Shown: one piece after another, positions 1 through 62,472 of the stretch
Layout of the letters: every line of letters starts with the position of its first letter
Numbering within the stretch: the first letter of the stretch is position 1
Source: Dehalococcoidia bacterium
Lineage (GTDB): Bacteria; Chloroflexota; Dehalococcoidia; Lucifugimonadales; UBA3495
Direction: 5' to 3'
Length of the DNA stretch: 62,472 nucleotides
Assembly (NCBI GenBank): GCA_022827095.1
Contig: JAJDTP010000013.1
Location: forward strand, 1-62,472
Program-made: the position numbers and the translations under genes
The notes under the pieces: model-generated
Database searches by the model: none
The model's input: only the letters and a program-made list of their open reading frames with translations
Told to the model about the DNA's origin: nothing

Positions 1-139
1 GGGACTCAACATCCTCTTGGCGCGGCATCTACGCCCCACATCGTCCATTTCACCGGCATCAAGTCCTGGCCAGCTTGTGCCCTGACACCTCATCCTTCAT
101 CTGACCGCCCTCGCCGTATCCCTTCGGTGGATTCGGGGT

Positions 140-640
140 AAGACCCGCATCCTCGACGCATTCGTGGCCGTAACCGGCCATCACCGCAAGCACGCCATTC
201 GGCTGTTGCGACGACCTGACGATGATGAAGGCGCGCTGCGTCCGGTGCGTGACCGGCCCATCTACGATGAAACGGTGAGAGAGTCGCTGATCATGGTCTG
301 GGAGGCTGCCGACCGGATCTGTGGGAAGCGTCTGAAGGCGGCGCTGCCCCATCTGGTGGAGTCCATGGAGCGCCATGGCCATCTCGATCTGGACCCGGAG
401 GTGAAAGCGCGGGTGCTGTCGGCCACCGCGGCCACGCTGGATCGACTGCTGAAACCCATTCGTCCAACGGCAGGGAGCCGGCGCCGACCTCGCCGCGGGC
501 GGTCCATGGGGAAGCGGGTTCCCGTGCGGACCTACAACGACCGGAACGAACCACCGCCGGGTTTTCTGGAAATCGACCTGGTGGCCCACCACTGCAGGAC
601 AGTTGGCGGGTTCGTTCAGGCCATGTTTAGCCCTACCTGT
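140..640 (+). pseudogene. Truncated DDE-type integrase/transposase
   Basis: The frame open from about 86 to 715 reads KTRILDAFVAVTGHHRKHAIRLLRR, then a helical DNA-binding region (YDETVRESLIMVWEAADRICGKRL, quoted loosely) and GFLEIDLVAH, the start of an rve-type catalytic core with its first Asp. This is the N-terminal half of an integrase-core transposase family common in actinobacteria and Chloroflexota. There is no credible start upstream (stop at 83) and homology stops after about 610, so the second and third catalytic acidic residues are missing. It is an inactive remnant at the left edge of the accessory island. The family is recognised from memory; the truncation is seen directly. Confidence 0.7.
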
Positions 641-917
641 TGGCGATCGGAGCAATGGGTGAGCCAATGTCCGAAAAGTGGCGTTCCACGACGCCTATCT
701 TCAATCCCCACGTGATTTCTTCATCCGAATCGTAGGCGACTACCTCAACGTCTATGACCTGACCGACGAGTCGACTATCGATAACCCTGCACACATGACG
801 TTCCAGTTTCCTGCGCATCCACATTCCAGGGAGGCCGACGGCAATCAGGGGGTAGTTCGTCGGCTGACAAATCAGTTCGGGCCCTCGCTCCTCGAACCAC
901 TTTGAATCGGCCTCCAC
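633..917 (-). CDS. Small hypothetical protein or relic
   Basis: A 94-codon leftward frame overlaps the last 46 bases of the methyltransferase gene and runs into the transposase remnant. Its middle (VIDSRLVGQVIDVEVVAYD) resembles the first residues of the clan-AA aspartic protease at 30267-30641 (SVEVVAYD), but the DTG motif that should follow is absent. It could be the start of such a protease cut off by the insertion of mobile DNA, or a chance frame. No ribosome binding site decides the start. Low confidence. Confidence 0.25.
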   Translation of the reverse strand: MEADSKWFEERGPELICQPTNYPLIAVGLPGMWMRRKLERHVCRVIDSRLVGQVIDVEVVAYDSDEEITWGLKIGVVERHFSDIGSPIAPIANR

Positions 918-1729
918 GTAATGATCGCCTGCCGCCGCATATTCACGCCCTTAACGGTCAGACCCTCGCTGGACTCTTCCAGCAATTCATCTGCCGCCGC
1001 GCGCAGTCTTTCGTCTGCATCGGAGCCTTCCTCCACAGCCAACCTTCGTCGAAGTTCCTCCAGCGTTGAACTGCGGTCTGTGCCCAATACCGGAATTTCA
1101 GGACTGAGCATCGTCACGTCGGGGAATATATCCATCGCCCACAGGAGATTCAGCAATTCCGGGACGCCCGGCAGCGGCGTGAATCTCTTGCCGTGCACGC
1201 GCTCGTAGAACGGAGCATACTGCGCACTGGGTGTCTCCATCATCTCCAGGATCACCACGCGGTCCCTGGCGCGTTCTTCCAACTTCCTTACGAATGGCGC
1301 GGCTTCCAACACGTGATGCAACGCCCAGGAGCAGAGGGTTACGTCCGCCGAGGGAACTTCCACATCCTCCCACCGCTCGTGGATAGCGGTCACGTTGGTA
1401 AATCCGAATTCTGACGCGCGGGTCCTTAGCAAATCCAGCGACTCGGCGGAGGGATCTATTACGGTCACCCGCTTGGCGCGCGTTGCCAGGGGCAGGGCGA
1501 AGCGGCCCGCGCCGCCGCCAACGTCCAGGACCTCGGCGCCTTCGCACACGACTTTATAGAGGCCGTTGAGCGCGGGATCGTCGGTACGGTACGGATCCAG
1601 TGGCCCGGCGGCAAACACAGGACGGCTGTGACCGTGCTCCTGTCCTTCCCTGCGCATATCTGCCATAGCCCGGTCAAATGCCAAGACCTGCTCGCGCCAT
1701 GCTTCGATCGCTGAGTTCACTTTCGTCAT
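872..1729 (-). CDS. Class I SAM-dependent methyltransferase
   Basis: A 285-aa soluble methyltransferase. Motif I VLDVGGGAGRF (about residues 68-78) binds S-adenosylmethionine, an acidic residue follows in VTVIDPSAES, and DVTLCSWALHHVLE is motif IV of the Methyltransf_11/25 type. The substrate cannot be told. The ATG at 1729 overlaps the stop of a 40-codon ORF upstream (ATGA overlap), with AAGGAG of that ORF serving as ribosome binding site, which supports this start. A perfect inverted repeat lies about 190 bases upstream. The family assignment is firm; the methylated substrate is unknown. Confidence 0.85.
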   Translation of the reverse strand: MTKVNSAIEAWREQVLAFDRAMADMRREGQEHGHSRPVFAAGPLDPYRTDDPALNGLYKVVCEGAEVLDVGGGAGRFALPLATRAKRVTVIDPSAESLDLLRTRASEFGFTNVTAIHERWEDVEVPSADVTLCSWALHHVLEAAPFVRKLEERARDRVVILEMMETPSAQYAPFYERVHGKRFTPLPGVPELLNLLWAMDIFPDVTMLSPEIPVLGTDRSSTLEELRRRLAVEEGSDADERLRAAADELLEESSEGLTVKGVNMRRQAIITWRPIQSGSRSEGPN

Positions 1730-1848
1730 CTCCTTGAGATCCGATTTGGTTGACGGGCCGATTCCTGCTGAAAGACTCCGGCACCGGTTGGTTGTGCGCC
1801 CAGTGCGTGATCCTCCACTGCGTCGAACTTTCGGTACTCCTCAGACAT
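1726..1848 (-). CDS. 40-aa leader-like small protein
   Basis: A 40-codon ORF starts at an ATG preceded by a strong site (GGAGGAGCTA) and ends in TGA that overlaps the methyltransferase ATG by the classic ATGA arrangement. Its sequence begins MSEEYRKFDAVEDHALG and is hydrophilic. No family is recognised. The ribosome binding site plus the coupling overlap is the evidence that it is translated; it may only serve to couple translation of the methyltransferase. Confidence 0.5.
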   Translation of the reverse strand: MSEEYRKFDAVEDHALGAQPTGAGVFQQESARQPNRISRR

Positions 1849-1918
1849 TAGCTCCTCCATCCTGTCGCCATGCTCTTGGCTCGCTCGAAAGTCGCGCTTC
1901 TCAGGATCGTGTACATGA

Positions 1919-1948
1919 CCATATTGTACGTTCTATCGTACAATATGG
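1919..1948. promoter_or_regulatory. Perfect inverted repeat, likely operator
   Basis: CCATATTGTACG is followed by the spacer TTCTAT and its exact complement CGTACAATATGG. A 12-bp perfect palindrome with a 6-bp gap is typical of dimeric repressors such as TetR or PadR types. There is no T-run, so a terminator is unlikely. It lies upstream of the small ORF/methyltransferase pair, which it may control. The cognate regulator is not in view. Confidence 0.5.
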
Positions 1949-2069
1949 TAAGGAGACTTGAGACATCACATTCAGACTAAGGCCAGTGTGGGCATGGGAG
2001 ACGCTTGCTGCCATCCATGTCGTCCTGCCCCAGGTCTTGGGACGCTACCCGGTGAGCCTATAGCCGGAC

Positions 2070-2103
2070 CTCCCACCGAAAAGTTCGCAATACGGTACAC
2101 TTA
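2070..2103 (+). repeat. 34-bp direct repeat, left copy
   Basis: The segment ending AAGTTCGCAATACGGTACAC-TTA recurs at 9446-9479 in the same orientation with 32 of 34 bases identical (differences at positions 6 and 10 of the repeat). The two copies bracket the methylase remnant, the two-gene membrane module and the broken nuclease gene. They could be attachment-site scars, ends of a lost mobile element or remnants of a duplication. Confidence 0.6.
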
Positions 2104-2114
2104 GGCCCAAGTCT

Positions 2115-2222
2115 GCCGACGCGAACGCAGATACGAGCGAGTTGGAGGCGGAGATAGACCGACGGGTGTACGCGCTGTACCGCCTGATGGAGGAGGAGAT
2201 AGCGGCGGTGGCGAGGCGATAA
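2115..2222 (+). pseudogene. C-terminal scrap of Eco57I-type DNA methylase
   Basis: The frame ends SELEAEIDRRVYALYRLMEE-EIAAVARR and a stop. The pattern LExEIDxxVYxLYxLTxEE close to the C-terminus is the usual last helix of Eco57I/TaqI-like type II restriction-methylation enzymes. Nothing of the catalytic domain remains upstream; the fragment begins directly after the 34-bp repeat, suggesting that the repeat marks a deletion or insertion junction. Recognised from memory of the family. Confidence 0.5.
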
Positions 2223-2267
2223 TTCGAACTCAATCTTGAGGTTCAAGTCAGCAAAAAGGATTTCCCC

Positions 2268-2510
2268 ATGACTACACCGCGAACACATACGTGCTCAAAT
2301 TGCAGACACTGGGTAGCGAATAAGCCCGGGATCGGCCCCGCAGCGTCACAACGCTTCGGTAGATATGAGAGCGATTGCGAGAATCCCAGGTTCACCGAAT
2401 TGGTCCAATGCGCATCCATGGCTCACTCCGACGATCCAGAAGAATATCCACTGCTGGATTTCTACCGAACCAGAGCTGAATTCGGATGTCGCCTGTTCGA
2501 GCGGAAGTAG
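2268..2510 (+). CDS. Small Cys-rich hypothetical protein
   Basis: An 80-aa protein starting MTTPRTHTCSNCRHW. Five cysteines (a CSNC pair near residue 9, then single Cys near 37, 48 and 74) suggest a zinc or iron-sulfur site, but no family is recognised. The start has AAAGGA eight bases upstream. It lies in the accessory island between the methylase scrap and another small gene. Function unknown. Confidence 0.5.
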   Translation: MTTPRTHTCSNCRHWVANKPGIGPAASQRFGRYESDCENPRFTELVQCASMAHSDDPEEYPLLDFYRTRAEFGCRLFERK

Positions 2511-2732
2511 GCACGCGTTCCGCCATTTTCCAGTGCGACAGAGGTGGGGGCTGGATCGGCTAGTGTACGCGCTGCATGGTTCTGACAGAGGTGAGGTGGT
2601 GGGGCAGTAACTTATGCGTCGGGAGTTCTTGACGGCGTAGCCTGCCTATCTGATACCATGGAATCAGATGCGGACAATACCATTTTGCGTTTCATCTACG
2701 TGACGAATCAGAAACCAAAGGAGATAATCTGA

Positions 2733-3077
2733 ATGCCAAGCAAAGCTGAAAAATACCCAGAAATTGAATTCACACGTCCAGTGCCGCCGGCACTTGGCAA
2801 TCAGCCCATTGTGCCATATGACCTTAAGGTAAGCCACAAGGAGGTCAGTTCAATATTCGCTGAGATTACCAAACCGCGTAACCCTGGAAGTGAATGGCAG
2901 GTAAAGTTGCCGCGCGGCAGCAAACCTGAAGAAATTGGTCGAGAAACGCTTGACCAAGCGGTAGAAGCGGCGGTCGAGAGCATCAAAGCCCATCGGCAAC
3001 TTCTGTCTGATTTGGACGAGTACGCTCTGGTCCCTGATCCCCCGAGACCTGTGCGTCGGCAGTCCGATCCGGGGTGA
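2733..3077 (+). CDS. Hypothetical protein, 114 aa
   Basis: The ATG is preceded by AAAGGAGATAATCTGA, a strong ribosome binding site. The product is hydrophilic with a proline-rich N-terminus (FTRPVPPALGNQP) and a helical segment (ETLDQAVEAAVESIKAHRQL) near residues 73-92. No motif or family is recognised. Its placement in the island beside defence-type genes is the only functional hint. Confidence 0.55.
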   Translation: MPSKAEKYPEIEFTRPVPPALGNQPIVPYDLKVSHKEVSSIFAEITKPRNPGSEWQVKLPRGSKPEEIGRETLDQAVEAAVESIKAHRQLLSDLDEYALVPDPPRPVRRQSDPG

Positions 3078-3464
3078 CCGTCGGTCATCGAACTTGACGC
3101 AGCACCCGGAGTGAGCTAGGCGTTCTTATGGGCGGCGTGTCGAGTGCAGCCATTCACTTTCAATTGCGCACCCAACATCCTGCCAACCCAATCCGCTCCG
3201 GCCAATCCCAAAAAGGCCTGCTTCGACGAGGTGGTTGGGTCGACCGCATCCAAGCCACCTCGTCTGCTGACTCGAAGACCAACACCAACGGGCTGTCGGC
3301 AGAGATATCCCGGCTAGTCTATGGGCTGTAATAAGCTGACGGCAAGGGAGATAGCCGGCGGTGCGGTAGGGAGCAGGCGACAGGCGCGGAGCGTGGTTAG
3401 TGATAGGGTACAATTGGTCTTCCAACGGCACCTTTGCGGAGATCTTTTGGGAAGGAGAACCGAT
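3078..3464. other. Intergenic, no convincing gene
   Basis: No frame here has coding character with a ribosome binding site. A TACAAT box near 3409 lies 51 bases before the next start and may be a -10 element, but no good -35 is seen. Confidence 0.4.
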
Positions 3465-4424
3465 ATGACCATGCCGAGAATCGACCAAGATAAGCGGTTC
3501 CCTATTTCTCGCAGGGTTAGGTTTTTTGGCGTCAGCATAGGAGGGCCGCCACACGGGTCGGTCGCGACCTACGACATATCGGAGTTGTTGATTGACATCG
3601 ACCGACTCGGATTCCTGCTTGGCGGAGGAAGGGAATCCAAGTATATGGACACCGACAGCGGCCGGGTGCTGTTCACTACCGTCGACCATCCGGGACCGGA
3701 AGTCTGCTTTCGGTTGTGCAGGGTAGATAGGGACAACTTACCTCAAACCGAGAAGGGTGGAAGCATAGAAGAACTCTTGCTGGACGAAGAGACTGGGCTC
3801 ATGGAAACTACCTACGGTATCGTTCTGGAGCCAGGCTTGATAGGTATCGTCTCTTCCAAAGGTGGGCCATCTATGTCGGGGATCGCCAAATATCTAAAAG
3901 ACAAAGGAAGAAATATCCCTGGCAAAATAACTGTAGGCCCTCTTGTACATAAGGACATCATTGACAAATTAAACGATTTCGAAACGATTTCCCTCTTTCA
4001 CTTCAAACTGCACCCTTCTCAAATCCCCATCGTGCGAGGACGCTGGGATGAATTGGATGAGAATTTCGATTCTCAACTGCGTATTTGGAGTGAGCAATCT
4101 TCGTTGGAGACAATCATTGCTCCTACACGTGATTCCTCCCGACGTGCTTACCCTTCACTAATCCGCTCGATTGTTTCACTGGCTGAGGTTGCAGGACTAC
4201 TGCGCAAACGAGATTCCAAATTTCTTGTCAAAGGACAGCGCGCCGGGACGGTCAGCGACGTAGTGCTCAACATCTTGAGCGAAACGTTGTCGGTGGAGCA
4301 AGAGATTGTAAAGTCTGCCGTCCGAAGCTCCGCATTAGATGTAGAATCTGCGTACGACGCAATTCGGCGCGGTTACAACGACTTGAAATCGGATATTGAA
4401 AATGCAATGGAGACGGGCATGTGA
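3465..4424 (+). CDS. 319-aa soluble protein, DUF6731-like, possible defence sensor
   Basis: The open frame extends further upstream, but GGAAGGAG seven bases before the ATG at 3465 fixes the start. The N-terminus (RRVRFFGVSIGG) looks like a beta-rich fold, and the centre (LMETTYGIVLEPGLIGIVSS, then SMSGIAKYL) recalls the LYD...GL/SPSGIEEYL pattern of DUF6731-type proteins; this is from memory and unverified. No signal peptide or membrane span. The stop overlaps the GTG start of a 4-TM protein by four bases, so the two are translationally coupled and probably act together. Codon use is AT-richer than in the flanking catabolic genes, suggesting transfer. The soluble-plus-4-TM architecture resembles defence pairs such as Kiwa, but no sequence relation is claimed. 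Confidence 0.75.
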   Translation: MTMPRIDQDKRFPISRRVRFFGVSIGGPPHGSVATYDISELLIDIDRLGFLLGGGRESKYMDTDSGRVLFTTVDHPGPEVCFRLCRVDRDNLPQTEKGGSIEELLLDEETGLMETTYGIVLEPGLIGIVSSKGGPSMSGIAKYLKDKGRNIPGKITVGPLVHKDIIDKLNDFETISLFHFKLHPSQIPIVRGRWDELDENFDSQLRIWSEQSSLETIIAPTRDSSRRAYPSLIRSIVSLAEVAGLLRKRDSKFLVKGQRAGTVSDVVLNILSETLSVEQEIVKSAVRSSALDVESAYDAIRRGYNDLKSDIENAMETGM

Positions 4425-4918
4425 GGTCGATCAATTCGTGGCGTAAAAGTCATTTCTTAGGCACAGACGCAGTACTTGCTGTGTCAGTGGCATCTCTTTT
4501 TTCATCTTTGGTATATATGCCAGAGGTAGGCCCAGTCATTTATGAGCAGATTGAACACAATCTGCTGTTACTATACCGGACCACGACCACGGTCGCTGGG
4601 GCATTGATGGGTTTTTCAATGACTGTAACAGTATTGGCTATCAACTTTTGGCAAGCCAAATGGTTTGACTTGATCAAAGAAAACGATAAGAGCACGCATG
4701 AGATTTGGACAACGCTAAAACAAACTACTTGGTGTCTTGCTTTACTGACAGGAACGTCTCTTTTTGTCATCGCTGCGGGAGGAGGGCACTCTCCGGCCAA
4801 GTGGACAATTGTTCCATATCTGATTGCCTTGTCGGTTGCCCTCGCCAGACTGATGAGGGCTGTTAATATCATTCACAGAATGATGGACATAGCAATACAA
4901 GCCTCAAGGAATAACTGA
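4421..4918 (+). CDS. Four-span membrane protein, partner of the 319-aa protein
   Basis: A 165-aa protein with four hydrophobic segments at about 15-33, 55-77, 101-121 and 128-149, a short loop between the first pair and a polar cytoplasmic-type loop (QAKWFDLIKENDKSTHEIW) between pairs. It starts at a GTG inside the stop of the upstream gene (GTGA overlap). No known transporter motif is present. Low GC compared with the neighbourhood. A small multi-span protein coupled to a soluble partner in a defence island suggests a membrane effector; that role is inference. Confidence 0.75.
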   Translation: MRSINSWRKSHFLGTDAVLAVSVASLFSSLVYMPEVGPVIYEQIEHNLLLLYRTTTTVAGALMGFSMTVTVLAINFWQAKWFDLIKENDKSTHEIWTTLKQTTWCLALLTGTSLFVIAAGGGHSPAKWTIVPYLIALSVALARLMRAVNIIHRMMDIAIQASRNN

Positions 4919-5182
4919 CGTAATCGGGCTCGGTAATACGTCCATTGCATACGTTTCATACCACCAGCCAACTAATCGGTGCCACCCCGCAACTCCCGCT
5001 AATGACCTGACAACGGAGATATGATCCCCTGCGCCTGAATTACCGTGGCAGAAAGCCGGTCGCGCTTATCCACATGGGGAAATTCTATACGCAAAATCGC
5101 CATCAGGGGCGCGTTACCGAGATTGGTGCTCCATGCGCCAAGCGGACCGAATACTTCTCGTTGCGTCCTCAATGAGGCTGTC
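4919..5182. other. Intergenic before broken nuclease gene
   Basis: No gene is supported. An upstream extension of the next frame starts at 5045, but its 46 residues have no coding character and the homologous N-terminus begins at 5183. Confidence 0.4.
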
Positions 5183-8100
5183 ATGTTACGTTTTGACCCG
5201 TCGGCCATTGCCAACTGGGCCGACCAACCCGAAGCCGCTCAGCAACTGCCGGAACTCATACGGCGGTTGATCTTGGCCACTGTCCCTGCGCTGTCGCACT
5301 TGGACATACCTGGCGGCAGCGCGGTGTGGCTGCCGGGATGGGACGGTCTCCTTACCGCCGAGGCCGGCAACGCCTGGGCACCGGATGGTTCCTCCGCCTG
5401 GGAGTTTGGCTGTGGCAAGGACCCTACCGGCAAAGCGAACGGTGATTACCGGAAGCGAACTGACGAGCCCTAGGGTGTTGACGTTGCCAAGGCCACTTTC
5501 GCATTCGTGGCGTCGCGCCAATGGAGCGGTAAGCGCGGATGGATGGAGCAACGCCGCGCTGAGCGCAAATGGGCTGACGTGCGCGCGTTTGACGCCAGTG
5601 ACTTGGCCGCTTGGTTGGAGCAGGCGCCGGCGGTAGCCGGATGGTTCGCTCGTCTAATCGGCAAACTCCCTCCAGAAGGGTACGCTACCCTTGCGGAATG
5701 GTGGGAAAACTGGTCCGCCGCGTCCCGACCCAACATCAGCCCGGCATTGGTACTTGCGGGACGCCAGGGAGACGCGGACAGGATAGGCGACTGGGCCAAG
5801 CAAGCACCCAGCCATTACTATGTGCGAGGGGACACACGAGAAGAAGCCATCGCATTCGTGGCGGCGTCCGCCCTGAACAGCGACGACACGTGGGGGGCGA
5901 CACTTCTGGCGCGAGCGTTGGTCGTAAAGACCGCTGATGCCTGGACCGCCCTGGTGGGCAACACGTCGCCGTTGGTTCTAATTCGTGACTTTGACGCCGA
6001 CGCATCCCCGCTGGTGGCAACTAACCGGGGCCACCACGTCGTAACTCCGCTGCACATCAACGCAGACACCGGCGGCAACGGTATTACGCAACAGGTTGGG
6101 CCGCGACGAAACGGCCCCAGCCCTGGTTGAAATGGGCCTGAGCGAAACAAGAGCACGGGCGCTGACCCGAAAAACGGCCCGAAAGCTGCCGATTATGCGG
6201 CGCTTCCTGATTGAGGAAGCCGGCGGCCCGGTCCCTGCCTGGGCGTCTTTGGACGCGCACGATACGTTGGCGTCTCTAATCCTGGTGGGTCAATTGGATG
6301 AAGACAATGAAAACGACCGGGCGGTTGTCGGCGAGATAGCGCGGCGCCCCTACGGAGAGGTAGCGCGCGAAATTACGGCGCTGATGCGAGGCGACGACAG
6401 TCCGGTGACGAAGGTCGGCAGCCAGTGGCGGCTCTTTTCCCATGAAGAAGCTTGGCACCTGCTCGCCCCGCGGCTGACGGCGGACGAAGTACAACGGTTT
6501 GAAGAAGCGGCAACCGAGATTCTGAGCGCTGCATCCCCGGAATTCGAACTGCCCATTGAGGAACGTTATCTCGCTAATATTCACGGCAAAGTCCTGCCGC
6601 ACAGCCAAACCTTGCGGGCGGGCGTCGCGCGGACTCTGGCGCTAATGGGGACCCAGGGAGATCGGGCCGACCACGTTCCGGCGGTGTCATACTTGCCGAC
6701 GCTGATAGTGCGCCGTGCGCTATTGGACAGAGAAGGGTGGCAAATCTGGGCCTCGCTCGATAAGCATCTGGCGACCCTCGCCGAGGCTGCTCCTGAAACT
6801 TTGCTGGAAGCCATTGAACAAAGCCTGTCCACACAGCCGGGTTCCACAGCTGCCCTGTTCGCGCAGGAAGGCGGCCCATTCTTCGGTGGTGCTTCTCACA
6901 CCGGCCTGCTCTGGGCATTGGAACGGCTGGCTTGGTCTCCTGATCACTTCGCAAGAGTAGCAATGATTCTGGCGAGACTGGCTGCGCTCGACCCAGGTGG
7001 CCAAGTCTCCAATCGGCCGTCCGAGAGCATCGCAACGATGTTCCTGCCCTGGTTCCGAGTATCGGAAGCATCCGACGCCCAGCGATTGGATGCCCTGGAC
7101 ACGTTGCTGCGCAGATTTTCGGCGCAGGGCTGGAAGACGCTGGTCGGCGCTTACCCTACCGGTCACGGCTTCGCTGTTGGTCGAGAATCACCATTGTGGC
7201 GGCCTTGGGGCCAGGACGGAGTGCCCCACCCCAACTGATCAGAACTTTACGCTTTTGTAGAGGGTCTGGAACTGCTCTTGCTTCAGCATATCGGGGCTGA
7301 CGCTGGACGATGGATGGACATCTTAGGGATATTATCGAATATGCCGGTCGGTACGCGCCGGCAAGCAACCGAGTTGCTGGCGCGGCGAGTCGACGTTATC
7401 AGACAGCATCCAGAGTCCCCAAATCTGTGGGCAACGTTGCGAAGGGAGTTGAACCGGCACCGTAGTTTTCCGGATGCGGAATGGGCCATGGCAACGACTG
7501 ACCTGGATCCCTTGGTTGCGATTTATCAAGCGTTGACTCCAGGCGACCCCGCAGCGGCTTATGCCTGGCTGTTCGACAGCTGGCCTGACCTGCCAGAGGG
7601 AACCGACTACAAAGAAGGCATTGAGAGCCAATTTGCCATTATAGATATGGCCCGCCAATCCGTGGCCGCCGCAGCCCATGAGAACGGAGGGGCTGAGGTG
7701 ATTCTGTCCATCGCGGAATCTGCCAAACAACCTGAGGAGGTAGGTCGAGCTTTTACCGTTGTCGTTGGTACCGATACGGCGCTTGATCTGGCGTTGGAGC
7801 ACGCCGGCTCAGATCATCGCAACTACCGAATGATGGCGCGGGGCATACTCTGGACCGTTTTCCGCCAGTCTGGCTGGACGAGGCTGGAAGAAGCGCTAGA
7901 GCAAGTCAAGGCGGCTGATGCGGGACCTTTGGCGCTGGTGGACATTTTCCTGGCTGCGTCGTCGGATGAAGAAACGTGGCGGCGGCTGAGCGATGAAGGA
8001 TCGGAAATTCAGCAACGTTACTGGGAGCTGATGGATCCATGGCGAGTTTCCAGGGAAGACGGGACGGCTATTTCATTCGTAGCGCGCCATCTCCTGGAAG

Positions 8101-9029
8101 TGCGCCGATCTCCGGCCGTAGCTGAATGGATTGCGCACCAGCAGGTCGACCACGAAATAGTAGTTGAAACGCTGGAGCAGTTGCCGTCCGACTTGGTTGC
8201 GGGAGCGACAGCAGAATTGAACTCAGGCGGGTTTGCCTACAGCATTGATATGCTGTTTGGAAAGCTGGACGAGTCCGATGCTGTGGACGACGCTACCATT
8301 GCGCGCCTCGAGATCCCATTCCTAAATTCATTAGTTTGGGGCAGCAGGGCAAATCTGGCGCTCTACCGCGAAATCGCCAGGAACCCCGCACTATTCGCCG
8401 ACGTGATTGCGTCAGTTTGCAAACCCGACGATGGGAAAGGCGACGACGCCCCCGGTGAACAAGCGTCGGAAGCGGCCACAACAATCATTGTGCAGATTAT
8501 GACCGGCAGCGGTGAAATTCCAGGCAGGACACAAGACGGTATGATCGACTACGAAAAGCTGTCCGCTTGGGTGAACGATGCACGACGCTTATGCCGAGAA
8601 CGACGCCGAGGGTCAATCGGCGATAGTTTCATTGGGAAGTTACTGGCCAAGGCACCCACAGGCGAAGACGGGGTATGGCCTTGTGAGTCGGTACGTGAGC
8701 TTTTGGATAGCACAATGGCACCGGAGATTGGAAACGGCTTCGTTGTAGGAACGCATAACCTCAGGGGAGTAACGAGTCGCGGAGCGTTCGACGGCGGCGA
8801 TCAAGAACGGGCGCTGGCAGCCAGATATACGAAATGGGCGTCAGCAATCGCGTTCAAATGGCCCCACACAGCCGGGTTGCTACTGCGCATCGCGGAATCG
8901 TACCAGCTTGAAGCGCAGCGGAACGACCAAGAGGCAAACCGACTGGACCAGTACGCCGGCGACCCTGGCACGGCCGCAGACCAGCCTCGAGCCGTTGCGC
9001 CCAACATCTGCCTTGACACCGTATCATGA
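5183..9029 (+). pseudogene. Broken ~1280-aa nuclease/STAND-type defence protein
   Basis: One long gene is split into three open stretches. The N-terminus (MLRFDPSAIANWADQPEA) leads into a restriction-endonuclease-like domain: WDG with D54, WEFG with E74, K79, then F-VAS-W...W-DVRAFDASDLAAWLEQAPA. This module is, as I recall, the N-terminal effector of very large NTPase-like defence proteins. A central region (YYVRGDTREEAIAF) aligns where a P-loop would be, but no canonical Walker A is seen; a long helical-repeat C-terminus follows. Lesions: TAG at 5471-5473, a one-base insertion near 6091 (CAGGTTGGG), and TGA at 7236-7238 where an Arg codon is likely. The reading frame is otherwise intact, so the decay is recent, or the lesions are sequencing errors. 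Confidence 0.7.
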
Positions 9030-9445
9030 CACGACGGACTGTCCTTATGACACTGTTTTATGGAGTGTCTACCGCTGTAACGTTGCGGCTTCATTGAAAG
9101 CGCATGAGACAGAGAGGAACCACCGGCGACGGTAACGCCGTGCTTTCCGCCTCCACGCTGGACGACGGGGAGACCTTCTCCGATTCGTAAGACGCCCCGG
9201 ATTGTTACTGCCACTTCACGCTGGACGGCGAGGCTGCAATGTCCGTCAGCCGGCAGCTTCTGGAGTGCTGTGCGTGTCCAAGTGAGCAAGTCGGCGACAG
9301 TAATACTGCCGGCCGGAACTATACCACCGAAGCGGGTTCGTACCGGGTTCTGGTGAGTTTACCATCAGCATCTGGCCGTGTTGGACGCCTGAACGTGATC
9401 GGGATAAACTTGGTGGTGCAATTGGACGGTTCCTTACAATGGAAT
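9030..9445. other. Intergenic, no gene seen
   Basis: Short open frames on both strands lack ribosome binding sites and coding character. The stretch ends at the right copy of the 34-bp repeat. Confidence 0.4.
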
Positions 9446-9479
9446 CTCCCTCCGGAAAGTTCGCAATACGGTACACTTA
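9446..9479 (+). repeat. 34-bp direct repeat, right copy
   Basis: Matches 2070-2103 at 32 of 34 positions in the same orientation. It lies 38 bases beyond the end of a convergent MmgE/PrpD gene, that is, exactly where the catabolic region begins, so it marks the right border of the island. Confidence 0.6.
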
Positions 9480-9517
9480 AGGGTACTTTTTCTTCGCCAT
9501 TTTCCTGCTCCGAAACC

Positions 9518-10885
9518 TCAGGTCCGGAGCAGTTCCGCCAAGTTGCTGACCGGTTCTGCTTCATCCAACAGGTCCAGGCGGGAAAGGACTTCCGCCGTCG
9601 TCGCTTCGGACAGCGCCGTCGCGGCGCAGTCGTGGAACTTCTCGCGGACGTCTTCCATTGTCACGCCCCGGAGGGCCCCGCTGTTGGCGCGGTGCGCCTG
9701 CTGTCGTAGCGTGCTCCCGTCCTTCATCTGGACCTCAACCTGGTGGAAGCCTTCAGTCCAACTGGGCTGCCCCTCGTTGCCCGGGATGCGGCGCATGTCG
9801 ATGCGCGGGATCAGCGCCTGGGCTTCGGGACGCATCACCTGATCGTCCGTGAAGGACTGCAACCCGACCCGTTGGTCCAGCAAGGCCGCTGCCAGGCAAT
9901 ATTGCATGCTGAACTTTCCCTCCAAAGACGACACCGGGCGTGAGTGGATCAGTGACCGCGGCGGGTCGAAGTCCACCATCACGTCGATCCGGTCCACCGC
10001 CGCGGGGTCTATGGTGCCCTGGGACAGCAGGTCGAAGGTGGCGTCCAGGGCCAGGTGGGCGCTGCCGCAGCAGGGGTACTTCTTGATTTCGATACCAGAC
10101 TCCACCAGGTAGCATTTGTTTCCCAGGTTCTGCGCTACCTGCTGGCTGTCGAAACCCTGGCCGCCCGAGAAGGCCCGGATGAATCCGAACCGGCCTTCCA
10201 GAGCATCCTCGCTGGCGGTGAAGCCTTCCCGCACCAGCCTGGCCGCGACGACCCCGGCGCGGGCGGCGTCTCCGGCGTGGAACGGCTTGGTCATGGTGCC
10301 GAAGTTCTGTCGCAATCCCGACGCCTGGGAAGCCGCCAGGGAGACGGCCATGGCCGTCTGTTCCGGGCCCAGGCCCATGATTCTGCTGGCTGATGCCGCC
10401 GCACCTACCGCTCCCAGGGGACCCGTAGGGTGCCACCCGAGGTCATCGTAGTAAGCTTCACTCAGGGCCTCACCGACGGCGCACGCGACTTCGAAGCCCG
10501 ACATGTATCCGAGCAGCATGTCCTTGCCGGTGGCGCCGCACTCCTCGGCCACCGCAAGGGACGCCGGCAGCAACACTGCGGTGGGATGTGTCTTGGTGAT
10601 CTGGGTGATGTCGTCGTAGTCCAGGGCGTGAGCCATGGCGCCGTTGACGAGGGCGGCGTTGGCCGCGGAGGTCCGGAATCCCCGTCCAACGACGCTGGCG
10701 GTGGGGGAGGCGGCTTCGGCCGCAACGTAGCGGCATAGGATGTCCGACAGGGCTTCGCGGGAGCCGGCCAGCATACACGCCAGACAGTCCATGATCGCTC
10801 CCTTGGCCGCTTCGATAGCCTCGGGCGGGAAGTCCTCAATGTCGGTGGCGGTGACGTATTGCGCGATCCGCTGCGTAATGTTCAT
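9518..10885 (-). CDS. MmgE/PrpD family protein (2-methylcitrate dehydratase fold)
   Basis: 455 aa. Diagnostic segments are DCLACMLAGS near the N-terminus, NGAMAHALDYDD, the ALSAGF-like stretch (MAVSLAASQASGLRQNFGTM), KPFHAGDAARAGV and the middle KKYPCCGSAHLALDA. The fold includes 2-methylcitrate dehydratase and cis-aconitate decarboxylase; here no other methylcitrate-cycle gene is adjacent, so the substrate is open. The start is placed at 10885 because CCAGGAG lies nine bases upstream; the frame is open 24 codons further. A second paralogue lies at 15731-17086. Confidence 0.85.
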   Translation of the reverse strand: MNITQRIAQYVTATDIEDFPPEAIEAAKGAIMDCLACMLAGSREALSDILCRYVAAEAASPTASVVGRGFRTSAANAALVNGAMAHALDYDDITQITKTHPTAVLLPASLAVAEECGATGKDMLLGYMSGFEVACAVGEALSEAYYDDLGWHPTGPLGAVGAAASASRIMGLGPEQTAMAVSLAASQASGLRQNFGTMTKPFHAGDAARAGVVAARLVREGFTASEDALEGRFGFIRAFSGGQGFDSQQVAQNLGNKCYLVESGIEIKKYPCCGSAHLALDATFDLLSQGTIDPAAVDRIDVMVDFDPPRSLIHSRPVSSLEGKFSMQYCLAAALLDQRVGLQSFTDDQVMRPEAQALIPRIDMRRIPGNEGQPSWTEGFHQVEVQMKDGSTLRQQAHRANSGALRGVTMEDVREKFHDCAATALSEATTAEVLSRLDLLDEAEPVSNLAELLRT

Positions 10886-11015
10886 GGAGTCACTCCTGGC
10901 ACGCGTGGCTTGCTGCCTGGTTATGGTGCGCCTGATGATAACGCGAATGTATGCCATTTTGGTGCGGTGTCAAGTGTCCGGGTGGCGCGCACGTGGACGA
11001 GGTTTGTCGGGAACA

Positions 11016-11106
11016 GTCATTGCGAGCGCAGCGCGGCAATCTCGTCAAGGCAACGGACGCCGCCGCGGGAACCAGATCGCCACGTCGCTGAGCTCCTCGC
11101 GATGAC
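11016..11106. repeat. Dispersed GTCATTGCGAG...CTCGCGATGAC hairpin repeat
   Basis: An imperfect inverted repeat whose arms read GTCATTGCGAGCGCAGCG and, reversed, GTCATCGCGAGGAGCTCAGC. Relatives form the core of the 136-bp elements at 27986 and 35574 and stand alone at 38047. Repeats of this type are widespread in Dehalococcoidia-like genomes. No coding function. Confidence 0.75.
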
Positions 11107-11250
11107 AAACCGGTTACGCGTGAGGCCGGTGGCGGGCTGCTGAGACGCCGGCGGGGTTGCTGGCGAGTCATTCCGTCTGATGTCGGACCCCGTGCTATCA
11201 TGGGCCGCGCATTGACTACGATCTGCCGGACACGAAGGAGGGCATGGCAA

Positions 11251-12051
11251 ATGGCGACAGGCACCCAGACATGGACCGAAGAGTTCGCGGAGGTAGCTGG
11301 CACCAAGCTCCAGTTGGTCAGGGGCGGCTCAGGTGAGCCTCTGGTGATCCTGCATGACGAAATGGGCCACCATGGGCAGGTGCGCTACCAGAACGAACTG
11401 GCCGGGGACTTTGCCGTCCAAATACCCTCCCATCCTGGATTCGGCGCCACTGAAGGCCAGGAATGGATCATGAACATGCGGGACATGGCCGGCTGGTACC
11501 TGGAAGCCCTGGATGACCTGAATCTTGGGCCCGTGAACCTGATGGGGTTTTCGTTGGGGGGATGGCTGGCCGCGGAAATGGCGTCGATGTCGCCCGACAT
11601 GGTCCGCAAACTGGTGCTGGTGGCGCCGGCCGGAATTCGCCCGCCCGCCGGAGAGATCTTCGACATGTTCCTGGTAGTGCCGAGAGACTACATCGTCGCC
11701 GGATTCCTTGATCCCGAGGCGACCCCCGAGTTCGGCGAGGTCTGCCCGGAGGAACCCTCGGCTGAGTTGAACGAAGCCTGGGCCGTGGCGCGGGAGGAAG
11801 CGTGTCGCCTCAGCTGGCGACCATACATGCACAATCTGGCCATGCCCCACCTGGTCCGCCGGCTCAAGCGAGTGCCCACCCAGATCATCTGGGGACGCGA
11901 AGACAACATCGTCCCCGTGTCCGCCGGTCAGGTGTACCACGACTCTATCCCCGGATCTCGGCTCGACATCCTGGACGGCTGCGGCCATCGCCCTGAGCTG
12001 GAGAAGACCGACGAATTCCTGAGCCTGGTCAAGGGTTTCCTGGCGAATTAG
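11251..12051 (+). CDS. Alpha/beta hydrolase
   Basis: 266 aa. The nucleophile elbow is GFSLGG (Ser at about residue 104), the acid lies in IIWGREDNIVP and the catalytic His in LDGCGHRPELE. The HGxP-type oxyanion segment is replaced by LHDEMGHHG. AAGGAGG ten bases upstream fixes the ATG at 11251. It precedes a flavin-dependent oxidoreductase by 56 bases in the same direction; together they could oxidise and hydrolyse a common substrate. Which ester or C-C bond it cleaves is unknown. Confidence 0.85.
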   Translation: MATGTQTWTEEFAEVAGTKLQLVRGGSGEPLVILHDEMGHHGQVRYQNELAGDFAVQIPSHPGFGATEGQEWIMNMRDMAGWYLEALDDLNLGPVNLMGFSLGGWLAAEMASMSPDMVRKLVLVAPAGIRPPAGEIFDMFLVVPRDYIVAGFLDPEATPEFGEVCPEEPSAELNEAWAVAREEACRLSWRPYMHNLAMPHLVRRLKRVPTQIIWGREDNIVPVSAGQVYHDSIPGSRLDILDGCGHRPELEKTDEFLSLVKGFLAN

Positions 12052-12107
12052 CGATAGCCTCGCTATGGTAAAATCCGGCCGTACCCGGAAGCGCAAGGAG
12101 AAGCGAC

Positions 12108-13397
12108 ATGTTTATCGGATACTTTACGGAAAGGCCGTACCAGGACCCCAAATCCGGGTACTTTGGCGCCACCGGCAAGTCCATCATGGACCTGAACGTG
12201 AGCAACGAGATCTACGATGCCGAACTGGGCGCCGGTCTCTACAACCGCTATTTGGACGAGAAGATCTACGCCGAGGAGATGGGCTTCGACGGCCTGATGC
12301 TCAACGAGCACCACAGCACGCCCTTCTGCATGGGCGGCGCGATGAACGTTGAGGCATCCATTCTGGCCCGCATCACCAACCGGGCCAAGATCGTCCTCCT
12401 GGGCAACATCCTGCCCCTCTGGGACGACCCCCTCTGGCTGGTGGAACAGCTGGCCATGATCGACATGATCTCCCACGGACGGCTGGTATCCGGCTGGGTG
12501 CGCGGCACCGGGCGCGAGAGCGTGGCGCACAACATTGAGCCCCACTACAACTGGGAGCGGTTCAAGGAAGCCCACGAGCTCATCGTCAAGGCGTGGACGA
12601 CCCCCGGCCCCTTCCGCTGGGAGGGCAAGCACTTCCACTTCCGCCACGTTAATCCGTGGGTGCGCCCCTACCAGAAGCCGCACCCGCCCATCTGGCTGCC
12701 GGGCGTGGTCTCTCGGGACTCCCTGGTGTGGGCTGCCGAGCAGCGCATCCCTTACATCATGCTGGCCACCGAGATGGAACCCACCAAGCAGGCGTTCCAG
12801 ATCTATCACGACACGGCCGCAGAGCTGGGCTACGAATCCGGCCCGCAGAACATCGGTTACCTGTGGAAAGTCCACGTCGACGAGACTGAGGAACTGGCGG
12901 AGCAGACCGGACGCAAATACGTCCAGGGTCCGAGCAACCCCTTCCTGGCCGGCAACGAGGGAACCACCAACCAGGCCCTGCTGCATCTCCCCGGCCTGAC
13001 CTCCCGCCGGCGCGTCCTGCCCACCACTGAGGTCGCCACCGCCGCCCGCGGCGGCAGCGCCGGCCCTGGCGGCGTTCTCTCCCGTCCCTACGAGCAGCAG
13101 GTCAACGACTACACCATCATCTCCGGCACGCCGGACAGCGTGATCCCGAAGATCCGTCATGTGCTGGAGACCATCCGCCCCGGCAGCATCTTCTTCTGGG
13201 ACGGCGACGGCGCCATGACCCACGACGACGCCATGCGCAGCCTGCGTCTCATGGGCCAGGAGGTCCTCCCCGCTGTCCGCGAGATGGCCAAGGAGCTCGA
13301 TCTCCCTGGTCCCTTCGAGGTTGACCCCGCCACCAATCAACCTTACGAGGCACAGACGTACTCAGCGCAGCCCGTCGAGGTCACCGCAGACGATTAG
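12108..13397 (+). CDS. Luciferase-like (LLM class) flavin-dependent oxidoreductase
   Basis: 429 aa, somewhat longer than the usual 330-400. The TIM-barrel family signature is clear: YAEEMGFDGLMLNEHH, ASILARITNRAKIVLLGNILPLWDDPLWLVEQLAMIDMIS-HGRLVSGWVRGTGRE (phosphate-binding region), ERFKEAHELIVKAW, PYQKPHPPIWLPG. Such enzymes use reduced FMN and O2 for monooxygenation. AAGGAG precedes the ATG. An insertion near residues 290-325 (SRRRVLPTTEVATAARGG) is unusual for the family. A hairpin follows the gene. Confidence 0.9.
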   Translation: MFIGYFTERPYQDPKSGYFGATGKSIMDLNVSNEIYDAELGAGLYNRYLDEKIYAEEMGFDGLMLNEHHSTPFCMGGAMNVEASILARITNRAKIVLLGNILPLWDDPLWLVEQLAMIDMISHGRLVSGWVRGTGRESVAHNIEPHYNWERFKEAHELIVKAWTTPGPFRWEGKHFHFRHVNPWVRPYQKPHPPIWLPGVVSRDSLVWAAEQRIPYIMLATEMEPTKQAFQIYHDTAAELGYESGPQNIGYLWKVHVDETEELAEQTGRKYVQGPSNPFLAGNEGTTNQALLHLPGLTSRRRVLPTTEVATAARGGSAGPGGVLSRPYEQQVNDYTIISGTPDSVIPKIRHVLETIRPGSIFFWDGDGAMTHDDAMRSLRLMGQEVLPAVREMAKELDLPGPFEVDPATNQPYEAQTYSAQPVEVTADD

Positions 13398-13423
13398 GAC
13401 GAAGCCATACCCTTTGCATACGC

Positions 13424-13446
13424 GCCTCTCCCAAACCGGGGGAGGC
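13424..13446 (+). terminator. Hairpin after the flavoenzyme gene
   Basis: GCCTCTCCC and GGGGGAGGC form a 9-bp stem (one G-T pair) around AAACC, followed by CGTTTGTTAT, a weak T-rich tail. It sits 27 bases after the stop of the flavin-dependent oxidoreductase. Probable Rho-independent terminator. Confidence 0.5.
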
Positions 13447-13498
13447 CGTTTGTTATAACCCGCCCGCATCTCGTTCAAACCGCACAAGGAGCGCAACC

Positions 13499-14515
13499 AT
13501 GCCTTACGGAGACAATGACTGGCTGGCCCTCACCGCCGAAGCATCCCTCGAGCCGGACCTGCCCATCTGCGACGCCCACCACCACTTCTGGGACTTTCGC
13601 ATGGACCGCGTCCCCTATCATCGCTACCTGCTGGACGAGCTGGCTGCGGACGTAAACAGCGGTCACAACATCCGCTCCACCGTGTTTCTCGAAGCGCGGT
13701 CCATGTATCGCCCCGACGGGCCCGAAGAACTGCGGCCGGTGGGCGAGGTCGAATTCGTTCAGGGCATAGCGGCCGCCAGCGCCACCGGCCTCTACGGCCC
13801 GACCAAGGCCGCCGCTGCCATCATCGGCGCCGCGGACCTCGCCCTGGGAGACGACGTGGCTCGCGTCCTGGACGCCCTCCAGGCGGCCAGCCCCAACCGC
13901 TTTCGCGGCATCCGGTACAACACCGGGTGGGATCCGCATCCCGAACTGGAAAGCCGTTCAACCGAGCACAAGCTCGCCGACCCGCAGGTGCGCGCCGGAG
14001 CCAAGGTGCTGTCTGACCGTGGTCTGGTATACGAGAACGTGGTGTTCTTCCCGCAGCTTTCGGACCTGGTGGACTTCGCCAACGCCCTCTCCGACCTGAC
14101 CATCGTGTCCAACCACATCGGCGGACTGATCCGTATCGGCCCCTACGGCAATCGGGACGACGAGGTGATGCCGGCCTGGCGCGAGGGCGTGGCCGCGTTG
14201 GCCCAATGCCCCAACGTGGTGATGAAGCTCGGCGGCGTGGGTCAGCCGCGCTATGGTTTCGACTGGCACACGCGGGCCACGCCCATCGGATCAGAACAGC
14301 TTGCTGAGGAAATGGGACCGCTGATCACCTACTGCATCGACCAGTTCGGGCCCAACCGCTGCCTGTTCGAGAGCAACTTCCCGCCGGACAAGGTGTCCTT
14401 CTCCTACAACGTCATGTACAACGCGTTCAAGCGCATGACCGCCGGCTACTCGGCCAGCGAGCGCGCCGCCATGTTCCACGACAACGCGGCCCGGATCTAC
14501 AGCATCGACGGGTAG
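13499..14515 (+). CDS. Amidohydrolase family TIM-barrel hydrolase
   Basis: 338 aa. ICDAHHHFWDF near residue 24 is the metal-binding HxH of the amidohydrolase_2 family (2-pyrone-4,6-dicarboxylate hydrolase, gamma-resorcylate-type decarboxylases). FRGIRYN, a conserved His in SNHIGG and CLFESNFPPDK near the C-terminus match the predicted metal-dependent hydrolase (COG3618) branch. ACAAGGAG precedes the ATG. The substrate is probably a lactone or cyclic carboxylate; this cannot be read from sequence. Confidence 0.85.
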   Translation: MPYGDNDWLALTAEASLEPDLPICDAHHHFWDFRMDRVPYHRYLLDELAADVNSGHNIRSTVFLEARSMYRPDGPEELRPVGEVEFVQGIAAASATGLYGPTKAAAAIIGAADLALGDDVARVLDALQAASPNRFRGIRYNTGWDPHPELESRSTEHKLADPQVRAGAKVLSDRGLVYENVVFFPQLSDLVDFANALSDLTIVSNHIGGLIRIGPYGNRDDEVMPAWREGVAALAQCPNVVMKLGGVGQPRYGFDWHTRATPIGSEQLAEEMGPLITYCIDQFGPNRCLFESNFPPDKVSFSYNVMYNAFKRMTAGYSASERAAMFHDNAARIYSIDG

Positions 14516-14607
14516 CCACGCCAAACAGCAGATAGAGCTTGGCGAATTAACTGGCAATCCATCGCAAGTTGCACATACTTCGTCAACACGAGCGTGCCAT
14601 CAGATGC

Positions 14608-15129
14608 CTAACACGCGCTGTCGCCTGAAACGCCTTGTTCCGGTATTTCTCGCTCTGCTAAATCCACGCCCGATTCTGACAATTCCCAGACCCCCCGCGG
14701 AGAATCTGATTTGAACAGGCCTTCATCGACCATCTTCTTGCGTTCCCAAGAGGCAGCGTTCCACCATCTTTCCTGGCTGGATCCAACTATCTTGTAATCG
14801 CCATCGGAGAAACGATCAGAAAATCTTTCGAGTAACGCCGTGCGCACCTGGTTGGTGGTTGCCTTTCCACCCATTTCGTACAGTGCAACGAGAAGAGGGA
14901 CCCTAAACTCTTTTTGCGACATGGACCCCGCAGGTTGAACGGCAGGTGAAACGACCTGCAGTTGACTACCATTAGTAGCCTCTGGTCGCTTCACAGCGTG
15001 CACGTTTCGATTCTGCTCAGCTGCATCAAGAACCTTAGATAGCGCTGTGTCTACCGTGTCTTCCAAAGGCTCAGCCCAAGCTTTCAGCCGACGAAAGTTC
15101 GGGGTTGATATTTTCACTTCCGGCGCCAT
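14608..15129 (-). CDS. SeqA-N-like segment fused to Mrr-N-type winged helix
   Basis: 173 aa. Residues 5-35 (VKISTPNFRRLKAWAEPLED-TVDTALSKVLDAAE) resemble the oligomerising N-terminus of SeqA, and residues 70-155 (MSQKEFRVPLLVALYEMGG, then WWNAASWERKKMVDEGL and GVWELSESG) are the winged-helix domain found at the N-terminus of Mrr restriction proteins. The nuclease domain is missing. Predicted DNA-binding protein without catalytic part, either an orphan regulator or a restriction-system relic that kept its DNA-reading part. It shares its first segment with the small protein upstream at 15308. Confidence 0.65.
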   Translation of the reverse strand: MAPEVKISTPNFRRLKAWAEPLEDTVDTALSKVLDAAEQNRNVHAVKRPEATNGSQLQVVSPAVQPAGSMSQKEFRVPLLVALYEMGGKATTNQVRTALLERFSDRFSDGDYKIVGSSQERWWNAASWERKKMVDEGLFKSDSPRGVWELSESGVDLAEREIPEQGVSGDSAC

Positions 15130-15307
15130 TTCCGTATCTCCTGTTTGACCTCATCATTACTTCCGGGCACCACCACTGAATGAGCTCGGCCGTCGTGAAT
15201 TTGCCGTGGCGACGAATCCTTTAGCCAACTCGCTTGAATTGAGGCTGGGCGTGAATCAACCTCCCCCTCGCGCGGTCATCGCCAAACCGGCGCACCGAGG
15301 ATGAAGT
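15130..15307. other. Intergenic between the paired small proteins
   Basis: No gene or clear hairpin. Short gap between two leftward genes sharing an N-terminal domain. Confidence 0.3.
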
Positions 15308-15490
15308 TTAGCAACCTGTGAGATTTGTCGGAGTCGGCGTTCTGAAGGTCGACGGTTGCGTGCCATTTTGTTCGTTTTTCGCAGCCATCGCGAGCACTTT
15401 TTTCAAAACTGAGTCAGGAGTATCGACCAAGGGAGTCGCCCATGCTTGAAGCTGCTGAAACGTTGCCGGGGAGATTTCGATGGAAGGCAT
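15308..15490 (-). CDS. 60-aa SeqA-N-like small protein
   Basis: The frame is open for 140 codons, but GGAGGTGAATATA before the ATG at 15490 gives a 60-aa protein beginning MPSIEISPATFQQLQAWATP. That segment aligns with the N-terminus of the winged-helix protein at 14608 (VKISTPNFRRLKAWAEP) and with the SeqA pattern IEVDDELYxYIAxxT...SDILRRxL. It consists of little else, so it may be an oligomerising or inhibitory partner. A perfect 14-bp palindrome lies 61 bases upstream and may be its operator. Confidence 0.6.
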   Translation of the reverse strand: MPSIEISPATFQQLQAWATPLVDTPDSVLKKVLAMAAKNEQNGTQPSTFRTPTPTNLTGC

Positions 15491-15550
15491 TATATTCACC
15501 TCCGTGGGCGTATCGGACCATCGGCTGCAATTGAAGGCAATCGCATGTAT

Positions 15551-15564
15551 GTATGGTACCATAC
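15551..15564. promoter_or_regulatory. 14-bp perfect palindrome, possible operator
   Basis: GTATGGTACCATAC is self-complementary and is flanked by further partial symmetry (GTATGTATGG / CCGTGCC). It stands 61 bases before the start of the 60-aa SeqA-N-like protein, where a promoter is expected. A ribbon-helix-helix-like protein controlling itself would use such a site; this is inference. Confidence 0.4.
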
Positions 15565-15730
15565 CGTGCCGTATTAATCGACTGTCATGCAGAACCGGCT
15601 CTGGAGGCTTTAATACCGTCAGCCTGGACGCGCGTTTGATGTTCAATGCTATGTATGGATGGGGTATTGCCGCGAGTTTGTCGAATGCGATCCCACCTCG
15701 TCGGAGATTCGCGGCAAACCACAGCACCAA

Positions 15731-17086
15731 TTACCCGCCCAACACGAGCGAAGTGAGAGCATGGATATCCTGCAATTCGTCCAGCCGGGACGCCATTTCA
15801 ACAACCTGCTGCACCTTGCCTGCGCCAAGGGAGTCCCGCGACAACAGGTCGAACTTGCCCAGCAGTTCCTCTCGGCCGGCGGGGTTGGAGAAGTCGCCGC
15901 GCTGTGACGTGACCTCCGCGCGCCGGAGACGGCCGTCGGCGAGTTGCACGGCGACCCGTGCTGCCGGGTAGTCGTACCGGCGCAGGTTCATCTCGGGGTC
16001 GGATTCGAGCGAAACCCGCTCGGCCAGCGCGCGGATTTCGGAGTTGTCCAGCCGTTCCGGCAGGAATGCCGTGACATCGGTCCGTCCGTAGCAGATCGCG
16101 GCGGCTACTGCATAGGGGATTGAAAACTTGGCGGCCAGCATGTTCTCCGGATGCGGGTCGGCCATGATGCCGGCGATGGGGGGCGCGGTGACCGCAATGC
16201 TTTTTACGTCCGCGGCGTCGAACGGCTCCTCGCGCAGCAGATCCTGCACGGCATCCAGCACCGGGTGGTTGTACAGGCAGCAAGCGTGCAGCTTGAAATA
16301 GTTCTGCTGTATGCGCAGGTTGCCGCCAGTCCCGAGGCCATCGGTCACCGCATCCGGGTCAAAGCCGTCACCCAGGAATGTGCGGTAGAGGTCCGCCGGC
16401 CCGTCGGCGATGGCAGTGTACCCGCACTGGCTCAGATGCGCGGCCATGATGCCCTGGAATCCGGACCGGCCGGGGTACAGGTTGCGCACGGTGGCCCCTT
16501 CGATGCAGGGCGTCCACGTGTTGGCTGGACTCATGGACATGGCCAAGTTCATCGCCGTCCGCGTTTGCGCCGCGTCGAAGCCCATCAGCCGCGCCGCAGC
16601 AGCTGCGGTGCCGATGGTTCCCCAGGTGCCGTGGGAGTGCACCTCCGCCTTGACCGTGGTCGCGGCGCCGATGCGAGAGATCACCTCATAGCCAACGATG
16701 ATGCTCGCCAGCACGTCGCCGCCGCTGCGTCCCAAGTCCTCGCCGACGGCTATCGCCCCGGGCGTGACGTGGATGGACGGGTGCCCACCGCCCAGGCGGT
16801 TGCCCTCGTCCATCTCCAGCGACACGCCGGCGGTGGCGTTGACCATCGTGGCCCAGACCGGTTGCACCCGATGGCCATGGCCCAGGACGCTCGCCCTGCC
16901 GGGTCCGCTCATGGTCGCGACGAGCCCGGCGAAGTTGGCGTTTTCGGACAGGCGGCTGCCGGCCAGGATCGCGCCGATGGTGTCCAGCGCCACGTCCCTG
17001 GCGGCGGCGATTGCGGTCGGATGCAAATCCTCCCAGCGCGTTTCCGCAACGAACTCGGCTAGAACATCGAGGTAGTCCTGGGCCAT
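15731..17086 (-). CDS. Second MmgE/PrpD family protein
   Basis: 451 aa. Characteristic segments: VALDTIGAILAGS, MVNATAGVSLEMDEGNRLGGGHPS, MGFDAAQTRTAMNLAMSMS, LYPGRSGFQGIMAAHL and NYFKLHACCLYNHPVLDA. The pattern HPS-IHVTPGA is that of the cis-aconitate-decarboxylase/methylcitrate-dehydratase fold. The start at 17086 lies eight bases after the stop of the upstream dehalogenase-like gene, so the two form an operon; the frame could otherwise extend 57 codons back into that gene. It differs clearly from the paralogue at 9518. Confidence 0.85.
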   Translation of the reverse strand: MAQDYLDVLAEFVAETRWEDLHPTAIAAARDVALDTIGAILAGSRLSENANFAGLVATMSGPGRASVLGHGHRVQPVWATMVNATAGVSLEMDEGNRLGGGHPSIHVTPGAIAVGEDLGRSGGDVLASIIVGYEVISRIGAATTVKAEVHSHGTWGTIGTAAAAARLMGFDAAQTRTAMNLAMSMSPANTWTPCIEGATVRNLYPGRSGFQGIMAAHLSQCGYTAIADGPADLYRTFLGDGFDPDAVTDGLGTGGNLRIQQNYFKLHACCLYNHPVLDAVQDLLREEPFDAADVKSIAVTAPPIAGIMADPHPENMLAAKFSIPYAVAAAICYGRTDVTAFLPERLDNSEIRALAERVSLESDPEMNLRRYDYPAARVAVQLADGRLRRAEVTSQRGDFSNPAGREELLGKFDLLSRDSLGAGKVQQVVEMASRLDELQDIHALTSLVLGG

Positions 17087-17094
17087 GATTGCAC

Positions 17095-17973
17095 CTACCG
17101 GGTGAAAAATTCGTGGAGCAGACGGTACGCGTCGTCGGGCAGTTCCTCGGCGATGTAGTGCCCGCAGGGCAGGGACTGGCCCTCCACGTTGTTGGAATAA
17201 TTGCGCCACACCGCGAGAACGTCCTGGGTGCGGCCCACGAAACCCCGGTCGCTCCACAGGGCCAGGTGGGGGCAGTTCACCTTGTTATCGAAGTCGGCCT
17301 CGTCGTGCTCCAGGTCGATGCTGGCACCGGCGCGATAATCCTCGCACGCCCCGTGGATCGCGTCGGGGTTGCTGAAGCAGCGGACGTATTCCTCTACCGC
17401 CTCGGACGGGAAAACCTCTTCGGCGTTGCGCTCGCGCATGAACCGAGAGCGTATGTAGTAGTCGGGATCCGCGCCGATGACCCTTTCCGGAAAGTCGTAG
17501 GGCTGGATCAGGAAGAACCAGTGGTGGGTATTGGTCGCCATCTCCTTGTCCACGATGCTGAACATGTGGCGCGTGGGCACGATGTCCAGCGTCGCCAGCC
17601 GCAGCACCCGTTGGGGGTGGTCTTTGGTCAACCGGTGGGCGACGCGGGCGCCCCGGTCGTGACTCCCCAGGAAGAACGTGTCAAACCCCAGGTGGCTCAT
17701 CGCATCCACCAGGTCCTGCGCCTGCGCCCGCTTGCAGTGGTTGAAGTGGTCGGGGCTGCCCTGGGGCTTGCCGCTGTCGCCGTAGCCGCGCAGGTCAGCG
17801 GCGACAACGGTGAAGTCCTCCGCCAGCCTCGGCGCGATCTTGTGCCACATGGTGTGCGTCTGCGGGTAGCCGTGCAGCAACAGCAGCGGAGGGCCACTGC
17901 CTACCTTCACCAGATTCACCTGCTCGCCGATGGTATCGACCAGCATGCGTTCAAATCCCTCGAACAAAGCCAT
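17095..17973 (-). CDS. Haloacetate (fluoroacetate) dehalogenase-type hydrolase
   Basis: 292 aa alpha/beta hydrolase. Residues that define fluoroacetate dehalogenase are all present with matching spacing: nucleophile D106 with R107 and R110 (GSHDRGARVAHR), D130 (TLDIVPT), the halide pocket H151-W152 (THHWFFL) and Y213 (EDYRAG), and catalytic H272 (CGHYIAEELP). The oxyanion segment is LLLHGYPQTHTMWH. The enzyme would release halide and glycolate from haloacetates. AAGGAG upstream fixes the ATG at 17973. The specific substrate, and whether it is fluorinated, is inference; some relatives act on esters or epoxides. Confidence 0.8.
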   Translation of the reverse strand: MALFEGFERMLVDTIGEQVNLVKVGSGPPLLLLHGYPQTHTMWHKIAPRLAEDFTVVAADLRGYGDSGKPQGSPDHFNHCKRAQAQDLVDAMSHLGFDTFFLGSHDRGARVAHRLTKDHPQRVLRLATLDIVPTRHMFSIVDKEMATNTHHWFFLIQPYDFPERVIGADPDYYIRSRFMRERNAEEVFPSEAVEEYVRCFSNPDAIHGACEDYRAGASIDLEHDEADFDNKVNCPHLALWSDRGFVGRTQDVLAVWRNYSNNVEGQSLPCGHYIAEELPDDAYRLLHEFFTR

Positions 17974-18144
17974 CTTCCACTCCTTGGCATTTCTCAACCG
18001 GATGCGAACTGTGCGTCCGCAGGTTGCTACATAATGCGTCGGCGCGCGGATGATGTAAATACTTTGCGCCCCGCCCTTTGACACCATAATCACGCCCGTG
18101 TAACGTAGGCTGGAAACCGCCGGATTGACTTATTGAGAGCACAG

Positions 18145-19317
18145 ATGACCACCACCAAGGCACCGAACGATATCGCCCACTACCTGGGCGCCGCCCAACC
18201 ATTTGTGGCCCGCGTCGATGAGGCAGCGGACTGGATAGACGCCGAACGGCAGATGCCGCCCGACCTCGCCGCGGACATGGCCGACGCCGGATTCTTCCGG
18301 CTGCTGCTGCCCCGTGAATTGGGCGGAGCGGAGCTCGCTCATCCCGATTTCCTGAATATCCTGGAGATGTTTGCGAGAGCCGACGCCAGCGTGGCCTGGT
18401 GCCTGAACCAGAACAACGTCTTCTCCACCAGGTCAACGCGCATGACCATGACCACGGCGCGTGAGATTTGGGGCGAACAACGGGGCGTGGTGACCAACGG
18501 GCCGCCGGCTGCCGGGTCGAAGTCGGTTCCGACGCCAGGAGGATTCCGGCTGAGCGGGCATTGGAACTTCAGCAGCGGCAGTGACCACGCTACCTGGATC
18601 GCCGCGCTGGCCCCCGTCATACCCGAGAACGGAGCGGGAGCCGATGGGCAACCTCCACAAACCCGCCTGCACCTGATGCCTATTGACCAGGTGCGGATGG
18701 TTGACCTGTGGCAGGTCGCCGGACTTCGCGGAACCGGCAGTTTCAGTTTCCAGGTGGACGACCTGTTCGTCCCCGAGGAACGCTCCTTCGTGCAGGAGGG
18801 ACCGTCCTGGTGTGACCGCCCGCTCTACGGCATTCCCACCACGCTCATGTTCGCCACCGGTTTTGCCACCGTGGCCCTGGGGGTAGCGCGCAAGAGCCTG
18901 GACATCGCCATCGACGTGGGAGGCAGCAGGACACCCTATCGCTCCGGCGTCTTGCTCCGCGACCACCAGACTACGCAGCGCACCATCGGCGAGGCCCACG
19001 CGCAGCAAAGTTCGGCCCGTGCCTTCCTGAAGGACGCTCACGGCCGGCTTTGGGAGTCGGCCTGCACCACGGGCACGCTCACCACCGACGAGCGAATCCA
19101 GCTCCGCCTGGCCGCGACCCACGCCATCCGCACCTCGGCGCAGATCGTGGACGCCGCGTACACCCTGTGCGGCGCCAGCGGCATCTTCCAGTCAAACCCG
19201 ATCCAGCGCAGGTTCCAGGATATGCACGTCATCACCCAGCACGTGCAGGGGCACCACGTACACTACGAAACCGCCGGCCAGTACCTGCTGGGATTGGATC
19301 CGCAGGGCGTTTTCTAA
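18145..19317 (+). CDS. Acyl-CoA dehydrogenase-like flavoprotein (monooxygenase type)
   Basis: About 390 aa. Segments MPPDLAADMADAGFFRLLLPRELGGAEL (shown in two parts in the protein), ASVAWCLNQNN, GFRLSGHWNFSSGSDHATW and a C-terminal RRFQDMHVITQHVQGHHVHY match the type-2 acyl-CoA dehydrogenase branch that contains DszC- and HsaA-type flavin monooxygenases; the catalytic Glu of true dehydrogenases is not evident. ATG 18145 has GAGAG five bases upstream; a TTG at 18133 is possible. It is followed after 17 bases by the hydantoinase, so it begins a four-gene run with enolase and amidase. Confidence 0.8.
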   Translation: MTTTKAPNDIAHYLGAAQPFVARVDEAADWIDAERQMPPDLAADMADAGFFRLLLPRELGGAELAHPDFLNILEMFARADASVAWCLNQNNVFSTRSTRMTMTTAREIWGEQRGVVTNGPPAAGSKSVPTPGGFRLSGHWNFSSGSDHATWIAALAPVIPENGAGADGQPPQTRLHLMPIDQVRMVDLWQVAGLRGTGSFSFQVDDLFVPEERSFVQEGPSWCDRPLYGIPTTLMFATGFATVALGVARKSLDIAIDVGGSRTPYRSGVLLRDHQTTQRTIGEAHAQQSSARAFLKDAHGRLWESACTTGTLTTDERIQLRLAATHAIRTSAQIVDAAYTLCGASGIFQSNPIQRRFQDMHVITQHVQGHHVHYETAGQYLLGLDPQGVF

Positions 19318-19334
19318 CAGAAGGAGGTATCGCC

Positions 19335-20753
19335 ATGGCTGCCAATCACGTGGATACGGTCATAGTGGGCGGGCAGATCGTAACCTCATCGCAGGTGTAC
19401 GAGAGCTCCATCGCGATCTCCGGCGAGAAGATCGTGGCCATCGGACCGGAGAATTATCTGCCGCCGGCCGACCGGTACATCGACGCCAGCGGCAAATTCG
19501 TGCTTCCCGGGCTGATCGACAGCCACGTACATCTGGACGGCCACGACGATTATGCCCTGGGCTCGCTGGCCGCAGCGCACGCCGGCCTGACCACCCTCGT
19601 GCCCTTCGGCACCTACCAACTGGAGGGCGACGAGACGCTGCCCCAAGCCGTCCACCGCACCCGCGAAACCGTCGAACGAGCCGCTCTTACCGATTTTGCC
19701 TTCCACTTCATCCTGCAGAACCGACCGAGCATCCTGTCCGGTCTGCCCAACGCCGTGGATCTGGGCGTCAAGTCGTTCAAGATGTTCATGACCTACAAGA
19801 AGCGGCCCGGCCGGATGTGCGACGATGACTACATCTGCGAGGCGATGGACCTGGTGGGACGTACCGGCGGAGTCCTGCAGCTGCACTGCGAAAGCGGCAA
19901 CATCATCGAATACCTGGAAAACAAGCTCCTGGGCGAGGGGCACACGCACCCCACAGACTTTCCCGCTGCGTGTCCTGACTGGGCAGAAGAAGAGGCGATC
20001 AACCGGGCAGTCAAGATGTCTGCCGCTACCCGCTGCCCGACTTACGTCGTGCACCTCAGCACTCACTTGGGCTTGGAACGGATCAAGCAGGCCCAGAGCC
20101 TCGGGCAGCGCGTGTGGACGGAGACGTGCCCGCAGTACCTGCTGCTGTCCGACGCCCAGATGGCGGAGCGCGGCCCCCTGGCGAAGATCGGCCCGCCACT
20201 GCGACCGGAGGATGGACCCGACCGAGACGCTTTGTGGGAAGGTTTGCGCCAGGGCCACGTTTCCATTGTGGCCAGCGACCACTCGCCGCATCCCCAGGAA
20301 CTCAAGCAGCCCGGGTGGGACAACATCTTCGTCGACGCCAACGGCATGTCCGTTCCCTTCGGCTCGCCCGGCATCGAGACCATAGTGCCGCTGATGTACA
20401 GCGAGGGCGTGGTGCAGCGTGGGCTGCCCATCTGGTGGCTGGCCCGCGTCATGGCGGAAAACCCGGCCCGCATCTTTGGCATCTACCCACGCAAGGGGGT
20501 GATCCAGGTGGGCTCCGACGCGGACTTTCTAATCCTGGACCCCAACGGCGACCGCATCGTCACCGCCAGTGACCACCACAGCAACGCCGGCTACACCCTG
20601 TTCGAGGGCTGGCGCGTCAACGGCCGCCCCTGGATAACCATGCTCCGGGGGCAGGTGCTGCTTCAGGATGGGGAGATCCAGCAGAACCCAGGATACGGGA
20701 CCTTCATTGAGAGCGGCTCACCCGTCGCGCCCCTCGGCGGCCCGGTCGATTAG
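19335..20753 (+). CDS. Dihydropyrimidinase/hydantoinase family cyclic amidohydrolase
   Basis: 472 aa, normal length. The metal ligands are visible: HVH at residues 64-66 (GLIDSHVHLDGH), the carboxylated Lys in SFKMFMTYKK, LHCE, a His in YVVHLS and the Asp in VASDHSPH. An EDxTP-like and C-terminal VIQVGSDADFLILDP strand complete the hydantoinase fold. AAGGAGG precedes the ATG. The stop abuts the ATG of the enolase gene with no gap. Dihydropyrimidine-like ring opening followed by amidase action is a plausible scheme for the cluster. Confidence 0.9.
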   Translation: MAANHVDTVIVGGQIVTSSQVYESSIAISGEKIVAIGPENYLPPADRYIDASGKFVLPGLIDSHVHLDGHDDYALGSLAAAHAGLTTLVPFGTYQLEGDETLPQAVHRTRETVERAALTDFAFHFILQNRPSILSGLPNAVDLGVKSFKMFMTYKKRPGRMCDDDYICEAMDLVGRTGGVLQLHCESGNIIEYLENKLLGEGHTHPTDFPAACPDWAEEEAINRAVKMSAATRCPTYVVHLSTHLGLERIKQAQSLGQRVWTETCPQYLLLSDAQMAERGPLAKIGPPLRPEDGPDRDALWEGLRQGHVSIVASDHSPHPQELKQPGWDNIFVDANGMSVPFGSPGIETIVPLMYSEGVVQRGLPIWWLARVMAENPARIFGIYPRKGVIQVGSDADFLILDPNGDRIVTASDHHSNAGYTLFEGWRVNGRPWITMLRGQVLLQDGEIQQNPGYGTFIESGSPVAPLGGPVD

Positions 20754-21800
20754 ATGAAGATCACCGAGGTCCGCGCCGTATATCCCAACTACCGGTACGT
20801 CGTCTCGTCCTGGCGCACCCACTTCTGGCAGATTGTCGTTCGCGTTGAGACGGACGTCGGAGCCGTCGGCCTGGGATACGGCGGCGGTGGTGTGGCCGGC
20901 GTGGAAATCGTCAACCACCACTTCCGCGAGTTGTTGATGGACCGTCAGATCAACAGCCTGGCGGATATTGCAAGCACCTGGGATCACCTGTACGATCAAT
21001 CCCTGCCCTACGGCCGGAAGGGGTTGGCGATTATGGCGCTCAGCGGCGTCGATCTCGCGCTCTACGACCTGCTTGCCAAGGCTGAGAAACAGCCGGTGTA
21101 CGAACTGCTCGGTGGCGCGCAAGAACCAAGAATACTGGCCTATGCCACCGGTCCAGATTCGGAGGCGTACCGCGACCTGGGTTTTCGCGCCCACAAGTTT
21201 CCCCATCGTTGGGTTAGCGACGCCGACTACGAGACGGCGGCCGCAGCAGCAGCAAACGCACGTCAACTGTACGGCGCCGACGCCCGCCTCATGGTCGATT
21301 GCTACATGTCCTGGGATGCGCAGGTAACCAAGCGCATGGCCGACATCCTGTCCGAGTACAACCTCTATTGGTACGAGGATGTGCTAACCCCCGATGAGCT
21401 GGAATGCCAGGCCGACCTGCGCGCCGTCGCGGCACCCACGCTCATTGCCGGCGGCGAGCACGAGTTCACGCACTTCGGTTTTGCGGACATCGCCCGCGCC
21501 GATGCCCTGGGCTTGTGGCAACCTGACATCACGTGGTGCGGCGGAATCACGGCCGGCCGGCGCATCATCGACTTGGCCCGGGACGCCGGCATTCCGGTTT
21601 CGCCCCATCGCGGCGCCGAGGTTTGGGGGCTGCATCTCATCGCCGCTTCCGACTGGGCCGATTTCGCCGAGTATCACTCCGACCACATCCGTTCACCCCG
21701 AGACTTGCTCTGGCTCGGTGAACCTGAGCCGGAGGACGGTTATATCGCCCCGTCCGACAGACTGGGCTTTGGCGTCACGCTGAATGAGGAAATGTTGTAA
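20754..21800 (+). CDS. Enolase-superfamily dehydratase, L-rhamnonate dehydratase-like
   Basis: 348 aa mandelate racemase/muconate lactonising enzyme. Metal ligands appear as Asp in LMVDCYMSWD, Glu in YWYEDVL and Glu in IAGGEHEFT; the GEHE form and ATGPDSEAYRDLGFRAHKFP resemble L-rhamnonate dehydratases. The acid/base His is in PVSPHRGAEVWG. It would dehydrate a sugar-acid-like substrate. The start directly follows the hydantoinase stop (0 bp) and the amidase begins 2 bp after its stop, so co-expression is certain in practice. Confidence 0.85.
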   Translation: MKITEVRAVYPNYRYVVSSWRTHFWQIVVRVETDVGAVGLGYGGGGVAGVEIVNHHFRELLMDRQINSLADIASTWDHLYDQSLPYGRKGLAIMALSGVDLALYDLLAKAEKQPVYELLGGAQEPRILAYATGPDSEAYRDLGFRAHKFPHRWVSDADYETAAAAAANARQLYGADARLMVDCYMSWDAQVTKRMADILSEYNLYWYEDVLTPDELECQADLRAVAAPTLIAGGEHEFTHFGFADIARADALGLWQPDITWCGGITAGRRIIDLARDAGIPVSPHRGAEVWGLHLIAASDWADFAEYHSDHIRSPRDLLWLGEPEPEDGYIAPSDRLGFGVTLNEEML

Positions 21801-21802
21801 CT

Positions 21803-22975
21803 ATGGCCGGCCCTTTGAACGCCTTCGTTCCCGATAGCAACGCTCACTTGCCCGGCTCGGACGACGGGCCGTTGTCCGGCCTGACCTTCGCAGCCAAGGA
21901 CATCTTTGACATCGCCGGGCACGTCACGGGCTGCGGCAACCCCTATTGGCTGGCTACCCACAGCCCTGCCGAGGCTAACGCCTGGGTGGTGCAACGGTTA
22001 GTGGACGCCGGCGCCGCGATGGTGGGCAAGACCATCACCGACGAGCTGACCCGCGGCATCTTCGGCGAGAACATGCACTACGGGACTCCTGTGAATCCGA
22101 GTGCGCCTGGCCGGGTGCCGGGCGGTTCGTCCAGCGGGTCCGCTTCCGCAGTGGCCGGCCGATTGGTGGACTTCGCGTTGGGTTCGGACACCGGAGGCTC
22201 GGTTCGGGTACCGTCCAGCTTCTGCGGGCTGTTCGGGCTGCGGCCTACGCACGGGCGGATCCCGCTGGACGGGATGCTGCTCCAGGCTCCTTCCTTCGAC
22301 ACCATCGGCTGGTTCGCCCGGGACGCCGAGACCTTTGCCCGTGTGGGTTCGGTGGTGCTGCCACCGAGCCCAGCGGTTGAACGCCCGCAGCGCTTGGTCA
22401 TAGCTGAAGACGCTTGGGATCTCGCCGAGCCGGGCACTCGGCAAGCACTCGAAACTGTCCTGGAGAAATTTGGGGCGCTTTTTGCCTCGTCAGCGACGGT
22501 TCGGTTATCCCCATCTAGCCTGGAGGAATGGTCAGGTCACCAGCAGGTGCTGCAGAGCCGCGAGGCGTGGGAGTCGGCGCGGGACTGGATCGATCAGGTC
22601 AACCCTACATTCAGCTTCGAGGTCTCGGACCGGTATGCCCTGGCGCGCTCGGTGACGGACGAGCAGATCGTCACGGCGCAGGCCGGACGCAACGCCGTCA
22701 TCGCCCGCATGAACGAGGTTTTCAACGGTGGCGACGCAGTGGTCTGCTTACCGACGACGGTCGCGCCGGCTCCGCCGCTCGGTCAGCGCGTTTCGGATCG
22801 TCACACGCTGCGCCTGCGCAACAGCGCGTTGACCTCGATAGCCGGCAACACCGGGCGGCCGCAGATCAGTTTGCCGCTAGCCGAAGTCGACGGTCTGCCC
22901 GTCGGCCTGTCGCTCCTCGGAGATTACAGTGCGGACGAGCAGCTGATCGCGTTGGCGAGGGAGATTATCGGCTGA
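21803..22975 (+). CDS. Amidase signature family amidase
   Basis: 390 aa, shorter than typical 450-500 aa members. The Ser-cisSer-Lys triad is present: Lys in TFAAKDIFD (about residue 33), cis-Ser in GRVPGGSSSGSASAV and nucleophile Ser in GSDTGGSVRVP. It hydrolyses a carboxylic amide and could finish the breakdown of an N-carbamoyl or amide product of the upstream hydantoinase. Its end lies four bases from the convergent ThDP enzyme gene, leaving no room for a terminator. Confidence 0.9.
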   Translation: MAGPLNAFVPDSNAHLPGSDDGPLSGLTFAAKDIFDIAGHVTGCGNPYWLATHSPAEANAWVVQRLVDAGAAMVGKTITDELTRGIFGENMHYGTPVNPSAPGRVPGGSSSGSASAVAGRLVDFALGSDTGGSVRVPSSFCGLFGLRPTHGRIPLDGMLLQAPSFDTIGWFARDAETFARVGSVVLPPSPAVERPQRLVIAEDAWDLAEPGTRQALETVLEKFGALFASSATVRLSPSSLEEWSGHQQVLQSREAWESARDWIDQVNPTFSFEVSDRYALARSVTDEQIVTAQAGRNAVIARMNEVFNGGDAVVCLPTTVAPAPPLGQRVSDRHTLRLRNSALTSIAGNTGRPQISLPLAEVDGLPVGLSLLGDYSADEQLIALAREIIG

Positions 22976-22979
22976 ACCG

Positions 22980-24683
22980 TCACTTATTCAGGACGACGTC
23001 GATTAGCGCGACGCGGCCTTCGTTGACAGCGTCCAGGCCGTTGCGCAGAGCGCGCGCCAGGTCGGCGGGACCGTCGACCCGTTCCCCGTACCCGCCGAAG
23101 GGCTCGACCAGTTTGGCGTAGTCCGGGCCGGGGATATGCACACCGTGCCAGATGTCCGAGCGCGCCGCGACGCCGTCCGGATAGTACGCCAGGTGGTTGC
23201 CCCGCATGGCCTCGTAGCCGCCGTTGTTGAACAGCACCGTCATGAAGGGCAGGTTCGCCTCGCTGGCCACACCGAAACACTGGGTCACCGGGTTGTACAG
23301 GAAGCCGCCGTCGCCCATGAGCGCCACTACGGGCTGATCGGGCTTCGCCAGCTTGACCCCCAGCGCCAGTCCCAGGCCCTGACCCAGGCCCCCGTTGGTC
23401 TTGTAGTAACTCTGGGGCCGGTCCCAGACGACGTGGCGGCCGATGGCACCCCGGTGGGTAGTGACCTCCTCCGAGTAAACCACATCCTCGGGCATCACTT
23501 CGCTGAGCACAGCGCATAGCCAGGCCGGGTCGATGGGCCGGCTGCTGCTGGCGGCGGCTTCGGCGGCGTAGGTTTCCTCGGCCAAGCGATCATGTTCTGC
23601 GGCCCAGCGCTGGCGTCGCGCCTCTATTTCGTCGCGGCGGCCGTCCACGGCGGGTCGCAGAGCTTCGACCAGCAGACCCAACCCGATGGTGATGTCACCC
23701 TCGACATATCGGTCGGCAAAGAGGTTCTGGTACACCATGTAGTCTTTTACCGTGGTCTCGCCCATGGCCACAACAGTGGCATGCCGCGGGCCGGCCTGGG
23801 GCGGATACCAGGGGGCGCGGCTGCTGGCGAGGATGACCAGGTCGGCATGCTGGAGGTACCGTTCCGACTGCCCGCCCAGATACAGTGGGTGCCCCTTCGG
23901 GAAATTGGCGTACAGCGCCGCGCTTTCCACCACCGGAATGGCGAACAGTTCGGCCAGGGCTACTAGGTTGTTGAACCCTTCGACCTCGCGCCCGGCGCTG
24001 TCGGTGATGATCAGCGGCGATTTGCTTCGGGCAATCAAATCGGCCAGCTCGGCAATGTCCTGGTCCGACGGGCGGATTTTCGGTGCGGACGGGACGGTGC
24101 GCAGTTTTTCCGGCGGCGTCCACGAATGCACCATGGTCTCGATGGGGATGTTCATGAATGACGGGCCCTGGGGGACGCGTTGGGCCAATTCGCCGGCCCG
24201 CACCAGTTGCTCGTACACGGTGTGCGGGCTGGTGGCTCTTCCGCTCCACTTGGTGAAAGCGTCGGCAAACCGGTCCGGGCCACCCACCACGCTGAGGTTG
24301 CGGTACCACTGGCCCTGAGGGTCGATCTCCGGGTCCTCGCCGTAACTGGTAGCCTCGCCAGAGCACACCAGCATGGGCACCTCGCCGATCATCGCGCCGT
24401 GCACGCCCATGCTGCCCTGGAGCAAACCGACGCCGGCGTGCAGCAGGACCGCCTGCATCCGCCCGGTGGCCCGCGTGTAGCCGCTGGCCATGTTCACTGC
24501 CAGGGTCTCGTGCCAGCAGTTGATGTACTGCGGCCCCGGCGTCTCGTTGACCTTCTGACGGGCCAGGGCTTCCCACACCGGCGCCCATTCCGACCCGGGG
24601 GAGGAGATTATGTAATCAATGCCAAGATTGCGAAATGCTTCAAGGATACCTTCGCCGCAATCCCGAGTGGTCGTGCTGGTCAT
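22980..24683 (-). CDS. Thiamine diphosphate enzyme, acetolactate synthase-like
   Basis: 567 aa, full length. The catalytic Glu lies in NCWHETLAVNMASGYTRATG, and the ThDP/Mg site is VALMGDGGFLYNPV with FNNGGYE downstream. The branch is that of acetolactate synthase large-subunit-like proteins with benzoylformate- or oxalyl-CoA-type relatives; no FAD-binding certainty. AGGAGG in the tail of the upstream MFS gene fixes the ATG, three bases after the MFS stop. A 2-keto acid is the probable substrate. Confidence 0.85.
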   Translation of the reverse strand: MTSTTTRDCGEGILEAFRNLGIDYIISSPGSEWAPVWEALARQKVNETPGPQYINCWHETLAVNMASGYTRATGRMQAVLLHAGVGLLQGSMGVHGAMIGEVPMLVCSGEATSYGEDPEIDPQGQWYRNLSVVGGPDRFADAFTKWSGRATSPHTVYEQLVRAGELAQRVPQGPSFMNIPIETMVHSWTPPEKLRTVPSAPKIRPSDQDIAELADLIARSKSPLIITDSAGREVEGFNNLVALAELFAIPVVESAALYANFPKGHPLYLGGQSERYLQHADLVILASSRAPWYPPQAGPRHATVVAMGETTVKDYMVYQNLFADRYVEGDITIGLGLLVEALRPAVDGRRDEIEARRQRWAAEHDRLAEETYAAEAAASSSRPIDPAWLCAVLSEVMPEDVVYSEEVTTHRGAIGRHVVWDRPQSYYKTNGGLGQGLGLALGVKLAKPDQPVVALMGDGGFLYNPVTQCFGVASEANLPFMTVLFNNGGYEAMRGNHLAYYPDGVAARSDIWHGVHIPGPDYAKLVEPFGGYGERVDGPADLARALRNGLDAVNEGRVALIDVVLNK

Positions 24684-24686
24684 ACG

Positions 24687-26204
24687 TCAGTCCTCCTGTG
24701 CCGGGCTCGCCGCCGGGCGGAGTGCGGATCCGGGCCGAGCATTTGCCGGTACGGCCTGGTCTTCCCGATGGGTGGGCAGCGCGGACAAAAAGAGCGCCAC
24801 CGACAACGCTCCAATCATGGTGAAGAAAGCGTATCTCATTCCCACGGTGAAAGCGGTCCCCACTCCGGATGCCGCGCCGTGGCGGACCGCGTCCAGGCTG
24901 GGCTCGTAGCCCATGGAACCCATGGTGGCGGTTACGATGGCGGTTGCAACAGCGACGCTGACCACGTTGCCGGCGTTGCGGATCAGATTGACCAACGCCG
25001 AAACCACGCCGTGGCTTTCCCGTTCCACCGCGCTCAAAATGGAGCTCGAATTGGGGGAGTAAAAGGTGCCCATGCCGCTGCTGGTCAGCATCAGGCCGGG
25101 GATCACCTGGAATAGCGAAGATTCGGCGGTCGCCTGGGAGAGAATGGTGATGCCTGTGGTCGACAGGATCAGTCCGGTTACGGTGAACTTGCGCCAGCCA
25201 TAACGGTCGGAAAGCCGGCCGCTGATCGGACCCAGCATCGCCATGCACAGGGCTCCGGGGACTACGCAAAGACCCGCCACCGACGGGCTATAGCCAAGAA
25301 CGTTCTGCAGGTAGAACGGCGTCATGAACAGGATCGCCGAACTCCCGACGAACATGAGGTAGTTGGCGGTGACACCCAGGAAAAAGTTGCGCCGGCGGAA
25401 TAATCGCAGGTTCAGCATCGGGCTGGCGATGCGGAGTTCCCACCAGATGAAACCGGCCAGGAGCACAACGAAAGCGACGGCTGCGCCCAGTATCGGCGGG
25501 GAAGTCCAGCCGGTTCGGTGGGCGTTGGTGATGCCAAGCAGCAAGGCCAACAGGGCGCTGGACGACAGGAACGCTCCCAGCCAGTCAAACCCGCCGCGTC
25601 CCGGTCCTCGAACCGGGTGCGATTGGTCAGCACTGGTCAGCACCGCAACGCACATGCCGATGCTGATGGCAACCATGGGGACCGTGGCAAAGAAAACGGA
25701 GCGCCATCCGAAAGCGTCAACCAGGAAGCCGCCCATGGCCGGGCCGGCGACCGCTCCGGTGCCGACCATCGTCATAATCAGGCCAATGGCCTTCCCGCGC
25801 TCGTTGGGCGGGAAGGCGCCTATCATGATGGCCATACCGGTGCCTTGGGTCATGGCCGCGCCGGTGCCCTGCACGATGCGGGAGATGATCAGTATCCCCA
25901 GGTCGGAGGACGTCCCGGCTGCGACGGAGCCAGCAATTGTCACCGCCGAACCGATGATGTACACGCGCTTGGAGGTGATGATATCCGCCAGCCGGCCCAT
26001 GGGCAGCAGCAGAGCGATGATCGTCATGGCATAGCCGATCACCAGCCACTGGACGCTGGGGATATCGGTTTGGAAATAGGTGGCTATGGTCGGCAGGGCA
26101 ACTCCTACGCTGCCGTGGTCGACCACGGAGGCGAAGATGCCTACCGCCAGGGTCGCGAAGGCGTACCACTTGTAGTGGCGGCCTTGCGCCAGCGAAGAGA
26201 TCAC
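24687..26204 (-). CDS. MFS transporter, 14-span DHA2-type
   Basis: 505 aa with about 14 hydrophobic spans. Motif A appears as PMGRLADIITSKRVYI after the second span, and motif C-like glycine-rich TMVGTGAVAGPAMGGFL in the fifth, as in EmrB/QacA-type proton-driven exporters. A GTG at 26204 is the first plausible start; 32 bases separate it from the phosphotriesterase-like gene. Coupled to the ThDP enzyme downstream. It may export an intermediate or import the substrate; the direction cannot be read. Confidence 0.85.
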   Translation of the reverse strand: MISSLAQGRHYKWYAFATLAVGIFASVVDHGSVGVALPTIATYFQTDIPSVQWLVIGYAMTIIALLLPMGRLADIITSKRVYIIGSAVTIAGSVAAGTSSDLGILIISRIVQGTGAAMTQGTGMAIMIGAFPPNERGKAIGLIMTMVGTGAVAGPAMGGFLVDAFGWRSVFFATVPMVAISIGMCVAVLTSADQSHPVRGPGRGGFDWLGAFLSSSALLALLLGITNAHRTGWTSPPILGAAVAFVVLLAGFIWWELRIASPMLNLRLFRRRNFFLGVTANYLMFVGSSAILFMTPFYLQNVLGYSPSVAGLCVVPGALCMAMLGPISGRLSDRYGWRKFTVTGLILSTTGITILSQATAESSLFQVIPGLMLTSSGMGTFYSPNSSSILSAVERESHGVVSALVNLIRNAGNVVSVAVATAIVTATMGSMGYEPSLDAVRHGAASGVGTAFTVGMRYAFFTMIGALSVALFLSALPTHREDQAVPANARPGSALRPAASPAQED

Positions 26205-26236
26205 GACTGCGTTACCGGGGCTGCAGGAGTCAAACG

Positions 26237-27193
26237 TTACTCGCCGGCGAAGAACCGTCGAGGGTTCTCCACTGTGATCTGGTGAATGTCCTCGTCCGAC
26301 GCTCCCATTTCCTTCAGGCGGGGCAGCACGTAACGCGGGATGAAGTTGTAGCCGTCAGGATTGGCCCGCCGCTGCTCCTGCACCTCCGCGCCGTGGCGTG
26401 CCTTGGACACCGAGTAATCGTGGGAAAGAAAAATGCGGTGCGTGAACCCGGCATCCATCAGCGCCTTGGCGACTTCGGTCCGCTGTTCCCAGTCGGGAGT
26501 GCCGGGGCGGAATCCGCCAGGGTAGCGGTCCAGCCCCAGCCAGACGCCCTTGTTGAGGAGACCCAGGAGGTACTCCAGATCGGTGTCGTCGTTGCTGTGG
26601 CCGATGTACACCCGGTCGAGGTCAACCCCCTCTTCCTCGAGGACGCGCACCTGCGCATCGCCGATACGTTCCGGCGACCAGGTGTGCGTCGAGATGGGCA
26701 CGCCGGTGGCTTTCTGCGCACGCGCGGCGGCCCGCAGCACGTTCTCCTGCGGGGCGGTGACCCCACCTTCGTCGCTGGCCACCTTGATAATGCCAGCCTT
26801 GATCCCGGTGCCCTCGATGCCCTCCTCGATTTCGCGCACGTAAAGCTCGGCGATGACGTCGGGAGAGATTTCGCCGAAGGGCCGTGGCACGGCCAGGTGG
26901 TTGCCGGTCGCGACGACCACCTGCATGTCGCTACCCAAAGCCACCTCGCGGATCAGCTGGACGTCCCGTCCCAGGTCGAAGGTGCTCACGTCGATTATGG
27001 TCCTGACTCCATCTTCCCTGACGGCACGCATGGCGGCAATGGATTGTTCGCGGATGCCGTCACGGTCGATGATCTCCGGGTAGGTGTGGCGGAGGCCGGC
27101 AGCGTTGGTTCCAACGTGCTCGTGGCTCAGGGTGAACCCCAGGTCGTCGGTATCTATGGGCCCCATCACGCTGTTCACGGTTGCCATTGCCAT
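26237..27193 (-). CDS. Phosphotriesterase-like metal hydrolase
   Basis: 318 aa. Binuclear metal ligands: H24 and H26 (FTLSHEHVG), Lys in AGIIKVASDEGG, His in PISTHT, His in YIGHSND and Asp in FLSHDYSV. The family includes organophosphate hydrolases, lactonases and PhnP/Php-type enzymes; marine members are mostly lactonases. GGAGG before ATG 27193. First gene of the leftward run lactonase-like enzyme, MFS carrier, ThDP enzyme. Confidence 0.88.
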   Translation of the reverse strand: MAMATVNSVMGPIDTDDLGFTLSHEHVGTNAAGLRHTYPEIIDRDGIREQSIAAMRAVREDGVRTIIDVSTFDLGRDVQLIREVALGSDMQVVVATGNHLAVPRPFGEISPDVIAELYVREIEEGIEGTGIKAGIIKVASDEGGVTAPQENVLRAAARAQKATGVPISTHTWSPERIGDAQVRVLEEEGVDLDRVYIGHSNDDTDLEYLLGLLNKGVWLGLDRYPGGFRPGTPDWEQRTEVAKALMDAGFTHRIFLSHDYSVSKARHGAEVQEQRRANPDGYNFIPRYVLPRLKEMGASDEDIHQITVENPRRFFAGE

Positions 27194-27383
27194 CCCTCCT
27201 GGCCGTGGGCGAATGCGGGTATTCTATTACGAATTCCGCTGGGACGATACGAGCGCGGCGTCTTCTGTGCGCAGGCTTGCGCTACCATCGCCGTGTCCGT
27301 GGCTCGCGCGTGTGATTGCCAGTGCGACTTGCTGAGCAATTGCTGGCCCGTCTATATTGACGGAAAAGCACTGGGAGGCAAAC

Positions 27384-27935
27384 ATGCGAACGCCCATTTT
27401 GACCCGTGACCAGGTCCCCGCGGAACTGCAAGAGGCATTCGACCATGAGACCGCCGACTCCGGCGGCGTGGTTTCCAGCGGCCCAGGTTCCGCCATGATC
27501 AACAGTCCCGAGATGCGCAAACGCGCCAACCATCTGGTCAACTACCTGCGGGACGAGTCGTCCTTACCCAAGAAGATCCAGGAACTGGCGATGATTCTGA
27601 CGGCACGCAACATGGACTGCCAGTACATCTGGTTCGCCCATTCCGTCCGAGCCAAGGAGCAGGGCATCAGCGCAGAGTTCGTTGACAACCTCCGTGATCG
27701 CAAAGCATTGCCGCAATTGCCGGTCGACGAGCAGACGGTGGTGAACTACGCCACGGAATTGTTCAACAACCACCGTGTCACCGACGCAACCTTTCAGGCC
27801 GCCATCGACCAGTTCGGGCCCCTGGGATTGACCGAACTGACGACGCTGTTCGGGTACTACACCCTGCTGGCCTTCAACGCCAACTCATTCGATATCGACG
27901 TGCCTGACGGCACGGAGCCCAAGCTCCCGGTTTAG
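27384..27935 (+). CDS. Carboxymuconolactone decarboxylase family protein
   Basis: 183 aa, one domain of the AhpD/CMD fold (RKRANHLVNYLRDE, then LPKKIQELAMILTARNMDCQY-IWFAHSV). Only one cysteine is present where AhpD-type members have CxxC, so peroxidase activity is unlikely; the form fits the decarboxylase-type or uncharacterised branch. GGGAGG fixes the ATG at 27384. Divergently transcribed from the phosphotriesterase-like gene across a 190-base gap. gamma-Carboxymuconolactone as substrate is not established. Confidence 0.85.
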   Translation: MRTPILTRDQVPAELQEAFDHETADSGGVVSSGPGSAMINSPEMRKRANHLVNYLRDESSLPKKIQELAMILTARNMDCQYIWFAHSVRAKEQGISAEFVDNLRDRKALPQLPVDEQTVVNYATELFNNHRVTDATFQAAIDQFGPLGLTELTTLFGYYTLLAFNANSFDIDVPDGTEPKLPV

Positions 27936-27985
27936 CGAGCTCACGGCCGACGACGCGGTCGGGCATATCTACCCGGGTTCGCCCC

Positions 27986-28121
27986 CTCACGTGTACTCAG
28001 TTTGTCATCGCGAGGAGCGCAGCGACGTGGTGATCCGGTTGCTGAAAGAGACCATGTTACCAACACGAGATTGCCACGCTGCGCTCGCAATGACTGGTGA
28101 GTGCAACTGGGTACGCATGAG
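27986..28121. mobile_element. 136-bp non-autonomous inverted-repeat element, copy A
   Basis: The ends CTCACGTGTACTCAGTT and AACTGGGTACGCATGAG are inverted repeats with three mismatches. The core is the GTCATCGCGAGGAGCGCAGC hairpin repeat, also seen alone at 11016 and 38047. The element at 35574 is homologous along its whole length and is exactly as long. No coding capacity. Confidence 0.75.
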
Positions 28122-28141
28122 GATTCTCCCCCGGGCGAAGC

Positions 28142-29227
28142 TCAGCGCGACAGGCGACTGAGCAGGCTGACGTACCATCGGGACAATGGCACGACCAAAC
28201 CGGCCCGATGGTACAGGCGGGCCGGTGCGGATTCAGCCGCAATGCTCTGCGCCAGCATCGGCTCCAGGACCCGGTCGCGGAACTGCTCAACCAACCCGCG
28301 GTGGTCCGTGCACAGCACAACCTCCTGTTGCAGATCGTAGGCCACGAAATCGAAGTTGCAGCTGCCCAGAATGAGTTGCGTCCCGTCAACCACCACGGCT
28401 TTCACGTGGCACATTTCCGGTTGATACAGCAGTACTTCGAGATTCGAACCCGCGGCTGCGCGGAACAACTCCTGTTGCAGGATGGCCTTGTTGTTGTGCG
28501 CCGGGTTGATAACCCGCACACGAACTGACTCAGCGAGTTGCGCAAGGCGCGCCAGCAAAGGGTCGGAAACGTAGGGTGTGATCACGTCAATCGACTCTCG
28601 GGCACGCTCGATGGTAGCGAAGAGTTCTTCGTATTCCGCTCGGCTGCGGCGGCCGTCCAGGAAGTAGAGTTTTCCCAGGGGAGTTGGCACAATCCGCGAA
28701 GAGTTGACCCCGCGCATCGTGTCGTAGAAATCTCCCGCCAGCGCAGCGACCAAGGTCGGACAGCCCGTTCGCATCATCAGGTCGTGCCACCGGAAATTGT
28801 GCTCGCTGAGGTTGAACCCGCCCAGAAATGCCTCGTCATCAACGACCATCATTTTCTTGTGGTTCCTGATGGGAAATTTACGCCAGAGGCAGCCCATGGG
28901 GTTCGTAACGACGATACGCACGCCGTTTCGTTCGGCCGAGCGGAGCAGCTTCCGCGTGTCTCGCACCTCCCGGCGGAACTCCGGATCCGAAAGGAACCTC
29001 AGGCTGAAGATCAGATCATCGCTAATTTTTGCGGTGGAAAAGGCGTCGACGCACAGGACCTTCTCCTCAGCCGGGGAACGGACCAACAGGTCCCAAAAAC
29101 GCCGACCCACCGAATCCATTTCGAAGGTCATCACCTGCACCAACACGCGGCAGCGCGCCTGCAGTATGGCTGGCTCTACCGCGTCGACAAACTCAGGGGC
29201 ATTGACCAGTAGCGAGGGATCGTGCAC
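28142..29227 (-). CDS. Phospholipase D family protein (cardiolipin synthase-like)
   Basis: 361 aa with two HKD motifs: IRNHKKMMVVDDEAFLGGFN near residue 117 and MCHVKAVVVDGTQLILGSCN near residue 291, each followed by the expected G-S/G-FN turn. The enzyme would carry out phosphatidyl transfer or hydrolysis on phospholipids; there is no N-terminal membrane span, unlike classical cardiolipin synthases. GTG start, 13 bases after the ureohydrolase stop. Function in that operon is unclear. Confidence 0.85.
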   Translation of the reverse strand: MHDPSLLVNAPEFVDAVEPAILQARCRVLVQVMTFEMDSVGRRFWDLLVRSPAEEKVLCVDAFSTAKISDDLIFSLRFLSDPEFRREVRDTRKLLRSAERNGVRIVVTNPMGCLWRKFPIRNHKKMMVVDDEAFLGGFNLSEHNFRWHDLMMRTGCPTLVAALAGDFYDTMRGVNSSRIVPTPLGKLYFLDGRRSRAEYEELFATIERARESIDVITPYVSDPLLARLAQLAESVRVRVINPAHNNKAILQQELFRAAAGSNLEVLLYQPEMCHVKAVVVDGTQLILGSCNFDFVAYDLQQEVVLCTDHRGLVEQFRDRVLEPMLAQSIAAESAPARLYHRAGLVVPLSRWYVSLLSRLSR

Positions 29228-29240
29228 TGGTTGGCGGGGG

Positions 29241-30239
29241 TCAGCGGGACGGGAAACGGGCGGCGAGGACGTCCGCGATCAGTCGCACGGCCACCTGTGC
29301 GGTCAGGTCAGACACGTCGTACGGCGGCGCAACCTCCACCACGTCGAATGCGACCAGGTTGGAGCGCGCTACCAGCGCGGTCAGGCAACGTCGGCATTCC
29401 TCGTAATACAGCCCGCCTACCTCCGGCGTTCCGGTGCCGGGCGCCTGGGTCGGGTCGAGAACGTCCACATCAAAAGTGATGTACAAATTCGACCCGACAG
29501 GCAGGCTCTGGGCCACCACCTCCGGGCCCGCCTCGCGAAACTGTCGGGCGGTCACGATGGTGTTGCCGTGGCTCATGGCCTCCTCATACGGAGCCCGACG
29601 CACGCTGCGGATGCCCACCGACGATATTGAGCCCACGTGCTCCAACTCGTGGCACCGACGAATCGGGCTGCCGTGCGTAAGCAGCGACCCGTGGTAGTCG
29701 TGGGTGTAGTCCAAGTGGGCGTCGAAGTGCACTATGTCCAGCGGAGCGAACCGTCCCAGGCCAGCCACCGCTGGGAAGGTGATGGCATGGTCACCGCCGA
29801 GTACCACGGGCATCGCCCCGCGCTCGGCGATCCGCGCCACCACGCCGGCCAGCCGCTCGAAATTGTGCACCACCTCGGAGGGGTTCACCGTCACATTGCC
29901 GCAATCCACCATGGTGATGCCGCGTAGGAGTTCATCACCCGCGTCGGCGTCGAAGAATCCCTCGGCGTCCCTTCCCTGGCCGTAGGGATCGAGGTAAGAA
30001 TAGGCTCGTGGCGCGTCCCGAAGGGCGTCGGGGCCGTAGCGGGCCCCCGGGCGTCCAAAGGTTCCCTGGTCGAAGGGCATGCCCACGAACGCGATGTCTG
30101 CATCCAGTTGATCGATGTCGGAGCATCGGGGCGAGCGAAACATCGTGCGGGGCCTGCGATCCAGGGCCGGCACATCCGCGGAAGACGCATCGGGCAGGTA
30201 TTGTGGTCCGATGTTGAAGTTGGAATTGAAGTAGGTCAT
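29241..30239 (-). CDS. Agmatinase/arginase family ureohydrolase
   Basis: About 332 aa. Binuclear Mn ligands: VVLGGDHAITFP, IVHFDAHLDYTHDY and ITFDVDVLDPTQAPG-TGTPEVGG. Such enzymes release urea from agmatine, arginine or guanidino acids; the N-terminal segment of about 60 residues and the SPIRRCHE loop are closer to agmatinase/guanidinobutyrase. ATG at 30239 is preferred; a GTG two codons upstream is possible. Adjacent to a phospholipase D family gene. Confidence 0.88.
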   Translation of the reverse strand: MTYFNSNFNIGPQYLPDASSADVPALDRRPRTMFRSPRCSDIDQLDADIAFVGMPFDQGTFGRPGARYGPDALRDAPRAYSYLDPYGQGRDAEGFFDADAGDELLRGITMVDCGNVTVNPSEVVHNFERLAGVVARIAERGAMPVVLGGDHAITFPAVAGLGRFAPLDIVHFDAHLDYTHDYHGSLLTHGSPIRRCHELEHVGSISSVGIRSVRRAPYEEAMSHGNTIVTARQFREAGPEVVAQSLPVGSNLYITFDVDVLDPTQAPGTGTPEVGGLYYEECRRCLTALVARSNLVAFDVVEVAPPYDVSDLTAQVAVRLIADVLAARFPSR

Positions 30240-30266
30240 ACACACCGAATAGGCGGGAAGTAGCGA

Positions 30267-30641
30267 TCAAGGCAGTTTGCCAATGGTTACGCGCCCTCCG
30301 GGAACCATTGCCGCGGTAAGCAAATAGCCCGCTAATAGGCGTGCGCCAACAAGGGTTTCAGATTCGGATATCAGAACTGGGATCGCTCTAACCTCATCGT
30401 CCCAGAATACGGCGGCGTAACAAAAATCAAAGTCGTGTCGCTGTTGGTTGCCCAAAACCAGTGGCCTTGAACCTTCTACGGTCAGGCCCATTTGGCTAAT
30501 GGCTGCCCGGGGCATCATCAGATATTGGGAAAACCCGGTGTCAATCACTGCGTCGAATCGATGTGCGGTCCGCCGATCATAGGCAACCACTTCTACAGAG
30601 ATGACAGCCTCGTAGATATCGTTCACGCGCCCGCTGATCAT
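30267..30641 (-). CDS. Clan AA (retropepsin-like) aspartic protease
   Basis: 124 aa. DAVIDTGFSQYLMMP near residue 31 contains the catalytic D-T-G of single-domain, presumably dimeric, aspartic proteases of the AF_0612 type (DTGF form). VRAIPVLISESETLVGARLLAGY is the family's C-terminal flap/ALxG-like segment. Its start overlaps the stop of the upstream 88-aa protein by four bases. In other genomes these proteases are also paired with a small upstream protein, possibly in toxin-antitoxin-like units; this last point is from memory. Confidence 0.75.
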   Translation of the reverse strand: MISGRVNDIYEAVISVEVVAYDRRTAHRFDAVIDTGFSQYLMMPRAAISQMGLTVEGSRPLVLGNQQRHDFDFCYAAVFWDDEVRAIPVLISESETLVGARLLAGYLLTAAMVPGGRVTIGKLP

Positions 30642-30904
30642 CCGATTCTTATCCGCTTGCCATGCAAGATGGTCTCATCGTCAAACCCGACGCGAAAGAC
30701 GATCATCTCCCCATCAGGCTGCCGGTCACGCAAGTGGACAGTAGCAACAATCAGCTCATCGTCCACTTCGTAGTCATGCGACTTGGCGTCAATGACGATG
30801 AACTTACCATTTTCCGCCGGCTCTAACTGGTCGCGAAGTTCCGCGTTGTAGAACTCTTCGGCCTGCAACGAAGCGGCAGTGCGGTTGTTGTCAGTAGCCG
30901 CCAT
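30638..30904 (-). CDS. 88-aa partner of the aspartic protease
   Basis: Begins MAATDNNRTAASLQAEEFYN after a GGAGG site at ATG 30904. The second half (GKFIVIDAKSHDYEVDDELI, then GEMIVFRVGFDD) is the small protein commonly found before clan-AA proteases in cyanobacteria and Chloroflexota, as I recall. Overlap with the protease start is ATGA. Function unknown; likely a substrate or regulator of the protease. Confidence 0.7.
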   Translation of the reverse strand: MAATDNNRTAASLQAEEFYNAELRDQLEPAENGKFIVIDAKSHDYEVDDELIVATVHLRDRQPDGEMIVFRVGFDDETILHGKRIRIG

Positions 30905-31001
30905 GATGCCTCCATAATAGGCAGCCAAAACCGTTCCGGTGATTGCTGCTGCGCTTTTTGATTATACTTGACCGCAGCCGAAGTGAAAAAAGGAGTTTCC
31001 C

Positions 31002-31772
31002 ATGGCACGCCTTGAGGACTACCAGAACCGGTTCCAGTTTGCAAAGTTCGAGCGCGTGGACGGCATACTTCAGATGACGCTCCACAGCGATGGAGACACG
31101 CTGCAATGGGGCGCCGGCCCGCACACCGAGTTGCCGGAGGTATTTCACACCATCGGGACCGATCCGGAGAACAAGGTGATCATCATGACCGGCGCCGGAG
31201 ACGGGTTCACCGGACCGGCCGGCAGCAGCGACACGGTGCCGCGGCGGACGCCGGAGCAGTGGGACGCCACCTACTGGGAAGGTAAGCATCTGCTGGGCAA
31301 TTTGCTCAATATCGAGGTGCCGATCATTGCCGCCATCAACGGCCCGGCCTTGCGGCACTCGGAACTGCCCCTGCTCAGCGACATCGTCCTGGCCGCGCCG
31401 CACACCACGTTCCAGGACTCTGGCCACTTCATGAGCGGGCTGACGCCGGGCGACGGAATGCACATCATCTACCCGCTGCTGCTTGGCATCAACCGCGGAC
31501 GCTATTTCCTGCTGACCGGCCAGATGCTTGACGCGGAAAAGGCGCTGGAATTCGGTCTGGTCGCCGAGGTGCTGCCCACGGACGAGTTGCTGCCACGGGC
31601 CTGGGAGTTGGCAAGGCAACTGGCGCAGCAACCGCGCCTCGTGCTGCGCTACTCGCGCGTGCTGCTGACGCATCAGTTGAAAGGCGTCCTGCACGACATA
31701 CTGGGCTATGGCCTGGCGTTGGAAGGTCTCGGGTCCGCTCAGGACTACCTGGACCGGGGGCAGGGCCGCTAA
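31002..31772 (+). CDS. Crotonase family hydrolase, 6-oxocamphor hydrolase-like
   Basis: 256 aa. The enoyl-CoA hydratase/isomerase fold is clear (VIIMTGAGDGFTGPAG, VPIIAAINGPALRHSELPLL, then GLVAEVLP). The segment GHFMSGLTPGDGMHIIYPLL with NRGRYFLLTGQMLDA resembles 6-oxocamphor hydrolase, a retro-Claisen C-C hydrolase that does not use CoA. The usual second catalytic Glu of hydratases is absent. AAAAGGAG precedes the ATG. Convergent with an MFS gene after five bases. Confidence 0.8.
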   Translation: MARLEDYQNRFQFAKFERVDGILQMTLHSDGDTLQWGAGPHTELPEVFHTIGTDPENKVIIMTGAGDGFTGPAGSSDTVPRRTPEQWDATYWEGKHLLGNLLNIEVPIIAAINGPALRHSELPLLSDIVLAAPHTTFQDSGHFMSGLTPGDGMHIIYPLLLGINRGRYFLLTGQMLDAEKALEFGLVAEVLPTDELLPRAWELARQLAQQPRLVLRYSRVLLTHQLKGVLHDILGYGLALEGLGSAQDYLDRGQGR

Positions 31773-31777
31773 TCCCT

Positions 31778-33070
31778 TCAGACTAGCGCGCCGTCCGTTT
31801 TGCGCGGCGGCAGCGCAGTCAGTACCAGCGCGGCGCTGCCTCCGTAGATCGCCAACAGCGTCCACCAGGCCAGCAGGTAGGACCCGGTGTAGTCGTGCAG
31901 GTAGCCCACCAGTGGCGCGCCCAGTCCGGCGGACAGAAGATTGACCGGCATGACGATGCCCCGGATGGTTCCCAGGAACGCTCGCCCGTAGTAGGCAGCG
32001 AAAATATACGAGTGCACGATCATGCCGAATCCCACCGAGCTGCCGAACAGGATGGTCGAAAGAAACATCATCTGCGCCGAGGAAACGTAGATCATCAGGA
32101 CGATGGCTACGATGAAACCTGAGAACGATGCAGCCGCCAGGAAACGGATCGGGACGCGGTCGGCCAACCAGCCGGCCACCAGAGAGGTGGCGGCGGCGCC
32201 ACCGGCGTCGGCGGCAAAAGACCAGGAAACCAGCAGCGGATCGTAAGCTTTCTCTACGAAGTAGGGTATCCGGTGAAAACTGGCGCCGCCCTGGGCAACT
32301 CCGGACAGGGCAAAGACGGCCATCAACTTCCACATGGTCCCGGTGCGGAACGCCTCCCGGACGGTCCATACTTCCTCATCGTCCGCCTGACGTGGACGCG
32401 AGGCCTGTGACCCAGACTCGACTGACGCATCGGGCGGTGCGCCGTCCACCCTGAGGCCCATGTCCTCGGGCTGGCGGCGCAGGAACAGGGCCGACGCCGG
32501 CACCGATATGATGACAAATATCAGCGCCAGAATGCGCCAGGTTCCCCGCCAGCCATAGGCGTCGATCAGCCATTGGGTTACGGGCATGAAGACTATTCCG
32601 CCGATGCCAAGACCGGCGCCAGCCAGAGCCAGCGCCCGGCCACGTTTCTGCACGAACCATTTGGCTATCGGCACCGATGTCACGATCCCGTTGGGCGCGG
32701 CCAGACCGGTCATTCCTATGATTCCGAAGAACAGAATGAATTGCCAGGCGTGGTCGCTGTAGCTCACGGAAAGCAGGCAACCACCGATCAGCAGTGCACA
32801 GAGGGGGATGTAAACCCGTGGGCCGTATCGGTCGATCAGCCAACCAACGGCAAAACTCAGCACGCCGGTGGCTAGGCGTCGGGTGGTCTGCAGCCAGCCG
32901 AAGGTGGCGCGGGACAGGGCCAACTCTCGCTGCATCGGCAGCACGAACAAGCCGTAGTTCAGGGTCCCCGTGCACATAGTCGAGAAGTTGATGGCAAACA
33001 TGGCCGCGACGATGACCCAGCCATAGAAAACGCTCCCGCGCTCCGGGGAATGTTCGTCTGTAGCGATCAA
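31778..33070 (-). CDS. MFS transporter, OFA/monocarboxylate type, 12 spans
   Basis: 430 aa. N-terminus FYGWVIVAAMFAINFSTMCTGT with about 12 hydrophobic spans; WLIDRYGPRVYIPLCALLIGG is motif A of the oxalate/formate antiporter-type branch, which carries carboxylates. The first start is TTG at 33070 without a strong ribosome binding site, so the real start may differ by some codons. Downstream of a metallo-beta-lactamase-fold gene with a hairpin repeat between them. Confidence 0.85.
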   Translation of the reverse strand: MIATDEHSPERGSVFYGWVIVAAMFAINFSTMCTGTLNYGLFVLPMQRELALSRATFGWLQTTRRLATGVLSFAVGWLIDRYGPRVYIPLCALLIGGCLLSVSYSDHAWQFILFFGIIGMTGLAAPNGIVTSVPIAKWFVQKRGRALALAGAGLGIGGIVFMPVTQWLIDAYGWRGTWRILALIFVIISVPASALFLRRQPEDMGLRVDGAPPDASVESGSQASRPRQADDEEVWTVREAFRTGTMWKLMAVFALSGVAQGGASFHRIPYFVEKAYDPLLVSWSFAADAGGAAATSLVAGWLADRVPIRFLAAASFSGFIVAIVLMIYVSSAQMMFLSTILFGSSVGFGMIVHSYIFAAYYGRAFLGTIRGIVMPVNLLSAGLGAPLVGYLHDYTGSYLLAWWTLLAIYGGSAALVLTALPPRKTDGALV

Positions 33071-33083
33071 TTCAGAAACGAAG

Positions 33084-33111
33084 GTAGGGGCGAATGGTAA
33101 TTCGCCCCTAC
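33084..33111. repeat. GTAGGGGCGAA hairpin repeat
   Basis: GTAGGGGCGAA, a TGGTAA loop and TTCGCCCCTAC form a perfect 11-bp stem. Hairpins of this sequence are scattered in many Chloroflexota and cyanobacterial genomes. It sits between two leftward genes where it could act as a terminator or attenuator. Confidence 0.6.
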
Positions 33112-33148
33112 GCTCAACGACGGTGACCGTACAGCCGGCCGGAGCTGG

Positions 33149-33985
33149 TCAGATGGCCTGCCAGTAGCGCCGGCCCTGCAGGCGTACGATTTTTCCGAAT
33201 CCGGGCGCGGGCAGGTGCACCGCCGCGACCGGTATGCCTTCGCTCTCCAACTGGTCCAGAACCGCCTGCCGGGTCGCTATGGCCTGTTCCGGAATGATGT
33301 CGGCGCGGGATGCCCAGTGGGTCTGCTGGATTTGAGAGGTGTTGTGCAGCACGTCGCCCAGGACCAGGGCACGCTCGCCACCTGAATTGATCATGATGCT
33401 CATGTGGCCCGGGGTATGGCCGGGCGTGGGCAGCGTGGTCAACTCGCCGGTGATGCTGAACTCGCCTTCCATCAACTCCACCAGCCCCATGTCCACCAGG
33501 GGCCACACGCAATCGGGAGCGTTGGGGTAACGATCGGGTTGCAACGCCGGGTCGTGGCTGGCGTCCAGATCGACCTTGCTGAAGTAGTACCTGGCGTTGG
33601 GAAAGGTGGGTATCAGGTTGCCACCGTCGTCCCTGACTGTGTTCCAGCCGACGTGGTCCCGGTGCAGGTGGGTCATGACCACCGCATCTATGTCGTCCGG
33701 TGACAGACCGTTGCGGGACATGTCGTCCAGCAATTCGCCCCAGGGCGTTTCGGGGGTGTTCTTGGCTCCCAGCCCAGTGTCGATGGCGATATTCTTGCCC
33801 TCGGACCGCACCAGGAAACAAGCGAGATTGAAGCTCACCTTGCGGTCGGGTGTGAGATGGTCGTGGAAGGGTTCCCAGTCCGATGCCGGGATGTCCGGGA
33901 AGAAGTTGCAGATATCAAACTCGAGTAGGCCGTCCGACAACGACGCGATCTCCACGTTGCCGATAGTAATCTTGCTGGCAGCCAT
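33149..33985 (-). CDS. Metallo-beta-lactamase-fold hydrolase
   Basis: 278 aa. MTHLHRDHVGWN is the HxHxDH metal motif, further ligands in TPGHTPGHMS, LVLGDVLHN and AVHLPAPGFG. The N-acyl-homoserine-lactonase/alkyl-lactonase branch has this arrangement, but lactonase activity is a guess. GGAGGGACT fixes ATG 33985. No signal peptide. First gene of a leftward pair with the OFA-type carrier. Confidence 0.87.
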   Translation of the reverse strand: MAASKITIGNVEIASLSDGLLEFDICNFFPDIPASDWEPFHDHLTPDRKVSFNLACFLVRSEGKNIAIDTGLGAKNTPETPWGELLDDMSRNGLSPDDIDAVVMTHLHRDHVGWNTVRDDGGNLIPTFPNARYYFSKVDLDASHDPALQPDRYPNAPDCVWPLVDMGLVELMEGEFSITGELTTLPTPGHTPGHMSIMINSGGERALVLGDVLHNTSQIQQTHWASRADIIPEQAIATRQAVLDQLESEGIPVAAVHLPAPGFGKIVRLQGRRYWQAI

Positions 33986-34248
33986 AGTCCCTCCAGATGC
34001 CGCGGATTGGCGCATTCTACCACTGGCATTCCTTCGCCAACCGGCGTTGCTTGGAATCAATTTTTGTGTGCGTTGTTCGCACAGGCTGTCCGGCTCCGCA
34101 GATGTGGTGTGCCGAGGCCACTGTTGTCGGATTGCGGCCCTGGCGTCGCGGCGAGTTTCGACTGTTTAGAACTAAGCCAGCGTTTGCTGACACCAGCCGG
34201 TGGACGAGGGCAATCGACGGGTGGTACACCGGAATCAGGTTGCCATCC
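33986..34248. promoter_or_regulatory. Divergent intergenic region
   Basis: Separates the leftward metallo-hydrolase from the rightward DUF2851 gene. No perfect operator or strong -35/-10 pair is visible. The rightward frame is open throughout, but coding character begins at 34249. Confidence 0.3.
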
Positions 34249-35565
34249 ATGAACATCAACGACCAACCCGAAGCCCACGCCGGCCAAAAACCGCGGGGAG
34301 TCGACCCGCGCGATCCGCTGCCGCCCATCACGGAAAAGCAATTGGCACGCCTTTGGCAGCGCAGAGCTGCGCGGAGCCGGGCACTTCGAACCGAACACGG
34401 AAACCGGGTCCGTGTGCTCTATCCGGGGCGCCCGGGAGTTACGGCGGGACCAGATTTTCGTGACGCCCTGCTACTGGTGGAAGACCAGGGCCTCGTGCAG
34501 GGTGATGTAGAAGTCCATCTGCGTCAGCGCGATTGGCGATCCCATCGCCACCACGAGGACCCCAACTACAACGGGGTGGCGTTGCACGTCGCCCTGGAGA
34601 CCGCCGGACCGGATTCGGACACGGCCAGCGGTCGCAACCCCCCGCTGGTTAGCCTGCGCAGTTTGCTCGATAATCCGTCACTCGAGGATTCGCCGGAGCA
34701 GGTGAGGGATCACCTCTGGTTGTTGCTGGAAGGGCGGGGCTACAGGCGGCCGGACAATGCGGAGCGGATGGCCGCACTGCTCAATCGGGCCGGGGACGAG
34801 CGCTTTCTGGACCGGAGCCGAGTGCTTCAACAACTGATGCTGGAACAATCGCCGGCGCAAACCCTCTGGGAATCCATTTGCGAAGCCCTGGGTTATCGAC
34901 ACAACCGGCACGCGTTCCTGCAACTGGCGGCCAATGCCCCGATCGACGCGCTGGAAAACATGACGCGACCACTAGCGGAGAAAGATCGGCTCGCCGTGCT
35001 GACCGACGAGTTACTTGTACTGGCCGGATTCAACGACGCAAAGGGCAGGGCGGGCCAGGACATAACCCACCGCAAATCCGGAATATGGCCGGACACGCCG
35101 CAGTGGAAGCTGTTCCGGGTTCGGCCTTCGAATCATCCCCGACGAAGGGTGGTCGGCGCAGCCGGGCTGCTGGCCCGGTTCAGTGATGAGGGATTGCTCC
35201 ACGGCCTGGCGAATGTGGCAAACGCGGGCAATCCGTCGTCGTTGACCGCGGCGCTGAGTATCGGAAGCGGCGCCGGTGGTGGAACCGCTCTGATCGGCTC
35301 CGGTCGCGCCCGGGACATCGCCGTCAACGCGGTGCTGCCGTTCCTGCACGGATTGTCCACGCTTACAGGCCATGCGCGACGGTCGGGTGCGATGTTGGAA
35401 CTGTACCGGAGGTACGGCAAGCTCACGGAGAACGAAGTCACCCGGGAACTGGAATCGGCGTTGCAACCTCGAGAATGGGGACGGGTGGCACGCACCGCCC
35501 GACAGCAACAGGGATTGATCCACCTGCAACGTCTGCTGGCCGGCGCTGCCGGCCCAAGAAGATAA
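34249..35565 (+). CDS. DUF2851 family protein
   Basis: 438 aa. The family signature is seen in order: ITEKQLARLWQRRA, VRVLYPGRPGVTAGPDFRDA, GLVQGDVEVHLRQRDWRSH, HHEDPNYNGVALHVAL, then WESICEALGYRHNRHAFLQLA and a C-terminal helical part. The D...E-H residues suggest a nuclease-like active site, but no function is known to me. The ATG at 34249 has only a weak ribosome binding site; an upstream frame is open. Followed immediately by a 136-bp inverted-repeat element. Confidence 0.8.
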   Translation: MNINDQPEAHAGQKPRGVDPRDPLPPITEKQLARLWQRRAARSRALRTEHGNRVRVLYPGRPGVTAGPDFRDALLLVEDQGLVQGDVEVHLRQRDWRSHRHHEDPNYNGVALHVALETAGPDSDTASGRNPPLVSLRSLLDNPSLEDSPEQVRDHLWLLLEGRGYRRPDNAERMAALLNRAGDERFLDRSRVLQQLMLEQSPAQTLWESICEALGYRHNRHAFLQLAANAPIDALENMTRPLAEKDRLAVLTDELLVLAGFNDAKGRAGQDITHRKSGIWPDTPQWKLFRVRPSNHPRRRVVGAAGLLARFSDEGLLHGLANVANAGNPSSLTAALSIGSGAGGGTALIGSGRARDIAVNAVLPFLHGLSTLTGHARRSGAMLELYRRYGKLTENEVTRELESALQPREWGRVARTARQQQGLIHLQRLLAGAAGPRR

Positions 35566-35573
35566 CGAGGGTG

Positions 35574-35709
35574 CTAACGCGTACCCAGTTTGTCATCGCG
35601 AGGAGCGCAGCGACGTGGCGATCCCGTTGCGGAAAGAGGCCCTGTTGCCACCACGAGTTTGCCACGCTGCGCTCGCAATGACCGGTGGGGGATACTGGGT
35701 ACGCATGAG
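35574..35709. mobile_element. 136-bp non-autonomous inverted-repeat element, copy B
   Basis: Left end CTAACGCGTACCCAGTT, right end ACTGGGTACGCATGAG. It aligns with copy A (27986) over all 136 bases including the hairpin core. Inserted nine bases after the DUF2851 stop. Confidence 0.75.
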
Positions 35710-35766
35710 AACGGGGGCGACGTTGAAATCGCCCCCGCGACTGCGAGCCGGTGTGACCGTTTCAGG

Positions 35767-36098
35767 TTATTTCAGAGGCACGGCGAGCGAAACCCGGGGT
35801 TCCTCGCCGACGTTGCGAATGATGTGCCCGTGGCCGGTCAGGTCCTCGGCGACCAGAACGTCGCCGGGACCGAACTGTCGCTTGGCGCCGCTGGCGACCT
35901 CGATCTCGGCCCGCCCGACAGGAAGACGACATACTGGTGCCTGGGGGCAGTGTGATAGTCCTGCCACCAACCTGCCGGCCGCTGGCCGACGGTGATATCG
36001 CCGTCTCCTACGTCATTCGCGATCTCGGCAAACCGGTCGGCGGTCAGGTCTTCAAAGTGCGATTCGCCGTCATCGCCGGCGTAAATGCGGATGATCAT
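35767..36098 (-). pseudogene. Frameshifted cupin, third of a tandem set
   Basis: The first 57 codons read MIIRIYAGDDGESHFEDLTA...DYHTAPRHQYVVFLSG and the rest is in another frame: AEIEVASG, FGPGDVLVAEDLTGHGH. Comparison with the intact neighbour (36115) places a one-base loss at about 35915-35925, in GGGCGGGCC. Both halves keep strong similarity, so the lesion is recent or a sequencing error. Intact, it would be a 110-aa single-domain cupin. Confidence 0.75.
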
Positions 36099-36114
36099 CG
36101 CCTGCTGCCTCCCC

Positions 36115-36459
36115 CTAACCCTCGGCGAGGGGAACGGCCAGGGAGACGCGGAAATCGTCTCCGATGCTGCGGGCGATGTGCCCGTGACCGGTCAGGTCTT
36201 CAGCGACCAGAACGTCCCCGGGGAACATTCGCACCTTGGTGCCATCGGCAACCTCGAACTCGGCGATACCGTTAAGATTGACCACGTACTGCCGTCGAGG
36301 GGCGTTATGGTAATCGGAAAAACTCGGGGACTCTCGCCGGTTGACGTTGATGTCGCCGGGGCCCACGTTGTTGGCAATCTCGGCAAACTGGTCAGGCGTG
36401 AGTTCCTGGAAATGGCTCTCGCCGTCATCGCCGGTGTATACGCGAACTATCTGTCCCAT
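36115..36459 (-). CDS. Single-domain cupin
   Basis: 114 aa. VYTGDDGESHFQELT opens a beta-barrel with the cupin motifs DYHNAPRRQYVVNLNG (motif 1-like) and FPGDVLVAEDLTGHGH (motif 2, metal-binding His). No further domain. AGGAGG before ATG 36459; the frame could extend 15 codons without support. Two paralogues flank it. Possibly a metal-dependent isomerase or dioxygenase accessory for the local catabolic enzymes. Confidence 0.82.
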   Translation of the reverse strand: MGQIVRVYTGDDGESHFQELTPDQFAEIANNVGPGDINVNRRESPSFSDYHNAPRRQYVVNLNGIAEFEVADGTKVRMFPGDVLVAEDLTGHGHIARSIGDDFRVSLAVPLAEG

Positions 36460-36500
36460 GAGGGTAGCCTCCTGTGTGCTGGGGTAAACGGGCTGTGGGA

Positions 36501-36839
36501 TCAACTGGCCAGAGGAATCACGGCGGTGAGACTGGGAACGTCTCCAATCACGCGGGTGGTGTGGCCCTGTCCGGTGGTGTCTTCAACCAGGCGCGCGTCT
36601 CCCGGACCGTAGCGGAACGTGGTGCCATCGCCGAGGCCGATCTCGATCTCGCCGCGAAGGGAGATGGTGTACTGCCGGCGCGGCGCCGGGTGCCAGTCGA
36701 TGAAGTGGCCGGGCGGCCATTCCCGAAAGTTGATCGACTGGGCCGGCTGCGCGTCTCCCAATTCCGGATGGTCGGCGAGGCTGGTCTCTTCGATATGCGA
36801 CTGGCCGTCATCGCCGGCATAAAGTCGATAGATCGCCAT
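36501..36839 (-). CDS. Single-domain cupin, upstream paralogue
   Basis: 112 aa. LYAGDDGQSHIEET, DWHPAPRRQYTISLRG and YGPGDARLVEDTTGQGH align with the cupin at 36115, with about half the residues identical by eye. CAGGTGAACCC precedes ATG 36839. First gene of a three-copy tandem array arisen by duplication. Confidence 0.82.
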   Translation of the reverse strand: MAIYRLYAGDDGQSHIEETSLADHPELGDAQPAQSINFREWPPGHFIDWHPAPRRQYTISLRGEIEIGLGDGTTFRYGPGDARLVEDTTGQGHTTRVIGDVPSLTAVIPLAS

Positions 36840-37160
36840 GGGTTCACCTGCTGTAGCGGGCCGGCAAGCCCGGAGTGTCGTCATCTTACCCGCCGATGGT
36901 TGCGGCGGCAACCGGCGGCAGGAGTCGCGTATCCGTGGGACGCCGCGGTCACGGCGAACGGCGGGAACTTACGTCGCGAGCGCAACCGCAGTCTGCTCCG
37001 CCGTTCACCCATGCCAACAACCGTGGTTCGCCGGAACGTATCGCTGGCCTGTAAACCGTGTTCGACAACTCATGCTGATCTTGTATCCATGACATACGCT
37101 CTGATAGTCTCAAGTGCGTGGCAATAATGGATATGCTGAATGCCACTCGGAGGATTGACA
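36840..37160. promoter_or_regulatory. Divergent promoter region
   Basis: Between the leftward cupins and the rightward methyltransferase. No perfect inverted repeat or consensus promoter stands out. No gene is supported. Confidence 0.3.
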
Positions 37161-37982
37161 ATGCCGGACCCAACTGCGCCGGGCCCTGAATACACCATGG
37201 GGTACAGTCCAGAGTTTCTACAACTGCTGGACCGGCGCAACGCGGACACGCACGCCGCCTATCTATTACCGCACCTGCGTTCCGGGATGCGCTTGCTGGA
37301 TTTTGGCTGCGGGCCCGGCACGTTAACCGTCGGGTTGGCGGCAGCGGTGCATCCTGGCGAAGTCCACGGGATTGACATGGAGGAGAGCCAGATCGAAATG
37401 GCCCGCGCTGCCGCCGTAGCCGGCGGGCACGGCAATGCAACCTTCCATGTCGGGAACGTGTACGAGTTGCCTTTTGAGGATGACTATTTCGACGTGGCCC
37501 ATTGCCACACGGTTTTGACGCACGTACCCGACACTGACGCGGCGCTGCGCGAAGTAAAAAGAGTGTTGAAACCGGGCGGCATCGTCGGGAGTCGCGAGCT
37601 GATTGTCTCGTCTTCGTTTTCTGAACCGGCCGGCGAACACTTCCCGGAAGCCTGGGCCACGTTCGCCCGGCTGCTGACGGCCAATGGCGGCCACCCCGAA
37701 ATGGGCAAGGAGCTGAAACGCCGGCTCCTGAAAGCCGGTTTTATCGACATCCGCGCCACCGGGTCGTTCGACTACTTCAGCTCCGCCGACGACGTTGCCT
37801 TCCTTTACGCTTTCATCGTGGACTGGTTCTTCATGCCCCGGGTGATAGCCGCGGCTACTCAATACGGACTGGCCACGCACGAACAGTTCGACCAGTGGCG
37901 GATGGAGATGGACGAATGGAAGGAGATGGCGGGGGCGGTAGGGGGTTTGGCCTTCGGTGAAGCCATTGGCGTCAAGCCCTGA
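37161..37982 (+). CDS. Class I SAM methyltransferase, UbiE-like
   Basis: 273 aa. RLLDFGCGPGTLTVGLA is motif I, VHGIDMEESQIEMA the acidic strand, FDVAHCHTVLTHVPDTDAA motif IV and VLKPGGIVGSRE the post-motif. CGGAGG seven bases before the ATG at 37161 decides the start over the upstream ATG at 37140. C-terminus (DQWRMEMDEWKEMAGAVGG) is typical of the Methyltransf_11 type. Substrate unknown. Confidence 0.87.
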   Translation: MPDPTAPGPEYTMGYSPEFLQLLDRRNADTHAAYLLPHLRSGMRLLDFGCGPGTLTVGLAAAVHPGEVHGIDMEESQIEMARAAAVAGGHGNATFHVGNVYELPFEDDYFDVAHCHTVLTHVPDTDAALREVKRVLKPGGIVGSRELIVSSSFSEPAGEHFPEAWATFARLLTANGGHPEMGKELKRRLLKAGFIDIRATGSFDYFSSADDVAFLYAFIVDWFFMPRVIAAATQYGLATHEQFDQWRMEMDEWKEMAGAVGGLAFGEAIGVKP

Positions 37983-38046
37983 ATGGCGCAGATCTCGAGG
38001 ATAAACGACTCGGACCGGTGTAACTGTTCAGAGTTGCGGGGAAAGG

Positions 38047-38154
38047 GTCATTGCGAGCGCAGCGCGGCAATCTCGTTGGCGTAGGGAAGTCCTTTGGGGC
38101 AGACGTTGCTGCTACGGTGCCGAGATTGCCACGGCGCAAGCGCCTCGCAATGAC
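38047..38154. repeat. GTCATTGCGAG hairpin repeat, standalone copy
   Basis: Arms GTCATTGCGAGCGCAGCG and the complement of CGCCTCGCAATGAC enclose a different centre. Same family as 11016 and the cores of the 136-bp elements, but without the GTACCCAGTT ends. Lies between a methyltransferase gene and tmRNA. Confidence 0.75.
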
Positions 38155-38264
38155 AACCTTCTGAAGTCTGAACTGTTGCGGACCGGTCACGGCATTTGCT
38201 CGCATGCGTTGTTAATGATACTGTAAATGATAGCGTTACCGTGCATGGTGACGCTGCTTTGAAT

Positions 38265-38620
38265 GGGGACGCGTAGGTTCGACAGGAGCGGTTTCTGACG
38301 GATTGCAGGCCGAGGTTGCTGCTGCCCTCGTAAAAACAGTGGCGAAAAAGTAACTGGCGAACGTGAATTCGCTCTAGCCGCCTAAACGCGGCTACGTCTG
38401 CCACCAGTAGGTCCGGAAGCCGGGAAGCGGACGTACAATAATTCCGGGATGCTACCCCAGGGACGCCGATACTCGGGGCCATAGACTTTATCGGCTGGCG
38501 GTTGACGAATCCCGTCGGCGGGAGTCCTCAGCAGCGAGACCAAATCGCCGAACACGCTTGTAGCATATCCGATCAGGGAAGTTTCTGGACGGGGAGTGCG
38601 ACTCTCCCCCGTCTCCACCA
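38265..38620 (+). ncRNA. ssrA: tmRNA, tag GEREFALAA
   Basis: The 5' end GGGGACG pairs with CGTCTCC before the encoded ACCA 3' end, and GTAGGTTCGACAGG is the conserved tmRNA start. The T-arm is GGGAG-TGCGACT-CTCCC. After AGTAACT the resume codon GGC (38356) opens a tag of GGC-GAA-CGT-GAA-TTC-GCT-CTA-GCC-GCC-TAA, that is GEREFALAA, followed by a stem (AGCCGC...GCGGCT region). It rescues stalled ribosomes with SmpB and marks proteins for proteolysis. The GERE start recalls the Dehalococcoides tag. Length 356 nt, normal. Confidence 0.95.
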
Positions 38621-39080
38621 TTCCTTGAAAACGCACTTTCCGGGCTGGCCCAACGCTTCAGGCCTTCAAGTTAATCAGGCTTGCCGGCGCCGGGACTGTG
38701 GGGGCCGGCCCGAAATCGACACGACGGGGGCATACAGACGGCCCCACCAGCCGCCCGTCCTTATTGCTTGCCGTTATTCCCGCGCCCAAACTGTCTTCCG
38801 TGCACCGACATCTGCAAACGCGGCGCTCGTATCATTCAGCGGGACACACGAGATGCGAAAACCCGCGACAGTGCGTATGGCAGTCCCTCGACGCACTTGC
38901 TGGGCAGAACTCGCTCCATATGCCGCTTTCGTTTCCGCCTTCGGGCTGGGGCGTAATGAGCAGTTAACGCGCGGCGGACGGCACAGATAGGACAGTACCC
39001 ACACGGCGCGGCCGTTTATCCCGTGGTTGGGTGGCCGGCTTCTGCTAGTCAGTGGCCAGGCGCGGCTAGTCCGCCTTGGA
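38621..39080. other. Stretch after tmRNA without a clear gene
   Basis: tmRNA 3' ends are frequent integration sites, so a remnant might be expected here, but no integrase, repeat of the tmRNA end or coding frame with a ribosome binding site is seen. A frame on the plus strand (38502-38990) overlaps tmRNA and has no coding character. Confidence 0.4.
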
Positions 39081-40214
39081 TCAGGCTTCCTCGCCTCCAC
39101 GGACGAATGGAAGATGATCTGAGATATCGTTTTCAGTCCGAAAAGGGCCCCAATCGCGCGGGATGTTGAGCAAACGGTCCTCCAGATCGGCTACGCTGCT
39201 CTGGCCGCAGTAAGCCATGGCACGGTTGAACTCCTCGCGGAGGATTTCAAGCATGTGATGCACCCCCTCCGCCCCGTTCACCGCAAGGCCCCAGTAGAGC
39301 GGCCGTCCGATAGCGACCGCGGTGGCCCCCAACGCCAGCGCTTTCAGCACGTCGCTGCCGCGCCGCACGCCCGAATCGACGTAGACCTCCACACGTCCCT
39401 GCGTGGCGGCGACGATTTCCGGCACCATTTCAATGCTGGACATGGTGTCGTCAAACCGGCGTCCGCCGTGGGTGGAAACCTGGATAGCATCCACGCCGTG
39501 CTCCACGGCCAAGCGGGCGTCTTCAGCGACGCGAAGTCCCTTCAACACCAGCGGCAGATCGGTCAGGCTCCGCAGCCATTCCAAATCGCGCCACATGATG
39601 GGCGGCGATTGCGGCATTTCCCAGTCCCGCGCTTCGCCCGTCGCGGCAATGCGGGCCTGTTGCTCACGGAAGTTGCCGTATTCGCCCGGCCTCTCGTAGC
39701 GATTCCGGATATCCCGTTCCTTGGGAGTGGGAAAGGGCGCGTCGATAGTGACCACGATGGCTTTGAAACCGGCCGCCTCGGCGCGCTTCACCAGGTTCTC
39801 CGTGAGGTCATAACCACGATGGGAGAGCTGGAACCACAGCGGTCCGGTTGCCGCCTCGGCGATTTCCTCCATGCTGCAATTGGAAGAGGTGCTGCACATC
39901 ATGAGGGTTCCCGACATTCCCGCCCCGCGTACGGTGGCCCGTTCCGCTTCAGGGTGGGCGTTGAGGTGCGCGTCGGTGGGCGCGATCATCACCGGGAAAC
40001 TGATATCGGTTCCCAGCACGGTGGTCGCTGTCTTGCGTTCCGTGGTATCGCGGAGAAATCGGGGCCTCAAGGTCAACGCCTCAAAAGCGGCGCGGTTTCG
40101 CGCCGTGGTCCTCTCATCCATCGCGCCGGCTTCTACGAATACCCAATTATTATGGGGCAGAACATGCTTGGCGCGCGCCTCGTAGTCGTAGAGGCTGATC
40201 GGGTCCAGTCGCAT
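39081..40214 (-). CDS. FMN-dependent alpha-hydroxy-acid oxidase
   Basis: 377 aa. ISLYDYEARAKHVLP at the N-terminus, FPVMIAPTDAH, FKAIVVTIDAPFPTPKERDIRN, LPLVLKGL (FMN-binding Lys) and the catalytic His in STHGGRRFD; a VYVDSGVRRGSDVLKALALGA phosphate site follows. It oxidises an L-2-hydroxy acid such as lactate, glycolate or mandelate. Two usual residues differ: Asn before the catalytic His is Thr, and Tyr of FQLY is Ser. GGAG precedes ATG 40214; the frame extends 41 codons without support. Confidence 0.88.
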   Translation of the reverse strand: MRLDPISLYDYEARAKHVLPHNNWVFVEAGAMDERTTARNRAAFEALTLRPRFLRDTTERKTATTVLGTDISFPVMIAPTDAHLNAHPEAERATVRGAGMSGTLMMCSTSSNCSMEEIAEAATGPLWFQLSHRGYDLTENLVKRAEAAGFKAIVVTIDAPFPTPKERDIRNRYERPGEYGNFREQQARIAATGEARDWEMPQSPPIMWRDLEWLRSLTDLPLVLKGLRVAEDARLAVEHGVDAIQVSTHGGRRFDDTMSSIEMVPEIVAATQGRVEVYVDSGVRRGSDVLKALALGATAVAIGRPLYWGLAVNGAEGVHHMLEILREEFNRAMAYCGQSSVADLEDRLLNIPRDWGPFRTENDISDHLPFVRGGEEA

Positions 40215-40505
40215 GGTGGGGCTCCAGGATCTCGCCAGCACAACCGGGTCATGCTGGCGGAGCAACTTGCATCGCCGGTGACGGAAAATGAAAGCCGGCG
40301 AATGCGGAACGGTAGCATGTCCCTCGACGGCTTTCAATCCGCGACATTTGATTGCCCTGGCTTTGGCGCCTCATTCCGGCGATGGCGTCTGTGCTCTCGA
40401 ACCCAACAATTCGACATTCACGGCGCCCAAAACGATCTATACGACATCCAGCGATTCAATCCTGGTGAGTTCCGGTATCGTTGCCGCGGCCAGTCTCAGG
40501 GTCAG

Positions 40506-40877
40506 CTAACGAAACGCCGGGAACAGCTCCACTACCTCCGCACGCGTCATTTCCGGACGGCCGTCACTCCCGTACCCCTTCAGATGGGTGCGAGTTTCCG
40601 AGTGGCAATCTGAGCATTCTGCGTCGTGCAACTCTACGCCGGCGGGCGCGCGACCGTTTGGAAGCGAATACGCCATTGGGGCGGGAAATGTAACAACCCG
40701 AGTGGCGCAACTGGCTAATCCGGCAACAACGGACCGGAGACCTGCACAAATGGATTTGGGAGGCGAACTGGCACTAAGCGCGCGAGCAGTTGGCTGACTA
40801 CTCTTCGTGGATTCGCTAGTCGAGCCAGAGTTCCAAACCGATGATATGGCAACCCCCAATTCCAGGATTTGCTCCAA
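40506..40877 (-). CDS. Possible small c-type haem protein or relic
   Basis: The last 50 codons are of interest: APAGVELHDAECSDCHSETR with a CxxCH haem-binding motif, then MTRAEVVELFPAF and stop. Upstream, LRSVVAGLASCATRVVTFPAP could be the end of a signal peptide. The listed start is only the longest possible; no ribosome binding site is seen. It may be the remains of a cytochrome or a small periplasmic haem protein. Confidence 0.35.
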   Translation of the reverse strand: MEQILELGVAISSVWNSGSTSESTKSSQPTARALSASSPPKSICAGLRSVVAGLASCATRVVTFPAPMAYSLPNGRAPAGVELHDAECSDCHSETRTHLKGYGSDGRPEMTRAEVVELFPAFR

Positions 40878-41080
40878 TGACTTTCCGCCGTGGCTCTAAT
40901 CTCATCATGCAGTATGTCAACACTTAATCTCCACATAATCCAAGTAGATCGGTCCACTCTATCAGGGCGACCCGTGGCGTTGATGTGAGCCTGGAACTAG
41001 CGTTGCTGCCCTGGAGTGTGCCGCCTAGATCACGCTCCTTATTTCGACCCTGACCATCCTGTGCCGGACGACGATCTGAA
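40878..41080. other. Intergenic, no gene seen
   Basis: No supported feature; lower GC than the neighbours. With the two relics that follow it forms a decayed stretch of about 1 kb. Confidence 0.3.
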
Positions 41081-41263
41081 GTGGGCCGCGAAAGAAATCC
41101 GATCAGTGCCGGCCGCCGGACCGCCCGGGTTTTGCGCTGGTACTGGCAAACACAGGCCGGTTACGTGGCCGCGATGGGTTTGGTCGACCATGAGCGTTTC
41201 GTCATGGTCGGGGATCATTGCCCGCGCTACGGACCAGCCAATCGATATGTTGCAAATCGGTAA
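41081..41263 (+). pseudogene. Alpha/beta-hydrolase scrap
   Basis: GYVAAMGLVDHERFVMVGDH followed by CPRYGPANRYVAN has the spacing of the dehalogenase-type elbow D-VxxMxxLGHERFxVVGHDRG-RVAHRxA. Only this elbow remains, with the nucleophile region altered and neighbouring pieces in another frame (41016-41270). A degenerate copy of a haloacetate-dehalogenase-like gene is the likeliest reading. Confidence 0.35.
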
Positions 41264-41310
41264 AGGGTGATTTGACCAATTAGTATGTGGCCATTAAAAT
41301 AATATCAATG

Positions 41311-41340
41311 TTGACACGACATCCGTCATTGCGCCATACT
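41311..41340 (+). promoter_or_regulatory. Sigma-70-type promoter candidate
   Basis: TTGACA and CATACT are separated by 18 bases in an AT-rich patch. It points toward the sigma-factor relic. Perfect -35, moderate -10. Confidence 0.4.
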
Positions 41341-41490
41341 GAACTGGGACCGGTGTCGCGCAGCACAGCGCAATCCTGTGCGCGTTGCCATCACGGCATT
41401 GTGGGGGTGCCGCGGGCGATGACGGGCCCGGGTCAGCAACTCAGCCGCCAGCACTAAACCAATCGGAAGCCCGGGTCGGGCGGCCACTTC

Positions 41491-41951
41491 AGGCACGCCG
41501 CGATTCAGCAGAAGCGGCGCCTGGTGCAGGAATTGGGTCGGGATCCCACCGAGGCCGAACTGGGCGTGTCGCTGTACATGACCCGCGATCAATTGGCCTA
41601 CACCCGCCGGGTAGCCCAGGACACGGTCTCGCTCGACAAGCCGGTCGGCGAAGAAGGCGATGGTTCGATGTGGGATCTGATCCGTGACCGCAGCGCCCCG
41701 CCCCTGGATGAAACCGTAGCAGCGAACCTCTTGTGGGAACACCTGGGGTGCGCCCTGGACACCCTTGACGAGCGAGAGAAACGAGTGTTGCGGATGCGCT
41801 ACGGCCTGGATGACGGCAACCCCGCACGCTGGGCGAGATCGGAAAGGTGTTCGGTTTGACCCGGGAGCGGAAACGTCAGATTGAGGGCAAGGCGATCCGG
41901 AAGTTGCGCGAGGATGGCCAGGGAGAGAGGCTCCGGCATTTCCTGGGATAA
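41491..41951 (+). pseudogene. RpoD-family sigma factor relic (regions 3-4)
   Basis: The frame reads [58 protein letters not shown], i.e. sigma region 3 and the first helices of region 4. At about 41823 (GGCAACCCCGCACG) one base is missing; the continuation [28 protein letters not shown] is the region 4.2 helix-turn-helix in the next frame. Regions 1-2 are absent. A degraded copy of a primary-type sigma factor. A working copy must lie elsewhere. Confidence 0.75.
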
Positions 41952-42051
41952 CCAGCGGAAATCGCCTCGCGACAGCGCGGGCCCCGGTCCGGCGGCCGCA
42001 AGCGTTCCGCTGTCGGACGTAGCTGGACTCGGTCAAGCAAAGGAGCAATCA

Positions 42052-42954
42052 ATGAAATGCGTCGTGACCGGTGGGTGCGGGTTCATTGGGAAGCACCTGG
42101 TTGACCGATTGGTACGCAACGGCCATCGGGTGACCGTGCTGGACGATCTATCAACCGGCAGCCTGGAGCGTCTCAATCCATCCGCGGAGCCGTTGTATTG
42201 CTCGGTGACGGACGCGGACACGCTGGTAGCCGCGACCGATGGAGCCGATGTCGTGTTCCATACGGCGGCCTGGGCTCGCATCGAGCGGTCTGTGGCAGAT
42301 CCGGTGGGCACTCACGCGGTCAACGTAACCGGTACATTGAACGTGTTGCGGGCCGCCCACCTGAACGGCGTCTCCCGCGTGATCAACTCGTCGTCTTCCA
42401 GCGTTTACGGCGACCAGCCCACGCATCTGATGCGTGAGGACATGGCGCCCAAGCCCAAGTCGCCCTACGCCCTGCAGAAATTGATGGGCGAGCAGTACGC
42501 CGAATTATTCGCCGGGTTGTTCGGTATGAGCATAGTATCGCTGCGCTACTTCAACGTTTACGGCCCGGGCCAGCCATCGGACGGTCAGTACGCGTTGGTA
42601 ATTCCCCGTTTCCTGCGGATGCGGCGGGAAGGCAACCCCCTCACCGTGTACGGCGATGGGGCGCAGACCCGCTCCTATACCCACGTATCCGATGTGGTGG
42701 AGGCCAACCTGCTGGCCGCTGTCGCCGACCTGCCGGTCGGTCAACACATCGCTCTGAATATCGGGACCGGACAGGAAACCTCGGTGAACGACATAGCGGC
42801 CGCCATCGGCGGACCTGTTCAACACATCGTACCGAATCCCCGGCGGGAGTTTGAAGAAGCGCGCAAGGCAGCCGACTACTCACTCGCCAGGTCGCTCATT
42901 CGGTGGGAGCCCCGAGTCACGTTTGCCGACGGCATTAAGGCCCTTCTGCAATAG
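42052..42954 (+). CDS. NAD-dependent epimerase/dehydratase, UDP-glucose 4-epimerase-like
   Basis: 300 aa extended SDR. TGGCGFIGKHL binds NAD, VLDDLSTG follows the second strand, and catalytic residues lie in INSSSSSVYGD and PYALQKLMGEQY (YxxxK); RYFNVYGPGQP is the sugar-nucleotide signature. AAAGGAG fixes ATG 42052. Its last 75 bases overlap the 3' end of a convergent membrane glycosyltransferase gene. Probably supplies a nucleotide sugar for envelope glycosylation. Confidence 0.88.
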   Translation: MKCVVTGGCGFIGKHLVDRLVRNGHRVTVLDDLSTGSLERLNPSAEPLYCSVTDADTLVAATDGADVVFHTAAWARIERSVADPVGTHAVNVTGTLNVLRAAHLNGVSRVINSSSSSVYGDQPTHLMREDMAPKPKSPYALQKLMGEQYAELFAGLFGMSIVSLRYFNVYGPGQPSDGQYALVIPRFLRMRREGNPLTVYGDGAQTRSYTHVSDVVEANLLAAVADLPVGQHIALNIGTGQETSVNDIAAAIGGPVQHIVPNPRREFEEARKAADYSLARSLIRWEPRVTFADGIKALLQ

Positions 42955-44361
42955 CCGACGGCATCCGCCGGAGGATTCCGGCCACGAGACCGCCGCGACA
43001 GCGACGACGAACGCTGCCCACCAGGCGTAGGTCAGCTGCCAGGTTTCGGCCGTCCACAGGGTGTAGATCGGGAACAGCCCGGCAACTGCCTGGAACGGTA
43101 CGAACGTCATGTCGAAAGGGTCCACCGCTATGGTGACTTCCCCGACGTGCCCAGCGTGCGCCAGGCCGGCGGTGAACGTCAGGGTGCAGACGCCCAGCAG
43201 CGTGAGGAGCACGCGCATGGCCTTTGAGGCGCGCCCCGCCAGCACTGCCAACGGGACGACGAACAGCGGCAGGACGGTCAGCATCGTTCGACCGGGGAAC
43301 CACCAGCCCATCATGGTGATGGCGACGAAGGTCGCGATCAACAGTTGTATGACGATGAGCGCAAGCAGCAAACGCTGCTCCCAAGTGCGCATGGACAGCA
43401 ACGCCAGCGCCGGCGCCACCGCCAGCAGCAGCGGGGCCCAGCGACCCAGTCCAAAGCGCTGGTCCACGAATAGCCCCCAGAGCCGGTAGTAACGCTCGCT
43501 GAACCCTACGTGGCCGCCGAGGATTTGGGCGGTGTTCCAGTCGGTGTAAACCACATTGACGCCGTAGGGAGTCAGGCCACCAAAGACGTGCAGGTGGAAC
43601 CAGATAAACACGGCGGCCGAAGGGATGCCCGCCGCCAGCAGCGCAATCCGTCCGTGCCAATCAGTCCGGAGCAGAAAATAGCCGGCCACCGGCAGCGCCA
43701 ACGCAACGTACTTCGTGCCCAGCCAGCACATCGCGGTCAACGCAACGGCCAGGTACAGCGCGTCGTACCGACTTGGCTTATCCTTGCGCGTGGCGATGAG
43801 CAGAGCTGCGACAAGGGCCAGCGCAGCGGGAAACTCCGGGTAGATCTCCGTGGAGTAGATGAATGCCGTCGCGGTTAAGCCGACGCCCAGCGTCGCCGCC
43901 CAGCAGGTTGCCCGGAAGCCCGTGAGACGGTCGGCGAGTACGAAGGCCAGCGACATCGTGGCCGCGGCCACCGCCAGGAGTTGCACCTGAACGCCTTTCA
44001 GCCCGGCCAGTACGTACCCGGGGATGACCAGCGCGGAGAGCCCGGGATTGTGCGGGCTGAGCACCCTTCCGTCCGATGTGGGCGTCGATTGGTACCACAG
44101 GTCGTCGGGATGATCGAAGAATGACTTGTAGTACTCGGTCTCGTATTGATTTTGCAGGTCCAGATCCCCGTCGACCAGGAGGCTCTGCGTGGTCAGCAGG
44201 TAAAAGGGCTCGTCCCCGGTGATGGATGCACCCCGGCTGGCGCGAATGTCAATCGAGAATGTGTAGGCGACCGTGAGCAATAGGAAAAGAGCCGCCGCCC
44301 AAAGCAGCAGCTCCTTTTCCTTGGTAAATTGACGGATGTAGCGCGATGCGTCGCGGACCAT
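42880..44361 (-). CDS. GT-C-fold membrane glycosyltransferase-like protein
   Basis: 493 aa with about 11-12 membrane spans. The first outside loop bears RGASITGDEPFYLLTTQSLL, with the acidic pair used by GT39/GT83-type (PMT/ArnT) transferases taking sugar from a polyprenyl phosphate. ATG overlaps the stop of the iron-binding protein gene (TGATG), so it is the last gene of a four-gene leftward operon. Its lipid-linked donor could be made by the GT2 domain of the triple fusion at the head of the operon. Confidence 0.75.
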   Translation of the reverse strand: MVRDASRYIRQFTKEKELLLWAAALFLLLTVAYTFSIDIRASRGASITGDEPFYLLTTQSLLVDGDLDLQNQYETEYYKSFFDHPDDLWYQSTPTSDGRVLSPHNPGLSALVIPGYVLAGLKGVQVQLLAVAAATMSLAFVLADRLTGFRATCWAATLGVGLTATAFIYSTEIYPEFPAALALVAALLIATRKDKPSRYDALYLAVALTAMCWLGTKYVALALPVAGYFLLRTDWHGRIALLAAGIPSAAVFIWFHLHVFGGLTPYGVNVVYTDWNTAQILGGHVGFSERYYRLWGLFVDQRFGLGRWAPLLLAVAPALALLSMRTWEQRLLLALIVIQLLIATFVAITMMGWWFPGRTMLTVLPLFVVPLAVLAGRASKAMRVLLTLLGVCTLTFTAGLAHAGHVGEVTIAVDPFDMTFVPFQAVAGLFPIYTLWTAETWQLTYAWWAAFVVAVAAVSWPESSGGCRRLLQKGLNAVGKRDSGLPPNERPGE

Positions 44362-45569
44362 CACGGCAGCACTTCGGTCTCCCGCAACAGTTTGAGAGTG
44401 CCCTCCAGATCGCTGAGGTTGCCCAGATCAACATTGGGCGGGTCCAGGGACTCCATGGGTGGCAAGTCGCCCTCCGGCTCAACGCCGGCGGACACCGGAT
44501 ATTCCTTGATCTCCTGCGCGAAGTAGGTTTGGGCAGGTTCGCCGAGCAGGAAGTCAACGAATTCCTCGGCGATGTCCTTGTTCTCAGACGCGTCCAGTAT
44601 GCCCACGCCGGCCACCAGAACCAGCGCGCCCGGGTCGCCGTTGCCGATGTAGTGGTTCCGGGCACCGAACCCCTCGCCTTGTTCCTCCAGGAAACGTTCG
44701 AGGTAATAGTGGTTCACGAAGCCAACGTCCACCTCGCCGGCGGCAGTCGCCGTTACGGTGGTCACGTTGTTGGGATAGTCCACCGCGTCGTTGTCCCGCA
44801 TACTGGTCAACCAGTCGCGGGCCGCGTCTTCGCCGATGGTGAGCCGCAGGGCCGTAACAAACGCCTGGAAGGAGCCGTTGCGCGGCGCCCAGCCGACCCG
44901 TCCCCGCCACTCCGGCGCGGTGAAGTCGAGAATGGAAGGTGGGAGATCGTTCGCCGGGTCGATGGCCTCAGTGTTGTAGATGACGGTGCGCGCCCGGCCC
45001 GACGTTCCGACCCACAGACCGGCCGGGGAGCGGAACCGGGGGTCCACCTTGTCCAGCGTTTCCTGGGGAATCGGGGACAGCATCCCCGAGTTTGCCAGTA
45101 TGCCCAGTGAGCCGGGTTCCTGCATGAAGACGACGTCGGCCGGCGTGTTGCCGCCCTCTTCCAGGAGCGTGGCGGCGGTCGCCGCGCTGCCGGCGTACTT
45201 CACCCTGATGTCGATCCCAGTCTGCTCGCCGAATGCCAACAGCAAGGGATGCACCAGGGTCTGCGAACGCCCGGAATACACGGTGAGCGTACGGTCCCGG
45301 TCCTCGGCGGGGGCGAACGTGGGCGGCACCCAGGTTGCCATCGGGCTGACCCCTGCCGCTGGGACGGTTGGGACGGCCGGCAGACTGGCGGCCGCCGGCG
45401 CTGACGCTGAGGCAGAAGATGGGGCCGCCGTTGGGTTGACCGCCGTCGGCGCCGACGGGGCGACGGGGGACGGTTGAGCGCCCCCGCCGCAGGCCAGCGC
45501 CAGCGCCACCAGCAGCAAACCGGCCGGCAACCAGAAAGACCTGATGCATCGTCGAGATAGACTCTTCAT
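44361..45569 (-). CDS. Iron(III) ABC-type substrate-binding lipoprotein, FbpA-like
   Basis: 402 aa. Signal peptide with lipobox LALAC (Cys about 27), a 60-residue Ala/Pro/Ser linker, then the binding-protein fold: RTLTVYSGRSQTLVHPLLLA, VVFMQEPGSLGILA, LWVGTSGRARTVIYN, and the Tyr-Tyr iron ligands in VGFVNHYYLERFLEE as in FbpA/FutA. No permease or ATPase gene is in the window. It follows the FEA1-like lipoprotein by 37 bases. Confidence 0.87.
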   Translation of the reverse strand: MKSLSRRCIRSFWLPAGLLLVALALACGGGAQPSPVAPSAPTAVNPTAAPSSASASAPAAASLPAVPTVPAAGVSPMATWVPPTFAPAEDRDRTLTVYSGRSQTLVHPLLLAFGEQTGIDIRVKYAGSAATAATLLEEGGNTPADVVFMQEPGSLGILANSGMLSPIPQETLDKVDPRFRSPAGLWVGTSGRARTVIYNTEAIDPANDLPPSILDFTAPEWRGRVGWAPRNGSFQAFVTALRLTIGEDAARDWLTSMRDNDAVDYPNNVTTVTATAAGEVDVGFVNHYYLERFLEEQGEGFGARNHYIGNGDPGALVLVAGVGILDASENKDIAEEFVDFLLGEPAQTYFAQEIKEYPVSAGVEPEGDLPPMESLDPPNVDLGNLSDLEGTLKLLRETEVLP

Positions 45570-45606
45570 GCTTTGGTTCTCCTATGTTGGGCTGGCGAGT
45601 CTATCA

Positions 45607-51473
<5,867 letters not shown>

Positions 51474-52179
51474 GATCTGCCATGCCCCTTTTGGATCCAG
51501 AGTTGAAGAATTCCATTCGCTTTCTTGGTAATCAATGCGGCCTTGCCGGGAGGAGGGATCCGACAAGGCCGGGTGCCGGGGAGGGGCGATTTACCGGAGG
51601 ATCACTGCCGCTATAGCAACCCACCGATGTTTTTCGATTTTTACTGCCACCAAGGGTTGGGACGTGTGCATGGCGGCGTTAATTTAGTGTCCACTAACTC
51701 TTTTGTCAATACCCTACGCATTCAGGTTTTTGTCGTCCCTTTTGATACCGGTCTAAGCACACGTTCGGACCATGCCACGCTGGTTCACGCTTAGATTCTG
51801 AATCTCGACCGGTATCTGCGCGATCAAACTCGCTAGCGGTCCGGGCGTGTACCGACTCAGCGGGCCTGGGAGCGTTCGTCCAACCCGCACACGTGGATCT
51901 GCGGGGCTACCCACACCGCGGGGCGGGCTAAGCAGCCGGCCCCGCTAGCGTCGGTTCATGCTCGCCAAGTTCGGCTTTTGGTATATGACCGGCTAAAACC
52001 AGATCAACATGGACGATAAGCGTCGGCATGCGTGGCCAGGTAATCTTGTGGAAGGTTCTCTTGACACATAGAATAACTATATGCACAATACCGAATGCCG
52101 TTAGCGTGATCGATTGATTGCGTAGCAACGGTTTTTCGGTAGAACGGTGAACATTCAGATCAATCTGGGGGAAATCCAA
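51474..52179. promoter_or_regulatory. Divergent control region of the iron/envelope locus
   Basis: 706 bases without a gene, AT-richer near both ends. On the plus strand TTGACA (52061-52066) and CACAAT (52084-52089) with a 17-base gap form a promoter candidate for the imelysin operon. No classical Fur box (GATAATGATAATCATTATC) is seen. The leftward promoter is not obvious; the runs around 51690-51750 are the best AT-rich candidate. Confidence 0.45.
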
Positions 52180-53403
52180 ATGCAACGAAAATGGCAACGT
52201 ACTCTGATCGTGATACCGGGTTTGGCGCTATGTCTTGCACTGGCCGCGTTGGCCTGTGCGAGCGAGCCTCCGCCACCCCCTGCAGCGCCGCCGGCTGCCA
52301 TGATGGAGGAACCCGAGGTAGACGTGGCCGCTCTCAAGACCGAGGTTGTCGCCCATTACGCCGATGGCGTGCACGCTCTCTATTCGCAAAGCCTGGCGTC
52401 GGCCAGGATCATGGATGCGGCCATAGATGCCTTCGTGGCCAATCCCAATCCGGCAACCCTCGAATCAGCCAAACGCGCGTGGCTACGCGCCCGTGACGAC
52501 TACGGTCCCACCGAGGTGTTCCGGTTCTACGGCGGCCCTATCGACAACAAAGAGGATGGCCCGGAGGGTTTGATCAACGCCTGGCCAATGGACGAGTCGT
52601 ACATCGACTACGTGGAGGGCAACCCCGCGGCCGGCATAATCAATATGCCTGACGATTACCCGACGATCGATGCCGACCTCATCATCTCGCTGAATGAAGA
52701 AGGCGGGGAGGAAAACGTCTCCACCGGCTGGCACGCCATCGAGTTCCTTCTGTGGGGACAGGACCTGAATGCCCACGGTCCCGGAGACCGCCCGGTTACG
52801 GACTACACCACTGCGGACAATGCTGACCGGCGCGGGCAGTACCTCGCTGTAGCCTCCGATACGCTGCTCGGCCACCTCCAGGACATGGTGGACGCCTGGG
52901 CTCCCGGCGGCAACAACTACCGGGCCGAGTTCCTGGCGATGCCCGTTGACGACGCTCTCGTGAACATCATCACCGGCGCCGGCGCGCTCAGCCAGGGCGA
53001 ATTGGCCGGCGAGCGGATGAACGTCGCCTACGAAGAGCGTTCCCAGGAGGACGAACACTCCTGCTTCTCCGACAACACCGTTGCGGACATCGTCGGCAAC
53101 GCCATCGGCGTGCGCATGGTACTGACCGGCGACTACGGTGTGGTCTCCGGACCGGGCATCATTGACCTGTACGCTGCGGAGAACGAGTCGCTGGCACAAC
53201 AATTGGGTGAAGAGACCAGAGTGGCCGTGAACATGGCCCACAATATTCCGGATCCCTTCGACCAGCACCTCACCGACACCGCTGCCGACAGCGCGTTTGG
53301 TCGCTCCCAGGTAAAGAACACCATCGATGCGTTGATCAAGCAGGCTGAGACCATAGTGGCCGGCGCGGCGGCCTTTGGTTTCCAGATCAACACTTCCGTC
53401 TAG
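52180..53403 (+). CDS. Imelysin-family (M75) iron-binding lipoprotein
   Basis: 407 aa. A signal peptide ends in the lipobox LAALAC. The imelysin core is seen in RAWLRARDDYGPTEVFRFYGGPID and the GxHxxE motif GWHAIEFLLWGQD. The motif binds iron-type ligands in EfeO/ICMP relatives; peptidase activity is doubtful for the family. ATG 52180 is preceded by GGGGGAAA; a GTG 11 codons upstream is possible. First gene of a three-gene operon with di-heme oxidoreductase and a second imelysin. Confidence 0.88.
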   Translation: MQRKWQRTLIVIPGLALCLALAALACASEPPPPPAAPPAAMMEEPEVDVAALKTEVVAHYADGVHALYSQSLASARIMDAAIDAFVANPNPATLESAKRAWLRARDDYGPTEVFRFYGGPIDNKEDGPEGLINAWPMDESYIDYVEGNPAAGIINMPDDYPTIDADLIISLNEEGGEENVSTGWHAIEFLLWGQDLNAHGPGDRPVTDYTTADNADRRGQYLAVASDTLLGHLQDMVDAWAPGGNNYRAEFLAMPVDDALVNIITGAGALSQGELAGERMNVAYEERSQEDEHSCFSDNTVADIVGNAIGVRMVLTGDYGVVSGPGIIDLYAAENESLAQQLGEETRVAVNMAHNIPDPFDQHLTDTAADSAFGRSQVKNTIDALIKQAETIVAGAAAFGFQINTSV

Positions 53404-53416
53404 GGCTCCGCTGCGA

Positions 53417-54874
53417 ATGCTCTCCGGCCGTACCGTTAGCGCCCGTAAATCGGCCCTGCTGCGGTACGGCCTTGCCATTGGGCTGGGCGTGGTCGCCCTG
53501 GCGGCGCTGGGCTGGTGGCTTTTGCTTGATGCCAGGTCTGGCCCAAGCGAGGCCGAGATCACGGCCATACTGCAGACGCAACTGGGCGGCGACACCACGG
53601 TAGTCAGCACCAACCGCAACTCCTTTGCGCTGGCTGCCGCCAATTTGAACAGCGCCGAACGGCTAACCTTTGAGATTGGAGACAGCTTTTTTACGCAGAA
53701 CTGGGTAACCGCGCCCGCCTCCACCGAAGCCAGGGATGGTTTGGGCCCCACCTTCAACGCCCAGTCGTGTTCTTCCTGCCACACGTTGGACGGGCGAGCC
53801 CAACCGCCGCTCGACGCAGACGACCCCGAGCGGGGGCTGCTGTTCCGGTTCAGCGTTCCAGGCGTCGACGCCGCTACCGGTGGCCCGTTGCCCGATCCCG
53901 TGTACGGCGGTCAACTCCAGGACCGGGCGATTCTCACCGTGCAGCCCGAAGGAAGGTTCCTGATCAACTACCGCGAGGTCACTGGCACCTATGAGGACGG
54001 GACGCCGTACACGCTGCTGGACCCCGAGTATTCCTTTGCGGATCTGGCCTTCGGGCCCACTCATCCCGATCTGATGTTTTCGCCGCGGATCGCGCCCGCT
54101 GTGTTCGGCGCCGGTTTACTTGAGGCGATACCGGAATCCACCATCATGGCCAGCACCGACCCCGACGACTCAGATGACGACGGCATCTCCGGTCGGGCCA
54201 ACATGGTATGGGATGTGCGAAAGGGATCCACCGAGTTGGGTCGCTTCGGCTGGAAGGCCAACGTGCCGACCCTGGAACAACAAATCGCCGGAGCATTTCA
54301 TGGAGACATCGGAATCACCTCGCCGCTATTCCAGAGCGAGAATTGCCCGGCGGATCAAACCGACTGCCAGAACGCGATAAAAGGCGGCGTCCCGGAGATC
54401 CCCGCCGATCGGCTCGCCAAGGTCCTTTTCTATCAGCGGACGCTGGCGGTACCGGCCATGCGCGACGTTGAGGATCCGCAGGTTAGCCAGGGTGCAGCCC
54501 TGTTCCTCCAGGCGGGTTGCAATGCGTGCCACACTCCCAGACACACCACTGGCCAGCACGAAGTACCGGCGCTGACCGGCCAGATGATCTTCCCCTACAC
54601 CGATCTTCTCCTGCATGATATGGGCCCGGGGCTGGCCGACGGGAGGCCCGATTTTCTCGCCAAAGGAAACGAATGGCGTACCCCGCCGCTCTGGGGTATC
54701 GGTCTGATTGAGAACGTGAACAACCACACGCGCCTGCTGCACGACGGTCGCGCCCGCGACATCGCGGAAGCAATCCTGTGGCACGATGGCGAGGGCCTGG
54801 CCGCCCGTGAAGCATTCCGCAAAATGACTCGCGAAGAGAGGGAGGCGCTGCTGCGCTTCCTGGAGTCCCTCTGA
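53417..54874 (+). CDS. Di-heme oxidoreductase (DUF1111, thiol-oxidoreductase type)
   Basis: 485 aa. One N-terminal membrane span (GLAIGLGVVALAALGWWLLL) anchors two c-type haem sites, QSCSSCHTLDGR and GCNACHTPRHTTG. GLGPTFNAQSC and DLLLHDMGPGLADG are conserved in the family that lies between two imelysin genes in marine bacteria. Likely a periplasmic redox partner that changes iron oxidation state during uptake. Start near 53417 has no clear ribosome binding site; a TTG at 53375 would overlap the preceding gene. Confidence 0.88.
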   Translation: MLSGRTVSARKSALLRYGLAIGLGVVALAALGWWLLLDARSGPSEAEITAILQTQLGGDTTVVSTNRNSFALAAANLNSAERLTFEIGDSFFTQNWVTAPASTEARDGLGPTFNAQSCSSCHTLDGRAQPPLDADDPERGLLFRFSVPGVDAATGGPLPDPVYGGQLQDRAILTVQPEGRFLINYREVTGTYEDGTPYTLLDPEYSFADLAFGPTHPDLMFSPRIAPAVFGAGLLEAIPESTIMASTDPDDSDDDGISGRANMVWDVRKGSTELGRFGWKANVPTLEQQIAGAFHGDIGITSPLFQSENCPADQTDCQNAIKGGVPEIPADRLAKVLFYQRTLAVPAMRDVEDPQVSQGAALFLQAGCNACHTPRHTTGQHEVPALTGQMIFPYTDLLLHDMGPGLADGRPDFLAKGNEWRTPPLWGIGLIENVNNHTRLLHDGRARDIAEAILWHDGEGLAAREAFRKMTREEREALLRFLESL

Positions 54875-55968
54875 TGTTGGAAGCGCGCTACATCCTGCTC
54901 GCGTGCGCATTGGCCCTGCTCGTCGGAGCGGTAGCCTGTGCGCAGCAACCGCCGCCCACCAAGCAGGAAGTCCTGACCAGCCTCGCGGACGATCTGATCG
55001 TGCCCCGTTTCCAGCAGGTGGCACAGGAGATGGACGACCTGAACATGGCCCTTGCGGCGCTTTGCAGCAATGGTGGTTCGGGTGAGCTTGAGGCGGCGCG
55101 ACAGGCGTGGCGGGAGGCCCGCATTCCGTGGATGCGTTCCCAGGCGATGTGGTTCGGTCCGGTGATGGACCGGCGCTCGCGTTCTCTGGTCGATTGGGCG
55201 CCCATAGATTCGGAGCGAATCGAAAAATCCCTGAGCAAAAGAGAAACCGTCACCCCCAACGATGTACGCGAGTTCCTGGGGGCCACGCAGCGCGGAATGG
55301 GGGCCATCGAGTACGTCGTGTTCGGCGACGACACCGAGGTTTTGGCGTCCCTTGGCGAAAGGGGAGGGATACGCTGCCAGTACCTGACCGCGCTCGGCGA
55401 CGTGGCGGCGGAAGAAACAGCCGCGGTAGTCGCCGACTGGGCTGGCGACGGCACTGACAGCGACGGATACGCTGGATATTTCAAAGGGACGGCCAACATC
55501 GCGCTGGTGGATCAGCAAGCCGTGGACGAAGTGGTGCGCACGTCTGTGTTTATCACTCGCAGCATCTCGGACATGAGGCTGGGGAAAGCCCTGGGTGAGA
55601 CCGATGGGCATCCCGACCCGTCCGCAATTCCGGGCGGTGCCGGTAACAATGCGGTCAGCGACCTCCGCAACCAGGTGTTGGGGATGCGTGACACTTACCA
55701 GGGCGCCGGTGACACCTTGGGCATCAGTGACCTGGTGCGGGGCGTCTCCGCCGATGCCGATGAGAGGATGCGCGGCCATTTCCAGCAGGCGTTGGCGGCG
55801 GTGGACGGTCTGGAAGAGCCGCTCCGTGAGACCATGGCGCAGGATCCAGGTCCTGCCCAGTTGGCTTACCAGCGGATGCAGGAGTTGCAGCGCGCGTTGA
55901 ACACCGAGGTTGTCAGCCTGCTGGGAGTAACCGTGGGATTTTCCGACTCGGACGGCGACGGCGGCTAG
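54874..55968 (+). CDS. Second imelysin-family lipoprotein
   Basis: 364 aa. Lipobox GAVAC after a short signal peptide. ARQAWREARIPWMRSQAMWFGP is the imelysin first helix pair; the GxHxxE motif is altered to GMGAIEYVVFG, so its ligand set differs from the upstream imelysin. ATG overlaps the di-heme gene stop (TGATG). Its last four bases overlap the convergent HTTM gene. Confidence 0.87.
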   Translation: MLEARYILLACALALLVGAVACAQQPPPTKQEVLTSLADDLIVPRFQQVAQEMDDLNMALAALCSNGGSGELEAARQAWREARIPWMRSQAMWFGPVMDRRSRSLVDWAPIDSERIEKSLSKRETVTPNDVREFLGATQRGMGAIEYVVFGDDTEVLASLGERGGIRCQYLTALGDVAAEETAAVVADWAGDGTDSDGYAGYFKGTANIALVDQQAVDEVVRTSVFITRSISDMRLGKALGETDGHPDPSAIPGGAGNNAVSDLRNQVLGMRDTYQGAGDTLGISDLVRGVSADADERMRGHFQQALAAVDGLEEPLRETMAQDPGPAQLAYQRMQELQRALNTEVVSLLGVTVGFSDSDGDGG

Positions 55969-57323
55969 GGTTCCGTCGCGCCCGGGTTGCCACTGGCGGC
56001 GGCTGCGTCGGGTTCGTAGGGGAGCACCCACATTTTTGGCGACAAGCCGGGCTGGATCGAGGCCAGATCCACACTGGGATCGATCAGCCGCGCGTTGCGC
56101 CGGCCGTTGAAGGCGACAAAGGCATCGGCCTTCACGACAACTTGCCCGTACCCGCGTTCGGCGAAATCCTCGGCGATTATGCCGGCGGTTTGCTGGATCA
56201 TGTCGGGCTGAAACGACATTCGCTCGACCTGTAAGGGCGTCAGGTATTCGTCCGGTTCAACCAGCCAGGACCGGCCGGTTTCGAGGTCGCTGACGCGGTA
56301 TTGAACGAAGCCGACCTTCTCGGAAAGCATCACCCGCCACGCGAAGCGGTAGCCCTCCTCGTTCCAGCGGACGTTTCCCGGATAGGCAAAATGGCGCAAG
56401 GGCAGCGCCAACTGGATGGCGGCGAACAGCGCCAGTGCAGCCAGCGCGGCTCGGGCTCGCCACGGCGCTCGGTCCGCCTGGATAGTCGGAGCCGGGCCCC
56501 GCCGTGGCAGGAACCGCAGCAGCCGGCGTGGCCATTCGGGATCGAAGAACACCAGCGACAACCCGATCATCACCCAGGGGAATACGCCAAGCTGCGGGAA
56601 CAGCGTCCAGGTTGCCAGATGGAACGCGACCAGCGCGGCGTAGGCGAAGGGCCGGGTTCGCCGCCACAGCAGCGCGGGGACGATCGCCAGGTCGAACAGG
56701 GCGCCGCTCCAACTCATTGCAAAGGCCACCCACGCTTCCTGGAGAAGCGGGCCGATCAGCGGCATATCGCCGTGCTGGTAAAGCCAGATGCGCATCGGCA
56801 GCGCGTGGAGCAGCCAGTCAGGGTTGAGCTTGGCTACGCCGGCGAACAGGTACACGATCCCGACCTGGGCGCGCAATGCCCATATTGTCCACAGCGGGGT
56901 GGAGACACGATGCACCGGCAGAACGGCCAGCAGGAAGCTGGCCAGGCTCATCAGGTAGTGGTGGTTCAGGTAAGTGGTGCGATCGATGAGTTCCACGTAG
57001 GTGAAACCCAAGCAGAAAAGCGCGGCGCACAGACGTGGGCGATAGCCGGCCGCGATACCCAGGCTCAGCACGCCCAGCGCGATGAAGTGCGCGTGCATCC
57101 CCCACGCCGGCCATGGCTTGATCCAACCGAACCAAAGGTAGGTGAGATGGTGGTCCGGCTCCACGTACAAGGGGCCGATCCATTCGTGGGCGAAAAAGCG
57201 GGCCACGACCAGAAGGCCGAGCAGCCCGAAAACGACCCGAAACGCCGTGAATGATGCGCCGTCAACACGCGCACCCGCCAACTCGCGCGCGACTCTCAGC
57301 CAGCCCGTCGGATGGGCCTTCAT
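55965..57323 (-). CDS. HTTM-domain membrane protein (vitamin K gamma-carboxylase-like)
   Basis: 452 aa. The HTTM fold has several spans including SFTAFRVVFGLLGLLVVARF, LNHHYLMSLASFLLAVLP and GIVYLFAGVAKLNPDWLL, the last containing the Lys equivalent to the gamma-carboxylase active site. A soluble C-terminal part follows (FVQYRVSDLETGRSW). HTTM proteins stand beside imelysin genes in several marine phyla, as I recall, so a part in iron uptake is plausible. The gene converges on the imelysin operon with a four-base overlap. Confidence 0.85.
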   Translation of the reverse strand: MKAHPTGWLRVARELAGARVDGASFTAFRVVFGLLGLLVVARFFAHEWIGPLYVEPDHHLTYLWFGWIKPWPAWGMHAHFIALGVLSLGIAAGYRPRLCAALFCLGFTYVELIDRTTYLNHHYLMSLASFLLAVLPVHRVSTPLWTIWALRAQVGIVYLFAGVAKLNPDWLLHALPMRIWLYQHGDMPLIGPLLQEAWVAFAMSWSGALFDLAIVPALLWRRTRPFAYAALVAFHLATWTLFPQLGVFPWVMIGLSLVFFDPEWPRRLLRFLPRRGPAPTIQADRAPWRARAALAALALFAAIQLALPLRHFAYPGNVRWNEEGYRFAWRVMLSEKVGFVQYRVSDLETGRSWLVEPDEYLTPLQVERMSFQPDMIQQTAGIIAEDFAERGYGQVVVKADAFVAFNGRRNARLIDPSVDLASIQPGLSPKMWVLPYEPDAAAASGNPGATEP

Positions 57324-57558
57324 GGTCAGTCAGAACCGGTGCGGACCGCTAGCGGCTTTTCATTCAGGATCGTGGGGAAGCACGCAGATATTTCTCCGTT
57401 ACCGGAGACAGTCGGGCGGAACCATTGGCTCTGCGTTCACGGGAGGTGGATTTGGCGATAGATATTAGGGGACGGGCCACAGGTAAATCACGGCGGCCGC
57501 GAAAGAATATGGCGCGATTATACTCCGACGCCCGGGGCACGACGCGGCGACGGAGCAC
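57324..57558. other. Intergenic upstream of the HTTM gene
   Basis: Would hold the HTTM promoter; none with consensus boxes is obvious. Ends at the left end of an inverted-repeat element. Confidence 0.3.
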
Positions 57559-58189
57559 CTCACGCGTACCCACTTTCAAAAGCAGAGGGACGTTTTACCG
57601 GGATGAACGGGATGGACAGGATACGGATTGACTTTGGATTGGATTGGGTTGCAATGGTTCCTTTGGGATTGGATTTTTGCAGGTGACCGACGGTTGGTTT
57701 TGCAGGTGATTGGCGATTGGTTGCTTGGTTTTGACCAGGTTCCGGGAAGTGATCAGCCCCACGGCCGGGGGTAATGCGCTGGCTTTTTGCCCTCATTTTC
57801 CATGCCCACGGCATGGCGCGCTGTTGCGGGCGCGGCGACCCAGGAGACTACTCCGATTAGAATGGTCGGGGACAGTCTACTGCGGTACGGGTAGCGACTT
57901 TGATGCTGATCGGATTTGGCCGTGTGTTCTCGGAACCTGGTCGGAGATGGACAACCACCTGCGGGACACAGAATAGCACGGGCGTTCTGAATGGGTCAAT
58001 AGGGGAATTTGGCATGGATGCACAGGATGGATGGGATAAGCACGCGGAGGGAATGTCAGAAGCAGGATTTTCAAGATTATCGGATTTTCAGGATTGGAAC
58101 CGTTCCGTGATGGAGAGGTCCCAATCCTGCTAATCCTTAAATCCGGGAAATCCTGCTGCTGACGATTTGCGAAATTGGGTACGCGTGAG
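57559..58189. mobile_element. 631-bp inverted-repeat element, copy C
   Basis: Ends CTCACGCGTACCCACTT and AATTGGGTACGCGTGAG match the ends of the 136-bp elements. The interior differs: it includes GGGATGAACGGGATGGACAG, GGCATGGATGCACAGGATGG and a run of GGATTTTCAAGATTATCGG-type repeats common in environmental genomes. No transposase frame. A composite or long form of the same non-autonomous family. Confidence 0.65.
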
Positions 58190-58378
58190 GACGGAACGCG
58201 CATTCATTCCTGGCATCTGCCAGATCCGTGCCCTGGCCATCCGGGCCAAGCTATTTTGACGACACTCCTTAATGAATCGCACTTCATACGGGTTCAGGAG
58301 CAACGGGTGTGACTGCCCGATGGGTGGGCGTACGCTCAGCGGCCGCCAACAACGCGGCGAAACACTGAGCGTACGCGG
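58190..58378. other. Short intergenic stretch
   Basis: No gene. It follows the mobile element and ends at the WD40 gene stop; a hairpin is not evident. Confidence 0.3.
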
Positions 58379-59497
58379 TCAATTCATCAGCCCCGTCAAC
58401 TGGCGCAACCAGGTGCGGCGAAGCCCGGCGCTTGCGTGGCCCATTCGGCTCTTGGTTCGTCCTACCGGCCAAACCGTCACGCCGCCCTGCGCGTCGAGCG
58501 CGGCAAGCGCGCGCCCGTCAGGCCGCCAGTACAATTCGGACACTGGGCCCGCCACAACCGCGGCCCCGATCGGACCGCCTGTTCCATCTCTCGCAAGCGA
58601 CCACACAACCACGACGCCATCGCGGCCTCCCGACGCGAGGTGCATCACGCCAGGAGCAAAGGCAAGTGTCGTTATGGGTTGAACATGAAACTCCAGAACG
58701 CCGGGCGTCGTGCCTTCGGGACCTCCTCTTTGGAAACTCCAGACCGTCACCGTCTCCCCGCCGCCGGTCGCCAAAAGGGTGCCGGAATCATCGAAAGCCA
58801 AAGCCGACGGCTTGCCGGGGTATCCTGACATCATGGAGTCCTGCTCGGTGGAGCGGCGCCAGAAGTGCACCGAGTTGTCCTGGCTGCCGCAGGCCACGAT
58901 GCCCCCGTCGGAGCTCAGCACCATCGACACCAGTGATCCCTGCCACTCCATCTTCTGGCGAAGCGCTCCAGAGAACGGGTCGAAGAACGTGACGCGACCG
59001 TAACAGGCCGTCGCCAGCTCCCCTGCGTTCGACCAGGCGATGGCGCTGACGGTGCTGGGGTGATCATCAGACCGCCAAACCTCCGAGCCGTCCGCACCAT
59101 AGGCACGAACCTCCCGGGAGCAGGAGGCCGCCAACCATTGGCCGTCCGGCGACCACGCCACGTTTTCTACCCAACCGCTTCCGACGTCGATAGCCTGGCT
59201 TACCTGACCCTCAGCGGCGCTCCAGATTAAGACTCGGCCGTCCTGGCCGGCCGTAGCGAACGAGGTTCCGCTCGGGTGGACCGCCATCGCGAGCACACCG
59301 CCTTCGTGAATCCCCGGCCTCTCCCAGGCGGTGGCGCCGGACTTTCCGTCGAGTGCGTATACGCCACCCTCAACATCACCGACCATCAGCGCCTCGCCGC
59401 CCCGGCTCCAACCCCCGGCGATCGCGTAGTCGTCGACCGCCGCAGACCAGCCAGGGCGAAGAACACCCTTCCGGTTGCCGACTTTTAGATCAGGCAT
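58379..59497 (-). CDS. WD40-repeat protein, partner of CobW
   Basis: 372 aa with about seven blades (for example GVLAMAVHPSGTSFATAGQD-GRVLIW, SLVSMVLSSDGGIVACGSQD, ITTLAFAPGVMHLASGGRDG), no signal peptide. Its start overlaps the end of the CobW gene by 13 bases. A scaffold role in zinc delivery is inferred from this pairing with a CobW GTPase and the neighbouring Zur/ZnuA genes. Confidence 0.85.
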   Translation of the reverse strand: MPDLKVGNRKGVLRPGWSAAVDDYAIAGGWSRGGEALMVGDVEGGVYALDGKSGATAWERPGIHEGGVLAMAVHPSGTSFATAGQDGRVLIWSAAEGQVSQAIDVGSGWVENVAWSPDGQWLAASCSREVRAYGADGSEVWRSDDHPSTVSAIAWSNAGELATACYGRVTFFDPFSGALRQKMEWQGSLVSMVLSSDGGIVACGSQDNSVHFWRRSTEQDSMMSGYPGKPSALAFDDSGTLLATGGGETVTVWSFQRGGPEGTTPGVLEFHVQPITTLAFAPGVMHLASGGRDGVVVVWSLARDGTGGPIGAAVVAGPVSELYWRPDGRALAALDAQGGVTVWPVGRTKSRMGHASAGLRRTWLRQLTGLMN

Positions 59498-60906
59498 GCT
59501 GCGAACCCCTCCCGCATGTCCTGCTCATCCAGGTTGCGACCGATGAAGACGAGTTGATTGCGGTGGGGTTCGTCCCCCCATTCGCGATCGGGCTGGCCGT
59601 CAAAGAGCATGTGGACCCCCTGGAAGACGAAGCGCCGGGACTCACCCGCGACGCTGATGAAGCCTTTCATTCGGAAGATGTCCACCCCGCGCTCACCGAG
59701 CAGTGTGCTAAGCCAGGCGTTGAGCCGATCGGGATCGCAGTCGCCGTCAACCTCGATCGCGATCGAGCCCACCTCGTCGTCGTGCTCGTGTTGCGCTACC
59801 CAGGTTCGCTCGACATCGGCGGGGACCGCCGCACCCTTGATGCGCTGGGGGCCGGTCTCTATACAGTCAGGCTCGGCGCAAAAGCTGCCCGGCAGTTTGA
59901 ATGCCTCTCCATCCGCGTTCCTCAGTTGGAGATCGAACTCCTCCGCGAGGTGCTGGGCGTAGAGGCCAACCCGCGCCGGCATATCAATCTCCAGGAAGAA
60001 CGACTTGCGCCCTGGGGAATCGAGCCGGAGGCTCACATGCTTTCCGACCGGAATCTCTTCTCCGGGCTGAATGGGGTCCGCAGGTTCGGCGTACTCCCGC
60101 ACACACCACTCCGCGCCATCACGGAGGGCAGCGTCATCCGTGCCCTGGTCGGACACGACAACGAGGGACATCGCCGGATCCGGCCCTTCGGCAAGGCTGA
60201 GTTCATAGCGGCCGATAGCGAGCGAATAGACTCCAGTCCATTCGAACGGATACTCCGGCTCGAGGAAGGTGGGACGACGCTCGAGCACCTGGTCCAGGTC
60301 GAAGGCGCTGAGGTTGAGTACAGTATCGACGGATACGTTCGCCCGCTCGCTGCGCACCACTCGGGCCATTCGGTTCATGTCTCGGAGCCGAGCTTCCAGG
60401 TTGTCGATCTTCTCGCCGTTGACGAGGTCCGTCTTGTTGAGTACGAGGACGTCTGCGAACGCGATTTGCTCCGTGCTTTCGTCGCTTCGGCCGAGCTGCT
60501 GCTCGATGTGGGCTGCATCGACGAGGGTGACGATCCCGTCAAGCGAGAACTCCGCGCGCAGTTCGTCGTCCATGAAGAACGTCTGAGCGACCGGCCCGGG
60601 ATCGGCGAGCCCCGTGGTCTCCACCAACACATAGTCGAACTTGTCGCGGCGTTTCATGAGATTGCCGAGTACCCGAATCAGGTCTCCGCGCACCGTGCAG
60701 CAGATGCAGCCGTTCGACATCTCGAAGACCTCCTCATCAGCATTGATGACGAGCGCCTGATCGATGCCAACCTCCCCATACTCGTTCTCGATCACGGCAA
60801 TGCGCTTGCCGTGCTCCTCAGTCAAGATCCGGTTGAGCAGGGTTGTCTTGCCAGAGCCGAGGAAGCCGGTGAGGATGGTGACTGGTACTTTGGTAGGCGA
60901 GTTCAT
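59485..60906 (-). CDS. CobW-family GTPase, putative zinc metallochaperone
   Basis: 473 aa. LTGFLGSGKTTLLNRI (G1), ENEYGEVGID, the CxCC metal site in SNGCICCTVRGD, LVETTGLADPGP (G3) and VLVLNKTDLV (G4), with the CobW C-terminal domain in the last 95 residues. An insertion between them bears two Cys (SFCAEPDCIETG). COG0523 proteins insert metals, often zinc, into client enzymes. GGAGGAGACTAT fixes ATG 60906. A GATA/TATC palindrome lies 25 bases upstream, so Zur control is likely. Confidence 0.9.
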   Translation of the reverse strand: MNSPTKVPVTILTGFLGSGKTTLLNRILTEEHGKRIAVIENEYGEVGIDQALVINADEEVFEMSNGCICCTVRGDLIRVLGNLMKRRDKFDYVLVETTGLADPGPVAQTFFMDDELRAEFSLDGIVTLVDAAHIEQQLGRSDESTEQIAFADVLVLNKTDLVNGEKIDNLEARLRDMNRMARVVRSERANVSVDTVLNLSAFDLDQVLERRPTFLEPEYPFEWTGVYSLAIGRYELSLAEGPDPAMSLVVVSDQGTDDAALRDGAEWCVREYAEPADPIQPGEEIPVGKHVSLRLDSPGRKSFFLEIDMPARVGLYAQHLAEEFDLQLRNADGEAFKLPGSFCAEPDCIETGPQRIKGAAVPADVERTWVAQHEHDDEVGSIAIEVDGDCDPDRLNAWLSTLLGERGVDIFRMKGFISVAGESRRFVFQGVHMLFDGQPDREWGDEPHRNQLVFIGRNLDEQDMREGFAACLI

Positions 60907-60930
60907 ATAGTCTCCTCCGTTTGGCCTTAT

Positions 60931-60945
60931 TGATATGAGGTATCG
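60931..60945. promoter_or_regulatory. Candidate Zur/Fur operator before CobW
   Basis: TGATATGAGGTATCG has inverted GATA/TATC halves five bases apart, in the promoter position of the CobW gene. Similar half-sites precede the Fur-family gene. Pattern-based inference. Confidence 0.4.
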
Positions 60946-61002
60946 TTTAGCCAAGAGACTACCGTACACTGCCGGCTCCGTCGCTGTCAACCAGACGAAT
61001 TG

Positions 61003-61138
61003 CTCACGCGTACCCAGTTTGCAGCGGAGGAGCAATTTGCATGGATGCACGGGATGGACAAGATTGAATTGACGCCATCCCGTTCATCCTGTGCATCCAT
61101 GCCAATTCCCCGATCTCGCCTAACTGGGTACGCATGAG
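61003..61138. mobile_element. 136-bp inverted-repeat element, copy D
   Basis: Ends CTCACGCGTACCCAGTT and AACTGGGTACGCATGAG are perfect inverted repeats but for one base. The length equals copies A and B, yet the core is a different hairpin: GCATGGATGCAC...GTGCATCCATGC with GGGATGGAC inside. Lies between CobW and the Fur-family gene. Confidence 0.75.
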
Positions 61139-61141
61139 ACT

Positions 61142-61266
61142 TCAGGGTCTTTTCAAAGTCGCCTAACGTCCGCTCATGGTGAGCCTGTCGAACCATAGCG
61201 ACCGTCCTTCGACAGGCTCAGGACGAGCGGAAAGGTCAGACGCCCACAACTTTGAAAAGGCCCTGA
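61142..61266. mobile_element. Nested hairpin element with 10-bp target duplication
   Basis: Outer arms TCAGGGTCTTTTCAAAGT and ACTTTGAAAAGGCCCTGA enclose inner arms CGCTCATGGTGAGCCTGTCG and the near-complement CGACAGGCTCAGGACGAGCG. ATGAGACTTC occurs at both borders (61134-61143 and 61266-61275), as expected of a duplicated target site. It inserted at the right end of copy D. Confidence 0.65.
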
Positions 61267-61283
61267 TGAGACTTCGTACGGTG

Positions 61284-61330
61284 TTGACACGCTAGAATTA
61301 CGATGATAGTTTCCGAGACGGAGTATCATT
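61284..61330 (+). promoter_or_regulatory. Promoter/operator of the Fur-family gene
   Basis: TTGACA at 61284 is followed 17 bases later by TAGTTT as a weak -10. ATGATA (61303) and TATCAT (61324) form inverted half-sites with a 15-base gap just before the ATG, so the repressor may control itself. Confidence 0.4.
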
Positions 61331-61798
61331 ATGGTCGTCACCACGCCCAAACATTCCGGCCACGAGCACCCGCGACCCCGCTCCGCCGCGGTCGTCGACG
61401 ACATCATCGCTCAATTGTGCGACTTGGGGTACCGCGATACCGAGCCCCGCCGTTTGGTCATCAGCGCCGTCGCCGCACAGAGCCGGCCTTTCACCGCCGA
61501 AGAGCTCTGCTCCGCCTTGCCTTGTGTAGGCCGGGCCACCGTGTACCGGGGCCTCCGCCTGTTGGTGGAAACCGATCAGGTGTGCCGGATCCTGCTGGAA
61601 GACCACGAGCTGCGTTACCAGCTCAGCCAACCGGGGCATCACCATCACCTGCTGTGCGGGGTATGCGGGGCGTCGGCGGACCTGGAAGGATGCGGAGCCG
61701 AGGACCTGCTCCGAGAAGCCGCTGCAGCCGCAGGCTTCCGAATGAAGGGACATTTGCTGGAAGTGTACGGCGAGTGCGTCGAATGCGTCGAGGACTGA
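61331..61798 (+). CDS. Fur-family metal repressor, Zur-like
   Basis: 155 aa. The winged helix has TAEELCSALPCVGRATVYRGLRLLVE (residues about 55-80), followed by the metal-sensing domain HHHHLLCGVCG (H103-H106, C109, C112) and a C-terminal ECVEC pair (C149, C152), the structural zinc site. The N-terminal HSGHEHP adds His. Its location between CobW and a ZnuA-type gene makes a zinc sensor likelier than an iron sensor. About 170 bases separate it from the ZnuA-type gene, with a perfect palindrome between. Confidence 0.9.
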   Translation: MVVTTPKHSGHEHPRPRSAAVVDDIIAQLCDLGYRDTEPRRLVISAVAAQSRPFTAEELCSALPCVGRATVYRGLRLLVETDQVCRILLEDHELRYQLSQPGHHHHLLCGVCGASADLEGCGAEDLLREAAAAAGFRMKGHLLEVYGECVECVED

Positions 61799-61871
61799 TC
61801 GCCGCCGCATTTTTGTTTTGGCTCGCCTTGTTGATACTTCGTATCTGTCTCCATCCATGATTGAAACCAAT

Positions 61872-61910
61872 GAGCATTCGTATTGATGTGTCAGATCAAT
61901 ACGAATGCTC
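61872..61910. promoter_or_regulatory. 16-bp perfect inverted repeat before ZnuA-type gene
   Basis: GAGCATTCGTATTGAT, a GTGTCAG spacer and ATCAATACGAATGCTC. It lies 59 bases before the lipoprotein start and after the Fur-family gene. There is no T-run, so an operator for the adjacent repressor is favoured; a hairpin terminator of the repressor gene is the alternative. Confidence 0.5.
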
Positions 61911-61968
61911 GCCCATATTCCGTGTCGATCAGACCGGCTATCGACACCCGCAACAACGGAGAAAACCG

Positions 61969-62472
61969 ATGAACCCACCTTTCAGATCACCTCTCGCTTC
62001 TGCCCAGATATTCCCGATGCGGCCAGCCCTGGCGCTGTTTATCGCGCTGGCGGCTTTCGCGCTGCTGCTGACGGCCTGCGGGGGCGAAGCACCGGACCTC
62101 CCTCCGTCCGGCGCTTCGACCGCCGCAGGTTCCGCACCCGCTCCCGCCGCCTCTGCCTCCCAGCCCACCACGGCTCCCGCCGCCCCAGCCTCCTCTGCAG
62201 CGCCCGCCGCTCCGGCCACTGACACCCAGCCCGCCGAACCCCTCTCGGCCGTGGCCGGCAACGTCGTCCTCGCCGACCTGGTGCGTCAGGTCGGCGGCGA
62301 TCTGGTGCAGGTCCATAGCCTGGTCGCGCCGGGCTCCGACGTCCACACCTGGCAGAGCACCCCCGCCGACAGCGTCCGCATCGCCGAAGCCGACCTCATC
62401 GTCAGCAACGGCGCCGGCCTCGCCTCCCAGATCGAGGACCTGTTCCAAAACGCCGCTTCCAACGACGCCGTT
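61969..62472 (+). CDS. Zinc ABC transporter substrate-binding lipoprotein, 5' part
   Basis: The gene runs off the window after 168 codons. A signal peptide ends in lipobox LLTAC, followed by a 60-residue Ala/Pro/Ser linker and the start of the cluster A-I binding-protein fold: LADLVRQVGGDLVQVHSLVA, PGSDVHTWQSTPADSVRIAE with the first metal His, ADLIVSNGAGL. This is the ZnuA/TroA/AdcA type. ACGGAG precedes the ATG. Permease and ATPase genes are expected beyond the edge. Confidence 0.85.
   Translation, partial: MNPPFRSPLASAQIFPMRPALALFIALAAFALLLTACGGEAPDLPPSGASTAAGSAPAPAASASQPTTAPAAPASSAAPAAPATDTQPAEPLSAVAGNVVLADLVRQVGGDLVQVHSLVAPGSDVHTWQSTPADSVRIAEADLIVSNGAGLASQIEDLFQNAASNDAV

Follow-up and report, generated by a model that had tools for sequence, protein, structure and literature searches.

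A SeqA-N-like segment fused to an Mrr_N winged helix in a candidate regulatory gene pair of a Dehalococcoidia bacterium

The E. coli replication regulator SeqA consists of an N-terminal segment, a linker and a C-terminal domain that binds hemimethylated GATC, and its N-terminus drives the formation of oligomers. In E. coli Mrr, a winged helix at the N-terminus is linked to a nuclease, and sensitivity is conferred by 6mA as well as by 5mC (PMC12707154, partial text). The table of a review assigns Mrr-N as the presumed DNA-binding part (PMC3874153, partial text), and the winged helices of DpnI and HHPV4I act as sensors of adenine methylation (6mA) (PMC11037411, partial text). We analysed a stretch of 62,472 nt from a Dehalococcoidia bacterium (the window), in which an initial annotation had described two proteins, A and B, sharing a SeqA-N-like segment. 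Protein A follows the SeqA arrangement of segment, linker and C-terminal, putatively DNA-binding part, and the N-terminal 36 residues of SeqA are collinear with the shared segment. It differs from SeqA in that its C-terminal domain is Mrr_N rather than the hemimethylated-GATC binding domain, in that neither A nor B matches the SeqA_N family, and in that it occurs in another phylum and another context. With the Mrr restriction endonuclease it shares an Mrr_N winged helix above the Pfam cut-off, but it lacks the PD-(D/E)XK nuclease Mrr_cat and carries Mrr_N at the C-terminus, whereas Mrr carries it at the N-terminus. We read A and B, with a probability of about 0.5, as a horizontally acquired two-gene regulatory cassette, in which A is a DNA-binding regulator from a family associated with conflict modules and is present here as an orphan or remnant.

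Both open reading frames were recovered on the minus strand where the initial annotation had placed them. Gene B (15308..15490) encodes a 60-aa protein in which residues 1–39 form the SeqA-N-like segment and a short polar tail follows, in agreement with the earlier description of B as nearly the shared segment only. Gene A (14608..15129) encodes a 173-aa protein, in which the segment (15007..15126, matched by the segment profile and the N-terminus of NF047386) is connected by a linker to the winged helix (PF14338; residues 74–158, 14656..14910). The gene order is B–A with 178 nt between the two genes, and a Shine-Dalgarno-like stretch precedes each ATG (GGAGGT for B, AGGAG for A). Both genes are real; for B, the match of its first 45 residues to the NCBIfam model NF047386 is an independent sign of coding. 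We do not favour a recent, broken copy of A as the origin of B, as the two are only 46% identical and the 178-nt gap is shorter than a whole Mrr_N.

The pair is flanked by an Amidohydro_2 gene and an MmgE/PrpD gene, and farther out by genes for a luciferase-like monooxygenase, an alpha/beta hydrolase and an acyl-CoA dehydrogenase. Next to the pair, the window has no gene for a toxin, an effector or a methyltransferase, the open reading frame list contains no further likely gene inside the insert that carries A and B, and PADLOC matched neither protein. A search of positions 14480–15800 for sigma-70-like promoters returned none on the strand of the pair and one on the opposite strand; no terminator-like match was found on the strand of the pair. 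The perfect 14-bp palindrome noted earlier, GTATGGTACCATAC (15551..15564), does exist: it lies upstream of B, 61–74 nt ahead of its ATG, and is the sole exact copy in the genome. Its frequency is no more than chance: the window contains 6 perfect palindromes of at least 14 bp, compared with a mean of 6.5 (range 2–15) in 30 Markov sequences. Only its position therefore singles out GTATGGTACCATAC; we rejected it as operator evidence and retain it as a candidate operator only. The longest perfect palindrome of the window is AGACGGCCATGGCCGTCT (18 bp, 10342–10359).

The first ~40 residues of A and B are 46% identical over 41 aa (E = 1.9e-5, search within the genome), and a profile of the segment matches A with E = 4.6e-21, a value to which the sequence of A contributes as part of the profile. 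The SeqA_N family gave a mixed result. A Pfam search with E values up to 10 matched neither A nor B directly, while three of 12 segment-bearing relatives match weakly (best E = 8.2e-4, 19.1 bits against a cut-off of 23); single-sequence E values for relatives are 8.2e-4, 1.2e-3, 1.5e-3 and 1.2e-3, all below the curated cut-off, and a relative with a different C-terminal part reaches 0.24, likewise below it. Alignment of the 12-row segment profile to E. coli SeqA by hhalign yields a score of 28.5 and is collinear with residues 1–36, compared with maxima of 14.1 for 60 shuffles of full-length SeqA and 12.5 for 60 shuffles of residues 1–40, and with 11.7 for the ribbon-helix-helix protein YbfE. 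Profile searches of solved structures retrieve the SeqA entries 3fmt and 1xrx weakly (E = 0.13 and 0.42) and below designed proteins; a second profile search places 1xrx at E = 1.1, and no solved structure matched in a sequence search with A. We conclude that the likeness of the segment to the SeqA N-terminus is real, and the reading of the segment as SeqA-N is supported. AlphaFold2 models the segment at low confidence, with pLDDT ~50 for residues 1–40 of A; in B, helices are predicted at residues 8–18 and 25–41 with a mean pLDDT of 63, also low. Apart from Mrr_N, Pfam matches A only with ABC_trans_aux (9e-4, 19.3 bits against a cut-off of 26), a match that spans segment and linker and is taken as chance for that reason. 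The segment also starts other proteins, whose C-terminal parts show no convincing Pfam match.

NF047386, the model for the T4SS effector SepA family, matches the first 45 residues of B (E = 9.5e-11, 41.8 bits) and residues 3–66 of A (E = 5.7e-8, 32.8 bits) against a cut-off of 110 bits. The likeness is confined to the N-terminal 45–65 residues, nothing past the N-terminus is matched, and neither A nor B is a full-length member; one genome of the phylum contains such a member (1/301 over the cut-off). We did not adopt the effector label on the basis of this N-terminal partial match. SepA of Brucella is a 130-aa secreted protein with no characterised domain (PMC4602199, partial text), and its role is uninformative for A and B.

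Mrr_N (PF14338) matches residues 74–158 of A with E = 6.2e-11 and 42.7 bits against a cut-off of 29.5, and the Pfam search of A returned neither Mrr_cat nor any other nuclease family, which bears out the earlier description of a winged helix without nuclease. Residues 71–160 are modelled by AlphaFold2 as a confident winged helix (block pLDDT 85–94). Foldseek with the model of A gave nothing at E ≤0.001, the best hit being the viral protein F93 at 1.1e-3; VIA-align 2 returns winged-helix matches, with Hel308 first (Z 11.1), then PadR, MarR and other common regulators at Z 8–10, values only slightly higher than those given by the tool as typical of models without a match. The initial annotation had called the separation of Mrr-N from its nuclease unusual, which the genomes of the phylum do not support. 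Mrr_N occurs at E ≤1e-5 in 91 of 390 genomes, and 35 of the 115 match rows tallied in these 390 genomes are frames of ≤260 aa, some of which may be truncated by contig ends or otherwise fragmentary; the limit is shorter than the nuclease-bearing Mrr of the window's own genome. This separate Mrr (309 aa, Mrr_N plus Mrr_cat; L140:2478-3407, contig C1 of genome G000) stands between apparent monooxygenase genes. The data fit a derivation of the regulator from a restriction enzyme, as had been suggested, as well as the reverse. As a separate observation, luciferase-like monooxygenases at four loci (L004, L007, L008 and L009 in genomes G002, G003, G001 and G005) have a C-terminal region like the Mrr_N part of A (E = 7e-12 to 1.3e-9). 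Pfam assigns the L008 protein to the monooxygenase only, without Mrr_N, and a fusion of enzyme and winged helix would be odd.

Both genes lie in an insert of ~1.2 kb (14516..15725, boundaries approximate) with a GC content of ~0.53, compared with 0.62 for the window. We compared the DNA around the pair across the genus (14 genomes). Five congeners (G006, G011, G014, G016 and G017) lack the insert at this junction and have the two flanking genes side by side, their match ends being 36–224 nt apart rather than ~1.25–1.3 kb as in the window; for the other eight congeners, the match list shows no adjacent flanks. Absence in five congeners implies that the pair was either gained here or lost repeatedly. 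Gain is the simpler of the two and fits the composition of the insert. The genome contains no second copy of it.

Among 400 genomes of the phylum the segment profile matches in 10, and among 50 of the family in seven, the window's genome counted in both, and within the genus in that genome only (1/14). A search of the alphaproteobacterial class gave matches in seven of 385 genomes, with a full-length alignment only in G449, the genome of locus L044. Viral contigs scanned with A contained no relative; scanned with a four-row alignment, they gave three matches (L095–L097) from residue 61 on, which is the Mrr_N part. Phage records gave no match, and three plasmid searches retrieved nothing beyond partial matches (1, 1 and 2 records). 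A small insert without a partner gene in one of 14 genomes of the genus would be expected if A and B were decaying leftovers of a larger island with no selected function. Both frames are open and preceded by ribosome-binding-like stretches, and conserved residues of the segment and the winged helix are retained, all of which argues against decay, and we consider this account rather unlikely.

Two-domain proteins of the A type occur at seven other loci: L082 (genome G023), L083 (G182), L084 (G364), L085 (G422), L086 (G072) and two alphaproteobacterial records, L044 from an alphaproteobacterium and L045 from Defluviicoccus. The small-plus-large pair is found only in the window: within the flanks available, at none of the seven loci (0/7) does the two-domain gene have a short segment-only neighbour, so the pairing is not conserved. 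At L086, two neighbouring segment-bearing genes are both large, and segment-only proteins stand alone in three genomes (L087, L088 and L089). Literature searches of titles and starts of abstracts returned no description of a SeqA-N/Mrr-N fusion, and none appears in the available parts of PMC12707154, PMC3874153 and PMC11037411.

The neighbours of these relatives vary. At L044 (5998-6998), the two-domain gene and the PIN gene after it (E = 6.8e-15) overlap by 4 nt, stop codon against ATG, so that a two-domain regulator takes the place of the usual antitoxin before a PIN toxin-type gene. At L045, the overlap is with a Fic gene (E = 1e-17) taken at its longest frame; the true start of this gene may differ. 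At L082, a ParE-like toxin gene (E = 6.3e-12), preceded by a small gene without Pfam match, ends 118 nt upstream of the two-domain gene; downstream lies a class II tRNA synthetase gene. In L083 and L084, an ATPase-like gene follows at a distance of 27 nt and 2 nt, respectively, and a gene for a DNA methyltransferase (N6_N4_Mtase, E = 3.2e-12 and 1e-11) converges on it. The L084 ATPase matches HATPase_c_3 at 3.9e-4, below the cut-off, while that of L083 has no Pfam match and is not matched by PADLOC. A DUF2225 gene follows 2 nt downstream at L085, and no partner was identified at L086. Taken over the seven loci, a toxin-type gene abuts the 3′ end in two and lies upstream in one, two have a methyltransferase and two have neither. 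Partners thus differ among relatives, and there is no single conserved partner.

A small putative DNA-binding gene placed directly before and overlapping a PIN or Fic gene, as in two of the relatives, resembles the regulators of type II toxin–antitoxin systems; the window locus differs in having no adjacent toxin gene. The overlaps at L044 and L045, together with weak VAPB_antitox matches in two of 12 relatives (best 0.19), would also suit A-type proteins that are antitoxins proper and neutralise the toxin encoded downstream, in which case the copy in the window would be a solitary antitoxin guarding against a related module. The partner folds differ (PIN, Fic, ATPase), to which a transcriptional role is better suited than specific toxin binding, and no toxin lies beside the insert; we regard neutralisation as unlikely.

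The sets at L083 (3800-8166) and L084 (7734-12048) are compact, each consisting of a SeqA-N/Mrr-N protein, a GHKL-type ATPase of ~820 aa and a converging N6/N4 methyltransferase, and are found in two genera of one family. They are a candidate for an uncharacterised defence or modification system. These two methyltransferases also bear on the reading of A as a SeqA analogue, in which oligomers of A would read modified DNA, with Mrr_N recognising methylated bases, the segment stringing copies along the DNA and B capping the filament. The shared plan and the collinear N-terminus agree with this reading, as do the winged helix, nuclease and 6mA/5mC sensitivity of E. coli Mrr (PMC12707154, partial text) and the 6mA-sensing winged helices of DpnI and HHPV4I (PMC11037411, partial text). 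We nevertheless judge it improbable: the window pair has no methyltransferase beside it, none was recognised adjoining the other five of the seven two-domain loci (read from gene lists, partly profile-scanned), DNA binding by Mrr-N is only presumed in the review (PMC3874153, partial text), and the structural comparison points to ordinary regulators of the PadR and MarR kind. Its broadest form, in which A would be a SeqA analogue assembled from other parts, in a mobile family coupling the reading of DNA methylation to toxin or defence operons, with B as a natural filament cap, is quite a long shot.

Further arrangements were seen outside the two-domain proteins. At L088 (7811-10237), a segment-only protein stands before a fragment of an HmaA/DrmD-like SNF2 helicase, followed by a DDE_5 transposase gene, which looks like a broken defence operon. 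Genes of small Mrr_N proteins with other N-termini can overlap helicase-type genes as well: a ResIII gene by 4 nt at L020, and at L104 (locus of L098) a DEAD-helicase gene taken at its longest frame. Most of the 22 loci listed have no comparably clear partner.

For the preferred reading of A and B as an acquired regulatory cassette, we propose that A would self-associate through its SeqA-N-like segment and bind DNA through its winged helix. B, carrying the association segment on its own, would supply extra segments of this kind and may join or cap the oligomers of A; mixed A/B oligomers, raised in the initial annotation, are possible. Both genes are probably carried on one minus-strand transcript with B first, and A probably represses a promoter upstream of B, which would make the pair autoregulated. 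The family of A would comprise DNA-binding regulators, antitoxin-like or operon regulators, of PIN, Fic, or GHKL ATPase plus DNA methyltransferase modules, and the copy in the window would be an orphan regulator or module remnant whose partner was lost or never present. This proposal builds on (i) the Mrr_N match, the confident winged-helix model and the similarity of the segment to the SeqA N-terminus, (ii) the B–A order on one strand across a 178-nt gap, with terminator-like matches absent from that strand, (iii) the absence of the insert in five congeners together with the dip in GC content, and (iv) for a role in conflict modules, the neighbours at L044 (PIN), L045 (Fic), L082 (ParE-like), L083/L084 and L088. 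Several observations weigh against it: no toxin, effector or methyltransferase gene lies by the pair, partners vary among relatives, the segment is modelled at low confidence, no sigma-70-like match lies on the strand of the pair, and the palindrome, a candidate operator only, occurs at chance frequency.

The fusion of a SeqA-N-like segment to Mrr_N recurs in the phylum of the window and in two alphaproteobacterial records, and several of these copies have toxin-type or methyltransferase genes next to them. Should the fusion prove to be a common regulator or reader of conflict modules, it would offer a handle for finding uncharacterised defence cassettes, such as the combination of winged helix, GHKL ATPase and methyltransferase, and would allow a direct test of whether the SeqA plan had more than one origin.
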